A stretch of DNA of 63,826 nucleotides from a virus: positions 1 to 63,826 of IMG/VR virus record IMGVR_UViG_3300042526_000765, one strand, 5' to 3'. A program made the position numbers and the translations under genes. Every line of letters begins with the position of its first letter. Position 1 is the stretch's first letter. This document shows positions 1-63,826 of this stretch, piece after piece. Below the pieces are notes generated by a model, which saw only the letters and a program-made list of their open reading frames with translations, ran no database searches and had not been told where the DNA came from.

Positions 1-81
1 ATAGCAAATACAGCTCCAAACTTGGACAGAGCCTCAATTTATAGACGAAGAGGCTGTAAAGCTTGGAGCTGTATTTGCTAT
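1..81. repeat. Terminal inverted repeat (fold-back) at the left end
   Basis: Bases 1-19 are the exact reverse complement of bases 63-81, with a second 6-bp pairing inside (30-35 with 50-55). Bases 63-81 are read through by an open coding frame, while the copy at 1-19 puts a stop codon at 2-4 in that frame. The outer arm therefore looks added rather than native: a fold-back assembly or amplification artefact, or a hairpin end. Confidence 0.85.
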
Positions 82-178
82 ATCTATTCGCGGAGCTTCT
101 CACATGAACTTCGATGCTAAGGGAAACTTGGTTGGAAGTAGTACGGATAGTGCGAAGAGTCATAGGAGAAAGAAATGA
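5..178 (+). CDS. 3' end of a truncated gene (product unknown)
   Basis: An open frame of 57 codons runs from the contig edge to a TGA at 176-178 and has no start codon. The readable tail includes TWTEPQFIDEEAVKLGAVF and ends in a basic SHRRKK. It overlaps the ATG of the next gene by the ATGA arrangement typical of this phage, which supports it as a real gene end. The first five or so codons come from the inverted-repeat arm and may not be native. The family is not recognised. Confidence 0.6.
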   Translation, partial: QIQLQTWTEPQFIDEEAVKLGAVFAISIRGASHMNFDAKGNLVGSSTDSAKSHRRKK

Positions 179-405
179 AACGCTCTGAAGCATTAGAAGA
201 GATACGTAAGATACTTGCTATGAACGGCAAGGAGGATGGAATGGGAGAACTAGAAGAAGCTATTTTACATCACTTGGAGAGCTTGGGGATGCGTCCTCCA
301 TTAACGACAGCAAAACCTTTTGATTTTACCAATACTGGATTTACACAAGAATTTTTGGACGAGCATGAATTTAAAGTGAATAGATGGGAGTCAGAAAATG
401 ATTGA
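175..405 (+). CDS. Small protein of the dispersed KR...GMxPP...WE family
   Basis: A 76-residue acidic protein with an AGGAGA ribosome site 6 bases before the ATG. It begins MKRSEALEEIRKIL, has a middle helix with LESLGMRPP, and ends WESEND. The same layout recurs in the genes at 3131, 3568 and especially 53779, so this is one member of a paralogous set scattered through the early regions. No known domain is visible. The small size and helical acidic character would suit a host-interaction or inhibitor protein, but that is inference. Confidence 0.8.
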   Translation: MKRSEALEEIRKILAMNGKEDGMGELEEAILHHLESLGMRPPLTTAKPFDFTNTGFTQEFLDEHEFKVNRWESEND

Positions 406-562
406 AGTATTATATTGTCCAATCAATAACGAGCTATTGTTATTTACAGGAGCATTCGAGTTTGACGTAAAAACAAAGACCATGATCATATACTTACAAA
501 CAAAGCGTAAACGTATTAAGATAGTAGAGGCGAGTCAGCTCGTGAGTATAGGTTGGCTATGA
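398..562 (+). CDS. Hypothetical protein, 54 aa
   Basis: Starts at an ATG inside the end of the preceding gene (8-base overlap) and stops at 560-562. The sequence alternates hydrophobic and basic residues (MIEVLYCPINNELL; TKRKRIKIVEASQL), suggesting a small beta-rich fold. Function not recognised. The tight overlap and the lack of any other gene in the gap support it. Confidence 0.6.
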   Translation: MIEVLYCPINNELLLFTGAFEFDVKTKTMIIYLQTKRKRIKIVEASQLVSIGWL

Positions 563-596
563 AAGTATTGAATATATACTAGAATGGAGAGAGTAA

Positions 597-2882
597 ATGA
601 GTAAAGAATACATACTAATAGATAGTGATAAGTTACTACAAAAAGCTCTAGACCATCTTGAGCAACATTCTATTATAGCGTATGATGTTGAGTCTACGGG
701 ACTAAATGTACGTAAGGATAGAGTTATTGGTATTGCATTTACTGGCAAAGAAGCTATGGGATTTTACTATCCTATAATGTATTGGCAAGATCATATCAAA
801 GCACTAACTACTCATCCCTTCTATTCTGATAATACACTTAGTAAACTTTTATCTGTATTGAAAACTAAAAAGCTTGTAATGCACAATGCCTCTTACGATA
901 TTCGCATTACTGCTAACGATCTTAAAACGAACCTACTCTCAGCTCTACATGCTGATACTATGTTAATGGAGCATACTATTAACGAAGATGGTCCATTTGG
1001 ACTTAAGGACATTTGTATTCGTAGAGCAGTAGAATTAGGATTGGATTCTCAAGATGCTGCCAATCAAGAGCAACTCGATTTAAAACAATCTGTAATAGAT
1101 AATGGTGGTAAGTGGATTGCGTCTAATAAAGAAATGTATAAAGCAGATTTGTGGTTGTTACATAAGTATGCTTGTGCCGATGTGGATATGACTATTCGAT
1201 TATACAATTATAATAGAATTAGATTAGAGGAGGAGAACTTATGGGAGCTATTTCATAATATAGAGGTAATGCCAGCCTATAAATACAATACTATAAAAAT
1301 GGAACATAGAGGAGTTCATATTGATTTGCCTCGATTAGAGGAACTTCATACCGAAATTACAAACGATATTATAAAATATGAAAAAGAAGTAGTAGAAGCT
1401 TTGTATGATACTTCAGCTTGGAATACCTATATACAAAGTAAATTAGAAGAGTATCCTATATCGTGTAAAGGTTCTTTTGCTCAAGAGCTTTGTAATTACC
1501 AAGAACTAGAATTACCTACTGGAGCGAATGGAAAGTTCTTACTTAATAAAAAAACGATTGAGTCGTTGCCCGATAGTTGTTGGAAACAATTCCTTTTAAC
1601 TAATGATGCACACTACTTAGGTCCTTCCTCTATTTGGAATATTAGATGTAACCTACTAAAGAAAGATAATGAAACAGAATATCTAATTAACATTCAATCT
1701 AAAACTCAGCTTGGAGATTTAGTATTTAACTTTATGGGTATTGAGCCTCTAACGAAGACAGCCAAAGGATCGCCACAATTCAACGAAGATTTTGTAGAGA
1801 GTATATCTAAGGATCATCCTTGGGCTGAGAAACTTAGAGTGTATAACAAGCTTAACAAAATCAAGAGTAGCTACTATGATAGATTCCTTGCGAATCATGA
1901 AGATGGAGTTTACTATCCAACTTTTAAACAACACGGAACTACTTCTGCTAGATACGCTTCTGACTTTCAACAGCTACCTCGTCCAAAAGATGAAGATAGT
2001 ACAGAAAATGTTATAGTAAAAAAATATAATGATTGTATTAGAGAACTAGTTATTCCTGCTCCCGGATATGCTTTTATAGATACTGATTATGAATCATTAG
2101 AGCCTAGGTGTTTTGCTGACGATGCTGGAGATTCTGCTCTTATTAAAATATTTACAGATAACTTAGATATGTATTCAGTAGTTGCTATTATGGCGGAAGA
2201 TATTAAAGATGCTTCGGCTGATAAGAAGGCTCCTAATTTCTTAAAGAAGAAATATCCTAATGTCAGGCAGAACGCAAAGGCTTATGCTCTCGGTATTCGA
2301 TATGGAATGAAAGAGTTCAAGCTTGCCAAGAGTTTAGATATTTCCGAAGAGAAGGCGGCAGAGATTATCAAGAACTATTTCAAAGCATTTCCGGGATTAA
2401 AAGCTAAGATGGATAGATACTTAGTAGAAGTAAAAACTACTGGAAAGGTTACTAGTAAATTTGGAAGAGTACGCCACCTTCCTAGAGCTAAAGAAATTTA
2501 TCAAAGATTTGGAGATGGTATTCTTGACTTTAGAAATCTTAAAAAGATATCAGTGAAAACTGGAGTGTCTATGGATGAACTTAAAGTAATTAGAAAAGAA
2601 TATAATAACTTATTAAATAATGCTTTGAATTTTCCTATTCAATCTGCGGCTACTTCAATACTTACAAGAGCTTGTATTTCAATGGCTAAAAAATTTATAG
2701 AGGAAAGATTAGATGCGTGGCTTAGTTTATCTATTCATGATCAAGCTGTGGTATCATGTAACAAGGAGCATGTTGTTAGAGTAAAGCAAATAGTACAGGA
2801 TTGCATGGAGAATACTACGAAGTTGGCAATGCCATTAATAGCAATTCCAGCAATAGGAACTAATTTAAGAGATGCTCATTAA
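597..2882 (+). CDS. polA: Family A DNA polymerase with 3'-5' exonuclease
   Basis: The replicative polymerase, 761 residues. The N-terminal DEDDy proofreading domain shows DVEST (about 29), HNASYD, and YACADVD. The polymerase domain shows motif A as DTDYESLEP (about 495), motif B as RQNAKAYALGIRYG (about 555-570) and motif C as IHDQ (about 713). Family A motif C is normally HDE; the Gln for Glu is notable, but the metal-binding Asp residues of motifs A and C are present. There is no 5'-3' exonuclease domain, as is usual in phage polymerases. A GGAGAG ribosome site precedes the ATG. A matching helicase-primase is not in the window. Confidence 0.97.
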   Translation: MSKEYILIDSDKLLQKALDHLEQHSIIAYDVESTGLNVRKDRVIGIAFTGKEAMGFYYPIMYWQDHIKALTTHPFYSDNTLSKLLSVLKTKKLVMHNASYDIRITANDLKTNLLSALHADTMLMEHTINEDGPFGLKDICIRRAVELGLDSQDAANQEQLDLKQSVIDNGGKWIASNKEMYKADLWLLHKYACADVDMTIRLYNYNRIRLEEENLWELFHNIEVMPAYKYNTIKMEHRGVHIDLPRLEELHTEITNDIIKYEKEVVEALYDTSAWNTYIQSKLEEYPISCKGSFAQELCNYQELELPTGANGKFLLNKKTIESLPDSCWKQFLLTNDAHYLGPSSIWNIRCNLLKKDNETEYLINIQSKTQLGDLVFNFMGIEPLTKTAKGSPQFNEDFVESISKDHPWAEKLRVYNKLNKIKSSYYDRFLANHEDGVYYPTFKQHGTTSARYASDFQQLPRPKDEDSTENVIVKKYNDCIRELVIPAPGYAFIDTDYESLEPRCFADDAGDSALIKIFTDNLDMYSVVAIMAEDIKDASADKKAPNFLKKKYPNVRQNAKAYALGIRYGMKEFKLAKSLDISEEKAAEIIKNYFKAFPGLKAKMDRYLVEVKTTGKVTSKFGRVRHLPRAKEIYQRFGDGILDFRNLKKISVKTGVSMDELKVIRKEYNNLLNNALNFPIQSAATSILTRACISMAKKFIEERLDAWLSLSIHDQAVVSCNKEHVVRVKQIVQDCMENTTKLAMPLIAIPAIGTNLRDAH

Positions 2883-2927
2883 GAGAGTGATAATGAAAGT
2901 AAAACACTTAAAGAGGGGGGAACAATC

Positions 2928-3134
2928 GTGATCATCTTAACTTGGACTCTTGGAATTGTATTACTTGTTCTAGGTTGCTTCTGTGTATTTTTAATAAAGA
3001 GTAATCTTGAATTAGAAAATAGATTACTTACTATTGAACATGAAAAGTTCATGTCAAATATAAATAATGACATGCATAATTTACCTTCTGAAGAATATGA
3101 ACTAGTTAAAAAGAATACAAGGATGTTACAATGA
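2928..3134 (+). CDS. Small single-span membrane protein
   Basis: A 68-residue product starting at GTG after a purine-rich GAGGGGGG stretch. Residues 2-24 form a hydrophobic membrane helix (LGIVLLVLGCFCVFLI); the rest is a charged helical tail. Its stop overlaps the next start (ATGA). Function unknown; it resembles the small membrane-anchored coiled-coil proteins common in phage early regions. Confidence 0.65.
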   Translation: MIILTWTLGIVLLVLGCFCVFLIKSNLELENRLLTIEHEKFMSNINNDMHNLPSEEYELVKKNTRMLQ

Positions 3135-3343
3135 AACGAAGTACCTTAGTAAAACTACTAGCTCCAATTTTATCTCGGAAAGATACGCCAGTAACCACAA
3201 GTGCTGAACTTGTTATTAAGCAATTGGAGGAACTTAAGCTTTTAGCTCCAACTCATAAAAAGACAATTCGTAAGAAAGATATTGAACTAATGCCTTATGA
3301 AGAAACCGTCGTCGTAGAAGGTTGGGAGGATGAGAATGTCTGA
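3131..3343 (+). CDS. Small protein of the dispersed KR...WE family
   Basis: 70 residues: MKRSTLVKLLAPIL at the start, IKQLEELKLLAPTH in the middle and GWEDENV at the end. This matches the plan of the proteins at 175 and 53779 (basic MKR start, LExx-hydrophobic-xxP centre, terminal W-E-D/E). Function unknown. Confidence 0.75.
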   Translation: MKRSTLVKLLAPILSRKDTPVTTSAELVIKQLEELKLLAPTHKKTIRKKDIELMPYEETVVVEGWEDENV

Positions 3344-3506
3344 AGAGCAAGCTGAATTTGTATTAAAAGAATGGCTTTTAAATAAAGTATATTGGTCAAA
3401 TAAAAACACTGAACCTATTCCTTATGAGGTTATGGTAGCTATGCAGGTATTACCTCAGGAAGTTTTAAATAGAATAAACTCAGAAGTTAAGGCTTTATGG
3501 GACTAG
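3336..3506 (+). CDS. Hypothetical protein, 56 aa
   Basis: Begins MSEEQAEFVLKEWLL inside the end of the previous gene, with GGAGG six bases upstream deciding the start. An acidic, helical protein ending KALWD. Not recognised. Its stop overlaps the following small gene. Confidence 0.65.
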   Translation: MSEEQAEFVLKEWLLNKVYWSNKNTEPIPYEVMVAMQVLPQEVLNRINSEVKALWD

Positions 3507-3565
3507 CTGGTAAATTTATTCTTTTGTTTCTAATATTAATACTGTTACAATATGTACAGAGGTAG
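3497..3565 (+). CDS. Tiny membrane peptide, 22 aa
   Basis: MGLAGKFILLFLILILLQYVQR is almost entirely one membrane helix with a basic C-terminus. It overlaps the gene before and sits two bases before the gene after, which supports translation in the operon. It could be a lysis or membrane-modulating peptide; that is a guess from size and hydrophobicity. Confidence 0.5.
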   Translation: MGLAGKFILLFLILILLQYVQR

Positions 3566-3567
3566 CT

Positions 3568-3834
3568 ATGTTTGCTAAACGAAGTCAAATGTTAGAGAAT
3601 ATAAAGTCAAAGTTAAGATTAGTTTCTAGTGTAGAGCAAGGTAAAATTGCGGAAGAAATACTTCAGATGGTCGAAATGTTTATGGAACCAAAGCTTAGAC
3701 CTCTTACTGAAGTAGAAGTTAATGAGCACGTTCTTGTAAAACAAGTTCACCATTCTAGAAAAGAAGAAGTAAGAAACTATGTTAGAAATTTAGATTACGA
3801 AATGAAACGAGAATTTGTACCAGAAGATACGTAA
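3568..3834 (+). CDS. Small helical protein, distant member of the KR family
   Basis: 88 residues. KRSQMLENIKSKLRL near the start and IAEEILQMVEMFMEPKLRP in the middle follow the plan of the 175/3131/53779 set, but the C-terminus is longer and lacks the terminal W-E motif. Function unknown. Confidence 0.65.
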   Translation: MFAKRSQMLENIKSKLRLVSSVEQGKIAEEILQMVEMFMEPKLRPLTEVEVNEHVLVKQVHHSRKEEVRNYVRNLDYEMKREFVPEDT

Positions 3835-3843
3835 GGAGTTATT

Positions 3844-3993
3844 ATGAATTTTAAAACTGCAATTATTCTATTTCTATTAATGTTCCTACAATCATGCGCA
3901 CTTCACTATGAAACTAGCTTTGGAGGTAACTCTAATGCTGAAAAAGAAGAAGAGCAAAAAAATAGAGTTTATGAAGCTGGATCGTTCAGATAA
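3844..3993 (+). CDS. Small lipoprotein
   Basis: 49 residues with a lipoprotein signal: a hydrophobic stretch AIILFLLMFLQSC, where LQSC is the lipobox and Cys about residue 18 is the lipidated position. The mature part is short, charged and Glu/Lys rich. GGAG precedes the start. A small outer-membrane lipoprotein in a phage suggests an o-spanin or superinfection-exclusion protein; nearby single-span proteins could be partners. It overlaps the next gene in another frame by 59 bases. Confidence 0.6.
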   Translation: MNFKTAIILFLLMFLQSCALHYETSFGGNSNAEKEEEQKNRVYEAGSFR

Positions 3994-4525
3994 TCAGTAC
4001 TGTTTGGATTCTGACATATATACAATCTGTGAACATTTCGCAGAAAGAGTACTCGTTACAAACAAAGACGAGTACTCAAAAAGAAAACAATACAATACTG
4101 AAAAAATAAAAAAAGACATAATATTAGGAAAGTTGGCTGAATGGGGCGTTTACTTTATTTATCTTTGTAGAGGTAAATTTAATATAAACACTCCAGATAT
4201 GTCAATATACTCAAAAGAAAATAAATCTTTTGATTCTGATCTTAAATGGGGATTATATAATTTACACATAAAATCACAATCCTATGAATCTTCCTATAGA
4301 TATGGGGATAGTTGGATATTCCAAGCTAAAGATCCATTATTTGAATTTTCAAATGAGTATGATATAATAATAGGGTGTAGAGTTTCCATTGATAGTTCTA
4401 GTAAAAATGCTTCTATTGAAATTTTGTTAGAAAAACAATTTCAAAAGTTAACATTCGGAGATACTAAGCTATCTAAATTTTCAGGAAACAAAAGAGCTGT
4501 GTATTTAAAGGATAATGATGAATAA
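3935..4525 (+). CDS. Possible PD-(D/E)xK-like nuclease
   Basis: 196 residues. The start is chosen at MLKKKKSKK because TTGGAGG lies 8 bases upstream. The order GKLAEWGVYF, then PDMSIY, FDSDLKW and LHIKSQ, followed by a Tyr/Ser/Trp-rich region, resembles the core of restriction-endonuclease-fold proteins (helix Glu, strand Asp, then xxK). The usual D/E before the Lys is replaced by His-Ile, so activity is uncertain. It could be a host-DNA degradation or recombination nuclease; alternatively a non-enzymatic protein. Confidence 0.5.
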   Translation: MLKKKKSKKIEFMKLDRSDNQYCLDSDIYTICEHFAERVLVTNKDEYSKRKQYNTEKIKKDIILGKLAEWGVYFIYLCRGKFNINTPDMSIYSKENKSFDSDLKWGLYNLHIKSQSYESSYRYGDSWIFQAKDPLFEFSNEYDIIIGCRVSIDSSSKNASIEILLEKQFQKLTFGDTKLSKFSGNKRAVYLKDNDE

Positions 4526-4727
4526 CAATGGAAGATCTTTAGGTACAATTTCTTTAGATGATGAGAGTGTTACAAAAACTGTAGAAGTTTTACAGGAAGA
4601 ACTACAAATTCCTCATTTAGACATGGAACAAAGAGAATCTCTCGAAAGAGTTGTGATGATGTCTATAGCTTTTTATCTTATGTACTGTCGTGAATCTTAT
4701 AACAATACAACGAAACTAACTCAGTAG
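4515..4727 (+). CDS. Hypothetical protein, 70 aa
   Basis: Overlaps the previous gene by 11 bases; two adjacent ATG codons are possible starts. Polar and acidic N-terminus, then an amphipathic helical C-terminal half (MDMEQRESLERVVMM-like). Not recognised. Confidence 0.65.
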   Translation: MMNNNGRSLGTISLDDESVTKTVEVLQEELQIPHLDMEQRESLERVVMMSIAFYLMYCRESYNNTTKLTQ

Positions 4728-5537
4728 GTGAACGTGAAACAAGAACTAAGCAATGCTCAAGTAACTTTTATTGTTAACCAATATAAAAAAGGAAAAAGCA
4801 GAAGAACTATTACTAGACTATTTAATCGCAAGTTTTTTACTAACATCACCGAATATTCTATGCGACGAAAGATCGAACGCCATGCAAGACATATTGAAAA
4901 AGATGTTCCTAAAGTTTTATATGTAGACATTGAGACTAAACCCTTGAAAGCTTGGGTATGGGGCACGTTCGATCAGAATATACCCTTAGAAATGCTAATA
5001 GAAGATTGGTCAGTATTATCATGGTCTGCAAAATGGGCTAACTCTCCTGAGTCGGAAGTCATTTACAAGGATAATCGTAAGAAGAAGGGCAGTGCTTTGG
5101 TTAATGATAAGGAACTTTTGAAGCCTCTATGGAAGTTAATGGACGAAGCTGACATTATAATAGGTCAGAACTCGGATAGATTCGATTTGCCTAAACTAAA
5201 TGCAAGATTTATCCATCATAAGATGGGATGTCCTAGTGAATTTAAGTCAATTGATACTTATAAAATGGCTAAAAGATTTGGTTTTACTTCTCATAAGCTT
5301 GCTTACATGACAGCTAAACTAAATACTAAGTACAAAAAGCAAGACCATTCTGATTTTAAAGGATTTAAACTTTGGGATGAGTGTATTAAAGGAAATTTAA
5401 AAGCATGGAAATCCATGGAAACTTATAATCAGTACGATGTTTTATCTTTAGAAGAATTATTTCTACAATTAGCGGATTTTATTAAAAATGAAAATGTTAC
5501 TTCAGCTTTGAGAGCATATGATATTATTAAAAAATAG
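4728..5537 (+). CDS. DnaQ/PolB-type 3'-5' exonuclease with N-terminal HTH-like region
   Basis: 269 residues. The RNase H-fold exonuclease shows motif I VDIETKP (about 66), motif II around IIGQNSDRFDLPKLNARF and motif III YNQYDVLSLEELF, i.e. a DEDDy enzyme of the predicted PolB-like exonuclease family. Residues 8-40 (VTFIVNQYKKGKSRRTITRLF) look like a resolvase-type helix-turn-helix. A GTG start is used, at 4728 or 4734. It probably processes DNA ends in replication or recombination and is separate from the polymerase proofreading domain. Confidence 0.85.
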   Translation: MNVKQELSNAQVTFIVNQYKKGKSRRTITRLFNRKFFTNITEYSMRRKIERHARHIEKDVPKVLYVDIETKPLKAWVWGTFDQNIPLEMLIEDWSVLSWSAKWANSPESEVIYKDNRKKKGSALVNDKELLKPLWKLMDEADIIIGQNSDRFDLPKLNARFIHHKMGCPSEFKSIDTYKMAKRFGFTSHKLAYMTAKLNTKYKKQDHSDFKGFKLWDECIKGNLKAWKSMETYNQYDVLSLEELFLQLADFIKNENVTSALRAYDIIKK

Positions 5538-5545
5538 GTGCTCTA

Positions 5546-5953
5546 ATGAAAATTACGAAAGAACTTGAATGGGTTAGAGCGTATATTGATAAAGTGGAAC
5601 ATTTAGTTCCAAAAGTAAAGCATTTAAAAAAGGTATCTTCAAAGAAAGGTAATAGAGAACGATGGCAACACTGTCATGGTTTAATTACTTATTTTGACAA
5701 GAAATCTTATCGTATAACTTTATATCTAACTTACCATGATTTACCGTCTGATAAGATAAAACAATATTCCACTATGGATTTATTACAATACTTAGCACAT
5801 GAGTTGGCTCATTTAATTCATTGGGAACATACACCAGAACATAAAATATTAGAGTGTGAAATTCTTACTATTTTTATGGTAAAATTAAGAAAAGATGGAT
5901 ATACTTCAGAGGAAGATGAGCTGAAGAGTGGTAGATTTTATAAGGGGGAGTAA
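5546..5953 (+). CDS. SprT-like zinc metallopeptidase
   Basis: 135 residues. LAHELAHLIHWEHTPEH carries HExxH plus a downstream His in the HTPxH arrangement of SprT/minigluzincin-like domains. No signal peptide, so cytoplasmic. SprT-family proteins often act on DNA-protein complexes; its place between a nuclease and a nucleotide kinase fits that but does not prove it. The stop overlaps the next ATG. Confidence 0.75.
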   Translation: MKITKELEWVRAYIDKVEHLVPKVKHLKKVSSKKGNRERWQHCHGLITYFDKKSYRITLYLTYHDLPSDKIKQYSTMDLLQYLAHELAHLIHWEHTPEHKILECEILTIFMVKLRKDGYTSEEDELKSGRFYKGE

Positions 5954-6621
5954 TGATTGTAGCTTTTTCTGGTGCTAAGTTCGCAGGTAAGGATAGTGCG
6001 GCTGAAGGTTTACTGAGAACTTGTGGGTTTAAAAGAATAGGATTAGCTGATAGATTGAAAACGATTTGTTCTATTGTTTTTGAAATAGACCGAAGTGACA
6101 TGGACAATCCTCTTAAAAAAGAAAAAGCGTTTGATCTACCAGTAAAACTTACAGAAAATAATCTTAGCACTTTATTTAAAATATTAACGGAGGATGGTTT
6201 CAATGTTACTGAAAGTAATATTCATGAAATTAATTCAAAATTTAGAAATAAGAACCTTTCAACTATTAGGGATGTTCTTCAGATTGTTGGGACAGATATT
6301 TGCCGAAATTTTATTAAGGACGACATTTGGTTATCTTATGTCAAAAAGAACATAGAACAAGATTATGGAAACATTGTTATAACTGACGCTAGATTTCAAA
6401 ATGAAAGAGATTTTTTGAGGCAATTAGGAGCTGTTTTAGTGTTAGTAAAACGACCGGGGTTTGAACCTAAAGATACTCATATTAGCGAAAATCAATTAGG
6501 AAATGAATCTGATTACGATGTTGTTGTAAATAACGTAGGAACTATCACAGCACTTCAATCTGAAACTTGTATGTGGTATACGGTAATGAAAGATGCAATT
6601 GCGAGCAATAGAAAACGGTAA
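5953..6621 (+). CDS. Deoxynucleoside monophosphate kinase
   Basis: 222 residues. FSGAKFAGKDS (about 5-15) is the P-loop, and VITDARFQNERDFLR is the conserved segment of phage dNMP kinases of the T4 gp1 type. It phosphorylates dNMPs to dNDPs for phage DNA synthesis, complementing the ribonucleotide reductase at 48.4 kb. The ribosome site is GGGGGAG. Confidence 0.9.
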   Translation: MIVAFSGAKFAGKDSAAEGLLRTCGFKRIGLADRLKTICSIVFEIDRSDMDNPLKKEKAFDLPVKLTENNLSTLFKILTEDGFNVTESNIHEINSKFRNKNLSTIRDVLQIVGTDICRNFIKDDIWLSYVKKNIEQDYGNIVITDARFQNERDFLRQLGAVLVLVKRPGFEPKDTHISENQLGNESDYDVVVNNVGTITALQSETCMWYTVMKDAIASNRKR

Positions 6622-6955
6622 AATAAAAAAATTAAATGATCTCAAAGTTGGAGATTTGATTTTGTGTGAAGGTGATGTTTATTTACCGATTAAAAGTATT
6701 GTAATAGTTAGTTGTAATCCAATATATTACAGAACTTCCAGTAATTTAACTTTTCATATGTCTAGTAGAACTAGAATAAAAACTGTAGAAGGGTTTAAAA
6801 TTCCAGAATTATGGGACCATATTTTAATTACGGAAGATTTAACACCAGTTGTAACAACGTGTAATATAATTGATAGAATTATGTTTTTTCATGATATACT
6901 CATAGATGGTAATATCAAAAGTCCTGAAGGAATTGTATTTAAATATTCTGACTAG
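6593..6955 (+). CDS. Hint-like (hedgehog/intein fold) standalone domain protein
   Basis: 120 residues. LKVGDLILCEGD, followed by TFHMSSRTRIKTVEGFKIPEL, resembles the block order of Hint domains. There is no N-terminal Cys/Ser nucleophile at the start and no C-terminal His-Asn, so self-splicing is not expected. It overlaps the kinase gene by 29 bases. The fold call is tentative. Confidence 0.45.
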   Translation: MQLRAIENGKIKKLNDLKVGDLILCEGDVYLPIKSIVIVSCNPIYYRTSSNLTFHMSSRTRIKTVEGFKIPELWDHILITEDLTPVVTTCNIIDRIMFFHDILIDGNIKSPEGIVFKYSD

Positions 6956-6963
6956 GGGTGCTA

Positions 6964-7344
6964 ATGGGTAGGAAACGTGCTAAGGATATAAGAATACAGG
7001 AAGAAAATGAACAAACAATTAAAGAATTAAAAGCTGCTAATCGAAGATTAAAAAAAGATAATGAAAGATTGAAATCAGAAGTAGATACTCTTCAGCAAGC
7101 ATTTAGTCAAACTTCTACTTATTTAAAAGGCAATACTGATAATATTTCAGTAGAAAAGATAATAGAGGGAGTTAAAAAAGGTTCTACATTACAGGAAATA
7201 AAGAAAGACAATAAATGTGAAAAGTGCGGATCTAATAATATTAAAGATTTAAATATCTCTACAATGGGAAGAATTATCTTATGCGGAGATTGTAAGTATA
7301 GGAAGGTTATAAAAAATGGAAAAGATAACGGGTCCGAATCATAA
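6964..7344 (+). CDS. Coiled-coil protein with C-terminal zinc ribbon
   Basis: 126 residues. The start is the ATG after AGGGGTG. Residues 10-50 are a Lys/Glu/Asn coiled coil; CEKCG and CGDC near residues 85-112 form a four-Cys zinc ribbon. A nucleic-acid or protein adaptor is plausible. The C-terminus overlaps the HNH gene by 29 bases. Confidence 0.65.
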   Translation: MGRKRAKDIRIQEENEQTIKELKAANRRLKKDNERLKSEVDTLQQAFSQTSTYLKGNTDNISVEKIIEGVKKGSTLQEIKKDNKCEKCGSNNIKDLNISTMGRIILCGDCKYRKVIKNGKDNGSES

Positions 7345-7708
7345 AAAGTTTAGAAGTTGGTTGATGTCTGGATTGCGTAAAATATCCAGATTTTGGGAAC
7401 CTGCAAGAGAGTGTTTAAAAAAAGCTAGGATTGCTAGAGGGATGTACATTTGTAATCTGTGTAAAAAAATTACACAAACTAAAGAAATAAAAATAGATCA
7501 TATAAATCCAGTGATTCCAGTTGAAGGATTTAAAGATTGGGACGATGTGGTTAAGAGACTATTTTGCGAAGAGGATGGATTTCAAGCTATTTGCAAAGAA
7601 TGTCATGACACTAAAACAAAATCTGAAAACTCTAAACGAAAAATTTTGAAAAAAGAAAAAGCTGTGATACAATACTATAAGACTAAAGATAGGAAATTAG
7701 ATTTGTGA
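7316..7708 (+). CDS. HNH endonuclease
   Basis: 130 residues. ICNLC (about 44), then KIDHINPV carrying the catalytic Asp-His, and AICKECHDTKT with the distal zinc ligands, give the complete beta-beta-alpha metal HNH motif. A GGAAGG ribosome site lies 9 bases upstream. Phage HNH proteins act in packaging or as homing nucleases. It is far from the terminase here, which leaves a homing or recombination role open. Confidence 0.88.
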   Translation: MEKITGPNHKKFRSWLMSGLRKISRFWEPARECLKKARIARGMYICNLCKKITQTKEIKIDHINPVIPVEGFKDWDDVVKRLFCEEDGFQAICKECHDTKTKSENSKRKILKKEKAVIQYYKTKDRKLDL

Positions 7709-8211
7709 TTAGAATTATGATAGTAACATTTTTTATAGTTAATTGTTTTTTAGCAGTTCCACTTTTCTATAGTAAGGTTTTTAACAAGCCAGTATATATT
7801 GATCCTGAGTTTCAAGAACATCTTAATAATTTCAATAAAGATTCTAAAAAATATAACGTAGATGTCAGTTACTACAAACTCATTACTGTTTTTAGCAATA
7901 ATACTAGTCAAGGTCAGCTAGGATATTGTATGCCACATCTTAATCTAGTTGTCATTTCTAGAAGAGCTTGGAACTATCTAGATGCTCATAGCAGAAAGCT
8001 ACTGTTATATCATGAATGGGGGCATTGCTTACTTAAAAGAGAACATGTTGAAACTTCTTTTGATTTTCCTACTTATTGTCCAATGAGTATAATGTATCCA
8101 TATATAGAACCGTCACAGAGATGTTATAATAAATCTACACAGGAATTTTACGATAGGGAATTATTTACAAATCCCTACAAATTCCGACTTATACCTAAGG
8201 GGATTGAATGA
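7705..8211 (+). CDS. Secreted metzincin-like zinc metallopeptidase
   Basis: 168 residues. The N-terminal hydrophobic segment (IMIVTFFIVNCFLAVPLF) is a signal peptide or anchor. HEWGHCLLKREH gives HExxH and a third His, followed by SIMYP as a Met-turn, the layout of metzincins, although the third His is one residue further away than in the canonical motif. It starts at GTG (an ATG four codons later is possible). It probably acts in the periplasm, perhaps in envelope breakdown. The next gene, an exported protease, overlaps it. Confidence 0.7.
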   Translation: MIRIMIVTFFIVNCFLAVPLFYSKVFNKPVYIDPEFQEHLNNFNKDSKKYNVDVSYYKLITVFSNNTSQGQLGYCMPHLNLVVISRRAWNYLDAHSRKLLLYHEWGHCLLKREHVETSFDFPTYCPMSIMYPYIEPSQRCYNKSTQEFYDRELFTNPYKFRLIPKGIE

Positions 8212-8957
8212 AATTTTTCGTATTATTTTTTTTACTTTCTTTAAATGCATTTGCTGCTGAAAAAGAAATTCTACTAACTAATAAAAATACTGTAACTTTG
8301 CGGGGTCCAGTAACTAGAGAGTCAGTGGGGGAAGTAATGCATGAACTTAATGCATTATCAAAAGAAGGAGAGGTTTCTGATCCTATCTATCTAATTCTCA
8401 ATACTCCGGGAGGAAGTGTATTAGCAGGTTTGGATTTAATTGAATTTATGAATAAACTTAGAAGACCTGTATTTTCAGTTGCGAAGTATGCAGCTAGTAT
8501 GGGATTTCATATTCTTCAAAACAGTCCACGAAGATATGTTACTAAATATGCCACTATCATGTCACACAGAGCTAGTGGTGGATTTCAGGGAGATATTCCT
8601 CAACAAGTAAGCTCTAGATTAAAACATGTTATTGATCTTGTTGACAAAATGGATGAGCAAGTTATTTCTCGAACTGATGGTAAGTATACTAAAAATAGCT
8701 ATGCTGAATTAATTAGAGATGAGTACTATGCTGTTGGAACTAATGCCATTGAAGATAAATTTGCGGATGAAGTAGTGTCTTTAAAGTGCGATAGTAGTTT
8801 AGATGGTCTTGTAGAAAAAACTGTACAATCTTTTATCTTTTCTTTTAAAGTTAAATTATCTAGATGTCCGCTATTGACAGAGCCAGTTATTGAGCAAAAT
8901 CAAGATACTGGAAAGATTATGGAATACCTAGAAGGTAGAAGAAATCTGGAGCCTTAA
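8208..8957 (+). CDS. ClpP-like serine protease with export signal
   Basis: 249 residues. Residues 1-17 (KFFVLFFLLSLNAFAA) are a cleavable signal peptide. The ClpP/crotonase-fold core follows: NTPGGSVLAG (oxyanion region), AASMGFHI with the nucleophile Ser about 97, and MSHRASGG with the catalytic His about 120. Phage ClpP-like proteases usually mature capsids in the cytoplasm; the signal peptide and the location next to a secreted metallopeptidase argue for an envelope role instead. The C-terminal tail of about 50 residues is extra to the core. Confidence 0.82.
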   Translation: MKFFVLFFLLSLNAFAAEKEILLTNKNTVTLRGPVTRESVGEVMHELNALSKEGEVSDPIYLILNTPGGSVLAGLDLIEFMNKLRRPVFSVAKYAASMGFHILQNSPRRYVTKYATIMSHRASGGFQGDIPQQVSSRLKHVIDLVDKMDEQVISRTDGKYTKNSYAELIRDEYYAVGTNAIEDKFADEVVSLKCDSSLDGLVEKTVQSFIFSFKVKLSRCPLLTEPVIEQNQDTGKIMEYLEGRRNLEP

Positions 8958-9215
8958 ATGAGTGAAATATTACTAGCCCTAGCAACTGGTGTTGGGGCTG
9001 CTATTTTTTTAATAATAAAACAAAACAGCAAACTTAAATCTGATAAGAAGTTACATGACATTGAAGTTGAAGATGCTAAGTTGGAAACTAATCAAGAAAC
9101 TATAAAGACATCTAAAAAAGAATTAGATAAATTCCTTAAAGAAGTAGATAAGAAAGTAATGAAGGACTTATCAGATAAAGAAATAGAAGACTATTGGAAT
9201 AAAGGTAAGAAATGA
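8958..9215 (+). CDS. Membrane-anchored coiled-coil protein
   Basis: 85 residues: an N-terminal membrane helix (LLALATGVGAAIFLII) and a long charged coiled coil. It starts immediately after the ClpP-like stop. This layout resembles an inner-membrane spanin or similar lysis-accessory protein. The next gene, also membrane-associated, overlaps by ATGA. Confidence 0.6.
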   Translation: MSEILLALATGVGAAIFLIIKQNSKLKSDKKLHDIEVEDAKLETNQETIKTSKKELDKFLKEVDKKVMKDLSDKEIEDYWNKGKK

Positions 9216-9583
9216 AAGCTATATTATGCTTATTATTAATTTCTAATATCGTTATAGCAGAAGAAGTAAAAGTTGTAAAAAAAGGAGAATCTGTTCCTTT
9301 TGATGGAGTTTTATTTACAAAAGAAAAAGAGAAAGAAGTTCGTGCAGATTTAGAAACTTCGGAAAAGAAGATTATAACTTTAAGAAAACTTAATGAACTT
9401 AGCGAAAGTGAAATAACTATATTAAATAAAAGATTAGAATTATACCAAAATAAAGCAAGAGAGTTAGCTGATAGAGAAGTTAAAAGTGAAAACAATACTT
9501 TTTTAAAAAATTCTCTATACTTTTTATCTGGAGCTTTACTTACAGGACTTATTGGTTATGGAGTCGTCCGGACTTACAGATGA
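9212..9583 (+). CDS. Signal-peptide protein with coiled coil and C-terminal membrane anchor
   Basis: 123 residues. Signal peptide (AILCLLLISNIVIA), then KKGESVPFDGVLFTKEKE, a motif recurrent in phage proteins near lysis genes, a coiled coil to about 95, and a C-terminal membrane helix (LYFLSGALLTGLIGYGVV). With the preceding gene it may form a lysis or envelope-spanning pair; inferred from topology only. Confidence 0.65.
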   Translation: MKAILCLLLISNIVIAEEVKVVKKGESVPFDGVLFTKEKEKEVRADLETSEKKIITLRKLNELSESEITILNKRLELYQNKARELADREVKSENNTFLKNSLYFLSGALLTGLIGYGVVRTYR

Positions 9584-9899
9584 ACAGTTAATAGAATTAG
9601 CGTTACAAGAATCTTCTGAAGATTTAGATGAAAGATTTGATGTCGGATATTATCAAGAAAAGCATATGATAGTCGACGGAAGTTACAAGATTTGTATAGC
9701 GCATCTATATAATCACTACAAGAACTGGTCAATTGATCCAATTAGTTTGGAATTTTTTTCAGATATGATACAATTAAATAAAAAAGATAAGAATTCATTT
9801 TATATAAATAAAGAAACGTGTAATTTAGATTTAAATAAAATCGTAGGAGATTATGTTAAAAAAGAAAGGAAATCTCAAAAAGAAAAGAGATTTAGATAA
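9558..9899 (+). CDS. Hypothetical protein, 113 aa
   Basis: Starts MESSGLTDEQLIELALQESS inside the end of the preceding gene. Acidic N-terminus, central aromatic region (AHLYNHYKNW), very basic C-terminus (KKERKSQKEKRFR). Not recognised. Confidence 0.65.
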   Translation: MESSGLTDEQLIELALQESSEDLDERFDVGYYQEKHMIVDGSYKICIAHLYNHYKNWSIDPISLEFFSDMIQLNKKDKNSFYINKETCNLDLNKIVGDYVKKERKSQKEKRFR

Positions 9900-10437
9900 G
9901 TACCCAGCTTTAAATCCAAGATTAAATGCAAAGACTAGATTTGAAGTCCTAGATATGGACTATTTAAAAAAACTAGATGACGCAGAGCTTAAATTTATGA
10001 ATCAATTTATGGCGGAGTATGTCAGTGGAGCATTTAAAAAAACTGATGATGGAACCTACAGTTCTGATAATTTTCATAAAACAGTAGACGAACGTAGAGA
10101 GTGTTATTCGAGAAATAATACAAGAAATAGGTGCGGATTAACTATTTCAAATGCTACTGGTCAAACATATAGATGTGACGATATCAGTGCATTCATGGAT
10201 AGTTTAACGGATGTTGATTCTATGGTGGAGTTTTCTAATGCTTTCAGTAATAAACTACACGACGAGTTTGATGGATCTTACGATGTGGTAGAGCAGGAGC
10301 TTATGACTGAAATGTTAGAGGATTTCAATAAATGCAGAAACCCTAAAACTAGTGCTGATAAAAAACTAGCAGAATCTAATTATGGAAAAATGTTATTATT
10401 AAAATTTAAAAATATTAAACTTATAGAAGAAAGCTAA
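9853..10437 (+). CDS. Conserved phage protein of unknown function, 194 aa
   Basis: Basic start, then KYPALNPRLNAKTRFEVLD, a motif I associate with a conserved phage protein family of unknown role. CYSRNNTRNRC in the middle has two Cys and several Arg/Asn. Last gene of the rightward left arm; it runs 39 bases into the end of the convergent leftward gene, with no clear terminator between them. Confidence 0.7.
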   Translation: MLKKKGNLKKKRDLDKYPALNPRLNAKTRFEVLDMDYLKKLDDAELKFMNQFMAEYVSGAFKKTDDGTYSSDNFHKTVDERRECYSRNNTRNRCGLTISNATGQTYRCDDISAFMDSLTDVDSMVEFSNAFSNKLHDEFDGSYDVVEQELMTEMLEDFNKCRNPKTSADKKLAESNYGKMLLLKFKNIKLIEES

Positions 10438-10728
10438 TATTGTACAAATCGTAGGAATTACATACTTTAAAACTGCATTTACTATAATAACATGTTCATG
10501 AATTGGTTCTATTTTCTTATGAATATCTTTAACAGATACTGCATGTACTTCTACTTTATCTTTTAATTCTAATTCTAAAAGTTCTAATTTTTTCTCAGCT
10601 AGATCAGTTCTCTTCTCGTGTACAATTAGAGATTGAGTATTCTCAGCTAGAGTAATATGAATCTCATTTAATTTATCATTAATCTTATCTATCTTTTCTT
10701 CAATTTTAATTAATTTATCAACACTCAT
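10399..10728 (-). CDS. Coiled-coil protein with C-terminal membrane helix (XhlA/holin-accessory-like)
   Basis: 109 residues. A coiled coil of about 75 residues (KIEEKIDKINDKLNEIH, VHEKRTDLAEKK) is followed by one membrane helix (YVIPTICTILAFFY). The order and the HExRT motif recall the XhlA-like phage membrane proteins linked to holins. It is the last gene of the long leftward late block, so a lysis role is plausible. Confidence 0.6.
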   Translation of the reverse strand: MSVDKLIKIEEKIDKINDKLNEIHITLAENTQSLIVHEKRTDLAEKKLELLELELKDKVEVHAVSVKDIHKKIEPIHEHVIIVNAVLKYVIPTICTILAFFYKFNIFKF

Positions 10729-10731
10729 AAA

Positions 10732-12714
10732 TTACTCTTCGCCTTCTTTGAATAGTTCTCTAAATGATTTATATTGCATTAATGTATTTAATATAGCAGC
10801 TCTGCGACTTTCGTCTTTTTGAGCTAGTGCATTTTTTACCATTCCAGAAAACATTTGTAGTGTTTTACTATTAGGATTTGCCATTACTTGTTGATCTAAA
10901 CTAGTTTTAAATTTATTTAGAGTAGCCACTGTTGGTCGAAGTAAAGTTTTAACTGGCTGTCTTGATGCTAAATATGTGGCAATATTAGTTCCTTGTACTC
11001 CATATTTTCCAATTTCTCCTATTGTCGCCCCGATAATACCCCCACTAGTATCGCTAGTTCTCGGACCTGCTCCCATGTTTCCAGTAAAACGTAAGTATTC
11101 ATTTACCTTAATAACTGGATCTATTTTTTCTTTAATTAATTGAGCTAGTTTAGGAGATCCTTCTGCAAGTCTTTCCATTGCTGCTTCAAAATTCGCTTCA
11201 CCAAGTACTCCAGTTTGAGTACCACCTTTAGTGAGAGAAAAAAATAGTTGAGATAATTTTTTTTGATCAGCAAGTATATCTTCTAAATTAACTTCTGATG
11301 GATTAACCCCCATCGCTTCTGCAGAAGATAGAATTTTAGATTGCTTAGTATCTAACATTTTTAAAGTGGGAAGATTCTTTGTCCCTTGTTGAATAACATT
11401 TCCAGAAGCATCTACTAAATCGTCTATGGTATCCGATTTTAATCTATTATAGCTATTTAATATATTATCGTTACTTGTTAATATCTTTTGTATTTCTTGT
11501 TCATCAATAGAACTATTTGTTCTATCTTTTATTTCATTTATTGCAGTTTTTAATGCATCTCTAATTCTTCCGTCGATATCTTTCTTACCCGTTTCTTGTC
11601 TTATAGATGTTACAATATCATATGCTTGTCTTGGGCTAATTTCTTGAGATGATCTAATAGGAATTCCTTGTGCATTTAAAAGTTGCGGAACTCCATTTTT
11701 AGGAGTTTTCATTGTAGCTTTTATTTTAAAATTCAATGTTTGAAGTATGGGGTCGGCATCTACATCTGTAATTTTTGAAAGTTCAGTTTTTAAATTTTCT
11801 AGAATATCATCAACTTTAAATCTACTTGAAGAATTATTTATAATAAAATTTCGCACTTCTCTGGCATCTGATAGTTCATCGTCTAGAGTATTAATTACTT
11901 CTTTTGCAGTCTCAACTACTTGTTTTCTAGCAGTATCTTTTGATCTTTCAGAGATATAAGTTTCTCCTTGTAGACCTTTTTTACCGCCAAATACGAGCTG
12001 TCTAGCAAATTCAGGAAGTTTTTTTTCTTCTATTGCCTTAGTTATTGAAGGTATGACTTTTTTACCAATAGCACCAATTCCTTCAACAGCTCCACCAAGT
12101 ACTCCTCCAGCTACTCCTCCAGCTACGGCTTCATAAGGAGCATCCTTTAGTGACTCTATTCCTTCTTTCTCTGATTTACCTATACCAGTTAATCCACCCA
12201 TTACAGCACCAGTTGTAGCTGCTGTTCGAATGTTTGTCAAAGCCGATGCGCTTGTTGTAGGTACGAGTACATTTTTAGCCATTTGCCCAAGTTTTGCAAG
12301 TCTACCAATTGCTCCAGTTCCAGCAGCAGGAGCTGCTGCTCCTCCAGTTAGTGCAGTTAAACCAACTGCTTGACCAACCCCACCAGCTACCTCACCTAAT
12401 GCAGAAGTAATAGGATACTCTTCTTCTCCTACTTTATACTCAGCACGAGACTCTTGTAATGCTTGCTCATATGGTTTTCCAGTAAGGAAGGATTCTGCTC
12501 TAGCAGTAAGCTCATCAGCCATACCAAAAGTAGCCCCTTGAGCTGCTCCGCGTAGACCAGCTTCTGCCATTGATGTTTCTGGAGTATACTCTTCTACTTG
12601 TTGTTCTTTTGGTTTTGCTAATTGAGTTTTAAGAGAGTTAAATTCTCCGTAAAGAGAGGATTGCTCTTCTTCTAGTTGTCTAAGCTCTAGTTCTTCTTCT
12701 GGTGTTAATGCCAT
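10732..12714 (-). CDS. Putative internal virion / DNA-ejection protein
   Basis: 660 residues. Acidic coiled N-terminus, then a Gly/Ala-rich hydrophobic stretch (about 85-215, e.g. AVGLTALTGGAAAPAAGTG), then helical domains. Together with the two following proteins it occupies the place of podovirus ejection proteins next to the tail nozzle. Assigned from composition, size and position; no family motif is recognised. Confidence 0.6.
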   Translation of the reverse strand: MALTPEEELELRQLEEEQSSLYGEFNSLKTQLAKPKEQQVEEYTPETSMAEAGLRGAAQGATFGMADELTARAESFLTGKPYEQALQESRAEYKVGEEEYPITSALGEVAGGVGQAVGLTALTGGAAAPAAGTGAIGRLAKLGQMAKNVLVPTTSASALTNIRTAATTGAVMGGLTGIGKSEKEGIESLKDAPYEAVAGGVAGGVLGGAVEGIGAIGKKVIPSITKAIEEKKLPEFARQLVFGGKKGLQGETYISERSKDTARKQVVETAKEVINTLDDELSDAREVRNFIINNSSSRFKVDDILENLKTELSKITDVDADPILQTLNFKIKATMKTPKNGVPQLLNAQGIPIRSSQEISPRQAYDIVTSIRQETGKKDIDGRIRDALKTAINEIKDRTNSSIDEQEIQKILTSNDNILNSYNRLKSDTIDDLVDASGNVIQQGTKNLPTLKMLDTKQSKILSSAEAMGVNPSEVNLEDILADQKKLSQLFFSLTKGGTQTGVLGEANFEAAMERLAEGSPKLAQLIKEKIDPVIKVNEYLRFTGNMGAGPRTSDTSGGIIGATIGEIGKYGVQGTNIATYLASRQPVKTLLRPTVATLNKFKTSLDQQVMANPNSKTLQMFSGMVKNALAQKDESRRAAILNTLMQYKSFRELFKEGEE

Positions 12715-12715
12715 A

Positions 12716-14257
12716 TTACATCTCTTTTTTCTTTTTTAACTCTTCTATCCTACTCTGATTTTTGTTAAACTTTTCTTCAAACTGTTTAAGCTTATCCTCT
12801 ATTGGGATATCTTCTTTTTTTAATGATTTTAAATATCTACTAGATTCTACTCCAGTAGGTCCTCCATAAATACCTTCTTCCAGAATATCCTTATCAAGTC
12901 CTTTACTAATCCCAGATTGAACAAATTGTGCTTTTTTTCTAGCAAACGTGATCTCTCTTGATTTTTGAATTGCGTTTAATATCTCTCCGAAAGACTCTCT
13001 GGTTTTTGGATCTAGTAATGCACCTTCAAACGCACTTTCACCTTTTTGACGAATTTTACCCCATAAAGATTGAGCAGATTGAGCTAGTTTAATTTCTCCC
13101 TCTTTAACTACACTTCCGGGATCAATTCCTTTAATTAGATTATAGAGTGTTACAAGATCTGCTGAACCTGCGGTAATTTTACCACTTTTAACTCCTTCGT
13201 ACAAATCTTTTGCTACGTCAATTTGCTCTCTTCCTTTTTCATATTCATTAAAATCTTTTTGTAGTCTTCCCATGGAAGTATCTATGTGCCTATATAAATC
13301 AATTCGTTGCTTTTGATCAAGTTTTTCAAGGTTTCTGTCTGCTCTTTCTGCTCTTTTTAAAGAATTTTCTTCTTTTTTAGCTTCGGCTGCAATCTTAGTA
13401 TATAAACCCTGTGTTAAAGCTGGATATAGTTTTTCTAATTGAGAATATGGAATGCCTTCTAAACCTGACATATTCATACCAAAATTATCTTCTAATGATT
13501 TACGCATGAGCTTTGAAATATCACTATTAGGATCTCTTTGAGCTTGTTTATCTTCCAGTTCTTGTTTAAGTAATAAATTTTGAATAGGACGTTTAGCTTT
13601 TTTTTCTAAGTCCTCGTACATGCTTAAATCGGTTTTTTTAATTTCCCCAATCCCAGCTCCCATTATAGCATCTCTTAGTTTAGCAGATTGTTTCGATAGT
13701 CTAACTCTATCTTCTTCTTCTTCTGATTGCTTTATTAATTTCTCAATATCAGATTGCTGTTGTTCAGTTTGTATGGGAGCAATAGGAGTTGCTGCTTTCT
13801 TTGGTTCTTGTTGAATTGGTTTTTGATTTTCTATTTTTGAAATTTCTTTTTGAGGGCGTTCTGCAATTGAAGCAGGTTGTCTAGATTTAATCTCTGTAGA
13901 AGGCATTTCTTTTGAAGCGAATGGAATTTCTATATTAGACCTTGGGGAGAATGGAATTTCTGTATTATACTTTGAGGTTAATTCATTTAGAGAGGGGAAT
14001 ATATTATAAGCATACTCTTTTAATTCTGGGGATATTTGATCTCCGAATAGTGCTCTAGATTTTTGAGAAGATTCCATCCTAGATTCCAGTTGTGCATTTC
14101 TATCCTGCTCTTCTGCTGAATTCTGTTCTTTATTTTCTTGCTCAATAGAAGACACTTCCTTTAAAATTTCATCATTACTAGGTTCGATCCCAAAAGCATT
14201 AGGACTTCTACTTTGTATTCTAGCTTTAGCTTTCTGTATTAATTTAGGATTTACCAT
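12716..14257 (-). CDS. Putative internal virion protein, coiled-coil rich
   Basis: 513 residues, Lys/Glu/Gln rich, with long predicted coiled coil (residues about 170-460) and no membrane segment. Starts one base after the stop of its neighbour in this block, suggesting translational coupling. Likely a soluble partner of the two Ala/Gly-rich ejection proteins. Confidence 0.55.
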   Translation of the reverse strand: MVNPKLIQKAKARIQSRSPNAFGIEPSNDEILKEVSSIEQENKEQNSAEEQDRNAQLESRMESSQKSRALFGDQISPELKEYAYNIFPSLNELTSKYNTEIPFSPRSNIEIPFASKEMPSTEIKSRQPASIAERPQKEISKIENQKPIQQEPKKAATPIAPIQTEQQQSDIEKLIKQSEEEEDRVRLSKQSAKLRDAIMGAGIGEIKKTDLSMYEDLEKKAKRPIQNLLLKQELEDKQAQRDPNSDISKLMRKSLEDNFGMNMSGLEGIPYSQLEKLYPALTQGLYTKIAAEAKKEENSLKRAERADRNLEKLDQKQRIDLYRHIDTSMGRLQKDFNEYEKGREQIDVAKDLYEGVKSGKITAGSADLVTLYNLIKGIDPGSVVKEGEIKLAQSAQSLWGKIRQKGESAFEGALLDPKTRESFGEILNAIQKSREITFARKKAQFVQSGISKGLDKDILEEGIYGGPTGVESSRYLKSLKKEDIPIEDKLKQFEEKFNKNQSRIEELKKKKEM

Positions 14258-14281
14258 ATATACTCTCTATTATATCACTAT

Positions 14282-16435
14282 TTAAAAAATCTTTTTTTGT
14301 TTCGCTTTATTTAATAAATCTTGCCCCTTTTGAATAACATTCTGTCCTTTTTGGATAGCTTGTGTTACAGGAGCTGCAGTTTTTTGTAATTGTTTTTGTT
14401 GTTGGACAGGCATTTCACTAAAAAGTTTTTGACCTTGTTGTTGAGCAGGTTGTTGTTTTGCGGGAGTATACATTTGATTTGTATTCCTTTGGTTCATACT
14501 ATCTAAAGCTGATTGAGATTGTTGTACTGGTTGAGATTGTGGTGTAGTAGTTTGCCCCATGCTTAGTTTCTTAGCACCTCCTGCTTTAACTTGCAGAGGT
14601 GGTGTTTGTTGAGTAGGTGGTTGTTGTGGGCTTTGAGCTTGTGGCTGTGCAGTTTCAATAGGTTTTGGTTGACTTGGCTGTAATAAATCTAGACCAGTTT
14701 TAGCCATATCCGCACCTGTAATATATAGGTTTTGTAATGCTCTTCCTCTTCCTAATTCTATATCACCAAGTTGTCCTCGTACTCCACCAACTTGTCGAGT
14801 TTTATCTAATCCAAAAGTTCCTTGTTGTCTAGCTAATTCTGCTTCTTCTGCAGTTTGTTGTGTTGATAGTTTACCAGCTCTTTCTATATCTTGTTCTAAT
14901 CTTTGAGATGCTCTTGCTTCTCTTTCTAAATTAGTTTGAGATTGTATGTTAGCTCCAGATTGAGCACCAGATAAAGCTGCGGCTAAAGAAGATCCTGCTC
15001 CTGTAGCTCCCGCTCCCATTCTAGCTTGTCTTTCAATTCCAGACGCTCTTTCTGCAGCAGCGGCTCTAGCAGCTCTAACATCACCTTGTTGTTGTAATTG
15101 TCTTTCTTCTGCAGTTAATCCGCCACCAGCAATTCTTTGTTGGAGAAATTCTCTTTGTTGTTTGTATCTTTCTGGGTCATATGAGATACCTTCGAAAGTT
15201 TTACCTTGAGCTTGCAGATCTCTTAGTTGTTGTTTTGATAAATCTTCAACTTTTCCAAGAGCTTCTTGTCCAGCTTGGTATCCACCATAAGCAGCCGCTG
15301 CATCTGCAGCTAAACCTAAGGCTCCTTTATTTTCTGCAGCAAAATCCTTTGCAGAACCCAAAGCTCCGCCAATAGCTCCGCCCGCAGCTTTAGCTCCGCC
15401 TTTTACTTGTTCAAAAGCTTTACCGCCCTCTCTTTTTATATTTCCAAGGACTCTATCTATAGTCCATTTTTCTTCACCTAATTGCTGACCGGGAACATAA
15501 GCTTCTGCGTCTTTTTTTAATTGAGCCAACTCTTTTGCTTTGTCTCCAATTACCGCACCTTTTAATCCGGTTATATTTTCAGCATCTTTTTTTATTTTTG
15601 CAAAATCAATCATTTTATCTAATCCAGCTTCTTTAGCGTATGCTCCTGCTTGATCAGATGCGATACCTCTACCAGTTTTTATAGCTTGTTGCATTGCTAT
15701 TTCTTCTGGAGATTTTCCAGAGACTACACCTTTAGCAATATCCATTTGAGTTCCTGACAATCCAGCTTTAGAACCTGCTAAACCAAGCGCAGCTCCTGTA
15801 GCGTCTCCTCCTATAAGAGAAGAAGCAGCTCCTAACATTTTAGGGTCGATGCCTCCAAAAGAACCTAGTCCTGACAATGCAGCACCTTTTACATCTCCAC
15901 TAAGAGCGGATAGCCCCATTTTTGCTAATTTAGGATCTACTCCAGCATAAGAACTAGCAGCTCCTAATGCTGCTTCCTGTAGTCCTTTACCGCTTAATAA
16001 ACCTTTTAAACCAGATCCTGCCAAACTCTCTACTCCTTGTTTAGCAACTCCATAAGTACCGCCTGTAGCTACATTTGCCCCAATGTCCATAGCAGCACTG
16101 CCATATTTATCAACACCTTTAGAGGATTCTGTATCTACATTACCAACTGCCTTACTAACATCTTTTAACCCAGCAGCTCCAGCTAATCCGCTTGCAGCTC
16201 CGGTAGCTGATCCAATACTAGCTAGTGCACCAGCTTTACCAATATCTTTAGCACCTTCTACAACTCCTAATGCACCTTTACCAATACCTTTAACGTCACC
16301 TTTTGCAACGGAACTAACAGTTTTCTCAACACCTTTTCCAATATTTTTAACTGCACTAGAGGCAGATTGTAAAGCTTTACCTATCGATTTAGGTGCTTTA
16401 ATTTTAATTTTAGGTGCTTTAATTTTAATTTTCAT
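14282..16435 (-). CDS. Putative internal virion / ejection protein, Ala/Gly rich
   Basis: 717 residues. It begins with a KIKIKAP tandem repeat. Residues 25-240 are Gly/Ala/Ser-rich with repeating units ending LGSFGGID / AASSLIGGD, suited to membrane insertion. The C-terminal third is Gln/Pro rich (QQPAQQQGQ). This resembles podovirus proteins that form a channel during DNA ejection. A promoter-like motif (16444-16463) lies just upstream. Confidence 0.65.
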   Translation of the reverse strand: MKIKIKAPKIKIKAPKSIGKALQSASSAVKNIGKGVEKTVSSVAKGDVKGIGKGALGVVEGAKDIGKAGALASIGSATGAASGLAGAAGLKDVSKAVGNVDTESSKGVDKYGSAAMDIGANVATGGTYGVAKQGVESLAGSGLKGLLSGKGLQEAALGAASSYAGVDPKLAKMGLSALSGDVKGAALSGLGSFGGIDPKMLGAASSLIGGDATGAALGLAGSKAGLSGTQMDIAKGVVSGKSPEEIAMQQAIKTGRGIASDQAGAYAKEAGLDKMIDFAKIKKDAENITGLKGAVIGDKAKELAQLKKDAEAYVPGQQLGEEKWTIDRVLGNIKREGGKAFEQVKGGAKAAGGAIGGALGSAKDFAAENKGALGLAADAAAAYGGYQAGQEALGKVEDLSKQQLRDLQAQGKTFEGISYDPERYKQQREFLQQRIAGGGLTAEERQLQQQGDVRAARAAAAERASGIERQARMGAGATGAGSSLAAALSGAQSGANIQSQTNLEREARASQRLEQDIERAGKLSTQQTAEEAELARQQGTFGLDKTRQVGGVRGQLGDIELGRGRALQNLYITGADMAKTGLDLLQPSQPKPIETAQPQAQSPQQPPTQQTPPLQVKAGGAKKLSMGQTTTPQSQPVQQSQSALDSMNQRNTNQMYTPAKQQPAQQQGQKLFSEMPVQQQKQLQKTAAPVTQAIQKGQNVIQKGQDLLNKAKQKKIF

Positions 16436-16443
16436 AGAATCCT

Positions 16444-16463
16444 CTATTAAATATTTGTTATTA
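16444..16463 (-). promoter_or_regulatory. Late promoter-like motif, AACAAATATT class
   Basis: Minus strand reads TAATAACAAATATTTAATAG, directly before the RBS and ATG of the ejection-protein gene. It shares the AACAAAT core with the other intergenic copies. Confidence 0.55.
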
Positions 16464-16868
16464 TTAACTAATACCTAATAATACTAACCTATATGACACA
16501 TTTGCTGTAAGTCCTGTAATTTTAACTAGCTTGACTTGAGATCCAGATGTTTCAGTTATTATAAAAGGAGCCGAAGATGGTAAAACGCTTGTAGTTGTGG
16601 TAGATAATACATTAATGCATAAAAATCCTTTAAAATTTTTAAGATTTGTACTTATTATATTACTAGAAATAGGAACTCCAGAAGAATCTACAGTGATATC
16701 TAAAGTTTTAAATTCAAAAGGTAAGTTATCTTCTACTGTAAAATTCTTATTAAATCCAATAACTAGTTTATCAATAAAAGGATTTAATATTCCCCCCAGA
16801 GTATCTATAAACTCTTTTTGCTCTTTTGGGAAATCATTTGTTTTTAGTCTTACCGATTGTAGTTTCAT
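16464..16868 (-). CDS. Putative tail/virion protein, 134 aa
   Basis: Beta-rich Ser/Thr/Asn composition, e.g. GFNKNFTVEDNLPFEFKTLD and TGLTANVSYRLVLLGIS. It lies one base after the nozzle gene, so it is probably a small structural or decoration protein. Not recognised. Confidence 0.6.
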   Translation of the reverse strand: MKLQSVRLKTNDFPKEQKEFIDTLGGILNPFIDKLVIGFNKNFTVEDNLPFEFKTLDITVDSSGVPISSNIISTNLKNFKGFLCINVLSTTTTSVLPSSAPFIITETSGSQVKLVKITGLTANVSYRLVLLGIS

Positions 16869-16869
16869 T

Positions 16870-19800
16870 CTATTTGTAATCTCTATCTGATATTGTATAC
16901 GATCTTACGGATAAAGACAAGCCATATAATTCATATTTTTCAAATGCTATATTATGTATAAATTTACATCCTAAGAATCTACACCTTTGTTTCTTAAGGG
17001 GGATATAAGTACGAATTTGAGACTGATCTCCTTCTCCTCCCCAAATATTATCATCACCCCAGAGAGTATCTCCGAAAGTTCCAGAAACTTTAGATGTTAA
17101 TGATATCTCTTCATAGTTATCACTAATGTCACTATTATATGATGCTTGTGCTGTTGTAAAAGATCTTCTTTCAAACATAAAAACTCCGGAAGAGAATTGC
17201 TTAAAAGAAGCAGGATTTCCGGCATGTTGAGGAGCGTATTCAATTTCAGTAGTGATTGCTTTACATAACTTCAAACTACCTTCAATAAATGGCGGTTGAG
17301 TTTTTAAAGTAACTGATCCATATGAATTATTTTTTTCAGTAACTATGGTTTCATACATGATTGTTCCATTAGAACTTACGTAATTCGAAAAATAAGTCGT
17401 AGGAGAAACATTTAATGCTTGTATAACTAAATTGAATTCAGTTTGCATTGTTTCAAAATCTGAAGAATCCGTCCACAAAGCATCATAGTTTGTCGTAGTA
17501 TCTACTAAATTTAATTTAGCTACTAAAGCTGTCATTTTAGAGGTTAAGTTAGATCCTACAGAAGCACTATAGTTAAGATAAAATTCATCAAAAGATAATC
17601 CATTATCCATGTCTAGTTTTTTAAGTAAACTGTTGAATTGATAAATAGTTAAATATTGTTCTTGAGTAACAACATCCCCAACTGCAAAATCATAGATAAT
17701 ACTTGGTGTAAAAGTAAAATCAGATATATCCCCATAGTTCAAAGTAAATACAAATTCTCTATCTGCATAATCGTATCTGTCAAAATTTTTACGTTCAACA
17801 TCGATGGAATATTCAGTTATCCCATTTTTATTAACGTATTCTCCGCCAAAGTATAATTTATCTAGATGATCATTTAAAACAGCACAAGATTTTGGAATAT
17901 ACCATTCTGTCCATGCTGCTGTTTCTACGTTATATCTATAGCATACAGAAGCTTTTGTATCTGTTTTACTTGATACTGTCCAAAACAAAAATGACCTATC
18001 TGATTCATAGGCAACTGAAAATGATAATGTACTTAAGTTTGAATTTGTAGTTATAAGGGGTATAATTTTATCATGTATAGGTCTGGATACTGTTTCCAAT
18101 GACGATTCATTTAGCCTAACAACTCCCTGATTACTAAAAAAGAAACATTGATTTGCTACAGTAATTGCAGTATCTGGAGCTTTTATTAAACAAGTATTAT
18201 CGAATGTCCCAACATCCCAAATAGGATTAGTTCCCGGATCTCCTGCTAATCTAAACACTCCATCTTTTTTTAAAATAAAAAGAGATTCTCTTAAGGCTAT
18301 GATTCTGGATATTTCAAAATCTCCGCTACCTATATCGATATAATTTAATATAGGTACAGCTTCTACTTCTTGATATTTTGAGTAATACAATCTATTTTTA
18401 ATAGCTTCATTTTTACTAACTAAAACTGTTGTTTCGTTCGTAGGATATCCTATTTTTGGAACAAAATCATCCGATATATCCAACGTATTTGTAGAAATAG
18501 AAAATGAAACATCTTCTACGTCTTTTTTTTGCAATAGAATTTTTCCCGGAGCATCTCCAACTCCTGAGATATAATAAGCCATTACTTTCTCTAATACATT
18601 TGCATTTATATTTCTAACTAAAGATTTTGCAGTTTCTTCTACCGCAATATCAGAACTAGAATTTCTAGATAAAAGTACTCTTTGAGTAATTAAATCATCT
18701 CCTAATCCTTGCTGAGTAGTAGTTACTGTTATTGCAGTTCCATTAAATGTCGGCTGTTCACAAATACCTTCGTACTGTGCCGTAAATGTTATTTGATTTG
18801 TAGCTAGTACTCTAGAAAAATCTTGAGCTATTGTTGTAGATACTGTAGATAAGGCATTGTTTACAGCTAAGGCTACGTTTGCATTTGTGGTTGCTGCTGT
18901 TATGGAAATAGGGGATAAAAAAATTCTACCATCATTTGGTAATAAGCTAGGAGATCCAATTAAATCTGAGCGATATATAGGAAGACAATATCTTCTTGTA
19001 TTTAAAGGGGAGTATATATTTAAAATTGTTTCATATCCAAAACTAGATCCCGCTGAAAAAGTTAGTCTGAATATTTCTTTTTGTGATTCAAAAGTGTAAG
19101 TAGTGAAGCTTCCTGTTTGAGATGTTATAGTTAATGTTGTTGTTCCTGATACAAAATCTGATACTGATTTTAATTGCAGTTCTAATGCATGTTTAGTTCT
19201 AGTATTAGCATAGAACATATGTCCTTTGAATAGAGCTAAGTCAAAACATGATGGAGGTTGTTCATTGGATTGTAGAATGCCTTCTCCACTATTTTCATTA
19301 GTATATAAATAAACTCCACCTATTCTAAAACTTTCAGTCAAAGTATCTGTATATTCTACATACTTATTTATTAAATCTAAAGAAGTCACTGAGTATTCTG
19401 CGACTAATCTTAGTTCGTCAGAAGGAGATGAGGTATTTGATATTTCAGATCTATAAATTCTATATTTATAATCTGCGGAGGTTATCCCTTCTGGAATATT
19501 AAATTTTAATTTAACTCCAGCCTTAATTAAAGAAGCGACATTAGAGCTAGTATTAGCTGCAATAATTCTGTCAGATGGAGATCCCAATAGTAAATTTTGA
19601 TTTGCGTCAGTGTAAGTCCATACAATTCTATATGCACAGTATGTAGTAGTTATTGGAAGAGTAGTTACTGTTTCTGGTAGAAATCCAGTTCCAGTATATG
19701 AAATTGTAGCGGTTGCTGATAAAGCTTTAGGAATTCCACAGTCTGTAATGTAATTTGAAGCGGTTGAAAAATTTGAAGCTGAAGTTGCTGATATTTTTTT

Positions 19801-20160
19801 TACTCCATCATTCGTAGTGAAATATAGATTTTTTTTAGCTTCTACTGATTTAATTCTATATCCAGAAGATGGTTCTGAGTAAGTTCCAGAAAATTGTGAA
19901 AAACTTACAGGATCACTGCCTGTATCGTAGGCTAAAGTGTCTCCTATGTGTCTTATAATACTACCTTTGTATTCTATTAATTGTTTTACTATAGCACTAG
20001 TAGAAGAATACGTTTTTATTCCTCTTCTAGGTTCAATAATACCATCTCTATTGATAACTGTATTATTAGCTTTTAATAAAGCACCCGGAGAAATCTCCAT
20101 TAACGATTGGTAATAAGTTTGAAGACCTGCAGCCTTGAGATTTATTACTTGCGAAGCCAC
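16870..20160 (-). CDS. Tail nozzle / stabilisation protein (T7 gp12-like)
   Basis: 1096 residues. The N-terminus, MASQVINLKAAGLQTYYQS, then GALLKANNTVINRDGIIEPRRG, is the signature of the large tail nozzle protein of podoviruses, followed by a propeller-like beta-rich body. It forms the distal tail tube below the adaptor encoded next to it. Confidence 0.85.
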   Translation of the reverse strand: MASQVINLKAAGLQTYYQSLMEISPGALLKANNTVINRDGIIEPRRGIKTYSSTSAIVKQLIEYKGSIIRHIGDTLAYDTGSDPVSFSQFSGTYSEPSSGYRIKSVEAKKNLYFTTNDGVKKISATSASNFSTASNYITDCGIPKALSATATISYTGTGFLPETVTTLPITTTYCAYRIVWTYTDANQNLLLGSPSDRIIAANTSSNVASLIKAGVKLKFNIPEGITSADYKYRIYRSEISNTSSPSDELRLVAEYSVTSLDLINKYVEYTDTLTESFRIGGVYLYTNENSGEGILQSNEQPPSCFDLALFKGHMFYANTRTKHALELQLKSVSDFVSGTTTLTITSQTGSFTTYTFESQKEIFRLTFSAGSSFGYETILNIYSPLNTRRYCLPIYRSDLIGSPSLLPNDGRIFLSPISITAATTNANVALAVNNALSTVSTTIAQDFSRVLATNQITFTAQYEGICEQPTFNGTAITVTTTQQGLGDDLITQRVLLSRNSSSDIAVEETAKSLVRNINANVLEKVMAYYISGVGDAPGKILLQKKDVEDVSFSISTNTLDISDDFVPKIGYPTNETTVLVSKNEAIKNRLYYSKYQEVEAVPILNYIDIGSGDFEISRIIALRESLFILKKDGVFRLAGDPGTNPIWDVGTFDNTCLIKAPDTAITVANQCFFFSNQGVVRLNESSLETVSRPIHDKIIPLITTNSNLSTLSFSVAYESDRSFLFWTVSSKTDTKASVCYRYNVETAAWTEWYIPKSCAVLNDHLDKLYFGGEYVNKNGITEYSIDVERKNFDRYDYADREFVFTLNYGDISDFTFTPSIIYDFAVGDVVTQEQYLTIYQFNSLLKKLDMDNGLSFDEFYLNYSASVGSNLTSKMTALVAKLNLVDTTTNYDALWTDSSDFETMQTEFNLVIQALNVSPTTYFSNYVSSNGTIMYETIVTEKNNSYGSVTLKTQPPFIEGSLKLCKAITTEIEYAPQHAGNPASFKQFSSGVFMFERRSFTTAQASYNSDISDNYEEISLTSKVSGTFGDTLWGDDNIWGGEGDQSQIRTYIPLKKQRCRFLGCKFIHNIAFEKYELYGLSLSVRSYTISDRDYK

Positions 20161-20162
20161 AA

Positions 20163-21164
20163 TTACCTCCGTCTATTTCGAGCTACTCCGGTCATTAAGG
20201 CACGATTTACTACTTTTCTAGGAGCACCTTCTACTCTGTTGTCTAGCATTGTAGTAAGTTTTCCTTCCATTTCAGCAATTTTAGCTGTAGCGTTAGTTAA
20301 TCCTTCAGTATCACCAAGGGCTTCTAAAACTCTCTGAGCTACTCTTTGAGCTAGAACCATGTGTAATTCTGTTGGGATATTAGGAACGCAGCTTTGACCT
20401 GCTAAGGGGAAGTAATCTCCTATTTCTAGATCTTTAGGAATAGAATCAGGATTTACGTTGATTATTTTTGAAGTAGAGTTTACTGAATTTATTGTAATGT
20501 CAATGTCTAATATATTATGGGGAGATTTTGCTTTTACAAAATCAAAAGTAGTCAATACTGTATTATTAGTTCCAGATTCATAAATACTATATCCAGTGGG
20601 GATACTGTCAAGTGTTATGTCTCCAGTAACTCTATTTATTGATTTTACAGTAGCTACAAGGGAATCTTTTACGATGGTGTTAGGTCTAAGATAATAATAA
20701 AAAGCTAGTGCGCCATATGGGGAAGGACCTACGCTAGGATGTAATACTACATCACTTCCCATCATATAAAATCTACGAAAGCCAGTGAAATCACTAGAAC
20801 CTGTACCGTTAGAAAGACCTGTATATCTGTCATCGACAGCTATTTGAGTCATTTCGTATTCATTTCCGGTGGTTTTATTTGGATTATCTTTAAAGCACAA
20901 CTCTCTAAGTTTACTAGCAAGTGCTCTTTCTGGGACGGGATAGTTTGATTTTTCGGCAACAAGAGGTACTATTTGTCTAAAAATAAAGTACTCTTCTTTC
21001 ATTTGTAGAATGGAAGGAACCATTCCGATCATCATTTCTTCATTCAAAAAGTCAATAAAGTCCTGATCACTAAATGTGTTTTGATTATCAGGAACCATGG
21101 CTCTACGCTTAATTGACTTAAGCAGTCCACTTGTAGTTAGACCTGCTTTGATTGAAGATGCCAT
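20163..21164 (-). CDS. Tail tubular / head-tail adaptor protein (T7 gp11-like)
   Basis: 333 residues. N-terminal helices (TFSDQDFIDFLNEEMMIGMVP), a central beta-rich domain, and C-terminal helices of adaptor type (HMVLAQRVAQRVLEALGD). Its place directly upstream of the nozzle gene supports the adaptor role linking portal and tail. Two bases separate the genes. Confidence 0.7.
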   Translation of the reverse strand: MASSIKAGLTTSGLLKSIKRRAMVPDNQNTFSDQDFIDFLNEEMMIGMVPSILQMKEEYFIFRQIVPLVAEKSNYPVPERALASKLRELCFKDNPNKTTGNEYEMTQIAVDDRYTGLSNGTGSSDFTGFRRFYMMGSDVVLHPSVGPSPYGALAFYYYLRPNTIVKDSLVATVKSINRVTGDITLDSIPTGYSIYESGTNNTVLTTFDFVKAKSPHNILDIDITINSVNSTSKIINVNPDSIPKDLEIGDYFPLAGQSCVPNIPTELHMVLAQRVAQRVLEALGDTEGLTNATAKIAEMEGKLTTMLDNRVEGAPRKVVNRALMTGVARNRRR

Positions 21165-21526
21165 TATTTTCTCTTAGCTTTAAGTTCTTCGATCTGTCTT
21201 TCTAATTCTTTAATTTTCTCTTCGGAATCTTCTTCAGAATCTTCCATGTCTTCGGAATCTTTCATATCTTCAGATTCTTCTGAATCGTCTTCCATTTTAC
21301 TTTCTAGGATATCTTCTGCTTTTTCCAGACCTTTTTTAAGTCCTTCTTCAGAATCAGAAGCGACAGTAACTCTTTTAGAATCCTTAATACCTTCCGTTAA
21401 GTCCTCTCCAAGCATGTCAGACAGCTCTTTTGCCATAGCAGCTTTAGCTTCCATGTCGTGTCCTTTTTTAGGTCCGCCTTGCTCATGTTGCTTTTTAGAC
21501 AACAATTTCATAAATTCTTGCATCAT
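21164..21526 (-). CDS. Highly acidic small virion-associated protein
   Basis: 120 residues, with a run of Glu/Asp/Ser (DSEDMEDSEEDSEEKIKEL) and a C-terminal coiled coil. First gene after the terminator and promoter at 21.55 kb. It may be an assembly chaperone or nucleic-acid mimic for the adaptor encoded next; role unknown. Confidence 0.6.
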   Translation of the reverse strand: MMQEFMKLLSKKQHEQGGPKKGHDMEAKAAMAKELSDMLGEDLTEGIKDSKRVTVASDSEEGLKKGLEKAEDILESKMEDDSEESEDMKDSEDMEDSEEDSEEKIKELERQIEELKAKRK

Positions 21527-21550
21527 AAGTTCCCCTTTTTACGATTATAT

Positions 21551-21568
21551 CCTATGTACATTTGTTTT
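21551..21568 (-). promoter_or_regulatory. Late promoter-like motif, AACAAATGTACATAG class
   Basis: Minus strand AAAACAAATGTACATAGG, 25 bases before the acidic-protein start and directly after a terminator. It shares 15 identical bases with the copies at 39.9 and 50.8 kb. Confidence 0.7.
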
Positions 21569-21573
21569 TTTAT

Positions 21574-21602
21574 AAAAAAAGAGAGGAGATTTCTCTCCTC
21601 TC
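21574..21602 (-). terminator. Rho-independent terminator after the ESRA-repeat fibre gene
   Basis: A 9-bp stem (21581-21589 with 21594-21602) with a 4-base loop, followed on the minus strand by seven T. It separates the fibre gene from the acidic-protein gene. Confidence 0.9.
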
Positions 21603-21612
21603 CATAAGTTAA

Positions 21613-24600
21613 TTATCCTACTACTAAAGAAGTAGATTCGATTATTGCACCAGCATCTGTTAAACGTGTACCAGCCCAATATGTGGTTCCTGCAGCATAT
21701 GAACCTATAGAAAGTTCAAGTCCATTGATTACAACAGAAACTTGTCCACCGGAAGTCATTTTAAATGTTACAGTATTCAACCCTGAAGAAAGAGGGCTAA
21801 ATCCATAAGCAGTTATAGAACTTCCCTGATCACTTCCATTACCTAATTTAGGGCTATTTGTTCCGTTCAAACTAATAAATTGCCCAGATCCGTACCTCCA
21901 AGAACTTTGAGAGGAATTTGAAAATCCGATTAAAGAAGGATTGCCCTCATTATTTCCAAATGAGAAACCATTAAAAGTATAAGTAATTTCAAAAGGACCA
22001 TTAAATCCTACTTCATTAGTAACTGAAGGCGAGTTACCCGGGAAATTTTTTGAAATATATCCGTTACTTCCAGTAGTGTAATGAATTGGATCTACATTAT
22101 GCCAAGTCATAGCGTTAGGATTTACTCCACCGCCTCCGCCAGAACCGCCCCCACCTTCGTCATTACCAGCATCTACAAACGAATAAGTTACAAAAATCTT
22201 ATCTCCGTTAGCAACTGCTTCATCACCACCAGACGCAAAACTTCCTGTGAAAGTAATTCTAGTAACATCAGAAACTACAGATACTGTAAAGTCTTCATCT
22301 TTATGAAGAGCAAGACGACCTACGAAAACAACTAGAGACATATCGTCAACTTCGTGAGCTAAGTCAACATGAGAAGTTCCTACGCCATTAGAGCCTACTA
22401 GAAAGCTTTCTTTATTGAAAGAAACACTCTCTAAAGAACTAATTCTAACAGCTAAAGATTCTTCAGATGCAATTGCACGAGATTCTTCAGAGTCAATACC
22501 AGCTTGTAGTGTAGATTCCGCAGCCATCGCACGAGATTCTTCTGCGTTTACATCAGATGTTCTGTTTGAAATTTCTTGAGTAAGTCTACTATCAGAATAA
22601 GTGATCTGACTTTGTAAACTGTTTAAAGATACTGTTACTGCAGAAACAGCATTAGTTATGTTAGATTGTACACTGGCTTCTGCAGCTACTGCGCGTGATT
22701 GTTCAGAGCTAATAGAAGAACTAAACTGAGACTGTAAACTAGACTCAGCAGCCATTGCACGAGACTCTTCAGAATCTAAATCTGAACGAATATCTTGAGC
22801 ATATCCATCTAGATCATTTAATTCAGATTGAAGTGAAGACTCAGCAGCCATAGCCCTTGATTCTTCAGATTCGATATCTGATTGTAAACTAGATTCCGCA
22901 CTCATTGCACGAGACTCTTCAGAATCTACATCAGCTTGTCGAGCAGAAATCTCTTGATTTAATGAAGTTACTATTGAAGCTTCTGCTACCATAGCTCTTG
23001 ATTGTTCCGCTTGAATATTACCAGAAGAGTTACCTGCTAAAGTAGAGATAGTTCCCTGTAAAGTGTTATCTGCAGCTTGAAAAGCTGATACGATTTCAGT
23101 TAATGAATCTAAAGCGGCAGAATCGATATTGGTTAATACATTATCAATTTGTCCTTGTAAATCAGAAACTTCACCGTCTACATACATTTTAGTTACTGGA
23201 TCAGATTCTAAAACATCAAGTCTAGATTCATGATCTGTAAGTTGCATTTGTAAACTAGATTCTGCAGCTTCTGCGCGTGATTCTTCTGAATCAATACCAG
23301 ATTGTAAACTAGATTCTGCAGCCATTGCTCTTGATTCTTCATCATCGATAGCGACTTGTAATTGAGATTCAGCAAATTCTGCGCGAGATTCTTCGGAATC
23401 AATATTTGCTTGTAGTGTTGATTCTACCGATTGTGCACGAGATTGTTCAGAACTAATAGAAGAACTGAATTGAACTTGTAAACTAGATTCCGCACTCATT
23501 GCGCGAGACTCTTCTCCATCAATATCTGACTGTAAAGAAGATTCTGCTAATTGAGCACGAGATTGTTCTGCTGCAATAGCTGATTGAACACTAGAAATTT
23601 CTCCATCTACGTAAGCTTCTGTAGTTGGATTTGCTTCTAGACTAGATAATCTAGATTCTACTTCCTCTACGTGAGAATCAAAACTTGATTGAATAGAAGA
23701 TTCAATTCCCATTGCACGAGATTCTTCTGAGTCAATATGTGCTTGAAGGGTTGATTCTTCTACTTGAGCACGAGATTGCTCTGCCGTAATAGCAGATTGT
23801 AAACTAGACTCAGCAGCCATTGCGCGAGATTCTTCTACATTTACGTCAGATGCTCTATCTGAAATTTCTTGAGTAAGTCTACTGTCAGAATATATAATTT
23901 GACTTTGTAAACTGTTTAAAGAAGTTGTTACCGCAGAAACCGCATTATTTACATTAGATTGTACACTAGCTTCAGCAAGCATTGCTCGTGATTGCTCTGC
24001 AGTAATAGCAGACTGTAAACTAGACTCGGCAGCCATTGCACGAGACTCTTCCTCGTCAATTGCGTCAGACGAATTAGCTGCTAGTGTAGAGATAGTTCCC
24101 TGTAAATCGCTGTCGGCAGATTGAAAAGCTGAAACGATTTCAGTTAACGAATCCAAAGCTGCAGGATCAAGATTACTTAATACGTTGTCGATTTGATCTT
24201 GTAAACCAGAAACTTCACCGTCTACATATTCTTTTGTAGTGGGGTCTTGCTCTAAAACGTCAAGTCTAGATTCATGATCTGTGATTTGAGTTTGTAAGCT
24301 AGATTCTGCTAACATAGCTCTTGATTCTTCAGAATCAACATCTGCTTGTCTAGCGGAGATTTCTTGATTTAATGAAGTTACAATAGAAGCTTCCGCAGCC
24401 ATTGCTCTTGATTCTTCCTCGTCAACAAGTTGACTTTGGTCTGTAGAATTACCAGAAATTAAAGCTCTGATACTAGATTCTTCAGCCATTGCACGAGATT
24501 CTTCTGCTTCAATTTCAGATTTTAATCCTACTTCTTGTCCTTTTACTAAAACTTCATCAGTAGCTCCTAGCTTGATAAGTTCTCGTTCCGTTCCAGTAGA

Positions 24601-24696
24601 GTCTACTGCCCTAACGGCTTGGTTTTGAAGAAGTTTTAATTTTGTCGAGTCGATCTGATCGTTCCCGATAAACTTCTTTTTAATTTGTTGTGCCAT
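21613..24696 (-). CDS. Tail fibre with about 20 ESRA heptad-type repeats
   Basis: 1027 residues. Short N-terminal attachment region, then about twenty copies of a 14-15 residue unit, EESRAMAAESSLQS and variants, which should form a long trimeric coiled coil. A block of about 150 residues (DHESRLDVLE ... YVDGEVS ... ALDSLTEIVSAFQ) occurs twice, so part of the shaft is internally duplicated. A Gly-rich hinge (GGGGSGGGGGV) precedes a C-terminal beta-rich, lectin-like tip. Function: host attachment, extending from the tail or collar. Confidence 0.85.
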   Translation of the reverse strand: MAQQIKKKFIGNDQIDSTKLKLLQNQAVRAVDSTGTERELIKLGATDEVLVKGQEVGLKSEIEAEESRAMAEESSIRALISGNSTDQSQLVDEEESRAMAAEASIVTSLNQEISARQADVDSEESRAMLAESSLQTQITDHESRLDVLEQDPTTKEYVDGEVSGLQDQIDNVLSNLDPAALDSLTEIVSAFQSADSDLQGTISTLAANSSDAIDEEESRAMAAESSLQSAITAEQSRAMLAEASVQSNVNNAVSAVTTSLNSLQSQIIYSDSRLTQEISDRASDVNVEESRAMAAESSLQSAITAEQSRAQVEESTLQAHIDSEESRAMGIESSIQSSFDSHVEEVESRLSSLEANPTTEAYVDGEISSVQSAIAAEQSRAQLAESSLQSDIDGEESRAMSAESSLQVQFSSSISSEQSRAQSVESTLQANIDSEESRAEFAESQLQVAIDDEESRAMAAESSLQSGIDSEESRAEAAESSLQMQLTDHESRLDVLESDPVTKMYVDGEVSDLQGQIDNVLTNIDSAALDSLTEIVSAFQAADNTLQGTISTLAGNSSGNIQAEQSRAMVAEASIVTSLNQEISARQADVDSEESRAMSAESSLQSDIESEESRAMAAESSLQSELNDLDGYAQDIRSDLDSEESRAMAAESSLQSQFSSSISSEQSRAVAAEASVQSNITNAVSAVTVSLNSLQSQITYSDSRLTQEISNRTSDVNAEESRAMAAESTLQAGIDSEESRAIASEESLAVRISSLESVSFNKESFLVGSNGVGTSHVDLAHEVDDMSLVVFVGRLALHKDEDFTVSVVSDVTRITFTGSFASGGDEAVANGDKIFVTYSFVDAGNDEGGGGSGGGGGVNPNAMTWHNVDPIHYTTGSNGYISKNFPGNSPSVTNEVGFNGPFEITYTFNGFSFGNNEGNPSLIGFSNSSQSSWRYGSGQFISLNGTNSPKLGNGSDQGSSITAYGFSPLSSGLNTVTFKMTSGGQVSVVINGLELSIGSYAAGTTYWAGTRLTDAGAIIESTSLVVG

Positions 24697-24719
24697 ATAT
24701 TTATTCCCTCCTCAGAGAA

Positions 24720-25097
24720 TTAGTGCTGAACAATCAGCACATCGTTAAGTTCTATAAAATTATCTAATCCCATATCTTCCCAAGAAACTACGCTTCCCGA
24801 AACGACATAATCTACTCCATTTACTTGACTTGTACCATTTACAAAAGTTATAGATACACTTTCTGCCGATATGGGAATATGTGGTAGAGTTAAAGATTTA
24901 TCATTTATATTTTGTTGAGTTACTATTACTGTGTATAAAATAAAACCTGAACGTCTTCTAGGTATCCAATCGCTAACAGCAGAAACACCTACAGAAAAAA
25001 ATTCTTCATTAGTTACCGTATTAATCCAGTGCATACCTGCTTCAGGCGGTGCGGCATTTGGATTACTAGGTTTTCTTACAATATGAGGATTTATCAT
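24720..25097 (-). CDS. Fibre-associated protein, 125 aa
   Basis: MINPHIVRKPSNPNAAPPEAG, then HWINTVTNEEFFSVG, resembles short phage fibre-connector proteins; the rest is a small beta domain. It lies 23 bases after the next upstream fibre gene and overlaps it by ATGA with the 25094 gene. Confidence 0.6.
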   Translation of the reverse strand: MINPHIVRKPSNPNAAPPEAGMHWINTVTNEEFFSVGVSAVSDWIPRRRSGFILYTVIVTQQNINDKSLTLPHIPISAESVSITFVNGTSQVNGVDYVVSGSVVSWEDMGLDNFIELNDVLIVQH

Positions 25098-25297
25098 GAT
25101 TCAAAATCATCATCAGCGTAAAGAATTGAATCTTCATCAAAAGCTATATCTAAATTTGCATATTCTCTAGAAGGATCTTCGGTTCTGTCAATTAATATAC
25201 TGGTAATGACTTTGCCTCTTGTCAAGATCTTCTCTTTAGGAACAGTTTCTGCTACATATTCAAAATTAGCTGTAAATGGGTTAAATTTTAACTTCAT
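25094..25297 (-). CDS. Small conserved virion protein, 67 aa
   Basis: Begins MKLKFNPFTANFEYV, a start motif seen in small proteins of phage fibre operons; acidic C-terminus (DEDSILYADDDFES). Probable connector or assembly factor. Confidence 0.6.
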   Translation of the reverse strand: MKLKFNPFTANFEYVAETVPKEKILTRGKVITSILIDRTEDPSREYANLDIAFDEDSILYADDDFES

Positions 25298-25298
25298 A

Positions 25299-26288
25299 CT
25301 AAATCCTTTCTACAGAATTGATACTTCCATCAGTCGAGTATGACAAAACTAGAGTTACTAATAAGTTTCTACTTTCCCCCATTTTTTGTGCAAGAATAGT
25401 AAATCCTGCAGAATTCTCGAAGGTTATAGCAGATTCTCCAATTTTTTTGTTTGCAATAAGCAAATTATCACTATCTATATTTGTTATAAATTTTGAAGTA
25501 GAATCCAGTACTAATTTAGTATTATTAGCAACTTCTGTACTTTTTGCGTTATTTGAAATATTTACCATAAGACCCGTTTTTCCGGGAATATTAGGATTTA
25601 CTCCGGTTCCACCTACGTTATACCAAACATAGTAGCTATCCTCATTTTCCGAAGAATTTAAGACAAAGTACTTATTATTAAGCAAAATAGGATTTATACC
25701 TTCTGTGTTTTTTATAAAAAGATTAGCATTCCCATCTTTAGAATTTGATCTTTTTCCAGCGGATGAACTTGAAATTATTACATAATACGAACTATATATC
25801 GCTACAAATTTGGTATCTATGCTTAAAGTATTAGCAACTCGTTTAGCGACCGTTTCGTGATCGTGAGAACTTAATAAGTTTATCTCTATATCCCTATAGC
25901 ATTCAGAATTATTTGGCTTTGAGTTATTAAAGTTTACATTAAACCAAACCATAACAGCTCCAGTATCATCGTGTATTACGAAATACTGTCCAGCTAAAGA
26001 GTTAGCTGATCTGTTTATAAAATTGATTGTGCTCTTATGAGCCGACCCTAGTTCATTACCTTTGAAAATTATTTTCATTTCCTGATATGTACCATTGGAA
26101 TAGTACATAGCTTTACCAACTTGACCAGCCGCACTTCCTGTAGTTATATACTCTAATTCCACTTTACCGTATCTTGCAGGTACTAAACTATTTACCGTTA
26201 CTACATCTAAAGCTTTTGCTTCTTCGTTATGAGAATTAGTAATAGCTCCAGTATGATCTAGTGTAGTAGGTTTATGATTTTGAGACAT
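25299..26288 (-). CDS. Fibre-operon protein, 329 aa
   Basis: Beta-rich with Ser/Asn-rich loops (NSKPNNSECYRD; YVIISSSSAGKRSNS). Lies between two fibre genes with one-base spacing to the 25094 gene. Probably a virion surface or collar protein; not recognised. Confidence 0.55.
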   Translation of the reverse strand: MSQNHKPTTLDHTGAITNSHNEEAKALDVVTVNSLVPARYGKVELEYITTGSAAGQVGKAMYYSNGTYQEMKIIFKGNELGSAHKSTINFINRSANSLAGQYFVIHDDTGAVMVWFNVNFNNSKPNNSECYRDIEINLLSSHDHETVAKRVANTLSIDTKFVAIYSSYYVIISSSSAGKRSNSKDGNANLFIKNTEGINPILLNNKYFVLNSSENEDSYYVWYNVGGTGVNPNIPGKTGLMVNISNNAKSTEVANNTKLVLDSTSKFITNIDSDNLLIANKKIGESAITFENSAGFTILAQKMGESRNLLVTLVLSYSTDGSINSVERI

Positions 26289-26296
26289 AAAATCCT

Positions 26297-29200
26297 TTAA
26301 ATACCCGTAGTAAATGCTCTGAACTTCATAGTTCCAGAAACAAATCCAGAGTAAGTAGAGCTGCTGTATCTAACTTGACCAGTAGAATCTACATCAAATG
26401 TTATATTGGTGTTATCCCCTCTACTTATAATAGATAGTACCCATCCAGATGAAAGTTGAATTCCATTTAATTCAAATTGTTCACTTAAATCCGCAGTAGC
26501 ATCTATAACCACTGAAACTAACGCACTAAAAGATTTTATACTTGCGCTAGGAAAAATAAAATCTGTAATAGAAGTACTTATTTGACTTTCAATAATAGAG
26601 AAAGATTTCTCAATAATATCGCCAGAAGATCCAATAGAAGCATTTAATGTTTGTAAATTTACAGCATCTGTTAATCCTACTGGATTTGCTAGATTAGTTA
26701 TTTTAAATCCGCCTAAAGATTGATTAGCAGTAAAAGCTACAGATCCGTTCTTTTTTATAACTGCACTGTCTAATGCTCTAGTATCTATATCTGCTTGTAG
26801 AGTTGATTCTATTACATCTATTTGTGTCTGCGTGTAGTATCTTGCATCACCTCTTGCTTCTGTTAAATACTGAATATGATCATCATCTGCTAATCCCGAT
26901 AATAAACTGTGTTCAGTAGCTTCTCCTGCTGGGGTGTATAGTTGAGTTCCTCTAAAATCTACGTAATTTGCTCCGTTAATATTTCTTACTCTAGCATCCG
27001 GAATATTGGCGTACGTGTTTGTTTGGAATACTACAGTTCCAATAGCAACAAATTCAGCAAAAGGTAATCCAGATAAAGTAGTGATTTCTGTGCTTGCGGC
27101 ATTTCTAGCTGCAGGAATATCATTATACTGAGCAATACCCTGAATACCGACAACCGGAGTCTCTTTGTCGTTTGTAGCAAAAAAATGAACTAGCACAAAC
27201 TTATTAGAATCTACCGCTGTAAGTTGCCAAGAACCAGCTACATATTGATTGAAAGGAATTCTTGGACCAGAATAATATATACCATCATTATATAATAAAG
27301 GAAATGCATCAGCCGCTTTCTTTCTCCATAACTGCCCTTGTCTAAAAAGAATAGGGATTTGAGATTGAACAGGGTTTATTAAAAGAAGATCCTCGTCTCG
27401 GATAGATCCTTCGTCTGCTGTAAATTGAGCGTGTGAATCAAGACTACCATCGCCAATTGTAAAACTTTGTAAAGCTAAACCTGATAAGTATCTTGCTCCA
27501 AAAGTAGTGTGTAAGTAGATATGAGTAGCCCCATCCATAGTAATGCCGTGTCTTTCCTCGGCAAAATAAGAATGTTTATTAACATCAGTATTCCAATAGA
27601 TAACTGTTACAAAAGCATATTGTTCAATTATAGCACTTGTAAATGTCTGCGTAGTGGCTAGGTTTCCTACGTCATTAAAATATACGTAATGATTTCCAGC
27701 TAAATTAGGTATTGTTATACTTTGAGAAGTAGTTTTTGTGAATTTAGTTCCTTTAGTATAAAAACTAAAAGAAGTAGTTACTGGTTGAATTGTAAACAAT
27801 CTAGAAGAGTCGTCAAAAGAAGTGGTCGATTCTGTTCTATCTACAAATCCCGTAGGTTCTTTTGTATCTGTAGCAATATTAGAAACGACTGATGTTTTAT
27901 CATCTAATTCCTCAATTGCAGATTGAACTTCTGTAGCGGTAATAGTTCCATATGGCGTAAATGGAATATCTTCTGCTTCTAAACTTACAGCTCCAGTCTG
28001 AGTATTTACAGATTGGACAGGTGCTTGAGCTGAAGTAATATATCCGACAGGATTCGAAGCATCGTATTTTAAATTTAATGCAGTTTGTGTAGCAGTTGAA
28101 ATTGGCTTATTTAAATCCGAAGTGTTATCTACGTTACTTAATCCAACCTGAGTTTTTGTAACTGCGTGAGGATTACTTAAATTTGCAATGTGGCTAGATA
28201 AATCGCTTTGTATTGCCGATTTTATTCTTAGATCAATTTCTTGTTTTACAGTAGGAGAGTTCACCCCTAGTGTTTCAACCATAAACTGAACTTCATTTAC
28301 AGGCTCTCCCGAATCTGATCCAAAAGAAGCTGTTAAAACTATCTCCGCTGGATTTTGATCTCCTGCGGAAGATATTGTACTTTTTGTTAATTGTATTCTT
28401 GGTAATTCTGGGTGAGCTGCTGGTTCGTCTCCAAAGTAAACTAAATACTTAACCCCAGCTACTGCTACTGGTACTAAAGGATTAGCATAGACTACTTTTG
28501 AATGAGCAAATCCCGGAGCAATATCTCCAGTGCCTGTTGGGAAAGTGTAAACTGCTAATATAGGATAAGCAGTTATAGCATCAAAAGTCATAACAGCATA
28601 TGCTGAAAAATTACCTAAGGTGATTGTACCTTGAGAAGTTCCATCAAAAAAATACCAATTTATTTTATAGCCAGCTACAGTATTTTTAAAATACCAACCG
28701 TCTCGAATAAGTCCATTACTATAAATATTAGTACTTGGATCTTTTACTCCCGGTCTTGCATCTGCATATATTTGTAAGTTATCCTCAAATGCATGGAATT
28801 TTTTTACGCTATTGATTTCTTCTAAGTTATCTAACCTTCCATCAATTGCAGTTAATTCTGTTTGAGTGGCGTTAGATATCGGTTTATTTAAGTCTGAAGT
28901 ATTATCTACATTGGATAATCCTATATCGGATTTATTTAAAACTACTATGCCAACTTTACCATTTACTGAATTAACTTCAGAAGGAGATACTTCTATATAA
29001 ATACTACCGGACCATCTGTATTGTTTATTTGTATCTAAAGTTACGTATATCTTTCCTGTTTCTCCAATCGAAGGTAATGTTGAAAAAGAGGATACTTCTA
29101 TTACATCATCTACATAACTTGGCAAGTATACACTGTCAATTTTTGTAGAAGCGTTTAAAGGAGCTACTCCATTTGGTGCTCCTTTTTGCGATATATCTAT

Positions 29201-29746
29201 TTTATTATCTTCTAAATAATTAGTACGATCAGCTAACTGATCCAACGCTTCTGGAATAGTTGTCGGAGATGGCGACCAATCCGTTGCATCCGAAGGAGTA
29301 TAGGAATCATTAAAAGTAAAATCTATAGTCTTAGTAGCATTATCTCCAGATATATTGATACTACCATCACTAGACGTTAGATTTAGAGTTTCAATATCTG
29401 TAAGGTCATCGCCGGAAGGAACACCTATAGAATCTATAGCAGAACCTCCGGCATCACTAAAAGAAGAAGCTACTATTTTAACTTCATCGCTTACTGCGGA
29501 AAAACTAGTACATTCAATTTGAACTTCTTCGTAAGTAAAGACATTTACGGTTTCATTTGCATTTCCAGTAATTGTCTTTAATAAAACAAAGCTTGTTTGA
29601 TTTTGTATTCTTGCTTTAACTTCAAAAGTATTTCCAGAACCTGCGCCTTCTACGACAATTCTTATTTTACTTTCGTCAGTTACGTCAAAAATGCCAAGGA
29701 TTTGAGGAGAGGTAATCTTCTTATTAATCCTCATTTTTATTTCCAT
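26297..29746 (-). CDS. Large tail fibre, 1149 aa
   Basis: A beta-rich N-terminal domain is followed by two copies of GLSNVDNTSDLNKPIS, a phage fibre repeat, then a shaft and receptor domain with LSGLADDDHIQYLTEARGD. The C-terminal ~85 residues (SIKSFSA ... SGQVRYSSSTYSGF-type) resemble the C-terminal half of the protein at 36572, suggesting a shared, exchangeable tip domain. An AAGGAG site lies 7 bases before the start. Confidence 0.82.
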   Translation of the reverse strand: MEIKMRINKKITSPQILGIFDVTDESKIRIVVEGAGSGNTFEVKARIQNQTSFVLLKTITGNANETVNVFTYEEVQIECTSFSAVSDEVKIVASSFSDAGGSAIDSIGVPSGDDLTDIETLNLTSSDGSINISGDNATKTIDFTFNDSYTPSDATDWSPSPTTIPEALDQLADRTNYLEDNKIDISQKGAPNGVAPLNASTKIDSVYLPSYVDDVIEVSSFSTLPSIGETGKIYVTLDTNKQYRWSGSIYIEVSPSEVNSVNGKVGIVVLNKSDIGLSNVDNTSDLNKPISNATQTELTAIDGRLDNLEEINSVKKFHAFEDNLQIYADARPGVKDPSTNIYSNGLIRDGWYFKNTVAGYKINWYFFDGTSQGTITLGNFSAYAVMTFDAITAYPILAVYTFPTGTGDIAPGFAHSKVVYANPLVPVAVAGVKYLVYFGDEPAAHPELPRIQLTKSTISSAGDQNPAEIVLTASFGSDSGEPVNEVQFMVETLGVNSPTVKQEIDLRIKSAIQSDLSSHIANLSNPHAVTKTQVGLSNVDNTSDLNKPISTATQTALNLKYDASNPVGYITSAQAPVQSVNTQTGAVSLEAEDIPFTPYGTITATEVQSAIEELDDKTSVVSNIATDTKEPTGFVDRTESTTSFDDSSRLFTIQPVTTSFSFYTKGTKFTKTTSQSITIPNLAGNHYVYFNDVGNLATTQTFTSAIIEQYAFVTVIYWNTDVNKHSYFAEERHGITMDGATHIYLHTTFGARYLSGLALQSFTIGDGSLDSHAQFTADEGSIRDEDLLLINPVQSQIPILFRQGQLWRKKAADAFPLLYNDGIYYSGPRIPFNQYVAGSWQLTAVDSNKFVLVHFFATNDKETPVVGIQGIAQYNDIPAARNAASTEITTLSGLPFAEFVAIGTVVFQTNTYANIPDARVRNINGANYVDFRGTQLYTPAGEATEHSLLSGLADDDHIQYLTEARGDARYYTQTQIDVIESTLQADIDTRALDSAVIKKNGSVAFTANQSLGGFKITNLANPVGLTDAVNLQTLNASIGSSGDIIEKSFSIIESQISTSITDFIFPSASIKSFSALVSVVIDATADLSEQFELNGIQLSSGWVLSIISRGDNTNITFDVDSTGQVRYSSSTYSGFVSGTMKFRAFTTGI

Positions 29747-29750
29747 ATGG

Positions 29751-30050
29751 CTACTCCTTATTTATTTTCTTAGAAAATGATCGTCCAAAATATAACGATG
29801 CACATATTATAAACAACTCTAAAGTATTATCAATATCTACACCATCTACCATCTTAGTAAATTTGTTTATTAAAGCAAAAATACTAAGGCAAAAAGATAT
29901 AATTAGTAAAGTTAGCGATATGCTTGGAGTTTTGTGTATAGGATCTTGAAACAAAACTATAGGTATGCCTTCTTTTTGAATTTTATCAAATATTCCAATT
30001 TCTTTCACAACTGGAGATTCTTTTTTATCTGTTTTAATTTTCTTTACCAT
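29751..30050 (-). CDS. Two-span membrane protein, holin candidate
   Basis: 99 residues. Cytoplasmic basic N-terminus, then two hydrophobic helices (ISLTLLIISFCLSIFALI and LELFIICASLYFG) and a basic tail, the topology of a class II holin. KTPSISLTLL is a recurrent feature of phage membrane proteins in fibre operons. It overlaps the next gene by 7 bases. A holin role is inferred from topology. Confidence 0.6.
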   Translation of the reverse strand: MVKKIKTDKKESPVVKEIGIFDKIQKEGIPIVLFQDPIHKTPSISLTLLIISFCLSIFALINKFTKMVDGVDIDNTLELFIICASLYFGRSFSKKINKE

Positions 30051-30289
30051 TTTTTACAACTCCAATAACGAGCTGAAAGTTTAGTATTCTTTTGATCGCA
30101 TTTATGTCGCGCCCTAAAACTTTTACGTCTTTCTGGTATATGTTTTTTAATAGTCATATTTGGATCGCCAAAACGTACAATTTTCTCTTGTCCATTTTCG
30201 CAAGCCTTTACCACGAATTTTTTACGTTCCCCCGGAGTTCTTCTTGGAGTATTGCATCCTAGAGTATCCCTTAATTTTTTAAATCTCAC
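30044..30289 (-). CDS. Small conserved basic phage protein (RKSFRARHKC type)
   Basis: 81 residues with the signature KIVRFGDPNMTIKK, RRKSFRARHKC and RYWSCKKW, a conserved basic, Cys-containing protein often found in phage virion operons. Probably structural or DNA-associated. Confidence 0.7.
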   Translation of the reverse strand: MRFKKLRDTLGCNTPRRTPGERKKFVVKACENGQEKIVRFGDPNMTIKKHIPERRKSFRARHKCDQKNTKLSARYWSCKKW

Positions 30290-30324
30290 GATAGCCTCTT
30301 TCTTAGTTTCTCAAATCTGGATTA

Positions 30325-30585
30325 TTATCCACGTAGAAGTTTCATAATTCTAGGAAATGGATTTTTATTTTCAAAGTTTTCAAATCTTTTTTTTTGCTCT
30401 TCCTCCAACTCTTCAACTTCTTTACTTGATAGACCTGATTTGTAAGAACCTTCCATATTTCCGCCCTCTTCTTCTCTCCACACATTTAGATTATCGAAAT
30501 GTCGATCCATATCTTTTTTAAACTTTTCTAAATTCCTAAGTTTTTGAGTTGCTTTATACCCCACCGAATCTTTATCGTTCTTCAT
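30325..30585 (-). CDS. Hypothetical protein, 86 aa
   Basis: The start MKNDKDS is chosen because GGAG lies five bases upstream; an ATG twelve bases earlier is too close to its own ribosome site. Helical, charged, with a Gly-rich centre (REEEGGNMEGSYKSG). Not recognised. Confidence 0.55.
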   Translation of the reverse strand: MKNDKDSVGYKATQKLRNLEKFKKDMDRHFDNLNVWREEEGGNMEGSYKSGLSSKEVEELEEEQKKRFENFENKNPFPRIMKLLRG

Positions 30586-30597
30586 ATTATCTCCCAT

Positions 30598-30719
30598 TTC
30601 TTCCTTTAACTTTTTTAAACTTAGACATAAATAATTCCTATTGATTCATTGCCTTCATTAGTTGAAGCATTATTGGTTATTCGGATAAAATTGCTATTTA
30701 TTCTGTTGGTTTATTCATA
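30598..30719 (-). pseudogene. Possible decayed small ORF
   Basis: No intact gene lies here. On the minus strand a GAGGAA ribosome site precedes ATGAATAAACC; the same frame reads MNKPTE, stop, IAILSE, stop, PIMLQLMKAMNQ, stop. A protein-like frame broken by two TAA and one TAG suggests a recently dead gene or recoding. Weak evidence. Confidence 0.3.
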
Positions 30720-30902
30720 TTATTCCTCAGAACACTTTTTGCATCCAAGTTTTTCTTTTAGTTTCTTAAATCGTTTTTTACCTACGTTACCTTTGGTAAA
30801 CTCTTTTGCAACTTCTTGACTGATTCCTACTTTTTTAGCAAACTCAGGATTAGTTTCTGCTGCTTTCATTAATCTAAATTGTGCCTTACTTTTTGCTGGC
30901 AT
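30720..30902 (-). CDS. DUF3008-like small basic protein
   Basis: 60 residues beginning MPAKSKAQFRLMKAAE, the hallmark of the DUF3008 family; ends with a Lys-rich KKLKEKLGCKKC. Function unknown; small, basic, likely virion or nucleic-acid associated. Confidence 0.75.
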   Translation of the reverse strand: MPAKSKAQFRLMKAAETNPEFAKKVGISQEVAKEFTKGNVGKKRFKKLKEKLGCKKCSEE

Positions 30903-30919
30903 ATATTATTCCTTTCTAA

Positions 30920-33208
30920 TTATTTTTTTAAGTAATAATTAAGACCCGAAGATGGAGATGCTAAATTAGGGAGTGTTTTTCTTAAGGGACACAGTAAAAA
31001 TTGACCCGCTGAACTATTAGCATTGCTATTTAAAATACCAATTCCAGCATCTTTTGGAATGGCTCCTAAAGGAAATGCAGGAGCTGTGCCTGTATATATT
31101 GTAGTGCTGTCTGCTCCAGCTATAGCAACTCCGTTAACAATTTGTACACTAACTACTTTAAAAGAGGAAGAAGATATAATATTTCCTATAGAGAAATGTA
31201 AAATTTTATCGGTGCTATTATAGGAATAGAAAGAATTGCTACGGGATGTTGGACTAAATAGAGACGATCTTAGATAAAAAGCAGCTCCAATAGATCCTCC
31301 CCAAGTACTGTTTACAATTGTTGCTGTAACGCTCCATGTATCTGTTCCTGAGTTATATTTAAGACTTCTCATTGCAAAAGATGTTCCATTGTAAAATGGA
31401 ATTAGGATGTCTGTTGATGTAAATATTTCTTGTGATTCAACTCCGCTTACAGAATCTCCTACACCTCCAAAAATTCCGGCAGCAGTTGTTCCATCAGGAA
31501 ATCCATCTACAACGGAATGGATATTATATGAATTTGTTATAGAGTTATATTTTAAAAATCTAGATCTATATACCGCAGATGGGGTATCGTACAAAGATAT
31601 TAAACCCCAATTCTCCCAAAATATCATGGCTCCTGCTATTCCTGTTGGTGAAGTTATTGGCAATAAGCTATCCACTGTTGTAGTTGATGCCGACCAAGTT
31701 TCCGAGCTTCTTTCATATAGGGTTATAGTAGCTCCCGTTCGAACTGAAAGATAGTCTTTTCCTCTAGTAGTAAAAGCGTACGCATTTCCTTTTATTGCTT
31801 CTCCTAAATTTATAGTTTGAGTTAATGATAAAGAAGACGTAGCTTCGTTGAATTTTAAAACAAAAATATTAAAGGATGCTTGACCATATATAAAAATATA
31901 AGGATACAAAAGACATGTAACATTTTTAAAATCACTTGCAATTGTAGGTATCCCTAATGTTGCGTCAACTCTAGTAAAAGAGCCTAAATTTCTAGCTGTA
32001 GGATTATACACTGCTGTATATAAATTTCCAGTATTAGTAGCACCAGAATCTCCGCCAGTGGCAGCAATTAATGCAAATGTATCTGATAACCAGTGTAATT
32101 TATTATTGGCATTTGCTGTAAGATCTGATGGATTTATAGTTTGAATTGCTGAACTTAATTCAGTTCCAAATAAAGAATACAGTTCAGTATTTTCATTTTT
32201 ATAAAGAGTTCCCCCATTTGCCAAAGTCCAATTAGTACCGGGATCTGCATAGGAAAGTTTTGAATCTCCTGCTTTAAAAACACTATTAGCTGCAGAAGAA
32301 ACAAATTCGGTTGTAGCAATTTGCGTTGTATTTGTTCCAGAAGAAGCGGTTGGAGCTGTAGGTGTTCCTGTTAGAGCTGGCGAAGCTAAAGGAGCTTTAC
32401 TAGATAAAGCTGGGACAGTTGGTAAATCAGCCGTACCTCCAAGATCTCCTGCTAGTTTTACAATACCTTTAACTGAAGTTGTAGCGTCATTTACACCTAT
32501 TGTACCAGATGCAGATAATTGAAGTGAATCTCCAACTTCTGTAATGGTAATATTAGACCCTGCTGACAAGGATTTTAACTCCAGAGTAGAACCGCTTTTT
32601 TGCTTGAAAACTCCAGATCCTGTTCCTACATTAGATGCAGTATTAATTCTAGAGTCTACGTCAGTTTGAAGTTCTTGTAGAGCTGCTTGTACATCAGTAG
32701 ATGCAAGTGTACCAGATGCAATTACTGAAATAGCAGAAGCATCATGAGCATCTGAGGAATCTGCAATATGCCCTTGTAAAGTAACCCAAGTTTCTCCAAT
32801 AGCACCTTGAACATCATTGGAAGTTATGGTAAATGCGGATTTATCAAAAGAAATGGCTGCTGCATCGTGAGCATCTGAAAAATCATTAAGATGTGCAGTT
32901 AAAGATGCGCTAGTAGCTCTGCTGTCAATATCACTTTGTAGTTCTGCTAATGCTGCATTTAGCTCTGTACTAGACAAGTTACCTGAGGCGGCAGTTAGTA
33001 TACTATTACTACTAGCAATTATTGTTTTGTTTGTAAGAGACTGCCCTTGAGAGTTAGTAATAACTTCTCTAACGGCTCCACCAATGTAAGTCTTAAGTCT
33101 GCTCTCACTAAAATTGTGGAATATCGATCCTTCTTTATTATCGGAAGGATCAGAAGTTTCTCCTACAAGAAGAATTCCTTTTAGAAATCGTTTAAATACA
33201 TTTGCCAT
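30920..33208 (-). CDS. Tail fibre, 762 aa, with shared attachment N-terminus
   Basis: Residues 1-95 (MANVFKRFLKGILLVGETSD; SRLKTYIGGAVRE; LSSTELNAAL) are closely related to the N-terminus of the 35061 fibre, so both probably occupy the same virion site. A Ser/Ala-rich helical shaft follows (LNDFSDAHDA), then TTSVKGIVKLAGDLGGTADLP, a knob motif also in the 35061 fibre, and a distinct C-terminal propeller-like receptor domain. Confidence 0.82.
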   Translation of the reverse strand: MANVFKRFLKGILLVGETSDPSDNKEGSIFHNFSESRLKTYIGGAVREVITNSQGQSLTNKTIIASSNSILTAASGNLSSTELNAALAELQSDIDSRATSASLTAHLNDFSDAHDAAAISFDKSAFTITSNDVQGAIGETWVTLQGHIADSSDAHDASAISVIASGTLASTDVQAALQELQTDVDSRINTASNVGTGSGVFKQKSGSTLELKSLSAGSNITITEVGDSLQLSASGTIGVNDATTSVKGIVKLAGDLGGTADLPTVPALSSKAPLASPALTGTPTAPTASSGTNTTQIATTEFVSSAANSVFKAGDSKLSYADPGTNWTLANGGTLYKNENTELYSLFGTELSSAIQTINPSDLTANANNKLHWLSDTFALIAATGGDSGATNTGNLYTAVYNPTARNLGSFTRVDATLGIPTIASDFKNVTCLLYPYIFIYGQASFNIFVLKFNEATSSLSLTQTINLGEAIKGNAYAFTTRGKDYLSVRTGATITLYERSSETWSASTTTVDSLLPITSPTGIAGAMIFWENWGLISLYDTPSAVYRSRFLKYNSITNSYNIHSVVDGFPDGTTAAGIFGGVGDSVSGVESQEIFTSTDILIPFYNGTSFAMRSLKYNSGTDTWSVTATIVNSTWGGSIGAAFYLRSSLFSPTSRSNSFYSYNSTDKILHFSIGNIISSSSFKVVSVQIVNGVAIAGADSTTIYTGTAPAFPLGAIPKDAGIGILNSNANSSAGQFLLCPLRKTLPNLASPSSGLNYYLKK

Positions 33209-33217
33209 TTTATATCC

Positions 33218-33556
33218 TTAGCAAGGCTTAACCATTATTCCCTTAGTAAAAAATACTTCAGGTTCGATAATTTGTTTAACTACAAAACTAACTTGTTCTT
33301 CTTGTACAACTACCTCATTTCCTTCAGCATCTGTACTAGGAACTTCAACAATGTCTGTCTTCTTCTCTTTAATAATCAATTGCTTAGAGGCTGAGAACTC
33401 AAAATGCTCAGGAACAGAGTCAAGACTAATGAAATGTACGAGATCGACTTGTCCTTCGTCCATCTTAAGGTTTCTACAAGTAGCGGAGATAAAAATATCT
33501 CCCATTTGATTTGACCAAAAGTTTACTAGCTCATCGTTTTTAAAAATTGCAAACAT
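33218..33556 (-). CDS. Hypothetical fibre-operon protein, 112 aa
   Basis: A beta-rich acidic protein beginning MFAIFKNDELVNFW, with a Glu/Val-rich C-terminal half. Sits between a fibre and two small tip-like proteins. It could be a fibre chaperone; not recognised. Confidence 0.55.
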   Translation of the reverse strand: MFAIFKNDELVNFWSNQMGDIFISATCRNLKMDEGQVDLVHFISLDSVPEHFEFSASKQLIIKEKKTDIVEVPSTDAEGNEVVVQEEQVSFVVKQIIEPEVFFTKGIMVKPC

Positions 33557-33571
33557 ATATTACTCCTTTTA

Positions 33572-33952
33572 TTAAATTGTGTACTCTTCTACAACTGCTC
33601 TCCAAGTAAGAGTGCCTGATATTACTGTTCCTGTTGGACACCAAAAATCTTGAACAACTACTTTTTGATCTGCAGTTGACGTAAAAGCGGAACCTGTTCC
33701 TGTACTAGATGTTGTAAGTAAAGCTGGGGATGGGGTTCCAAGTACTAAACTTGAGCCGCTTAAAATATTATTTTGAGTTCCCCTAAGGGCTAAAACAGCG
33801 TTTATTGTAAACGTCGCAGACCCTTCTAAATTAACCAAAACTCTAGCATATCGTCCTGCAGGAATAGTATATGAAGCTGTTTTTACTGAAATACTTGCAG
33901 GAGGAGTAAAGCTTCCGCTAGAAGTTGAAGGAATATAAACTGAAGATGACAT
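33572..33952 (-). CDS. Small fibre-tip paralogue, 126 aa
   Basis: Begins MSSSVYIPSTSSGSF, then PASISVKTASYTIPAGRYA, matching the start of the 34386 gene product (PASISIKTASYTIPTGRYA). Both end in a Glu-Tyr hydrophobic tail (VEEYTI / VTEYIV). Probably a small receptor-binding or head-decoration protein duplicated within the fibre array. Confidence 0.7.
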   Translation of the reverse strand: MSSSVYIPSTSSGSFTPPASISVKTASYTIPAGRYARVLVNLEGSATFTINAVLALRGTQNNILSGSSLVLGTPSPALLTTSSTGTGSAFTSTADQKVVVQDFWCPTGTVISGTLTWRAVVEEYTI

Positions 33953-33961
33953 AAATTCTCC

Positions 33962-34372
33962 TTATGCGTACATTATAACTTGAAATGATCCAGTAAAAGT
34001 AGCAGGTACTGCTGTCATATCCAATCTTAGATAATCTCCCTCAGAAACGCTAGTAACTGATAAAGTTCCTGTGCTAGTAGCATAATCTGCTATAAGAGAA
34101 AAATCAAAAGTAGGTAATACAGAAAATACTGAAACCATTCCTGTGTCGTCTGGTGTCGTATTTTTCTTTACATCGATTGTTAATGACCCAGAAGCTGTAG
34201 CTCCCTTTTCAAATATTTGTGCTTTAAAATATACTATTTCTAGATTTCTTGGAGCTTTGAAATGTAAAAGACCTAAAACAGAAGTATCTGCAGATCCTTT
34301 AGTCACAATGACATTAAAGATCTCAATCCTTTCTTCCGATTGCATTTCATAAGGTACTTTAGTTAATGCCAT
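33962..34372 (-). CDS. Stand-alone copy of the 35061 fibre tip domain
   Basis: 136 residues similar to the C-terminal ~125 residues of the 35061 fibre: LGLLHFKAP / LGLTYFRVP, QIFEKGATASGSL / QIFTKGSSTTGNL, YLRLDMTAVPATF / FLRVDLTQIPANL. So the same beta domain exists both fused to a shaft and free, perhaps assembling as a separate cap. Confidence 0.75.
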   Translation of the reverse strand: MALTKVPYEMQSEERIEIFNVIVTKGSADTSVLGLLHFKAPRNLEIVYFKAQIFEKGATASGSLTIDVKKNTTPDDTGMVSVFSVLPTFDFSLIADYATSTGTLSVTSVSEGDYLRLDMTAVPATFTGSFQVIMYA

Positions 34373-34385
34373 ATGTTACCTCTTA

Positions 34386-35048
34386 TTAAACTATATATTC
34401 CGTAACTGTATATTTTACTCCATCTAGTACAGTTCCCGAAGGAACTAAAAAATCGTCCTTAGAAAAGGACGCAGAAAATCCTGTATGGGTTACAGTACCA
34501 GATGCTCTATAGGTCGAAAAGCTTAAGCCACAAGTAGAAATATTTGAGGCTCCATTCGTAATAAGTGGGACCCCTCCCGAAGGAGCGTAAGGTATTTGGT
34601 TTTCATAGTTAAGAGGGTTAAGATAAGAAGTCCTAGTTGTAGTAAAAGATGCGTCAATATAAAACAAACCGCCATAAGCTTGATTCGCCATCGACCAAAG
34701 AAAGTACTGATAATTACCGGAAAGATAATAAGACAGCATAGCAAAATCGCATCTAGTTTCATTTCCTGCGTTGCTTATCGTGCTTGTTCTAGTTGTTTTA
34801 ATAAAATCACATCTACTATCAGGAAGAATATAGTCAATAGCCTGTCCAGTCGCAGACTGTACCCTATTAAATGAATTTAAAATAGTGTAGTGCGCTACTG
34901 CATTGACAGTTAAATCGCCATGTAGATTTCTTATAACTGCATATCGTCCTGTAGGAATAGTATAAGATGCTGTTTTAATAGATATACTTGCAGGAGGGTC
35001 CATTTTGGCTGTAGTAGTAGACGATGGTATGTATAAAGGTGCTGACAT
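34386..35048 (-). CDS. Fibre-tip paralogue, 220 aa, expanded
   Basis: A longer relative of the 33572 protein: the same N-terminal PPASISIKTASYTIPTGRYA block and a similar C-terminal strand, with about 95 additional residues inserted between them (Tyr/Ser rich). Likely a receptor-binding variant. Confidence 0.7.
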   Translation of the reverse strand: MSAPLYIPSSTTTAKMDPPASISIKTASYTIPTGRYAVIRNLHGDLTVNAVAHYTILNSFNRVQSATGQAIDYILPDSRCDFIKTTRTSTISNAGNETRCDFAMLSYYLSGNYQYFLWSMANQAYGGLFYIDASFTTTRTSYLNPLNYENQIPYAPSGGVPLITNGASNISTCGLSFSTYRASGTVTHTGFSASFSKDDFLVPSGTVLDGVKYTVTEYIV

Positions 35049-35060
35049 AATTTCTCCTAA

Positions 35061-36560
35061 TTAATTTGAAAATCCATAAACTCTCACATGTAGTGCTGTT
35101 AAATTTGCGGGAATTTGAGTTAAATCAACTCGTAAAAAAATTCCAGCGTTTAGACTAGAAAGTGAGGGATCTATAGTGCCAATTGATGCATCATAATCCA
35201 ATGCTGTTGCTATATCAATAATTGGTTTAGTTGTCATTATACTTGCATATCCAGCTCCAGCTCCTTCTAAATTATTAGATCTTAAAACATCTAATTCTAA
35301 GTTTCCAGTTGTAGAAGATCCTTTAGTGAATATCTGAATTTCTACACCTGTTACAGTAATAGGTAGTGAAGTTGGCACTCTAAAATAAGTAAGTCCTAAT
35401 AAAGAGCTTAAATTAGAATTTCCTAATATAATTGGACAATTTAAAATTTCTACATACTTTGATACTCTTGGTAAGTCTGCTGTTCCACCAAGATCTCCAG
35501 CTAACTTTACAACGCCTTTAACTGAAGACGTAGCATCTGGTAATGAACCCACTGCCGACAATGATAACATTTTAACTTCAATGTTTCCTGTTCCTGTAGG
35601 AGGAGCTTCAGTGAATTGTAAAGAAGTACTAGTAACACTATATGTTGCTTTGTTTTGATAAACTCCGTTCACATATACTTGAGTATTATCTTTACTTAAT
35701 GGATTTATAGATAATGTAAATGTTACGGTGGAGTTATCCCCATTGAACGTGTCTATTGTAGTAGATACTACACTTCCACCTCCGCCGCCGCCACCTGAAA
35801 TAATTACGTGTCTATCTATTGTACTTGTATACATATACCAGATCATCGAATTATTTTTAAAAGTAAAATTGCTTCCATCTGGAGTATAAAATCTATTAGA
35901 TGCTGTAGCTATTGTTGAGTCATTATGGATGATAGTTACATCAGCACCTGTCTCATTGCTTAAAACAAACAGTCTTCCTGATGTAGGAGAAGCTATTCCA
36001 CCAACAGATACTAATCCAGAACCAGTTAACCGTAATCTTGCATAAGTATTTGAGGCTAATAGTACATTAGATCCTGTAGAAGTATCGGCTGCGCTACCTT
36101 GTAAAGCAAGAACCTGATTAGCTACAAGTGCTTGATTAGCTATTAATTGATTTGAAGTTATAATACCTGCGTCAGATAATGTAGTTCCCGATACTGCATC
36201 AATTACTTTTCCTGTAGTTCCATCAAATCTTGCTATCTGAGTGTCTACGGAACTTACAGGACCAGCTACTCTTGTGTCAATATCGAGTTGAAGTTCGTTT
36301 AAAGCTGCATTTAATTCCGTACTAGAAAGATTACCTACCGCCGTTGTTACGACAGTATTACTGCTAACATTGATCGTTTTATTTGTAAGGGTTTGACTTT
36401 GAGAGTTTGTAAGTATTTGTCTAACTGCGCCTTCAATATAAGTTTTTAATCTACTATCGCTACTGTTATGAAATACTGAGCCTTCTATATTGTCAGATAT
36501 ATCAGAAGATTCTCCTCTGAGAATTAAACCTTTAAAAAATCTAGTTAATATATTTGACAT
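35061..36560 (-). CDS. Tail fibre, 499 aa
   Basis: The N-terminus is shared with the 30920 fibre (KGLILRGESSDISDNIEGS; SRLKTYIEGAVRQ). Middle: IARFDGTTGKVI, then a Gly-rich hinge (SGGGGGGGS) and TSSVKGVVKLAGDLGGTADLP. The C-terminal ~125-residue tip has a free-standing relative at 33962. Confidence 0.82.
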   Translation of the reverse strand: MSNILTRFFKGLILRGESSDISDNIEGSVFHNSSDSRLKTYIEGAVRQILTNSQSQTLTNKTINVSSNTVVTTAVGNLSSTELNAALNELQLDIDTRVAGPVSSVDTQIARFDGTTGKVIDAVSGTTLSDAGIITSNQLIANQALVANQVLALQGSAADTSTGSNVLLASNTYARLRLTGSGLVSVGGIASPTSGRLFVLSNETGADVTIIHNDSTIATASNRFYTPDGSNFTFKNNSMIWYMYTSTIDRHVIISGGGGGGGSVVSTTIDTFNGDNSTVTFTLSINPLSKDNTQVYVNGVYQNKATYSVTSTSLQFTEAPPTGTGNIEVKMLSLSAVGSLPDATSSVKGVVKLAGDLGGTADLPRVSKYVEILNCPIILGNSNLSSLLGLTYFRVPTSLPITVTGVEIQIFTKGSSTTGNLELDVLRSNNLEGAGAGYASIMTTKPIIDIATALDYDASIGTIDPSLSSLNAGIFLRVDLTQIPANLTALHVRVYGFSN

Positions 36561-36571
36561 TAGAATCCTAA

Positions 36572-37024
36572 TTATATTAAAATAGCAGTACCTTTAAATT
36601 TAATCTTTCCAGATCCAACAAATACACCACTAGTATATACTACTTGTCCTGAATTTTCAACTTCTAACTTTATACCAGAATCTCCAAAACCTTCAATAGT
36701 GTAATCCCATGAAGATCCCTTATTAATTCCTTCAATTAAGAATTCTTCATTAACAGTTGATGAAATGTAGATATATCCACGAACAGAAAAAGAGCGTATT
36801 GTAAGAGGATCAAAGAAAAAATTAGGTATTACTTCTTTAGTTTTACTAGGGGATATAGTAGCAGATGTTTCTAGTAAATCACCGGGTCCCTTTAGTGAAT
36901 TTAAAACACTTGTAACTTCAGTAGCCCAACCGCTTGCAGCTTCCCCCCAAGGTTGTTGTTCTCCTTGCTCAGGATACTCAAATGGAATATTATTTACAAT
37001 TAATGTTATTGCCATATTGGACAC
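36572..37024 (-). CDS. Fibre/baseplate-like protein carrying a shuffled tip domain
   Basis: 150 residues. The N-terminus (NNIPFEYPEQGEQQPWGEAA) is a connector-like motif; the C-terminal ~85 residues (IRSFSVRGYIYISS; SGQVVYTSGVFVGSGKIKF) match the end of the 26297 fibre. First gene downstream of the terminator and promoter at 37.03-37.09 kb. Confidence 0.72.
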   Translation of the reverse strand: MSNMAITLIVNNIPFEYPEQGEQQPWGEAASGWATEVTSVLNSLKGPGDLLETSATISPSKTKEVIPNFFFDPLTIRSFSVRGYIYISSTVNEEFLIEGINKGSSWDYTIEGFGDSGIKLEVENSGQVVYTSGVFVGSGKIKFKGTAILI

Positions 37025-37030
37025 CTCAAT

Positions 37031-37048
37031 ACATATATTTGTTATTTA
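37031..37048 (-). promoter_or_regulatory. Late promoter-like motif, AACAAATATA class
   Basis: Minus strand AAATAACAAATATATGTA between the capsid terminator and the fibre operon start (ATG at 37024). Confidence 0.6.
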
Positions 37049-37054
37049 AGTGTA

Positions 37055-37085
37055 TAAAATAAAAGGGGAAGCCGAAGCCTCCCCT
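37055..37085 (-). terminator. UUCG-tetraloop terminator after the capsid gene
   Basis: Minus strand GGGGAGGC-TTCG-GCTTCCCC (stem 37066-37073 with 37078-37085, one G-T wobble), followed by TTTTATTTTAT. A textbook terminator that would limit read-through from the highly expressed capsid gene. Confidence 0.93.
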
Positions 37086-37115
37086 TATTAGTTACATTGC
37101 ATAACTGTTTGAAAA

Positions 37116-38336
37116 TTAAGCTACACCCGGAGCAATGTTAGTGAATACTAGTTGATGACCGATCTTTGTACAGAACAAAGCTTGGTTTGTATAACAACGA
37201 ATACCAACACCAGCATTATTTTCCAATAAATGGAAGAAATCTTCATTGCTTAGAGGGTTCTTGAAAGTAAGATCTGTAGATCCAACTCTTAGGAATTGAT
37301 CATGATTGATAGCGTAAGCATTACCTTCTTTTACGAAGATAGAAGATACGATAGTCATTTTACCATTCTGAGAGAAGAACTCAAGAGCTTCAGAACCATT
37401 CTGAGCTGTTGCAGACTTATAAGAAACGTCAAAACGACGAGAACCAGCTTGTTCAGTCATTAGATCAGCCCAAGAAGATGGGTTAACATAAACTGTAACG
37501 TCTGATTGAAGACCTTTTGCCACTGGTTTTGCAAGACCAACTGCAAGTTTCTTGAAAGTTAATTGAGTACCTGCTGCTGAGTGAGAGTTACCTTTCCAAA
37601 GAGAGTATTGAGAAGCAGAAATACCAAATAGAGATCCAGTATTTGTGATGATCTTATGAAGACCAGCCATCTCTTTACCTTTTGAACCGTATTCAAATAC
37701 AGTTTTTGGAGTACCAGCAGGAAGTGCATCTACTGTAATTGTTTTATTATCAAAGTCAACTGCAGTTACTTTACAGTCACCAAGAAGATTATCAGCAGAA
37801 TCATAAAGTTCTACTCTCATATTCTCAGCACCACCCCAAATTCCCGGAGCCCAATGTCCAGCAGAAATTGGAAGAGTATTACCAGAAGCAGCTCCAACTT
37901 CAGCTAGTCCCGATTGTCCGTAGAAAAGACGAATTTCAAGTTTTTTAGACATAGAATCCATCATAGCTTGGAAGATATACTTTGTAGCTTCTTCGAAAGC
38001 TCTTTCACCTGCAGAATCTGCAGCGAACATAGTGTCAAATGCCATCGCAGAGCGAAGAACCATTTGATAACCACGAATTGAAGCTTGCTTAATTGTACCT
38101 GAGATAGGTGGATTAAGAGCAAAAGCACCTTCATCTGGTTCAGCAAAGCTTACGCCATGCTCCATACCAAGGATAACTGATTGATTATAGTCAGCACCCG
38201 GACGCTTTTCTTTACGTACGAATTTGATAGCGTTAAGAAGTTTAACTCCATCTGGGATTAAGTTTTCTAGTTTACCATCGTAAACTTTTTTGTACAAACC
38301 ATTTAGGTTGTCTAGTGTGTTAGCTGTTCCACTCAT
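37116..38336 (-). CDS. Major capsid protein
   Basis: 406 residues. Position (after scaffold and a small decoration-like gene, before a strong terminator) and layout fit an HK97-fold capsid protein: helical FEEATKYIFQAMMDSMSKKLEIR spine-like segment, mixed beta domains and an ending FTNIAPGVA. No proteolytic site is evident. The identification rests on gene order, size and character, with family-level motifs only partly visible. Confidence 0.82.
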   Translation of the reverse strand: MSGTANTLDNLNGLYKKVYDGKLENLIPDGVKLLNAIKFVRKEKRPGADYNQSVILGMEHGVSFAEPDEGAFALNPPISGTIKQASIRGYQMVLRSAMAFDTMFAADSAGERAFEEATKYIFQAMMDSMSKKLEIRLFYGQSGLAEVGAASGNTLPISAGHWAPGIWGGAENMRVELYDSADNLLGDCKVTAVDFDNKTITVDALPAGTPKTVFEYGSKGKEMAGLHKIITNTGSLFGISASQYSLWKGNSHSAAGTQLTFKKLAVGLAKPVAKGLQSDVTVYVNPSSWADLMTEQAGSRRFDVSYKSATAQNGSEALEFFSQNGKMTIVSSIFVKEGNAYAINHDQFLRVGSTDLTFKNPLSNEDFFHLLENNAGVGIRCYTNQALFCTKIGHQLVFTNIAPGVA

Positions 38337-38350
38337 AATTTATTTCCTTT

Positions 38351-38767
38351 TTACTTTTTAAGATAATCAATAATTAAACGACATTCGCAATCATTTGCAC
38401 CTGCAAGATTGACATCGCTATCAATAATAACTACAATATGTTCGTCTGATACAGTTGCTGAAGCTATTGAAGATGTTCCTGTAATAGAAACTACTTCTGC
38501 TTTTAATACCTTATCAACAGGTCCCACAGCGGCTTTATCAAGAACAATAGAAAATACTCCATCAGAGTCGTCAGGAGATCCTGCTGAAACAGATGCTGGC
38601 TTTTCTGAAGTTTGACCTTCACATACAATAATTGCTACTCCCGGTAAATCGCTTGATCTTTTTTTACTAGCTGGAGTTGCGTTTCCTTCTACTTTTACTT
38701 GTACTGCCACTCGTTTTTGTTTCAAAAGACGGGACTGGAGTACTGAACTTTTTTCCAATGTTTCCAT
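38351..38767 (-). CDS. Small head (decoration or completion) protein, 138 aa
   Basis: Basic N-terminus (SRLLKQKRVAVQVKV) followed by a beta-rich Ala/Ser/Asp domain (SIASATVSDEHIVV). Lies 14 bases upstream of the capsid gene in the same transcript and behind a 120-base leader with its own promoter motif. A head decoration protein is the likely role. Confidence 0.6.
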   Translation of the reverse strand: METLEKSSVLQSRLLKQKRVAVQVKVEGNATPASKKRSSDLPGVAIIVCEGQTSEKPASVSAGSPDDSDGVFSIVLDKAAVGPVDKVLKAEVVSITGTSSIASATVSDEHIVVIIDSDVNLAGANDCECRLIIDYLKK

Positions 38768-38881
38768 TTTTTTTCCTTTTTTATTTTTATAAATAATTTA
38801 ATCTTTTGAATAACACAAATTAAAGCATCGATATTCTGAGGGCAGGAAGCTTGCTTAGAAGTCTATCTTATTGTAATTACC

Positions 38882-38899
38882 CAAATATATTTGTTAACC
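38882..38899 (-). promoter_or_regulatory. Late promoter-like motif before capsid genes
   Basis: Minus strand GGTTAACAAATATATTTG, overlapping the scaffold stop codon. A leader of about 115 bases separates it from the decoration-protein start. The leader shares a GATGCTTTAA stretch with the scaffold leader. Confidence 0.6.
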
Positions 38900-39835
38900 C
38901 CTTAGAGAATTAAAGAAATCCTTAGCTTTAATCTTTTGAGCCTCTCCTTCTTTTTTACTAGAAGCACCAGTATCTTGAGTTTTTAAAGGTGATTTAGGAG
39001 CATTCTCTTTTGGTTTAACTGCTTGAATTTGTTTATTTCTAATTTGACGAATTCTATCTTTAGATACTAGCATTTCAACTTCATCATCAGAAAGAATTCC
39101 TAACATTTCAGCAATATCTTTTTTATATTGTTGTTTTACAAAAGGAATAAGATCAGCAATTGGAAGATCAATTCCATTAGAATATGCAATATAAGCCAAG
39201 TCTGCTAATTTTTTAGAAATATATGTAGACTTAGGAAGTTCTCCAACTTCAATAGCTTGTACAATTTCACTTTCCAATTGAATAGCTGCTTCTTGCTCAA
39301 GTCTTTGTCTTTCAGAAGATCTGCGTTCTTCTTCCAATGCTTCTTTTTCTGCTAAAAGTTCTTCATATCTTCTTTTAGTTTCTTCCATTTCTAATTGTTC
39401 TGGAGTTTTTTGACTATTTTCTAAATCTTCACGTAAAATAGCTTCTGCTAATTCTCTTTTTTGTTCTTTTGTAAGGTTAAATTCAGGACTCATTACAATA
39501 GAAAGTGGATTTGAAGTAAACTGTTCTAAAAATTCTTGCACATCTCCTTGAATTTCTTCAAGTTGACGAGCAGTAATTGATCTTTCTTGGAAGGCTTGCT
39601 GGGCAGCTTTTTCCATTTGTAAAGCTTTGGTAATTCTTTCTTTATCTCGAATATTAATTCGTTCTTTAATTTCTTTACCATTTACTTTTAAATTAAATTC
39701 TTCCCATTCTTCTTGAGTCATTGATTTTGGTTTTTCACTAGACTCACTTGCTTGTAAAGATTCATCCGATTCTAAGTTATCAGATGATTCACTAGACTCT
39801 GAAACTGAACTTTCAACTGAAGTATTTTCCGACAT
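38894..39835 (-). CDS. Scaffolding protein
   Basis: 313 residues, highly charged and mostly helical. The N-terminal ~40 residues are Ser/Glu rich (SSESSDNLESDESLQASESS), followed by long coiled coil, including RRYEELLAEKEALEEERRSS, and a basic C-terminus. Composition and position directly upstream of the capsid genes are typical of phage scaffolds. Confidence 0.82.
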   Translation of the reverse strand: MSENTSVESSVSESSESSDNLESDESLQASESSEKPKSMTQEEWEEFNLKVNGKEIKERINIRDKERITKALQMEKAAQQAFQERSITARQLEEIQGDVQEFLEQFTSNPLSIVMSPEFNLTKEQKRELAEAILREDLENSQKTPEQLEMEETKRRYEELLAEKEALEEERRSSERQRLEQEAAIQLESEIVQAIEVGELPKSTYISKKLADLAYIAYSNGIDLPIADLIPFVKQQYKKDIAEMLGILSDDEVEMLVSKDRIRQIRNKQIQAVKPKENAPKSPLKTQDTGASSKKEGEAQKIKAKDFFNSLRG

Positions 39836-39901
39836 ACGATCCTTTTTACGCCCAATACAGGGTAGTTATAAGTTAAAGCATCACATTATTGTGGTAGCTT
39901 A

Positions 39902-39920
39902 TTCTATGTACATTTGTTTA
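39902..39920 (-). promoter_or_regulatory. Late promoter-like motif before the scaffold gene
   Basis: Minus strand TAAACAAATGTACATAGAA, adjoining the stop of the upstream gene. The 65-85 base leader that follows contains a hairpin: AAGC and GCTT flanking CACA-ATAA-TGTG. Confidence 0.7.
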
Positions 39921-40772
39921 TTAATAACCGAATTTTCTTTTTCTTTGATTTAAATAATCTTGATAATTTAAAATTTTAGACATGTCTTCTATATCTTTAC
40001 TTTCTTGTTCTCCTGCCATTTTCTCTGCTTTAGATGGGCGAATATCAGGCTCTCCTCCAGTTTCTTCGACAACTTTCTTAACTTCAGTTTCTACTAATTG
40101 CTTTTCTAACTTTTTAAGTTTAGCTTCATCTTGCATTTCTTTAAATTTTTTATCAAAATCAGATATTCCTTGTTGTAAATAAGTAGCAGGATCAGATTTT
40201 TCAGCCGCTTCTCCAATTTTATTAACTATCTCAGCAGCTTTACTTTCCGGAGCTAATAAAGATGTACCCAATCCTAAAGCAGAAGCAAGCAATCCAAATT
40301 TTCCACCTTTTTTCAAAATGTTACCTTTAGCAAAAGCTTTAGATTCCTCTATTCTTTGCGCTGCTCTCTTAGCTTCTATTGCTTTTTTATCTACTAAAGC
40401 TGCTTCTCTTTCTAGTCTTTGTTTGGAAATCTGTTCTTTTAATTTTTTAGTTTCTTCTAATTTTTTAATATTTTCAATTTGTTGTGGGCTTTTTAAATCT
40501 AATACTTTTTTATAAGAATCGTCCGCTTTTTTTGTTATTGTCCCTACTGGTGTTTTATTTTTTGCTAAATCTTCTTCTAAAAATTCAACTAACTCATCAC
40601 TTAGTTTATCAAATTCCGAAGCTCCCTTTGCAATTTTTGGAGGTTCTGATTTGTATTTAGAGCTAATAATTTCAGATGGAATAACTGTCTCAGAAGCTTT
40701 TACTATCTTAGAAGATAAATTTTTACTACTTGGTTGATTTTGTATGGCTTCTAAAATTTTATTTTTTTTCAT
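39921..40772 (-). CDS. Head-associated protein, 283 aa
   Basis: Lys/Glu-rich helical protein with one hydrophobic Gly/Leu segment (FGLLASALGLGTSLL, about 170). Lies between scaffold and portal, two bases after the neighbouring 40774 gene. The hydrophobic centre within charged helices recalls the ejection-type proteins; role unknown. Confidence 0.55.
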   Translation of the reverse strand: MKKNKILEAIQNQPSSKNLSSKIVKASETVIPSEIISSKYKSEPPKIAKGASEFDKLSDELVEFLEEDLAKNKTPVGTITKKADDSYKKVLDLKSPQQIENIKKLEETKKLKEQISKQRLEREAALVDKKAIEAKRAAQRIEESKAFAKGNILKKGGKFGLLASALGLGTSLLAPESKAAEIVNKIGEAAEKSDPATYLQQGISDFDKKFKEMQDEAKLKKLEKQLVETEVKKVVEETGGEPDIRPSKAEKMAGEQESKDIEDMSKILNYQDYLNQRKRKFGY

Positions 40773-40773
40773 A

Positions 40774-41727
40774 TTAATTATCCTTTATTTTATTTTTTTT
40801 AAATTTAGTACTGTTTTGATCTTGCAGAGAATCTAATAATCTCTGTTCATTTTGAATATCTAAAGGCATTGCAGAATAAAAATCTTCTTTTGACGTTTCT
40901 TTTCTTTCTTCAGGTGACATTTTTAGTCTTCTATTAGCTTCAGCGGCTGCGTCTGATATTCCAGTTGGATCAATTAAAGATGCTGCCTCTAAACCAGCAG
41001 CGAGAGCATCTCCTGACTTTAAAGCGGAGTAAACTCCTACACCCGCAGAAACTGGACCTAATAAAGATCTTAGTCTTGTAAAGATTGAAGAATTTAGTCC
41101 CATTTTTTTATTTTGCTTTAATATCTCCTGAACTGCTTTTTCATCTTTTGGTAGGTTTTTTACTTCTCTAATAAGTTCATCAGGTTCATATATACCTTTG
41201 TGATGGTGTCCCTTTTTATAAGGGTCGCGCACTTTAGTATCAATATTTGGTCTTATCAAAAAATCTTCATTGTGTTTAAGTTCATGACCGCCATGAGCTA
41301 TAGCTTGTAATTTTTCTATAAGATCATCAGTGGGTTTTTTTATAACTACATAATTTGGGACTGTTCTTGATTTTCCATAATTTAAACCACTTGCAATACC
41401 AAGATTGTCCTTTAAAGTTTTAGCAACTTCTTTTCCCTTTTTGGTTACGACATCAGATGGGTTTAATACATATCTTTTTCCGGGGGTGAGATCATTTTCA
41501 TATACTGAATTTAAAATATCCTCAATAGGATCTTCTAAGTTGGCTCTAGATTTTTCATACTTAACACTTCCGAGTGCTGCATCGATTAAATCTTGAGGAT
41601 TATATCCCATTTCTATAGCTTTATTTACTAAATCTTTGTAAGAAACCATTGGAGAGTTGGCAATAAATGCATTAAATTTATCAATAGATTTTGGAGTAAT
41701 TTCAGAAAATCTTTTGATATTTTTCAT
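40774..41727 (-). CDS. Head-associated protein, 317 aa
   Basis: 317 residues with a possible zinc/metal-like GHELKHNEDF (a partial HExxH-like HELKH), then DPYKKGHHHKG and a hydrophobic Ala-rich segment (VYSALKSGDALAAGLEAA). HELKH matches HExxH by spacing, so a metallopeptidase or virion toxin-like domain is possible. The role is not established. Confidence 0.5.
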   Translation of the reverse strand: MKNIKRFSEITPKSIDKFNAFIANSPMVSYKDLVNKAIEMGYNPQDLIDAALGSVKYEKSRANLEDPIEDILNSVYENDLTPGKRYVLNPSDVVTKKGKEVAKTLKDNLGIASGLNYGKSRTVPNYVVIKKPTDDLIEKLQAIAHGGHELKHNEDFLIRPNIDTKVRDPYKKGHHHKGIYEPDELIREVKNLPKDEKAVQEILKQNKKMGLNSSIFTRLRSLLGPVSAGVGVYSALKSGDALAAGLEAASLIDPTGISDAAAEANRRLKMSPEERKETSKEDFYSAMPLDIQNEQRLLDSLQDQNSTKFKKNKIKDN

Positions 41728-41729
41728 AT

Positions 41730-43754
41730 TTATTGATTAGGAACAGTGGATGTTGGTAAACTTTCAAAAGGAGCTGGTGGAGTTGCTGGTTTTGGAACTC
41801 CCGGCATTTCTTGTTGCATTGACTGTTCAGAAGCTTCCGCTACTTGTGCTATTGGAGATTGTCCCGCTGCATTTTGTTCAGGTTGCTTCGTAGCTTCTGG
41901 AGAAGTTGTTCCTAGTGGAGCTTGAGGAGGTGCTGCAGGTAGTTGTTGCTGATTCGTCATGATTAATACAGCAGGATCTGTACTTCTTGCAAATTCTATA
42001 TGTTCTTGAATATGCGCATAAATTACAGATGCTCTTTTATCATCCATCCTAATATCAATATCATTTAAAATTGTTCTATGTCTTAATATATGCTCTTTAT
42101 GATCATCAATAACTAAAGCTGGAACTGAAATTCCTTGAATAAGTCTTTCATTTTCCATTTGAATTAAATTAGATTGATCTACTGGACTTTCCATCATTCC
42201 ATCAATACGTCCGGTATTAATAACTTGAGCATATTGTTGTATAGAAAATTCATCTGGTTTCATTTGCATTAATTGCTCAGCCATCTGTACGCGACCTGCG
42301 GTAGTTCTAGCAAGAGGATTTCCTACATCTACAATAACTCTATTAATATCTGCAATATCACTACCTTTAAATTCCACTAAATATTGTCTATTATTAATGC
42401 CCACAATAGACGCTACTCTTGGAGCAGTTGCATAATCTTGTAGTATTTCTAAGATAACTACCCCTAAATCTTCTACTAACTGTACATATTGATTTTGAAG
42501 TCCAGATTGAAATTGAATAGCCATGGATTGTACTAAAGCTAAAGAATTTCCAGAACGTAGATTAGCTGCTGGATCTGGAGTGCCTCTTGTTACAGAATTA
42601 ACTCCCGATAATTGTTCCATTTTATTTTCTAGCATCTGTAGGAAATTAAAAGTTTCTTGAGATGTTCCTAACAGATTTAAAGGTTCTGGTTTTTCTGTTC
42701 CTTGAATAATATTTAATCCCCCGCCTAGATTTGTAATGTCAAGATTAGACCCAGATCTTACAAATAAGTTTTGAGTAGCAAAAGCGATATTGTTTGACAT
42801 AATGGAGGAGTATAGATGATTAATACCTTCTTGTAGAGGTAATAAGTCAAATAAATTAGAATACCCAAACGCAGTTCCTAATATTTCATTTGGACTCATT
42901 CTAAATATAGGAATTCTTCTATATGGTAAAACTTGATCATGAATTACAATATCATCTGATAAAAATACAAGCTCTCTTCCTTCTGGCATTGAGTCCGTTT
43001 TTTTGTGATACATTGTCCACACTTCCACTTCGTCAGAATCAGATTTTCTAAAAATCTGTAAAGAATATCTATCTCTGGCACTTTTAGTATCTAAAGATAG
43101 GATTTGATCTTCTAGTTCTGGATATTTAGCCGCTAAGTCAAATTTATTTTTATATGTCCTTACTAGAAGCCAATCATGATTATTATCTTCTCTATTTACA
43201 TCAAATACTACATCAAATGGAGATATGTTTGTAAACTTTATATCTCCTTCAAATACTTTATCTCCAGTTTCCTCATCTTCTTCAATTACTTTACCAGAAG
43301 TAGCATCCCATTCAATTTTTACATAACCTGCGCCTAAAACAATACTTAATTCTACTGCTTTATTAATATAGCGTTCTAATCTTTTTTCACGCATGTAATA
43401 ATCTAATAGTCCATTAGCTAATGTAACTTGGGCGCTTGATTTATAATCAGTATTAGCAGCTCTAGCTTCCATAGACGGGCGACTTGAAGTTGTCATTACA
43501 TACATGTGTTGAGCTAAATTTCGAATATGATTTACTGGCAATTGAGCTAACTCTCCTTGCTCGCCGCCAAAGGTAATGGTATGTCCAGAAGCCATATCTG
43601 TAAAATATGCTCCATGATAGGTAGCCCAACATGTTTTTAGCTTTTCTAAGTAGCCGTTTGTAGTTAAAGTAGATTTCCAATCGGAAGCTTTTTCCAATAA
43701 AACAGAAGCTGCTTCTTTACCTTCTCTAGCTGCAAAATATGTTTGTTTAGCCAT
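41730..43754 (-). CDS. Portal protein
   Basis: 674 residues, directly downstream of TerL in transcription order. Long helical N-terminal body with MYVMTTSSRPSMEARA, a central wing/stem region (SGNSLALVQSMAIQFQSGLQNQY) and a Pro/Ala/Gln-rich C-terminal tail. Size, order and this layout fit a podovirus portal through which DNA is packaged and ejected. Confidence 0.85.
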   Translation of the reverse strand: MAKQTYFAAREGKEAASVLLEKASDWKSTLTTNGYLEKLKTCWATYHGAYFTDMASGHTITFGGEQGELAQLPVNHIRNLAQHMYVMTTSSRPSMEARAANTDYKSSAQVTLANGLLDYYMREKRLERYINKAVELSIVLGAGYVKIEWDATSGKVIEEDEETGDKVFEGDIKFTNISPFDVVFDVNREDNNHDWLLVRTYKNKFDLAAKYPELEDQILSLDTKSARDRYSLQIFRKSDSDEVEVWTMYHKKTDSMPEGRELVFLSDDIVIHDQVLPYRRIPIFRMSPNEILGTAFGYSNLFDLLPLQEGINHLYSSIMSNNIAFATQNLFVRSGSNLDITNLGGGLNIIQGTEKPEPLNLLGTSQETFNFLQMLENKMEQLSGVNSVTRGTPDPAANLRSGNSLALVQSMAIQFQSGLQNQYVQLVEDLGVVILEILQDYATAPRVASIVGINNRQYLVEFKGSDIADINRVIVDVGNPLARTTAGRVQMAEQLMQMKPDEFSIQQYAQVINTGRIDGMMESPVDQSNLIQMENERLIQGISVPALVIDDHKEHILRHRTILNDIDIRMDDKRASVIYAHIQEHIEFARSTDPAVLIMTNQQQLPAAPPQAPLGTTSPEATKQPEQNAAGQSPIAQVAEASEQSMQQEMPGVPKPATPPAPFESLPTSTVPNQ

Positions 43755-43762
43755 TTAAACCT

Positions 43763-43779
43763 CTATTATTATTTGTTTA
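43763..43779 (-). promoter_or_regulatory. Promoter-like motif before the portal gene
   Basis: Minus strand TAAACAAATAATAATAG, just upstream of the RBS AGAGG. Partial match to the AACAAAT core; it lies 2 bases beyond the TerL stop region, so it may be only AT-rich sequence. Confidence 0.4.
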
Positions 43780-45210
43780 ATTCTTTTTTAAACTGAACAT
43801 ATTAACTAAATGTTCTTCAAATCTAGATTTTCCGCTTTCGCCTAATCTAAACGCAGAATCGCCATAAGCCATGCCATAACCTTTTGGATATGGATTGCGT
43901 GTAAATGATATATTACGTATTAAGTATGCTAAAGCATCAATTAAATCATAGTGACCGCCGTCTAAAGATCGTTCATAATCCGTTTTATTTTTATTCCAAG
44001 TTGCATTTTTTAAATGAAAAATCAACTGTTTACATTTAGGATTAATAACAATTCTCTCTTCTGCTATTAAAATTCTTATTTGATTTAACCAAGCATGTTT
44101 ATTGTCTTTCGCGGTTGGAATAAAAGTAATTCCATAATCAATACTCAGGTCATTCAATAAAATTAAGTTGTTATTATCCGAAACTCTTAAAAAAGGCTTT
44201 TTTAAGTTCCACAAATATTCCTCTATCTTCTTAATAGAAGAGGCTAAATTAGCTGTAGTAAAACTTTTTCCTTTAAAAGTAGCTTCGTCTTCTATCACAA
44301 CTTTTCCTGTAATAAAATCATAATAAGCATATAATACACCAGTTAAGTCCTTAACCCCAATATCCATTGAAACATAGCAATCATAATATGCAGGTCTATT
44401 ATACTGTTTTACTATTTTAGCAAGAACTTCATCATTAGCTTCTGGGATAACTGCATGGTCTTCATCGGTTATCATTATATTTAAATACTCTCGTTTAAAA
44501 TCTACAGAATCATAACCCCCAACCTCTTCGGCAAACCCATCAATATCCTCTTGCGTATATCTAGGGCATTGGTATATATTTCTATTTAAAAGGGTTTCTT
44601 TATATTCAGCTTCTTTTACTATGGACCAAAACTCATGACCTTGAGATCTTGGTAAAGTTGAAATCAATAGCATTGATCCTTTTGTAGAGTTTAATTTTGG
44701 ATAAAGAACTGATTTTAAACCATATTTTAAATCATTCATAAATCCACACTCGTCCACAATTATCATATGTGCTTTAGGTCCTCGTGCCGATTCTATTTCT
44801 TCAGCATTGAACCCGTATAATTCAAGTTTACTTTTAGTAGAAGGGAAAATGTAGGTAGAGGAATCTCTGTCAAACTTAGGCTTTATATCTTGTGGACATG
44901 ATTTAAATATCTCATCAAAAGTAGACTTTACAATTTTCTTACCTTGTTTAAGTCTAGGGGCTACGTAACATATAGTTATATTTTTTCTAGTAAGTAATTC
45001 TTCTGCAGCAATTCCTAAAGCTCCATAGCTTTTCCCAGATTGTCGAGAGAATAAAGCAACGTGAGTTTTTCTTTTTGTAGATTTTAACTGATCTCTTAAA
45101 ATCTTTTGATTACTATCTAGTAAAAAATCAGATACTTTACCTTTTCTCCAAAGTATTTCTCTTGCTTGTTGAGGGGTAATTTGTAATAAATTATTGTTCG
45201 CTTGAATCAT
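43777..45210 (-). CDS. terL: Terminase large subunit
   Basis: 477 residues. ATPase: Walker A SRQSGKS (55-61), Walker B MIIVDECG (Asp 153, Glu 154), coupling motif LLISTLPR. Nuclease: first Asp in VSMDIGVKD (about 283), final motif HYDLIDALAYL near 440. It packages DNA from concatemers using the portal and small subunit. Confidence 0.95.
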   Translation of the reverse strand: MIQANNNLLQITPQQAREILWRKGKVSDFLLDSNQKILRDQLKSTKRKTHVALFSRQSGKSYGALGIAAEELLTRKNITICYVAPRLKQGKKIVKSTFDEIFKSCPQDIKPKFDRDSSTYIFPSTKSKLELYGFNAEEIESARGPKAHMIIVDECGFMNDLKYGLKSVLYPKLNSTKGSMLLISTLPRSQGHEFWSIVKEAEYKETLLNRNIYQCPRYTQEDIDGFAEEVGGYDSVDFKREYLNIMITDEDHAVIPEANDEVLAKIVKQYNRPAYYDCYVSMDIGVKDLTGVLYAYYDFITGKVVIEDEATFKGKSFTTANLASSIKKIEEYLWNLKKPFLRVSDNNNLILLNDLSIDYGITFIPTAKDNKHAWLNQIRILIAEERIVINPKCKQLIFHLKNATWNKNKTDYERSLDGGHYDLIDALAYLIRNISFTRNPYPKGYGMAYGDSAFRLGESGKSRFEEHLVNMFSLKKN

Positions 45211-45607
45211 CTACAACCTGTAAAGCAAGTTGCAATAACTGATCATGGCTTAAACTTGTCTCTTTCTTAGTTTTCTTTTCTTCAGTTATGGACTTACCTT
45301 TAATTAACATCAAAGATTTAACGTATATTTCAAAAGCTTTTACTTCAGTAAATTCCAACGGTCCAGTTTTTGCTGACTGGTATAAACGATTTATTTCAAG
45401 TTTACAAAGTTCTTCTTCGTTAGAACCAACTGCAATTGAGTTATTTGAAAACTTAGTTATCTCTTCTAAATGTTTTAATTTATCTGTAACTTGCTCTAAT
45501 TCTTTTTGAATTTTAGAATTGAGAGATGTTAATTTTTCTGAATATTTTTTTAATTCATCATTTTGTTTTATAATATCTCTAACTTCATCTGCAGACAATA
45601 GTTTCAT
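45191..45607 (-). CDS. Terminase small subunit (probable)
   Basis: 138 residues. N-terminal coiled coil, then EEELCKLEINRLYQ, GPLEFTEVKAFEIYVKSLML and the tail SHDQLLQLALQVV. This arrangement is common in proteins encoded beside TerL. It overlaps the TerL start by 20 bases. Confidence 0.7.
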   Translation of the reverse strand: MKLLSADEVRDIIKQNDELKKYSEKLTSLNSKIQKELEQVTDKLKHLEEITKFSNNSIAVGSNEEELCKLEINRLYQSAKTGPLEFTEVKAFEIYVKSLMLIKGKSITEEKKTKKETSLSHDQLLQLALQVVDDSSEQ

Positions 45608-45609
45608 AA

Positions 45610-45894
45610 TTACTTCTTAGTGAAGTTTACAGCAGCTTTAATACCTTCTGCAGCATTTCTTATTTTAATCATCTCATTACTAAGTTCTACAATTCTAGCA
45701 TTAGTTAAGTCTTCATTTTTATTAACTTTTTCTAATACTTGACTTGAAATTTTCTTAGCTTTAATTACTTCATTGGATACTAAAAATGCCAAAATTGAAA
45801 CAAGGCACATTGCATCAGCATAAGATGCTGAAAAGAATACAATTCTTAATACAAAAAGACATACTAGTATGAATACAAAATCATAACTTTTCAT
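45610..45894 (-). CDS. Membrane protein, 94 aa
   Basis: Two hydrophobic stretches at the N-terminus (FVFILVCLFVLRIVFF, and AMCLVSILAFLV), then a charged helical tail. First gene of the leftward late block. Possible holin or membrane anchor; unresolved. Confidence 0.6.
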   Translation of the reverse strand: MKSYDFVFILVCLFVLRIVFFSASYADAMCLVSILAFLVSNEVIKAKKISSQVLEKVNKNEDLTNARIVELSNEMIKIRNAAEGIKAAVNFTKK

Positions 45895-45983
45895 TTTTTT
45901 CTGCCTATGTTAAAAAGAGACATTGTGTTAATCGCTTGTGTATATTATTTATTCCATTTGGAACACTCGAACTTACGCTGTCT

Positions 45984-46002
45984 CATATTATATTTGTTAT
46001 TA
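45984..46002 (-). promoter_or_regulatory. Leftward promoter-like motif, AACAAATATA class
   Basis: Minus strand TAATAACAAATATAATATG, upstream of the membrane protein and terminase genes; the leader would be about 90 bases. Confidence 0.5.
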
Positions 46003-46022
46003 TACCATAAAAAATAAAGTAT

Positions 46023-46051
46023 TTGTGATTTTTTTAATTAGTGTGTATAAT
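46023..46051 (+). promoter_or_regulatory. Rightward sigma70-type promoter
   Basis: TTGTGA (46023-46028), 17-base spacer, TATAAT (46046-46051). Start would be near 46058, so the near-palindrome at 46079 lies in the early leader. Confidence 0.75.
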
Positions 46052-46078
46052 ACAATTACTATATAGTACTCGCAATTT

Positions 46079-46105
46079 TCGCAGTGAGTTTAAAACGAAC
46101 TGCGA
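46079..46105. promoter_or_regulatory. 27-base near-palindrome
   Basis: TCGCAGT and ACTGCGA at the ends, GTTTAAAAC at the centre, separated by GA on both sides. Symmetric except for those four bases and the centre. Just downstream of the early promoter: an operator or an RNA hairpin. Confidence 0.7.
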
Positions 46106-46111
46106 TACGAA

Positions 46112-46155
46112 TATTAGTATACTAAGTATTTATACGTATATTAGTATACTCAGTA
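46112..46155. repeat. Paired operator-like palindromes
   Basis: TATTAGTATACTAAGTA (46112-46128) and TATTAGTATACTCAGTA (46139-46155), 27 bases apart, each built on the palindrome AGTATACT; ATACGTAT (46132-46139) lies between them. Two in-phase sites suggest cooperative repressor binding. Confidence 0.65.
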
Positions 46156-46251
46156 GCACAATTAGCGTAAATTTTAAGGTATTGATGTATTTAAAAGATA
46201 TGCTAAACATATAAATTTATTAGTGACGCATTGCTTCTTTTGGATAATAAG

Positions 46252-46267
46252 TAAACAAATGTATAAA
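46252..46267 (+). promoter_or_regulatory. Promoter-like motif before the endolysin gene
   Basis: TAAACAAATGTATAAA 12 bases before ATG, with GAGGTGTG between. The leader is the same as in the cassettes at 62.99 and 63.55 kb (AAACAAATGTATTTATAAAGRGGTSTGT), pointing to shared late control. Confidence 0.65.
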
Positions 46268-46278
46268 AGAGGTGTGTT

Positions 46279-46689
46279 ATGATTATAACATTTAAAAAAG
46301 GCGAAAACAAACAACTTAGTAATCATTTTAATTCTTCTGAATTTGAGTGTCCTTGTAGTGCTTGTAAAGATAAAGAGCAGTATATTGATGAAGAACTTAT
46401 TAGTAAACTAGAAGAAGTGCGTGTTGAATATGGAAGTGGTATAGTAATTAATTCTGGGTATAGATGTCCTAGTCACAATAAAAAAATTGGTGGAAAAGAA
46501 AATAGTTCTCACATGAAAGGTCTTGCTGCTGACCCTTCACCTGCCAGAAAAACACTAGATGATTTAGATTTATTATACGAACTATGTTTTAATAAATTTG
46601 ATAATATTGGAGATGGACGAAAAAAAGGATTTGTTCACGTAGATACTAGACCAAATAAGTCAACTGGTAAAAGGCATTGGATATATTAA
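46279..46689 (+). CDS. Endolysin, M15-type D,D/L,D-peptidase
   Basis: 136 residues. SSHMKGLAAD supplies the zinc His (78) and Asp (85); HVD near residue 119 is the third ligand motif of peptidase M15/VanY. It also carries FECPCSACKD, two Cys pairs. No signal peptide, so it needs a holin. It cleaves peptide crosslinks in peptidoglycan. Late-type promoter motif directly upstream. Confidence 0.88.
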   Translation: MIITFKKGENKQLSNHFNSSEFECPCSACKDKEQYIDEELISKLEEVRVEYGSGIVINSGYRCPSHNKKIGGKENSSHMKGLAADPSPARKTLDDLDLLYELCFNKFDNIGDGRKKGFVHVDTRPNKSTGKRHWIY

Positions 46690-46967
46690 TGGAAAAAATT
46701 CCAAAAATGAACAGACTCTCTAAGAAAATTGCTAAAAAAACTGGTTTGGGAATTTATGATATAGATGCTATACTAAAATTAACCGGATTTGAGGTAATTG
46801 AGATCTTAAAAAAAGAACAAAGGTTCTTCTGGGCAGGGGTGGGGGTTTTTTACTTATCCATTCAGGATAATGGTCTATCTGTTAGAATACGATTATCAGA
46901 TGAAGCATATGAAAGATTAAATAAAAAAGAAAATGGAGAGTCTACAAATGAAATTATATTTGAATGA
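46689..46967 (+). CDS. HU/IHF-like DNA-binding protein
   Basis: 92 residues; start at the ATG overlapping the previous stop. LSKKIAKKTGLGIYDIDAIL followed by a turn and a G-V-G-V-F motif resembles the HU-family dimer core (helix-turn-helix, then beta arm), with a short arm and acidic C-terminus. Probably organises DNA or acts in packaging; the family call is moderate. Confidence 0.55.
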   Translation: MEKIPKMNRLSKKIAKKTGLGIYDIDAILKLTGFEVIEILKKEQRFFWAGVGVFYLSIQDNGLSVRIRLSDEAYERLNKKENGESTNEIIFE

Positions 46968-47310
46968 TACACAAAGGGATTATCTTTTAGAAATTCTAAA
47001 GGCATCAGAAAATAATGCAATTAATGGAAAGGACCAAGAATTAGCTGTTGCATTTAATGAATTATATGAAAAAATTAAACCTGAAAACTCAGGATATGTT
47101 TCTTTAAATCGCGGAGAAGCTGAAACAGTTTTTGAATTTTGTGAAATTGTTAGAAGGTCATTAGATAACGCTTTAACTTTTTTAAATAAAGATACGGAAA
47201 GATCTGTAGAGGAAGTAGAAGAACTTAAAAATAAAACAACTGTAGCTAGAGATGAAATTGAACAAGTTGCGACTCAGCTTCAGGAAAAAATTAGGAATAA
47301 TCCTGTATGA
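46948..47310 (+). CDS. Hypothetical helical protein, 120 aa
   Basis: GGAGAG, 8 bases upstream, decides the ATG at 46948. Helical and acidic (LNDTQRDYLLEILKASEN; LKNKTTVARDEIEQVATQL). Its stop overlaps the AAA+ gene, so the two may function together. Confidence 0.65.
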   Translation: MKLYLNDTQRDYLLEILKASENNAINGKDQELAVAFNELYEKIKPENSGYVSLNRGEAETVFEFCEIVRRSLDNALTFLNKDTERSVEEVEELKNKTTVARDEIEQVATQLQEKIRNNPV

Positions 47311-48335
47311 ATTTTAATATAAATAAGCTTCTAAAAGAAGAAACTGCGAATGAAGATTCGAAAGACATAACCTCTGAATTAGAACTTGTTTGGTATAAAT
47401 TCAACACACCTACTGGATTTTATCTTAGTCCATTTACTAAGAGTAAACATGAACTTTGCTTTTACGAAACTCCCCAAGAAATGGCTAAAAGTTTAAATCC
47501 AGAAAAATCATACGAAGTAATTACTAATAACCTAGTAGAAGTATACGAAAAAGCTACTCCACAAACAGAACCGCAAATTTTACCAAATGGCGTTTATTAT
47601 CATGAATTTGGTAGTGCATCTGTTCCAGAAAGAATTTCTCCAATGGTAATTAGAGAAGATAAATATGTAGAATTGATGGATAGCTTAAAAGATTTGGATG
47701 AAGGAATCGATCAATTTGTAGAAAACAAACAATTGTACACAGATTCTTGTTCTGCTTATAAACTTGGAGTACTATTATTTGGTCCTCCGGGAAGTGGAAA
47801 AACTAGTTATATGAGAGAGTTTATTCGTAAAAAAGATGCTATCGTAATTTTTATGGACGGAGTTCCTTCTCGTAAATTTTTAGAAAAACTAGAAACTTCT
47901 ACAAAAGACAAGTTAAAAATTGTAGTTTTTGAAGAAGCCGTATCTCTTTTAGAATCATCCGATGACATACGTGAGATGTTAGATTTTTTAGACGGTTCAA
48001 AATCCTTATCTAATACAATATATTTCTTATCTACCAATTATCCAGAATCTATTCCTGAAAATATTGTCAGAAATGGTAGAATCGATATTTTTGTCAAAGT
48101 AGAGTATCCTAATGTAGTAGCAAGAAAAAAACTAATTAATCTTTATTTAAAACGAGAAGCGGCAGAAGAGGAACTAAACCTTACTGAAAATATGCCTATC
48201 GTAGATATTAGAGAAATTTGTTTTGCTCATAAAAAAACTGGAAAATCTTTCAGAGATTGTGTTAAAATCATAGAAGATAAAAACAAAATGCTTAAAAAAC
48301 ATTTTGGAAAAACTAAAGAAATTCGACTAGCATAA
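47307..48335 (+). CDS. AAA+ ATPase with atypical Walker B
   Basis: 342 residues. An N-terminal domain of ~140 residues unlike known modules, then Walker A FGPPGSGKT (about 159-166), Walker B KIVVFEEA (Glu where Asp is usual, followed by the catalytic Glu), sensor 1 FLSTNYPE and an arginine in NGRID. The body resembles BCS1/FtsH-type ATPases. Possible roles: remodelling of replication or virion complexes. Confidence 0.85.
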   Translation: MNFNINKLLKEETANEDSKDITSELELVWYKFNTPTGFYLSPFTKSKHELCFYETPQEMAKSLNPEKSYEVITNNLVEVYEKATPQTEPQILPNGVYYHEFGSASVPERISPMVIREDKYVELMDSLKDLDEGIDQFVENKQLYTDSCSAYKLGVLLFGPPGSGKTSYMREFIRKKDAIVIFMDGVPSRKFLEKLETSTKDKLKIVVFEEAVSLLESSDDIREMLDFLDGSKSLSNTIYFLSTNYPESIPENIVRNGRIDIFVKVEYPNVVARKKLINLYLKREAAEEELNLTENMPIVDIREICFAHKKTGKSFRDCVKIIEDKNKMLKKHFGKTKEIRLA

Positions 48336-48352
48336 CTTCAACAGGAGAGTAG

Positions 48353-50206
48353 ATGAACAAGTCAAATCGTTTGTTAAGCGATATCGTAGCCTATAGAACT
48401 TATGCAAAACATTTAACTTCGCAAAATAGACGAGAAACTTTAGAAGAAACTTTAAATAGAAATTTATCAATGTATCTAGAAAAATATCCTAAATTAAGTA
48501 GGGATATTATTAAAGCGTTTAAACAAGTTCATGATTTTAATGTAATGCCATCAATGCGCTCTCTTCAATTTGGAGGAGAGGCAATATTTAAAAATAATGT
48601 AAGATTATTTAACTGTTCGTTTGCGAATATCACATATCCAAGAATATTTGCGGAAGCTTTATTTCTATTACTGTCAGGAACAGGTTTTGGATATTCTGTG
48701 CAAAATCATCATATAAAACAACTACCTAGCTTGAGACTTCCGAAAGAAGAAGGGATCTATATAGTTCATGATTCTATTGAAGGATGGGCAGAAGCCTTAA
48801 ATCAATTAATGTCTGCTTATTTTTTTGGATCGATTAGACCAGTGTTTGATTTTTCAAAAATTAGAGATAAAGGATCTTATCTAGTGACTACAGGAGCAAA
48901 AGCTCCCGGTCCTGAACCTTTAAGACAAATGCTATTGAAGGTAGAGGCTATTTTAAAACTAAATTTAGGTAGAAAATTATCATCACTACAAGTGCACGAT
49001 ATTATCTGTTTAGTTGCTGATTGCGTATTATCCGGAGGAATTCGAAGAGCTGCTCTTATATCTCTTTTTGATAGGAACGATACGGAAATGCTAACTTCCA
49101 AGCATGGAGCATGGTGGGAAAAACACCCGCATCGAGCAAGAGCTAATAATTCAGCAGTACTTCCTAGATCAGAAACTACATTTGAAGAATTTAAAAATGT
49201 ATATGACATGTGTATTGCTTCTAATGCAGGAGAGCCGGGATTTTTTTGGACAAATGATCTCGAATGGGGTACTAATCCATGTGCAGAAATTGGTCTTCAA
49301 TCAAATCAGTTCTGTAATCTCACTACAACTAATCTTACAGGATTAAAAAATGAAAAAGACTTCGAAAACAGAGTATATGCTGCAGCCTTGCTTGGAACTT
49401 TGCAAGCAGGATTCACAGACTTCCCATATCTCAGTGAAAAATGGAGAACTGTCACCGAGTCAGAAGCACTTATTGGATGCTCTTTCACTGGAATTGCTGA
49501 TGCAAGTAGTTTGTCCGGTGATTCTTTACAAAGAGCTGCAAAACTTGTCCTTGACGTTAATGAAAAATACGCAAAAAAAATTGGAATTAATACCGCAAGT
49601 AGAACAACTGCAATTAAACCAGAAGGAACAGCCAGTTGTGTACTTGGGTCCAGTTCAGGAATTCACGCTAGACATTCAGAGTATTATCTCAGACGAGTAA
49701 GAATGAATAAGGATGATGAACTTGCTAGATACCTTTCTAGAATTGTACCTGAATTAGTAGAGCAAGATATATTTTCAGCAAATGGAGTAGTTGTAACTAT
49801 ACCGCAAGAATCTCCTGCCGGAGCAATTACTAGACATCAAGAAAGTGCTATTGTATTATTTGATAGAGTAAAACACTATTATAATAATTGGGTAGTTCCC
49901 GGACATAGAAACGGAAGTAATACTCATAATATCAGTTGTACTATTAATTATAAACCAGAAGAAGTTGGATTATTATTCAATAAATTATGGGAAGATAGAT
50001 TTCAATATTCTGCAGTTAGTCTATTACCATTTTCAGATGCAATCTATCAACAAGCTCCATTCGAAGATTGCACTAAAGAAATTTTTGAAAAATATGATAA
50101 AATGGTAAAAGAAATTGACTTAACTAAGGTATTAGAAATGCAAGATACTACCAGCAGAACAGATCAAATTGCTTGTAGTGGCGGGTTGTGCGAGTTAAAT
50201 ATATGA
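48353..50206 (+). CDS. nrdJ: Class II (B12-dependent) ribonucleotide reductase
   Basis: 617 residues, monomeric NrdJ type. Active-site Cys in FNCSF (about 88), NPCAEI (about 309) and FCNLT (about 321), and C-terminal redox Cys pair CSGGLC (about 608 and 613). It makes dNTPs from NTPs using adenosylcobalamin, so the infected cell must supply B12. AGGAGAG lies right before ATG. Works with the dNMP kinase at 5.95 kb. Confidence 0.95.
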   Translation: MNKSNRLLSDIVAYRTYAKHLTSQNRRETLEETLNRNLSMYLEKYPKLSRDIIKAFKQVHDFNVMPSMRSLQFGGEAIFKNNVRLFNCSFANITYPRIFAEALFLLLSGTGFGYSVQNHHIKQLPSLRLPKEEGIYIVHDSIEGWAEALNQLMSAYFFGSIRPVFDFSKIRDKGSYLVTTGAKAPGPEPLRQMLLKVEAILKLNLGRKLSSLQVHDIICLVADCVLSGGIRRAALISLFDRNDTEMLTSKHGAWWEKHPHRARANNSAVLPRSETTFEEFKNVYDMCIASNAGEPGFFWTNDLEWGTNPCAEIGLQSNQFCNLTTTNLTGLKNEKDFENRVYAAALLGTLQAGFTDFPYLSEKWRTVTESEALIGCSFTGIADASSLSGDSLQRAAKLVLDVNEKYAKKIGINTASRTTAIKPEGTASCVLGSSSGIHARHSEYYLRRVRMNKDDELARYLSRIVPELVEQDIFSANGVVVTIPQESPAGAITRHQESAIVLFDRVKHYYNNWVVPGHRNGSNTHNISCTINYKPEEVGLLFNKLWEDRFQYSAVSLLPFSDAIYQQAPFEDCTKEIFEKYDKMVKEIDLTKVLEMQDTTSRTDQIACSGGLCELNI

Positions 50207-50370
50207 AATTATGGATTTTAACATTAATCTTAAATGGACATACAATTAATCATAGGTATAAGTTTTACTATAAAAAAACTTGTGATACAATAGGTAAGAG
50301 TTTTATTGATAAAAGAAGACTTAATAAATATAGATGTAATCTAAAAATAATTGGGAAATCTTTAAAATGA
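50203..50370 (+). CDS. Hypothetical protein, 55 aa
   Basis: Starts at MKLWILTLIL, overlapping the RNR stop by four bases. Hydrophobic start, then basic residues with two Cys. Possibly a small signal- or membrane-anchored protein; not recognised. Confidence 0.5.
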   Translation: MKLWILTLILNGHTINHRYKFYYKKTCDTIGKSFIDKRRLNKYRCNLKIIGKSLK

Positions 50371-50624
50371 TGTCAAGAAAGAAAGCAATTGAGATTACAA
50401 GAGAAGCAGAACAAACAGTATATACTTCTATTGAAGATATTGCACAACTCATAGAGTTACATGCAAAAATAGGAATGTCAGATATGGAAGTTTTTATAGA
50501 AAAAGCATCTGCAAAAAAATTTATAAAAGTTCTAGATAGAAAAAAATTTTATTCACGAATTACCGAATTTAAATCACTGGAACATGAATGTAGGCTTTAT
50601 ATTTCTTGGATATCAAATCTTTAA
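50367..50624 (+). CDS. Hypothetical protein, 85 aa
   Basis: Helical protein starting MMSRKKAIEITREAEQ; the stop overlaps the end of the convergent zinc-finger gene at 50613. Not recognised. Confidence 0.6.
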   Translation: MMSRKKAIEITREAEQTVYTSIEDIAQLIELHAKIGMSDMEVFIEKASAKKFIKVLDRKKFYSRITEFKSLEHECRLYISWISNL

Positions 50625-50813
50625 ATCTTGATCCAGCTTTGTATCTTTATTTAAGCGTCTTTTTAACCTCATACGCTCTCTATTATAAGCTCTGTAACAT
50701 TCTGGACATTGTTTTCCATTCCACAGTTTTCCACTTTGATCAATAAATCTAGTAACATTATTTCTTATAACGGGCTCTTTTGTTACATCTATTTTACACG
50801 ATTTACATATCAT
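50613..50813 (-). CDS. Small two-CxxC zinc-finger protein
   Basis: 66 residues. The start is MICKSC because GAGG precedes it and the in-frame upstream ATG lies inside the promoter motif. CKSC and CPEC form a four-Cys zinc site, then a basic helix (YNRERMRLKRRL). The only leftward gene in the right arm between 46 and 61.8 kb; it looks like a small DNA-binding regulator. Confidence 0.65.
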   Translation of the reverse strand: MICKSCKIDVTKEPVIRNNVTRFIDQSGKLWNGKQCPECYRAYNRERMRLKRRLNKDTKLDQDLKI

Positions 50814-50815
50814 AT

Positions 50816-50844
50816 TTGCATCCTCTATGTACATTTGTTATAAT
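50816..50844 (+). promoter_or_regulatory. Rightward sigma70-type promoter
   Basis: TTGCAT (50816-50821), 17 bases, TATAAT (50839-50844), before an AGGAG site and the ATG at 50860. It overlaps the leftward motif on the other strand, so the two promoters may compete. Confidence 0.7.
50823..50840 (-). promoter_or_regulatory. Leftward promoter-like motif, AACAAATGTACATAG class
   Basis: Minus strand TAACAAATGTACATAGAG, 10 bases before the zinc-finger start. Shares a 15-base core with the 21.55 and 39.9 kb copies. Confidence 0.65.
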
Positions 50845-50859
50845 ATGATTAGGAGATTT

Positions 50860-51186
50860 ATGTTAATCAAATTCCCAATAATAAGGAAAAATAAGAATCC
50901 AATAGAAGAGTTTTATAAAAACTCACTCCTATCATCTATCGAATTTTCACAAATAAATTATATTAACGTGAATGCTTTTACAGTAAATCCAAAAGATTAT
51001 GCTAAATTATTGAAATTATTAACTAAACACATGAAAACTATGTTCACGGGAATTTCTATTTCTAAAATAAAACATGAAAGTTCATATTTACTCATGGATA
51101 TGGGACCTAGAGTTTCAAGTAATATTCCTGAAGGATTTGTAGAAATAGATAGGGAGGTTGTTAAAAATGCAAATACTAAAAAGTAA
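50860..51186 (+). CDS. Hypothetical protein, 108 aa
   Basis: Starts MLIKFPIIRKN after AGGAG. Mixed alpha/beta with a hydrophobic centre (KLLKLLTKHMKTMFTGISIS). Not recognised. Confidence 0.65.
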   Translation: MLIKFPIIRKNKNPIEEFYKNSLLSSIEFSQINYINVNAFTVNPKDYAKLLKLLTKHMKTMFTGISISKIKHESSYLLMDMGPRVSSNIPEGFVEIDREVVKNANTKK

Positions 51187-51289
51187 ATCAAAAAATAATA
51201 AGTCATTTGGATTTTCTTTTATTTTTTATAATAAAAAATTTTATTTAGAGTTTAAATTCAATTTAAGTACATGGCTTATAGGATTCTAA
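51167..51289 (+). CDS. Hypothetical protein, 40 aa
   Basis: ATG at 51167 follows AGGGAGG at 51151. Very basic start then a Phe/Tyr-rich hydrophobic part (FGFSFIFYNKKFYLEF). Overlaps the previous gene and ends one base before the next. Confidence 0.5.
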   Translation: MQILKSKSKNNKSFGFSFIFYNKKFYLEFKFNLSTWLIGF

Positions 51290-51290
51290 A

Positions 51291-51551
51291 ATGTTAGCAA
51301 ATAAAACACTTACTATAAAACTAAAAACAGGTACAACTTGGATTGATTTTGGAAAAGTTGATCTAATCTATTGGATAGAATATAAAAATGATTATGATTT
51401 TATGGGAAGAGATCCATATGATTTACAATTAAGAAAACTAGGACTGCCAAGTTGGGGAGAGAGCTTTAGAGAAACAATAAAATATTTTATAGAATCAAAT
51501 TATGAACTCGTGGATTCTTTATATTCTGGAGATACTCTTTATGTTGGATAA
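51291..51551 (+). CDS. Hypothetical protein, 86 aa
   Basis: Mixed fold with IDFGKVDLIYWIEYKN and an acidic C-terminus; overlaps the next gene by 11 bases. Not recognised. Confidence 0.6.
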   Translation: MLANKTLTIKLKTGTTWIDFGKVDLIYWIEYKNDYDFMGRDPYDLQLRKLGLPSWGESFRETIKYFIESNYELVDSLYSGDTLYVG

Positions 51552-51741
51552 TTTAATTAAATGCCCATTTTGCGATATCCCATGTGAAATGGATCACTGC
51601 CCTTATACACATAAAACAGAGAAAATATTCGAGATAACTGACGATTGTGACGATTGTTTAAAAAAAATACAAGATTTACAAGATGATAATTCGTACTTAA
51701 ATGAATTATTACAAAAACTTCATGATAAACTTCATGAATAA
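51541..51741 (+). CDS. Zinc-binding coiled-coil protein
   Basis: 66 residues. KCPFCDIPCEMDHC and DCDDC provide five or six Cys for zinc, then a coiled coil (QDDNSYLNELLQKLHDKL). Confidence 0.6.
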   Translation: MLDNLIKCPFCDIPCEMDHCPYTHKTEKIFEITDDCDDCLKKIQDLQDDNSYLNELLQKLHDKLHE

Positions 51742-51751
51742 AGGATTCTAA

Positions 51752-52111
51752 GTGATTAATTTATTTATAACTTTTTACTCTTTGGTAAATGGAATAGATC
51801 CTTATATTTCTTTTAAAATGGCTAAAATAGAAAGCAATATGAATCATATGGCAATTTCTAAAACTAACGACGAGGGATTGTTTCAATTAAATAGAAATTA
51901 TTACAAATTCCATAATCCGAAATGGATATTTATTCCAGAAACAAATATATCTATAGCATTAAATACTTTGGGAAATTTAAAAAAAACCTGTAAGTACAAA
52001 AATGATAATTTATATGTATTGTGTTATAATAGAGGGATACGCGGAGTTAGTAAATTAAAAAAACCAACGAATCAAATATATTATAGAAAATTTAACTTAA
52101 TTTGGGATTAA
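51752..52111 (+). CDS. Lytic transglycosylase (SLT fold)
   Basis: 119 residues with a GTG start. MAKIESNMNHMAIS contains the catalytic Glu region of SLT lysozyme-like folds; DEGLFQLN and NISIALNTL follow as in soluble transglycosylases, then an ending with CYNRG. It cleaves peptidoglycan glycan strands, complementing the M15 endolysin. The N-terminal hydrophobic segment may anchor or export it. Confidence 0.75.
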   Translation: MINLFITFYSLVNGIDPYISFKMAKIESNMNHMAISKTNDEGLFQLNRNYYKFHNPKWIFIPETNISIALNTLGNLKKTCKYKNDNLYVLCYNRGIRGVSKLKKPTNQIYYRKFNLIWD

Positions 52112-52112
52112 A

Positions 52113-52307
52113 ATGAAGGTATATATTGCCTCCTTAGTTGACTTAGAAAATACTGTGATTGTAGGTGTATATTCTAGTGAAGATGTTGCAATTTCCAAGG
52201 TAGAAAAGGCAATGGATGAATTATACTTAGATAACGAAGATTTAGGAGTTTATCCTACAATTATAGAAAAATTTATAGATGATATCGAAGAAGAGAATTA
52301 CATTTGA
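52113..52307 (+). CDS. Hypothetical protein, 64 aa
   Basis: MKVYIASLVDLENTVIVGV with a Val/Ile-rich beta pattern and an acidic end. The stop overlaps the next start. Confidence 0.55.
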   Translation: MKVYIASLVDLENTVIVGVYSSEDVAISKVEKAMDELYLDNEDLGVYPTIIEKFIDDIEEENYI

Positions 52308-53230
52308 AAACAATTTTTAAAACTCCAGAATTAATTAAAAAAAAATTAGATGAGTACGTAATAGGGCATGATCAAGCTAAAAAATATTTAGCAGTAGCGG
52401 GTTATAATCATCATAAAAGAATGAGAGGGGATAAGATTAAAAAAACTAATGTAATGATTATAGGTCCCACAGGATGCGGTAAAACCTATATGATTTCAAA
52501 TCTTGCTGAGATACTTGATGTTCCATTTATCACTATTGACTGCACACAATTAACCGCTTCAGGATATGAAGGTAGAAACGTAGAAGATATGATAACGGAA
52601 TTGGTTAACGTCTGTCAAGGAGATGAAGATAGGGCAGAAAAATCCATTATTTATTTAGATGAAATAGATAAATTAAGAAAAAAGAATACAGATAATGATG
52701 TTAACGGAATGGGAGTTCAGCAAGCTCTATTAAAGTTAATAGAAGGTAGTGACGTTGCCTATAGCTCAGGACAATCTGGAGCGTCTTATGATAGAAAATT
52801 AAATACTAAAAATATTCTATTCATATCTTCCGGTGCTTTTGTCGGTCTTGAGAATTCAGAAACTAGTGAAATAATAAAATACGGAATGATTCCAGAATTA
52901 GTCGGGAGATTTTCTATAATTACAAAACTTTCAGAATTGACAATTGAAGATTTTAAAAAAATTTTAATAGAATCAAAAGGTTCTATTTTACTATCTTTTA
53001 TGGAATGGTTTGAAACTGAAAAAATAGAATTAATTGTTATGCCTAATGCAATAGAACTTTTAGCAATAAATGCATTAGCTAAAGGATTGGGGGCTAGAGG
53101 TTTACAGGGAACCTTGGAAGAAGTTCTTATAGATTCTCAATTTGAAGCACCAAGTATGAAACAAAAACCAACTCAATTTATTCTAGATGCTTCTGTTATT
53201 ATAAGTAAAAAACCTAATTGGATATTTTAA
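52304..53230 (+). CDS. ClpX-like AAA+ unfoldase lacking zinc domain and IGF loop
   Basis: 308 residues; TTG start. Matches the ClpX core: LDEYVIGHDQAKK, Walker A GPTGCGKT (about 54-61), pore loop GYEG, Walker B YLDEIDK (about 117), GVQQALLKLIEGS, and sensor 2 GARGL. It lacks the N-terminal zinc domain. Between GAFVGLE and YGMIPELVG the ~35 residues that carry the ClpP-docking IGF loop in ClpX are missing. It should still unfold or remodel proteins but not feed ClpP. Confidence 0.88.
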   Translation: MKTIFKTPELIKKKLDEYVIGHDQAKKYLAVAGYNHHKRMRGDKIKKTNVMIIGPTGCGKTYMISNLAEILDVPFITIDCTQLTASGYEGRNVEDMITELVNVCQGDEDRAEKSIIYLDEIDKLRKKNTDNDVNGMGVQQALLKLIEGSDVAYSSGQSGASYDRKLNTKNILFISSGAFVGLENSETSEIIKYGMIPELVGRFSIITKLSELTIEDFKKILIESKGSILLSFMEWFETEKIELIVMPNAIELLAINALAKGLGARGLQGTLEEVLIDSQFEAPSMKQKPTQFILDASVIISKKPNWIF

Positions 53231-53782
53231 ATGAAAAATCAGAATCTACCTCCGATTAGAGTTTACGTTTGGGATTATTTTCTTTTTGATTGCGATAGCA
53301 ATAAAGAAGGGAAGACTGGAGGTCACTTAGTTTCTGTTAGATCTCGTCAAAATCAAGCATTGCAATTTAATGTTATTTTAGATACTGGAGCATTATTTAC
53401 AGGATTACCAGCTCATGCTATAACTTTTAGAGATGATGTTTTTAATGATAAGTTACAACTTCAAGATGCTCAAATGTGGGATTGTATAAGTGATGATATT
53501 GATGTATTTTGCATGGAAAGTTTGAGATATGCAGAATGTGAAGTTAGACCCGATATGATAGGAGCAAAACTTGCAATATACTTATTTACGGTAGATTTTG
53601 TAGGAGAAGGGTATTCCCGTCATCCTACCCATTGGAAAATGTTACACGCCGTACAAACTATAGATGGATATTTAATGTTATACCCTCAATACAGGATTAC
53701 ATTTTTAGATAAAGCTCTTTATGAAAAAAGTAAAACTCCAGAATACAAAGCTAACAGTAAACATTGGATAGTGGGATCATGA
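53231..53782 (+). CDS. Conserved phage protein with an LDTGA motif
   Basis: 183 residues. FNVILDTGALFTGLPAHAI resembles a retropepsin-type D-T/S-G motif but no second half or flap is visible. Starts LPPIRVYVWDYFLFDCDS. Immediately follows ClpX-like gene by one base; possibly a conserved partner. Function unknown. Confidence 0.6.
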   Translation: MKNQNLPPIRVYVWDYFLFDCDSNKEGKTGGHLVSVRSRQNQALQFNVILDTGALFTGLPAHAITFRDDVFNDKLQLQDAQMWDCISDDIDVFCMESLRYAECEVRPDMIGAKLAIYLFTVDFVGEGYSRHPTHWKMLHAVQTIDGYLMLYPQYRITFLDKALYEKSKTPEYKANSKHWIVGS

Positions 53783-53994
53783 AAAGAAAAGATGCTTTAA
53801 AAATTATTGATGAAATATACACACAATTTGTAGATGATTGGATAAAAGCAGATTTAGATAACTTAGAAGGGTTTGTTCCATTAAATGAACGTATTTTAAA
53901 CGCTTTAGAAAAAGCAGGAATGTTACCCCCTTCCACTTATTTAAATATCATGCAAATCCAAGATAATGCTTGGGAGACAGAAGATGAAGATTAA
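53779..53994 (+). CDS. Small protein of the dispersed KR...GMLPP...WE family
   Basis: 71 residues: MKRKDALKIIDEIYTQF, ILNALEKAGMLPPST, NAWETEDED. Close in plan to the protein at 175, about 53 kb away. Function unknown. Confidence 0.75.
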   Translation: MKRKDALKIIDEIYTQFVDDWIKADLDNLEGFVPLNERILNALEKAGMLPPSTYLNIMQIQDNAWETEDED

Positions 53995-55126
53995 TATTGG
54001 TATCACTTTAATTTTAAAAGATCCAAAAAAAGATTCTCCTTTTAGTAATGGAATTCGTCAAAATGTAATATTACTTCAAGAACTATATAAGAAATGTAAA
54101 AATGTAAATAATTCTTATATTATTAATGCATCGGAAGTAAAAAAAGAAGACTATACTGGAACTTTATGGGAAAAATATTCTGAAAATATTATATCAATTA
54201 AAGAAGCTTCTGAATTATGTGATGTAATAGTTGTATGTCATAGTAATCTTACAAAATCTCAATTTCAAGAATTAAAAAAATTAAATAAAAAAATTGTTTT
54301 TCAAGTATTAGGCGCAGAATTAAGTATTTTTAATGAAAAAGTACTATTTGAAGATAAGTCGAATGGACTATACGAAAAAAATTCAGCACTAGATGCAATA
54401 TGGGTAAGTCCTCATTTCTTCGAAAGAGACAAATACTTCTTTGAGGAATTGCACAAATGTCCAGTTTATGAAGCTCCTTACATATGGAGTCCTCAATTTA
54501 TGGAATCAGACATTAAAAGACAAGAAGAAAAAAGAGGAACTGCTAACTACACTCCTACTGAAAAAGAAAAAAGAATCTCTACCATGGAACCTAATTTAAA
54601 TATGGTAAAAACTTCTATAGTTCCAATTATAATATCTGAAAAATTTTTTAATAAACATCAAAATTTAGTTAAGAAAATAAGCATCTTTGGAACGGACAGA
54701 ATTAAATCAAAAAAAGATTTTATTCAATTTGTAAGTCAAATGAATGCTTGCTCTTCTAAAAAAATGTTTTTTGAAAGTAGGTATCCTATTGTCTGGACTT
54801 TAACCGCACATACAGATATCGTACTATGTCATCAAAGTGGGTGTGAATTAAACTACTTGTATCTAGACGCAGCATGGCTTGGATATCCTATCGTTCATAA
54901 TAGTCCAATGATGAAAGACTTAGGATGGTATTATCCTGAAAACAACGCAACTATTGCAGTTGAGCATTTACATTATATAGCAAAAAATTTTGATAACATA
55001 GAGCATCCAAATAATAAATATTTAGAAAAAAGTAGAAAGTTTGCCAGCAAATACATGATAAATAATCCTGAAAATATAATAGGTTACGAGTATTTAATCG
55101 ACGAGTTATTTAGAACTAAAAAATAA
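53984..55126 (+). CDS. DUF2827 glycosyltransferase-like protein
   Basis: 380 residues. Signature segments of DUF2827: MEPNLNMVKTSIVPI, FFESRYPI, HQSGCELNYLYLDAAWLGYPIVHNS. GT-B-like architecture, so it may transfer a sugar to phage DNA, capsid or host surface. Overlaps the previous gene by 11 bases. No modified-base machinery is otherwise evident. Confidence 0.85.
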   Translation: MKINIGITLILKDPKKDSPFSNGIRQNVILLQELYKKCKNVNNSYIINASEVKKEDYTGTLWEKYSENIISIKEASELCDVIVVCHSNLTKSQFQELKKLNKKIVFQVLGAELSIFNEKVLFEDKSNGLYEKNSALDAIWVSPHFFERDKYFFEELHKCPVYEAPYIWSPQFMESDIKRQEEKRGTANYTPTEKEKRISTMEPNLNMVKTSIVPIIISEKFFNKHQNLVKKISIFGTDRIKSKKDFIQFVSQMNACSSKKMFFESRYPIVWTLTAHTDIVLCHQSGCELNYLYLDAAWLGYPIVHNSPMMKDLGWYYPENNATIAVEHLHYIAKNFDNIEHPNNKYLEKSRKFASKYMINNPENIIGYEYLIDELFRTKK

Positions 55127-55146
55127 TTTTGTTTAAGTTATTAACA

Positions 55147-55155
55147 TGCTATACT
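55147..55155 (+). promoter_or_regulatory. Extended -10 early promoter
   Basis: TG-C-TATACT (55147-55155) 20 bases before an AAGGAG site. The same TGCTAWAMTAA pattern recurs at 58046 and 59151. Confidence 0.6.
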
Positions 55156-55177
55156 AAATATAAGAAAAGGAGATTTT

Positions 55178-55369
55178 ATGAAAAAATTATCTAATGTAAA
55201 TGGAAAAGCAACTAAACTTAACAAACCTTTAACTGCCGGTACTATTAATTTCATCGTACAAAATGCTGGAAAAATGAAAGCAAAGAATATTGCAGCTATT
55301 ATTCACCGTCCCTTAAAAACCGTTCAAGGGGTAGCGTTACGCCTTGGCATTTCTCTAAGAGTGTTCTAA
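55178..55369 (+). CDS. Small helix-turn-helix-like basic protein
   Basis: 63 residues. Basic N-terminus, then INFIVQNAGKMKAKNIAAII and RPLKTVQGVALRLGI, two helices spaced like an HTH. Its own promoter and AAGGAG site argue for separate control. Possibly a transcription regulator. Confidence 0.6.
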   Translation: MKKLSNVNGKATKLNKPLTAGTINFIVQNAGKMKAKNIAAIIHRPLKTVQGVALRLGISLRVF

Positions 55370-55370
55370 T
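55344..55370 (+). promoter_or_regulatory. Possible promoter for RNA element copy A
   Basis: TTGGCA (55344-55349) and TG-T-TCTAAT (55362-55370), 15-base spacer. Would transcribe the structured element and the 55473 gene. Confidence 0.45.
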
Positions 55371-55400
55371 TGTCTTTTTAATAGACGCACTCCCTCCTTA

Positions 55401-55463
55401 GAGGTGTCACATACCCCCTAAAAGTTATAGATTTTAGGAAGTTGTGAGGTGGCGGCTCGCCAT
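55401..55463 (+). ncRNA. Structured RNA element, copy A
   Basis: Conserved block GGTGTCACATACC, a perfect 7-bp hairpin (CCTAAAA/TTTTAGG), conserved block AAGTTGTGAG, then TGGCG-GCT-CGCCA. The two blocks are identical in copy B while the hairpin between them differs in sequence but keeps pairing. It precedes the 50-aa membrane protein gene with no visible ribosome site. Confidence 0.65.
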
Positions 55464-55472
55464 TTAAAAATT

Positions 55473-55625
55473 ATGATACAAAAAAAATTAGAATTAACAG
55501 TAATAGGATATTTGTTCACGTTATTAAATATTTTAATGACAGTTAGAGGATTTCCTATTGTTGGAATAGCTTTTGGATTTACCGCCTGTATTTTTTTTAT
55601 AAAAGCCCTGAGAATAAAGGAATAG
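55473..55625 (+). CDS. Small two-span membrane protein, 50 aa
   Basis: LTVIGYLFTLLNILM and PIVGIAFGFTACIFFI are the two hydrophobic segments, ending in basic ALRIKE. No ribosome site is visible before ATG; the leader is the structured element. Its expression may depend on that element. Confidence 0.6.
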   Translation: MIQKKLELTVIGYLFTLLNILMTVRGFPIVGIAFGFTACIFFIKALRIKE

Positions 55626-55626
55626 T

Positions 55627-55809
55627 GTGGAAATAATTCAAACAATTGCGTTACTATGTCAATTACATACAAGTTCTGATACTACATCTATGATAAAATT
55701 TGTAGAAGAAAAACAATTAAAGTGTCAGCAATATTATACAAAATGTTTAGATGGTGGATTTCTTGGAGACTACAAGAATTTATCAAAATGTATTTCTCAG
55801 AAAAAATAA
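55627..55809 (+). CDS. Small Cys-containing, probably exported protein
   Basis: 60 residues with GTG start one base after the previous stop. A short hydrophobic start (IIQTIALLCQL) and four Cys in total suggest disulphide-stabilised export. Confidence 0.5.
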   Translation: MEIIQTIALLCQLHTSSDTTSMIKFVEEKQLKCQQYYTKCLDGGFLGDYKNLSKCISQKK

Positions 55810-55943
55810 TAAAATTTATAAAAGAAGATTTGAATAGAATGTCCACTTACGAAAGATGGCGTTTGGTTTTTCAAATTATACAAATTATAATAACTTTAGG
55901 AGTTCCATTTATAGCAGTATGGTTAAACAAAAATTGGCACTAA
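55788..55943 (+). CDS. Small single-span membrane protein
   Basis: 51 residues from MYFSEK; other starts at 55743 and 55839 are possible as no ribosome site is convincing. RWRLVFQIIQIIITLGVPFIAVW is a membrane helix. Confidence 0.5.
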   Translation: MYFSEKIIKFIKEDLNRMSTYERWRLVFQIIQIIITLGVPFIAVWLNKNWH

Positions 55944-56092
55944 ATTTTATTCACGGATTAATAATTGGAGTAGCCTTAACTATGGCTATTATGTCGGTAG
56001 TTATTGATAAAATGTTTATAAGCAAAGATATTTTTAAATTAAAAAAAATATATGTAAATGGAAGAATTTTTAAACTCTGTGAGGATAGATAA
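55919..56092 (+). CDS. Small single-span membrane protein, 57 aa
   Basis: Starts MVKQKLALNFIHG; hydrophobic LIIGVALTMAIMSVVI, then basic tail. Overlaps genes on both sides, part of a run of tiny membrane genes. Confidence 0.5.
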   Translation: MVKQKLALNFIHGLIIGVALTMAIMSVVIDKMFISKDIFKLKKIYVNGRIFKLCEDR

Positions 56093-56256
56093 TGTATTTA
56101 TTATTCTTAATTATACTTAATTCTTCAGGAAGTAACATATCTACAAATGTTTCTAAATTTAACTCAGAATCTAATTGTTTACAGGCAATTGCTAAAATTT
56201 TAGAAATGGAAAATAAAAATAGAATTAAAATTCAAGCAAGGTGCGTGAGACAATGA
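56092..56256 (+). CDS. Small exported protein, 54 aa
   Basis: MYLLFLIILNSSG looks like a signal sequence; the mature part has a Cys pair (NCLQAIAKI and QARC). Overlaps the next ATG. Confidence 0.55.
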   Translation: MYLLFLIILNSSGSNISTNVSKFNSESNCLQAIAKILEMENKNRIKIQARCVRQ

Positions 56257-56516
56257 GCTATAATATAGACGGAAAAGTTGTAAATCAGTACGCCACTGTT
56301 AAAGTAGATAATACAGTAAGATGTGAAAAATGTAGCAAAGTTTTTTCAGCTCCACTTACTACAACAATGTTAGCACCTCCAAGAGGGTATATTATAAAAC
56401 ATTATATACACTTACCATATTACATATACGAAACCAAAAGTGGTATAGCTGTAGTATATTGTTCTGATTACTGTAGAAAAAAACATAATCATAGATTTAC
56501 AAAAAGAACAAAATGA
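56253..56516 (+). CDS. Four-Cys zinc-binding protein
   Basis: 87 residues from MSYNIDGK. CEKCSKVF and YCSDYC with His-rich C-terminus form a zinc ribbon or treble-clef-like site. An RBS-like AAGGTG precedes it. Confidence 0.6.
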   Translation: MSYNIDGKVVNQYATVKVDNTVRCEKCSKVFSAPLTTTMLAPPRGYIIKHYIHLPYYIYETKSGIAVVYCSDYCRKKHNHRFTKRTK

Positions 56517-57154
56517 AAATTACTTGTATTTCTGATACTCATCAACTACATGATCAACTAATAATACCCCCTTGTGATATGATTATTCACGCAGGAGATT
56601 TTACTAACAGAGGTAAGCAAGATGAAGTTAGAAATTTTATAGAATGGTATGCTATTCAAGAAGCTAACCATAAAATTTTAGTTTGCGGAAACCATGAAGT
56701 TGAGATAAGTAAAAATATACAAAAACTACAAAAATTGTGCGTGGACAATAATATAATTTTGTTAAATAATGAACACATAGAAATAAATGGTTTGAAAATA
56801 TTTGGAAGCCCCTATTCTAAAGAATTTGGAAGATGGGCATACGGCTTACCAGATTTAGAATTAGATAAAATATGGGGTTTAATAGATTATGATACAGATA
56901 TATTAGTTACTCATGGACCTGCATTTTTTAGACAGGATAAATGTCCCGGTGGAAATGTGGGGAGTGCTACCCTAACTAATCACATTGAAAATAGATTAAC
57001 TAAATTAAAATTACATGTTTGTGGGCACATTCATGAAAGTAGAGGTTGTTCTTTAGAATCTACCAATTATGAAAATTACATAACAGTAAATGCTTCGGTT
57101 TGTGGAATTCCGTACTCTGATTTTATAATTAACCCCATAACGATTGAACTATGA
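56513..57154 (+). CDS. Calcineurin-like metallophosphoesterase
   Basis: 213 residues with all five family blocks: ISDTH, HAGDF, VCGNHE, THGPAFF and GHIHESR. No signal peptide. Phage members include nucleotide or RNA phosphodiesterases; the substrate cannot be read. Overlaps neighbours by ATGA. Confidence 0.9.
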   Translation: MKITCISDTHQLHDQLIIPPCDMIIHAGDFTNRGKQDEVRNFIEWYAIQEANHKILVCGNHEVEISKNIQKLQKLCVDNNIILLNNEHIEINGLKIFGSPYSKEFGRWAYGLPDLELDKIWGLIDYDTDILVTHGPAFFRQDKCPGGNVGSATLTNHIENRLTKLKLHVCGHIHESRGCSLESTNYENYITVNASVCGIPYSDFIINPITIEL

Positions 57155-57414
57155 AATCTGATAATAAGAAAAAAATAGCTAAAGAATTAAATGTAAATCT
57201 TACAAATGAAGAAATTTTTGATCTTGATTTGGAATATAAAAGAGTAGAGTTAGAATTACTTTTTTCTGATCAGTGCTATGAAAATCAATTAAAAGCTTTT
57301 AGTTTAAACATGCCATATAAATGTACATGTGTGGATACTTATAGTATGTCAAAAAATGAAATTGAGAAACATCTATCTATTTTTGAAATTAAAAAGAAAA
57401 GGGAAATGCAATGA
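57151..57414 (+). CDS. Hypothetical acidic/basic helical protein, 87 aa
   Basis: Lys-rich start, acidic middle, and CTCVDTY with two Cys. Coupled to both neighbours by ATGA overlaps. Confidence 0.55.
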   Translation: MKSDNKKKIAKELNVNLTNEEIFDLDLEYKRVELELLFSDQCYENQLKAFSLNMPYKCTCVDTYSMSKNEIEKHLSIFEIKKKREMQ

Positions 57415-57644
57415 TTTGGTGTGTGGAAGTCATTAATTTAAAAAAAAATAAAACAAAATATTTATTAGATTATGAAATTAAAGACGCATCTGCAACTTTA
57501 AATGGAATACGCCTTATTGGTCATCATGAAAGAACTTCAGCGGGATCTGTAGATTTTTTTATTAAAAATAAAGGAATATCCTTAGATCCTGATTTAGATA
57601 TAAGAGATGGAGATCTACTTGTAATAAAGGGATTTAGGGATTGA
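57411..57644 (+). CDS. Hypothetical protein, 77 aa
   Basis: Beta-rich pattern; LDIRDGDLLVIKGF near the end resembles a small beta-grasp or SH3-like motif. Not recognised. Confidence 0.55.
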   Translation: MIWCVEVINLKKNKTKYLLDYEIKDASATLNGIRLIGHHERTSAGSVDFFIKNKGISLDPDLDIRDGDLLVIKGFRD

Positions 57645-58045
57645 ATAGCGAACTTAAAAAATATATAAAAGATATTTGTGAGATATATGGTTGTACTTTA
57701 AAAATATCTAATAAAAATACTGGTGGCTTATACTGGAATGGAGCTATAACATTAAGTAATGATATGTCCGATAAAGAAACTATAACAGTGTTTTGCCATG
57801 AACTTGCCCATTACAAAAATGATATAGAAAATAAATATCCGATATTTCATAAAACAAATCACTACAAGGCTATTGAAAGAATGGGGAGAAAAAATTTTGC
57901 AAGATACGCCTTAAATGCTGAATTATATACAGAAAAAATAGGAAAAGAACTTTGTAAGATATGGTTTCCTGCTCATGTCTTTAAATACGGTTATAAAAAC
58001 AATCAATATTGGCTTGGATTTTTTTATGGGTATTATTTTAATTAA
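57641..58045 (+). CDS. ImmA/IrrE-like zinc metallopeptidase
   Basis: 134 residues with a TTG start. CHELAHYKND (HExxH) and a later ALNAELYTE segment match the ImmA/IrrE-like fold. Such peptidases cleave repressors to switch on mobile elements; here the target could be a phage or host regulator. Cytoplasmic. Confidence 0.72.
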   Translation: MNSELKKYIKDICEIYGCTLKISNKNTGGLYWNGAITLSNDMSDKETITVFCHELAHYKNDIENKYPIFHKTNHYKAIERMGRKNFARYALNAELYTEKIGKELCKIWFPAHVFKYGYKNNQYWLGFFYGYYFN

Positions 58046-58054
58046 TGCTATAAT
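58046..58054 (+). promoter_or_regulatory. Extended -10 promoter before RNA element copy B
   Basis: TG-C-TATAAT (58046-58054). Transcription from about 58061 would begin just at the structured element. Confidence 0.65.
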
Positions 58055-58063
58055 AAATTATCG

Positions 58064-58145
58064 CAGTGCTACCAAGGTGTCACATACCAGATAGCGATTA
58101 TATCGATTACAAAGTTGTGAGAGTGGCGGGCTCCGCTTTTTTTGA
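58064..58145 (+). ncRNA. Structured RNA element, copy B (riboswitch/attenuator candidate)
   Basis: GGTGTCACATACC (58077-58089) can fold as a 5-bp hairpin with loop CAC; a variable imperfect hairpin follows, then AAGTTGTGAG and GCGG-GCT-CCGC ending in seven T, i.e. a terminator, before GAGG and ATG at 58156. Aptamer-like conserved blocks plus a terminator next to an RBS are the layout of a transcription-attenuation leader. Confidence 0.65.
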
Positions 58146-58155
58146 GGACCATACT

Positions 58156-58347
58156 ATGAAGATTATATATGAATTTGATCCTTATGAAGATAAAGAAGAA
58201 CTTGAGCTTTTTCAAAACGCAAGCGTAAATGCTAAAAAATTAGATGAAATTACTAGATATGTTAGAAAGTTAAATAAGTATGATGAAAGAGAAGTGATTT
58301 CTATTGAAGAACTAGTTACAAATATGAATGAAATATTAAATGACTAA
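58156..58347 (+). CDS. Acidic protein controlled by RNA element B, 63 aa
   Basis: Start at MKIIYEFDPYEDKEELELF, decided by GAGG nine bases upstream. A very acidic, helical protein ending MNEILND. Not recognised. Could be a nucleic-acid mimic or inhibitor. Confidence 0.65.
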   Translation: MKIIYEFDPYEDKEELELFQNASVNAKKLDEITRYVRKLNKYDEREVISIEELVTNMNEILND

Positions 58348-58362
58348 ATTATAGATTGCTGG

Positions 58363-58370
58363 TATATACT
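58363..58370 (+). promoter_or_regulatory. Weak extended -10 promoter
   Basis: TGG-TATATA / TATACT at 58360-58370 before AAAGGAG and the 58401 start; no clear -35. Confidence 0.4.
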
Positions 58371-58400
58371 AATAGTAGGATGTTTTATAAAGGAGATTCT

Positions 58401-58568
58401 ATGGATAACTTAGTAATTATTGAATCAAATATAAATACACTATTAGATCAACTAGATCTAGCTATTTCTAATCAAGAAGATGAGAAAGCGTTTCAGATTG
58501 GACAAACTATTGAAAATTTACTAAATGAACTCAATGGAGATACTATTAAACTAAGGATTATGCAATGA
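58401..58568 (+). CDS. Small acidic helical protein, 55 aa
   Basis: MDNLVIIESNINTLLDQ preceded by AAAGGAG. Helical, acidic; overlaps the next start. Possibly a small regulator. Confidence 0.6.
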   Translation: MDNLVIIESNINTLLDQLDLAISNQEDEKAFQIGQTIENLLNELNGDTIKLRIMQ

Positions 58569-58807
58569 CACATAAAGAAGTTGACCTAGTTCAAAAAATA
58601 GGATGTTCTGCATTTAGTATTTATAGCTTTCTTAAAACATTTCCTAGAAGTTCTAATAGAGATGTTCAATTAAATTTAAACATATCTATGCCAACTCTAA
58701 GAAAATCTCTTCAGAGACTTGAAGAAACTGGTATTATTAAAAGAAATGTTGAGAAAAATAATACTAGAGAAGTAAAGGTACTTCCTGAGAATGAATGGAT
58801 GATGTGA
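58565..58807 (+). CDS. Winged helix-turn-helix regulator
   Basis: 80 residues. IYSFLKTFPRSSNRDVQLNL, then MPTLRKSLQRLEETGIIKRN give a MarR/wHTH DNA-binding core. Likely a transcription regulator of the phage early or accessory genes. Confidence 0.72.
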   Translation: MTHKEVDLVQKIGCSAFSIYSFLKTFPRSSNRDVQLNLNISMPTLRKSLQRLEETGIIKRNVEKNNTREVKVLPENEWMM

Positions 58808-58808
58808 A

Positions 58809-58979
58809 ATGAAAGTAGGATATTACATTACTCATACCGATAACTTAGGTATCGTATACTCTGAAAATCTCGTATTCTATTATTGTGATGTTTCTCGTAA
58901 GTGGAGATATTTCTGCATTGAAACTCTAGAGGATCTCTACACTAGCGTAGGTAGCTGGACATTTCTAGAAGCACTGTAA
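58809..58979 (+). CDS. Hypothetical protein, 56 aa
   Basis: MKVGYYITHTDNLGIVY, Tyr/Trp-rich, one base after the wHTH stop; beta-rich small domain. Not recognised. Confidence 0.6.
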   Translation: MKVGYYITHTDNLGIVYSENLVFYYCDVSRKWRYFCIETLEDLYTSVGSWTFLEAL

Positions 58980-58987
58980 GAAAATTT

Positions 58988-59030
58988 ATATTGTGAAATA
59001 AATTTCATGGCTCGCCCCTTGGCGAGGACT
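58988..59030 (+). other. Hairpin pair upstream of a tiny gene
   Basis: GAAAT-AA-ATTTC, followed by CTCGCC-CCTT-GGCGAG (6-bp perfect stem, 59010-59025). No poly-T tract follows; a folded leader for the 59053 peptide is possible. Confidence 0.55.
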
Positions 59031-59052
59031 ATTCTCGAAGGAGTGAGTAGAC

Positions 59053-59121
59053 ATGAGTATATCTGAAGCTGTATTATTTTTAGTAATTTTAAGTGTAGTG
59101 GTTGGAGTGTATCAAGGCTAG
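59053..59121 (+). CDS. Tiny membrane peptide, 22 aa
   Basis: MSISEAVLFLVILSVVVGVYQG, preceded by GGAGTGAG. Almost wholly one membrane helix. The stop codon overlaps a copy of the AGTGCATAGA motif. Confidence 0.5.
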   Translation: MSISEAVLFLVILSVVVGVYQG

Positions 59122-59129
59122 TGCATAGA
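59120..59129. repeat. AGTGCATAGA motif, copy 1
   Basis: Same 10-mer as in the gaps of the leftward cassettes (61822, 62236, 63022, 63627); here in the rightward arm directly at a stop codon. Confidence 0.6.
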
Positions 59130-59150
59130 TTATTATTTTCAAATAAACTG

Positions 59151-59159
59151 TGCTAAACT
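59151..59159 (+). promoter_or_regulatory. Extended -10 promoter
   Basis: TG-C-TAAACT (59151-59159) before the 59202 gene; weak -35. Confidence 0.4.
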
Positions 59160-59201
59160 AATTATACGTATTCGGAAATTCCTAATAACTGGAGTGCATA
59201 A

Positions 59202-59486
59202 ATGAACGATAACGACATGGTGGAATATTTAAGATGGGAAGAATCATTTTATACGGCGGGGTATGAATCTACACAAAAAGAATTGGAAAAACTCCGAGCT
59301 GAAAATGCAAAGTTAAAAGAGTGTGCTAAGTTTTATGCTGATCAAAGTAATTGGCAAAAAAACTTTGGGAGTCCTCTAGAATCAAACGCTAGAAAAATAA
59401 AAAACGATGACCTTTGGATGGATGAATCTCGAACTCCAACTGGAGGAAAACTTGCCAGACAAGTACTAAAAGAATTGGAGGACTGA
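59202..59486 (+). CDS. Hypothetical coiled-coil protein, 94 aa
   Basis: LEKLRAENAKLKECAKFY is a short coiled coil; the C-terminus is basic. Accessory-type phage protein. Function unknown. Confidence 0.6.
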   Translation: MNDNDMVEYLRWEESFYTAGYESTQKELEKLRAENAKLKECAKFYADQSNWQKNFGSPLESNARKIKNDDLWMDESRTPTGGKLARQVLKELED

Positions 59487-59511
59487 CCCGATTAGAGTAA
59501 TTATTCAGGTC

Positions 59512-59616
59512 ATGCGCATAATGAACGATAAAAACAAAGAAGATTATGAAAAATCAATAAGCAAGACTGGCGAGTCTTATGAAACTTGGATGGGGATTGA
59601 TGAGGTTTATTGTTAA
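59512..59616 (+). pseudogene. Truncated relative of the 60854 gene
   Basis: 34-residue ORF whose end, SKTGESYETWMGIDEVYC, resembles TQTGEAYSCWMNGNDEVF from the 61174 end. The rest of the gene is missing. Lies at the left boundary of the tandem duplication. Confidence 0.55.
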
Positions 59617-59681
59617 AAGCGTATAAAACTAAACTATACTAAAGGGGTTATAAAATAAAAGAAATTGAGAAACTTGAATTA

Positions 59682-59813
59682 ATGTTAAACGAACTTAAGA
59701 ATAAATTTCACGATCAAGAAAGAAGACTTGAAGTATTGGTCGAAAGTAATAAAACAATAGAGACAGAAATAAAGCTTGTAATAAACGAAATTCAGGAGAT
59801 ATTAAATGATTAA
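59682..59813 (+). pseudogene. Decaying copy of the 61189 gene
   Basis: The intact relative starts ATGGACGAAATTGAAAAACTT after AAGGAGG; here that ATG reads ATAAAAG and the ribosome site is AAGGGG. The first remaining ATG yields 43 residues. Coding sequence downstream is well kept, suggesting recent loss. Confidence 0.6.
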
Positions 59814-60027
59814 TTGGAATAAATGGGATCCAGCTTGTGTTGATGATTTAAGCGATGAATTAACAAATCAGACATATGTAATGAGCCCAAATTATAATCA
59901 TGAAAAACTTGCATCAAAAGTTGAGCTTGCGTTGTTTATTATGAAAGACAACGAATGGCATAATGATGAAGGCTCTATTCAATACCAGGTCTATAAAATA
60001 TTAGAGAAAGCAATTGAAGAACTATAA
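59806..60027 (+). CDS. Paralogue of the 61340 gene, 73 aa
   Basis: MINWNKWDPACVDDLSDEL; near-identical in its second half to the protein at 61340 (ALFIMKDNEWHNDEGSI). Function unknown. Confidence 0.65.
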   Translation: MINWNKWDPACVDDLSDELTNQTYVMSPNYNHEKLASKVELALFIMKDNEWHNDEGSIQYQVYKILEKAIEEL

Positions 60028-60190
60028 ATCTAATAAGCCATGTATAGTTTGCGGACAGAATGGCGAGAACATGACGACCTACCATCATGGAAGCTACTAC
60101 TATGAAGAATTTAGATGCGAGATTTGTGACGAAATACATGAGCAAAAACTTTTAGAGTTTCGTCTTGAGTACATTAAAGAACTAGAATGA
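60014..60190 (+). CDS. Zinc-ribbon protein, 58 aa, TTG start
   Basis: CIVCG and CEIC give a four-Cys site (KPCIVCGQNGENM ... FRCEICDEIH). The TTG start overlaps the previous gene end; the ribosome site is weak, so the exact start is uncertain. Confidence 0.55.
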   Translation: MKNYKSNKPCIVCGQNGENMTTYHHGSYYYEEFRCEICDEIHEQKLLEFRLEYIKELE

Positions 60191-60218
60191 TATTAAAACT
60201 TATCGTGCAGGAGAAAAT

Positions 60219-60533
60219 ATGAGTGAAGCAATAGCAAAATGTTGTAACGAGGGATGTAGTGAACCTAAAAGAAAAAACAAGTTGTTTTGTGACCATCACT
60301 ACATCATGGAGCTAGAAGGCAAAATTGAATGGGCAAAAGACAAGGTTTTTGATTACGAAAAACAGACCATTCCAGAGATGGATGAGAAACTGAAAGTTAC
60401 TATTAAAGCACTGGACTCCATAGCTGACAGGTACTTTGATCTTCCCCCAGAAATGAGAATGCAAAAAGGTATCAAGGAGAGCAAAGAGTCACTAACAGCG
60501 AAGGCTGCGCTTAAATTAATTGGAGCACGATAA
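60219..60533 (+). CDS. Cys-rich N-terminal domain protein, 104 aa
   Basis: CCNEGCSEPKRKNKLFCDHH forms a zinc-like cluster at the N-terminus, then a helical coiled coil. AGGAG precedes the start. Confidence 0.65.
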   Translation: MSEAIAKCCNEGCSEPKRKNKLFCDHHYIMELEGKIEWAKDKVFDYEKQTIPEMDEKLKVTIKALDSIADRYFDLPPEMRMQKGIKESKESLTAKAALKLIGAR

Positions 60534-60556
60534 GCTAAATTAACGTGTAAACTATC

Positions 60557-60605
60557 GCACCCATTTTGGGTGTTTGGGTGTCAAAAGTAACAACTAACCG
60601 AGGAT
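60557..60605 (+). promoter_or_regulatory. Alternating-hairpin leader
   Basis: CACCC-ATTTT-GGGTG is followed three bases later by a second GGGTG, so CACCC can pair with either copy. It precedes the 60610 gene. A simple RNA switch is possible; weakly supported. Confidence 0.35.
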
Positions 60606-60609
60606 AAGT

Positions 60610-60861
60610 ATGAGTACAGAGAAACCAAGAAGATTCGATGCTTATTATTTTGGCTTTGAACCTACAGGCGTTGAAGAAATTGATAAAATATTGTCCGCAA
60701 TCTGTTTTGCCGGTAAGGGTTATCATCATACACAAGACTGGGGAGAAGAGAAAGACGATTATGGAGACTACAAGGGTGGAAGTTATATTATGTGGATTCA
60801 AAACTCTGCCAACGAAGCCGCTGAAAAGTTCAAGAAATTAAAGGACTCATCCAATGACTAA
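60610..60861 (+). CDS. Hypothetical protein, 83 aa
   Basis: MSTEKPRRFDAYYFGFEPTG, GKGYHHTQDWGEEKDDYG; aromatic, acidic. Overlaps the next gene by 8 bases. Confidence 0.6.
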   Translation: MSTEKPRRFDAYYFGFEPTGVEEIDKILSAICFAGKGYHHTQDWGEEKDDYGDYKGGSYIMWIQNSANEAAEKFKKLKDSSND

Positions 60862-61174
60862 AAACAGCGACGAGATGGAGTTTGAATCTTACGAGAAATG
60901 GAGCAGGGAATACTTTGGTCACGGTATGCCGCCTAGTCAGTCATATTACGAAAGCACCATGAGTGCTTTTCATGCTGGCATTGCTCACGTAAAGAAAGCA
61001 AAGATTCAAACAAATGACTACGTTGAGACAATTGATGGCGATGATTTTAACCCAGCGGCGAACAATTTAACTTATGGGTCAAGGTATAGGAAACCAGCAA
61101 AAAAGAAAAAAGTTACCCAAACTGGTGAGGCATATTCGTGTTGGATGAATGGAAATGATGAGGTTTTTGTTTAA
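60854..61174 (+). CDS. Hypothetical protein, 106 aa, parent of the 59512 remnant
   Basis: Begins MTKNSDEMEFESYEKWSREY; ends with the TQTGEAYSCWM motif shared with the remnant at 59512. Function unknown. Confidence 0.6.
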   Translation: MTKNSDEMEFESYEKWSREYFGHGMPPSQSYYESTMSAFHAGIAHVKKAKIQTNDYVETIDGDDFNPAANNLTYGSRYRKPAKKKKVTQTGEAYSCWMNGNDEVFV

Positions 61175-61188
61175 TAAGGAGGTATAAA

Positions 61189-61347
61189 ATGGACGAAATT
61201 GAAAAACTTGAATTAATGTTAAACGAACTAAAGAATAAATTTCACGATCAAGAAAGAAGACTTGAAGTATTGGTCGAAAGTAATAAAACAATCGAGACAG
61301 AAACAAAGCTAATAATTAAAGAACTACAGGAGTTATTAAATGATTAA
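61189..61347 (+). CDS. Coiled-coil small protein, 52 aa (intact copy)
   Basis: MDEIEKLELMLNELKNKF with AAGGAGG upstream; helical throughout. The 59682 copy lacks this start. Overlaps the next ATG. Confidence 0.65.
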   Translation: MDEIEKLELMLNELKNKFHDQERRLEVLVESNKTIETETKLIIKELQELLND

Positions 61348-61558
61348 TTGGAATAGATGGGATCCAGCTTGTATTGATAATTCTGAAGATTTACCAAATC
61401 AGTCATATGTAATGAGTCCAAATTATAATTATGAAAAACTTGTGTCAAAAGTAAAGCTTGCATTATTTATTATGAAAGACAATGAATGGCACAATGACGA
61501 GGGTTCTATAGAACACCAAGTCTATAAAGTATTAGAGAAAGCCGTTCAAGAATTATAA
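61340..61558 (+). CDS. Paralogue of the 59806 gene, 72 aa
   Basis: MINWNRWDPACIDNSEDL; conserved second half as in 59806. Substitutions are mostly conservative, which supports a real protein product for both. Confidence 0.65.
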   Translation: MINWNRWDPACIDNSEDLPNQSYVMSPNYNYEKLVSKVKLALFIMKDNEWHNDEGSIEHQVYKVLEKAVQEL

Positions 61559-61616
61559 ATCTAAAAACCGTATAACTAATACAAATAGACAATTTTGTAT
61601 TAAATAAAGGTGTTTT

Positions 61617-61808
61617 ATGGAAGAACTAAAACTATTTTTACAAGAACACCCACATCTCCAAACGCTCCAAAATCGTCTAGAACGAGAGATGGACTCTGTA
61701 CCTGACGAATATAGGCTAATGGTATTAGCAAAGTATATGGTGATAAATTTGGAAGAGCTAGAGATTGAATTGCGATTACTAGAGCTACTTGTAAGAAAGA
61801 CTATATAG
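61617..61808 (+). CDS. Hypothetical helical protein, 63 aa
   Basis: Last rightward gene. MEELKLFLQEHPHLQTLQN, Leu/Glu-rich helices throughout; AAGG precedes it. Not recognised. Confidence 0.6.
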   Translation: MEELKLFLQEHPHLQTLQNRLEREMDSVPDEYRLMVLAKYMVINLEELEIELRLLELLVRKTI

Positions 61809-61821
61809 TAATTCTTACACT

Positions 61822-61831
61822 AGTGCATAGA
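61822..61831. repeat. AGTGCATAGA motif, copy 2
   Basis: Lies 5 bases past the stop of the 61837 cassette gene. Confidence 0.6.
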
Positions 61832-61836
61832 CTGGA

Positions 61837-62211
61837 TTACTTCTTAATTTTTTCTAGGACCTTTCGCATTTTAGATTCTGGATTCATATATTCGTAGTTA
61901 TAATTAGAATCCCAATAATAACCATCTTCAAAATCTCTACTAGTATCTTTTTGTTTAGGTTGGTATGAAGTAGGTTCCGATGGTACAGATATTCTATTTC
62001 TAAATACTGGTCTTTGAGAAGGTTCTGTAGCTTTACCTGTTTGTAAGTATTCACGTAAGGTTCTATATGGCACAGTATGGATCTTATCGTCAATTTCGAA
62101 TGCTGGTAGTTTATCAGGATCTTTGTCGTATCCTTTTTCAATAAACTCATCCTGAGCTTTCTTTATTTCAGATTGATCGATCCTGTCTAGTATATCTTGT
62201 AGTTTACCCAT
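61837..62211 (-). CDS. Right-end cassette protein 1, 124 aa
   Basis: Helical, charged, ending KMRKVLEKIKK. Tyr/Asn-rich centre (YYWDSNYNYEYMNPES). ATG lies directly after the promoter-like motif with no ribosome site, so it may be leaderless or the start may be later. Ends in the same KK-type tail as its neighbours. Confidence 0.6.
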   Translation of the reverse strand: MGKLQDILDRIDQSEIKKAQDEFIEKGYDKDPDKLPAFEIDDKIHTVPYRTLREYLQTGKATEPSQRPVFRNRISVPSEPTSYQPKQKDTSRDFEDGYYWDSNYNYEYMNPESKMRKVLEKIKK

Positions 62212-62226
62212 ATCAACATTTGTTTA
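62211..62226 (-). promoter_or_regulatory. Promoter-like motif of cassette 1
   Basis: TAAACAAATGTTGATA adjoining the ATG; close to the 62995 and 63551 versions but without an RBS spacer. Confidence 0.45.
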
Positions 62227-62235
62227 CATATGACC

Positions 62236-62245
62236 AGTGCATAGA
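62236..62245. repeat. AGTGCATAGA motif, copy 3
   Basis: Between cassette 1 promoter and the stop of cassette 2. Confidence 0.6.
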
Positions 62246-62985
62246 CTACTTAAGCTTCTTTTTAAATAACTGATCTACAAGTTCTTTATTATCTTCTGTT
62301 TTAAGCAAATCTCTAAGTCGAGAGTAGGCTCTATCTTTAGCCGCCGGAGAATTTATATATGATTCTTTTGCTTTTAACTCTGCCTTCATTTCTTCAGGCA
62401 TGTACATAGATTCCTTATTCTTTTTTATTCCCTCTGCGGATTTCTCCATCCCTTTATAGTAATCCATTCCACTAATTGGAAGAGGGTTTAATTCCTCTGA
62501 CCCAGCATATGCTAAAGCAAGTGGGGCTGGTAATCCTCCCTCTTTGGCTTCGGCATAATTGGACGCTGCTGCAGCAAGGGGTACTCCAATCTTACCTACG
62601 GTTTTTAATATAGGAACTAAGCTTCTTAATACTTTCCCAGTAGTAAGATTTTTAAATCCGTATGAACTAGGTCCAAATCCAGACGTCTTTTTTTCCTATA
62701 TTTCTCATACCCTCTCTGTTCTAATAGATCGTTAGCTGCTGACATACGAGCATATCGTTCATCGGCAAGTTCTGCTAATTTCTTTTCTTGTTCTGGGGTA
62801 TATTTACGTTTAACTGAATAATCGCTATAATCAGACTCATCAATAGGAGCAGATTTTGTAATGAAGACTTCATCTTGACTAGGAGAGCCTAGACTTTTAA
62901 ATTCATCGTATACATTTTTATCGCTCCACTTAGAACGATTTTTCATATACTCTTCTTTTATTTTTTTCTTAAGTTCGTCATCCAT
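62246..62985 (-). CDS. Right-end cassette protein 2, split by a frameshift
   Basis: The 5' part (62985 down to the A run) reads MDDELKKKIKEEY ... YEKYRKK; the sense continues in the -1 frame as TSGFGPSSYGFKNL, an Ala/Gly-rich hydrophobic segment, and ends with QLFKKKLK at 62246. The frames meet at seven A (62688-62694). One more A would restore a ~245-residue protein. Charged helix - hydrophobic Gly/Ala core - charged helix resembles the virion proteins at 39921 and 40774. Confidence 0.7.
62688..62694 (-). other. A7 frameshift site
   Basis: Seven A on the minus strand followed by G. Either a homopolymer miscount (true A8) or a -1 slippage site. No stop intervenes in the new frame. Confidence 0.7.
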
Positions 62986-62994
62986 ACAGACCTC

Positions 62995-63014
62995 TTTATA
63001 AATACATTTGTTTA
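62995..63014 (-). promoter_or_regulatory. Promoter-like motif of cassette 2
   Basis: TAAACAAATGTATTTATAAA then GAGGTCTGT before ATG at 62985. Same sequence as at 63551. Confidence 0.65.
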
Positions 63015-63021
63015 GGTACGG

Positions 63022-63031
63022 AGTGCATAGA
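63022..63031. repeat. AGTGCATAGA motif, copy 4
   Basis: Directly past the stop of cassette 3. Confidence 0.6.
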
Positions 63032-63541
63032 TTACTTAAGCTTCTTAGCTTGATCTACTAAATTACTTAACCCTGAGGCAGGAGTCTTCATTGCTTCTCT
63101 TTGCTTTCTTAGAAGTTCTGCCTGTCTATAGAACTCGTCATCCATTTCTTGTTGGGTAATTCTTTCCAAGGATCTTGGGTTTGAAGATCCGCTTTTTGTA
63201 GGATCTATCGCTAAAGCCGCTTTTCTTTGTCTACTAGCAGCATCTTCCCGAGCTTGCTCTATAGGAGTTTTCTTCTTTTTGTACCTAGCCATCATATCAA
63301 CTTGATCGGGCTTACCGGGAATAGGTCTTTGTGGCTCTAAATCAAGAGGTCCTTTAATACCAAACTCGTCATCATTACTACTATCTGGAATATCTGCAGC
63401 AAAACCCGGATCAATAGCTTTTCTCTCTGACTGGTCATACCCTAGCATTTGACGAAGACGCTGCTCTCTTTCAGAAGGGCTAATTACTTCAGGTTCCTGC
63501 TTTACAAGTTTACGTTTAATTTTACTAAATACGTCATCCAT
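63032..63541 (-). CDS. Right-end cassette protein 3, 169 aa
   Basis: Start MDDVFSKIKRKL after GGGGTGTGT. Charged, Pro/Asp-rich middle (DLEPQRPIPGKPDQVDMM), helical ends, stop after QAKKLK. Probably intrinsically disordered virion or assembly protein. Shares the leader and MDD start with cassette 2. Confidence 0.65.
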   Translation of the reverse strand: MDDVFSKIKRKLVKQEPEVISPSEREQRLRQMLGYDQSERKAIDPGFAADIPDSSNDDEFGIKGPLDLEPQRPIPGKPDQVDMMARYKKKKTPIEQAREDAASRQRKAALAIDPTKSGSSNPRSLERITQQEMDDEFYRQAELLRKQREAMKTPASGLSNLVDQAKKLK

Positions 63542-63550
63542 ACACACCCC

Positions 63551-63568
63551 TTTATAAATACATTTGTT
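63551..63568 (-). promoter_or_regulatory. Promoter-like motif of cassette 3
   Basis: AACAAATGTATTTATAAA, then GGGGTGTGT and ATG. Confidence 0.65.
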
Positions 63569-63626
63569 CATAGTGTAAACAACATCACCCACAATGAGCT
63601 ACTGGGTGCAGAAGTTTACATAAGGT

Positions 63627-63636
63627 AGTGCATAGA
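63627..63636. repeat. AGTGCATAGA motif, copy 5
   Basis: By the pattern of other copies a stop codon should follow at once; instead the sequence changes to a non-phage-like tract, suggesting a junction. Confidence 0.6.
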
Positions 63637-63680
63637 TATATAAACACCAATTCTGGCGGAGATACAGTAACCCAAATTCG

Positions 63681-63826
63681 TTGACGCGTACACCCACGTG
63701 GGGGGGGGGTGGGCGCACAGGCACGCGGGCACACACGCGCACACGCATACGCGCACACATGCACACGCATCGCGACATGCGCACACGCGTCACGTACGCG
63801 CGTCACGCACACGCACACACACGTAG
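63681..63826. other. GC/CA-alternating low-complexity terminus
   Basis: Composition changes abruptly to a ten-G run and alternating CG/CA/CGTG dinucleotides, unlike the AT-rich genome. No gene. Most likely an assembly or sequencing artefact; alternatively a foreign end or Z-DNA-prone sequence. Confidence 0.8.

What the first reader, a model, noticed from the sequence alone, without database searches (positions are those of the whole stretch)
55401..58145. Two copies of a structured RNA element leading tiny genes
Blocks GGTGTCACATACC and AAGTTGTGAG are identical in the copies at 55401 and 58077. Between them lie hairpins with different bases but kept pairing, and each ends in a GC stem (TGGCG-GCT-CGCCA; GCGG-GCT-CCGC plus T7). 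Loop CAC can pair with GUG of the second block, making a pseudoknot possible. Each follows a promoter-like TG-N-TATAAT-type sequence and precedes one small gene (50-aa membrane; 63-aa acidic). It looks like a phage riboswitch, attenuator or RNA-thermometer class that I do not match to a known family.
Basis: partly seen in the sequence, partly recalled or inferred. Interest (0 to 1): 0.85.

Follow-up and report, generated by a model that had tools for sequence, protein, structure and literature searches.

The report
New pseudoknot RNA element in phages
Between some genes of this phage and about twenty related phage contigs sits a small folded RNA element, shown to be real by matching base changes on both sides of its stems and absent from the RNA catalogue; it probably controls how the next gene is read, but that job is not yet shown.

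Summary
Both copies (w1 55400-55466, w2 58073-58142) belong to an RNA family that I found in about 20 further uncultured phage contigs: 24 distinct full-length members. No Rfam 15 family matches. The core is a hairpin (P1) with invariant loop GUCACAU, an optional hairpin (P2), box (A)GUUGUGAG whose UGUGA pairs with UCACA of the loop (H-type pseudoknot), and hairpin P3 capped by GCU or GCUA. All nine P1/P3 pairs show two-sided changes (0 of 500 shuffles reach this); the five pseudoknot pairs never vary. Genomes carry 1-3 copies, always on one strand; 14 of 24 follow a small helix-turn-helix gene.

Function is inferred. I favour a translational cis-element: six copies lack a Shine-Dalgarno site after P3, and exactly these have the AUG 6-12 nt beyond P3 (14-29 nt otherwise), as if P3 bridges a GAG(G)U site to the AUG, like T4 genes 25/38, with the pseudoknot overlapping that site. 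Copies in non-coding transcripts (G018, G019, G020, G001) do not fit and keep RNA processing/ribozyme and put-like antitermination open. The 'riboswitch/attenuator/thermometer' reading is partly supported: new class yes, ligand unshown, terminator-like only in some copies.

The parts
55403..55415 (+). copy w1: P1 hairpin GGU-GUCACAU-ACC, invariant 7-nt loop
   Evidence: P1 pairs show two-sided changes
55417..55438 (+). copy w1: optional P2 hairpin CCUAAAA-GUUAUAGA-UUUUAGG
   Evidence: z -3.1; the relative G003a keeps it with other bases (CCUAGA/UCUGGG)
55439..55448 (+). copy w1: box AAGUUGUGAG; UGUGA 55443-55447 pairs with loop UCACA 55407-55411 (pseudoknot)
   Evidence: pairs invariant in 24 of 24 members
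55450..55462 (+). copy w1: P3 hairpin UGGCG-GCU-CGCCA
   Evidence: P3 pairs covary
55178..55369 (+). 63-aa D5-like helix-turn-helix gene, upstream neighbour of w1 and of its counterpart in 13 other members
   Evidence: phrog_323, E 6e-8
55147..55155 (+). promoter-like TGCTATACT before the HTH gene
   Evidence: consensus match only
55473..55625 (+). 50-aa membrane-protein gene after w1; no Shine-Dalgarno site between P3 and AUG
58046..58054 (+). promoter-like TGCTATAAT before copy w2
   Evidence: 8 of 8 matches, 24 nt before the loop; consensus match only
58076..58088 (+). copy w2: P1 hairpin GGU-GUCACAU-ACC
58095..58105 (+). copy w2: weak P2 hairpin CGAU-UAU-AUCG
   Evidence: z -0.8
58112..58121 (+). 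copy w2: box AAGUUGUGAG; UGUGA 58116-58120 pairs with UCACA 58080-58084 (pseudoknot)
58125..58137 (+). copy w2: P3 hairpin GGCGG-GCU-CCGCU running into a U-run to 58143; looks like a short intrinsic terminator
58156..58347 (+). 63-aa acidic protein gene after w2, with its own GAGG site at 58144-58147

Best explanation
A new family of cis-acting phage RNA elements of about 45-105 nt, placed between cistrons. Shown: P1, P3 and (where present) P2 are real RNA helices; the P1 loop UCACA and UGUGA of the 3' box are invariant and complementary, so that an H-type pseudoknot forms or the bases are bound by something. Inferred: the element regulates translation initiation of what follows. GAG(G)U at the foot of P3 is a Shine-Dalgarno-like site that overlaps the pseudoknot; P3 loops out the spacer so that the site comes within reach of the AUG (a split ribosome-binding site). 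Closed, the pseudoknot hides the site; a ribosome finishing the upstream gene (stop codon often only about 10 nt before the loop), or a phage or host protein that recognises the invariant loop, box and GCU cap, would set whether it opens. In copies with their own Shine-Dalgarno site the pseudoknot would act as a nearby operator, as in T4 gene 32.
For: Covariation in all four P1 and all five P3 pairs; whole structure 95.5% paired cells against 33-59% when slid, 0/500 shuffles on four of five measures. Members found without using the box sequences (by HTH protein search or by model) still carry GUCACAU and GUUGUGAG; leaving four loop bases free found no other loop. Clean split of 19 coding copies: 6 without a Shine-Dalgarno site have AUG 6-12 nt after P3, 13 with one (1 of them weak) 14-29 nt. 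Homologous genes use both arrangements (w2 and G003b; w1, G003a, G008, G011, G020a). Precedents in phage T4: gene 38 (22 nt reduced to 5) and gene 25 (27 to 11) split sites, gene 32 pseudoknot operator (PMC3014915). Stop codon 9-15 nt before the loop in 11 of 14 HTH copies.
Against: Four copies are not directly before an ORF: G018 (long non-coding stretch), G019 and G020b (tRNA-like sequence), G001b (non-coding RNA). Thirteen coding copies have their own Shine-Dalgarno site outside the structure. GAGGU weakens to GAGAGU or GAGUGU in some members, one of them (G007) without another site. No partner protein identified; the HTH protein was not found in five records that carry the element, two of them 80 kb or more. 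The pseudoknot pairs never vary, so covariation does not prove them. The split-site reading was made after seeing the data.
Confidence: 0.36

Rival explanations
1. A processing site or new self-cleaving ribozyme that separates the upstream mRNA or non-coding RNA from the downstream mRNA or tRNA-like RNA.
For: It would work in every context seen: after HTH genes, inside non-coding transcripts, before tRNA-like sequences. Compact pseudoknotted core with about 19 near-invariant bases and an optional peripheral helix P2, as in small ribozymes.
Against: No match to any ribozyme family in Rfam; no cleavage site can be named; no catalysis was tested.
Confidence: 0.22
2. A put- or nut-like site: the nascent RNA binds RNA polymerase (alone or with a protein) and makes it resistant to termination or pausing over the operon downstream.
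For: Placement resembles HK022 putL/putR: some copies lie 24-49 nt after a strong promoter-like sequence (w2, G003b, G018), others about 200-235 nt after the start codon of a small HTH gene, 8 of 14 with a promoter-like sequence of its own (putR lies ~270 nt from its start site, PMC9378689). 1-3 copies per genome, one strand. Would explain non-coding contexts.
Against: Promoter association over all copies is not significant (p 0.23); five HTH copies have no promoter directly upstream; no strong intrinsic terminator on the + strand of the window to read through.
Confidence: 0.2
3. A transcription attenuator or riboswitch in which P3 plus the U-run is the terminator and the pseudoknot is the sensor.
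For: w2, G009, G011, G019 and others have P3 followed directly by 5-7 U; w2 scores as terminator-like.
Against: About half of the members have no U-run, several P3 stems are short or A-U rich (AGUU-GCU-AACU), and the GCU loop is conserved, which terminators do not need. No common theme among next genes.
Confidence: 0.12
4. DNA operator (inverted repeat GTCACA...TTGTGA) or chance repeat rather than an RNA.
For: The two boxes are inverted repeats as DNA; an HTH gene is often adjacent.
Against: Box spacing varies from about 6 to over 60 bases, while P1 and P3 bases change in pairs; always one orientation within a genome.
Confidence: 0.02

Closest known systems
T4 gene 32 mRNA pseudoknot operator
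   Same: H-type pseudoknot in a phage mRNA upstream of a start codon, followed by U/A-rich sequence
   Different: No sequence relation shown; here 1-3 copies per genome before unrelated genes, none recognised as an ssDNA-binding protein; extra P3 with GCU cap; trans factor unknown
T4 gene 25 and gene 38 split ribosome-binding sites
   Same: A hairpin between a Shine-Dalgarno-like site and AUG shortens the effective spacing to 5-11 nt
   Different: Here the hairpin is part of a conserved pseudoknot family and only 6 of 19 coding copies would depend on it
HK022 put RNA
   Same: Cis RNA of similar size, two per genome, close to an early promoter or a few hundred nt after it
   Different: put is two stem-loops with a triplex and no such pseudoknot; no evidence here for antitermination
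Small H-type pseudoknot riboswitches (preQ1, SAM-II type; from memory)
   Same: Compact pseudoknot overlapping a Shine-Dalgarno-like site
   Different: No Rfam match; no metabolic theme downstream
Type III toxin-antitoxin RNAs (from memory)
   Same: Short pseudoknot RNA units
   Different: Single units, no recognisable toxin gene next to them

Membership tests
Any Rfam 15 family | covariance-model score at gathering threshold, or a marginal match | tested here: not met
   no match over the element
Structured RNA (general) | covarying helices in homologues | tested here: met
   9 of 14 pairs with two-sided changes, 0/500 shuffles
H-type pseudoknot | loop of a hairpin pairs with a downstream strand | tested here: inconclusive
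   complementary in 24/24 but invariant; needs probing
HK022 put RNA | two stem-loops that bind the RNA polymerase beta' zinc-binding domain | not testable with these tools
   anatomy differs; binding not testable
Intrinsic terminator/attenuator | GC stem followed by U-run in all members | tested here: not met
   U-run absent in about half of the members
T4 gene 32-type operator | pseudoknot ahead of the ssDNA-binding protein gene that it autoregulates | tested here: not met
   genes after w1 and w2 match no Pfam or PHROG family; several different next genes
T4 gene 25/38-type split RBS | Shine-Dalgarno-like site and AUG brought to 5-11 nt by a hairpin | tested here: inconclusive
   spacing fits in 6 copies without another site; use by ribosomes not tested
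Riboswitch | binds a small molecule | not testable with these tools
   no ligand assay; no common gene function
Self-cleaving ribozyme | site-specific self-cleavage | not testable with these tools
   no Rfam ribozyme match; needs in vitro transcription

The most novel reading that the evidence does not exclude
The element is a new functional RNA class, either a self-cleaving ribozyme or a protein-independent regulator of RNA polymerase or ribosomes, shared by different phages and also used inside their large non-coding RNAs.
Probability: 0.3. Interest if true: 0.85.

Novelty: new variant of a known kind. Interest (0 to 1): 0.62.

Why it matters
A covariation-supported RNA family without an Rfam entry, in 1-3 copies per phage genome and small enough (44 nt in G012b) for simple bench tests, is a good entry point to post-transcriptional control in uncultured phages. 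[quoted passage not shown] this could be a multi-gene counterpart, or else a new ribozyme or antitermination RNA.

Tried and rejected
A first 3'-end pattern was written with a wrong spacing and found nothing. Frames or gap limits were wrong. BLAST of the element in named phages and plasmids gave only chance-level hits. Two scans of 84,980 bacterial and archaeal genomes gave none and one chance hit without P3. The Silvanigrella phage with the nearest terminase (28% identity) has no copy in the 32.8 kb searched. Promoter proximity as a general rule: not significant. HTH protein as obligatory partner: rejected. General terminator: rejected. DNA operator: rejected by variable spacing and covariation. 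The relaxed pattern gave mostly chance hits; of its new loci only L077, L079 and L081 carry the element. Folding single sequences is of little use because the pseudoknot cannot be predicted (z from 0.1 to -2.3).

Full report
What is there. Each is followed by a GC hairpin with loop GCT. The window is a 63,826-base virus record with a DNA polymerase A, a terminase and AAA proteins. Its host is unknown; the only terminase relative found among named phages is a Silvanigrella phage at 28% identity.

Finding the family. A gapped pattern found eight stretches in IMG/VR; relaxed patterns added more. A covariance model R1 from nine members found further copies in the same records, and a search with the upstream HTH protein brought in contigs whose element had not been asked for. 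A second model from 24 members gave final copy numbers: two in the window, two in G003 with the same layout 2.6 kb apart, three in G010, two each in G012, G020 and G001 (one of G001 weak), one in the others; within a genome all convincing copies lie on one strand. Some records are near-identical (G006/G007, G010/G012, G013/G014/G016), so there are 24 distinct full-length members and one cut off by a contig end (G017). The element was not found in named phages, plasmids or 84,980 prokaryote genomes.

Structure. On the alignment of 24 distinct members (A4), P1 (3-4 pairs), pseudoknot (5 pairs) and P3 (4-5 pairs) form standard pairs in 95.5% of cells, against 33-59% for slid controls. Nine of 14 pairs show changes on both sides (shuffles: mean 2.8, 0 of 500 reach it). 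Examples of P3: GCG-GCU-CGC, GCGG-GCU-CCGC, GCGA-GCUA-UCGC, AGUU-GCU-AACU, UGGCU-GCU-AGUCA, GUGACG-GCU-CGUCAC, AGUGC-GCU-GCACU. Examples of P1: GGU/ACC, CAGU/ACUG, CCGU/ACGG, CCAG/CUGG. The alignment was fitted to a model holding P1 and P3, which favours those helices, but the changes are plain in the raw sequences. The pseudoknot strands are invariant even in members that were not found through them, and a search leaving the loop bases free found no variants; this is constraint, not covariation. P2 is optional (2 nt between P1 and the box in G012b) but folds better than shuffles where present (mean z -1.6); w1 and G003a keep it with different bases.

Context. In 14 of 24 copies the upstream gene is a 63-73-aa D5-like HTH protein, with its stop codon 9-36 nt before the loop, mostly about 10. 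Downstream genes differ: a 50-aa membrane protein, a dUTPase-like protein (judged from its sequence, not searched), small unknown proteins. In G019 a tRNA-like sequence stands between the element and the same membrane gene; in G020b the element lies between a tRNA-Val and a tRNA-like sequence; in G018 it starts 49 nt after a TTGACA-TATAAT promoter-like sequence of a long non-coding stretch; in G001b, G002, G009, G012a and G020b it is part of, or next to, a long non-coding stretch with blocks conserved at 96-98%. The HTH protein was not found in five records that hold the element.

Mechanism. Nineteen copies have a near start codon. Six lack any Shine-Dalgarno match between P3 and AUG; their AUG lies 6-12 nt beyond P3. 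The other thirteen have one (G013 weak) and a distance of 14-29 nt. In the six, GAG(G)U just before P3 is the only candidate site, and P3 would bridge it, as known for T4 genes 25 and 38 (PMC3014915). The same box is half in the pseudoknot. This makes a translational switch or coupling element the best single reading, with the step 'helices form' shown, 'pseudoknot forms' likely, 'controls translation' inferred, and the trigger unknown. It does not explain the non-coding copies. Those fit processing/self-cleavage or put-like action on RNA polymerase, for which the placement near promoters in some copies is suggestive but not general. I therefore give the leading explanation only 0.36.

Verdict. 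Observation confirmed; interpretation partly supported: a new structured RNA family, not shown to be a riboswitch, attenuator or thermometer.

Noticed in passing
L131 1180-1506, L046, L050, L054, L067: Large non-coding phage RNA regions with blocks conserved at 96-98% over 52-59 nt (AGCGGGGCGGGAGTTTGTTAGTTTGTAACCGCAGCGAATAACCTTAAACT) in otherwise different phages; the order of this block and the element differs between phages; no Rfam match other than a tRNA.
   Followed up: partly
L129 (minus strand, after the element), L131 1590-1770: tRNA-like sequences with paired acceptor ends and T-arm but long inserts, not called by ARAGORN (GGGAATG...CATTCCC; GGGGATG...CATCCCC).
   Followed up: no
window 59682-60027 and 61189-61558: A duplicated pair of small genes (MLNELKNKFHDQERRLEVLVESNKTIETE... 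and MINWN.WDPAC...).
   Followed up: no
window 58050-58078; L063; L114: Copies without an HTH gene share a box CGC(A/G)G(C/T)G..(A/T)ACC shortly before P1 (w2 CGCAGTGCTACC, G003b CGCAGCGTTACC, G018 CGCGGTGATAACC, conserved block above CGCAGCGAATAACC).
   Followed up: no
L124, L125: Two contigs encode the HTH protein without the element; the next gene starts at once.
   Followed up: partly
window + strand: No strong intrinsic terminator on the + strand of the window, three on the - strand.
   Followed up: partly
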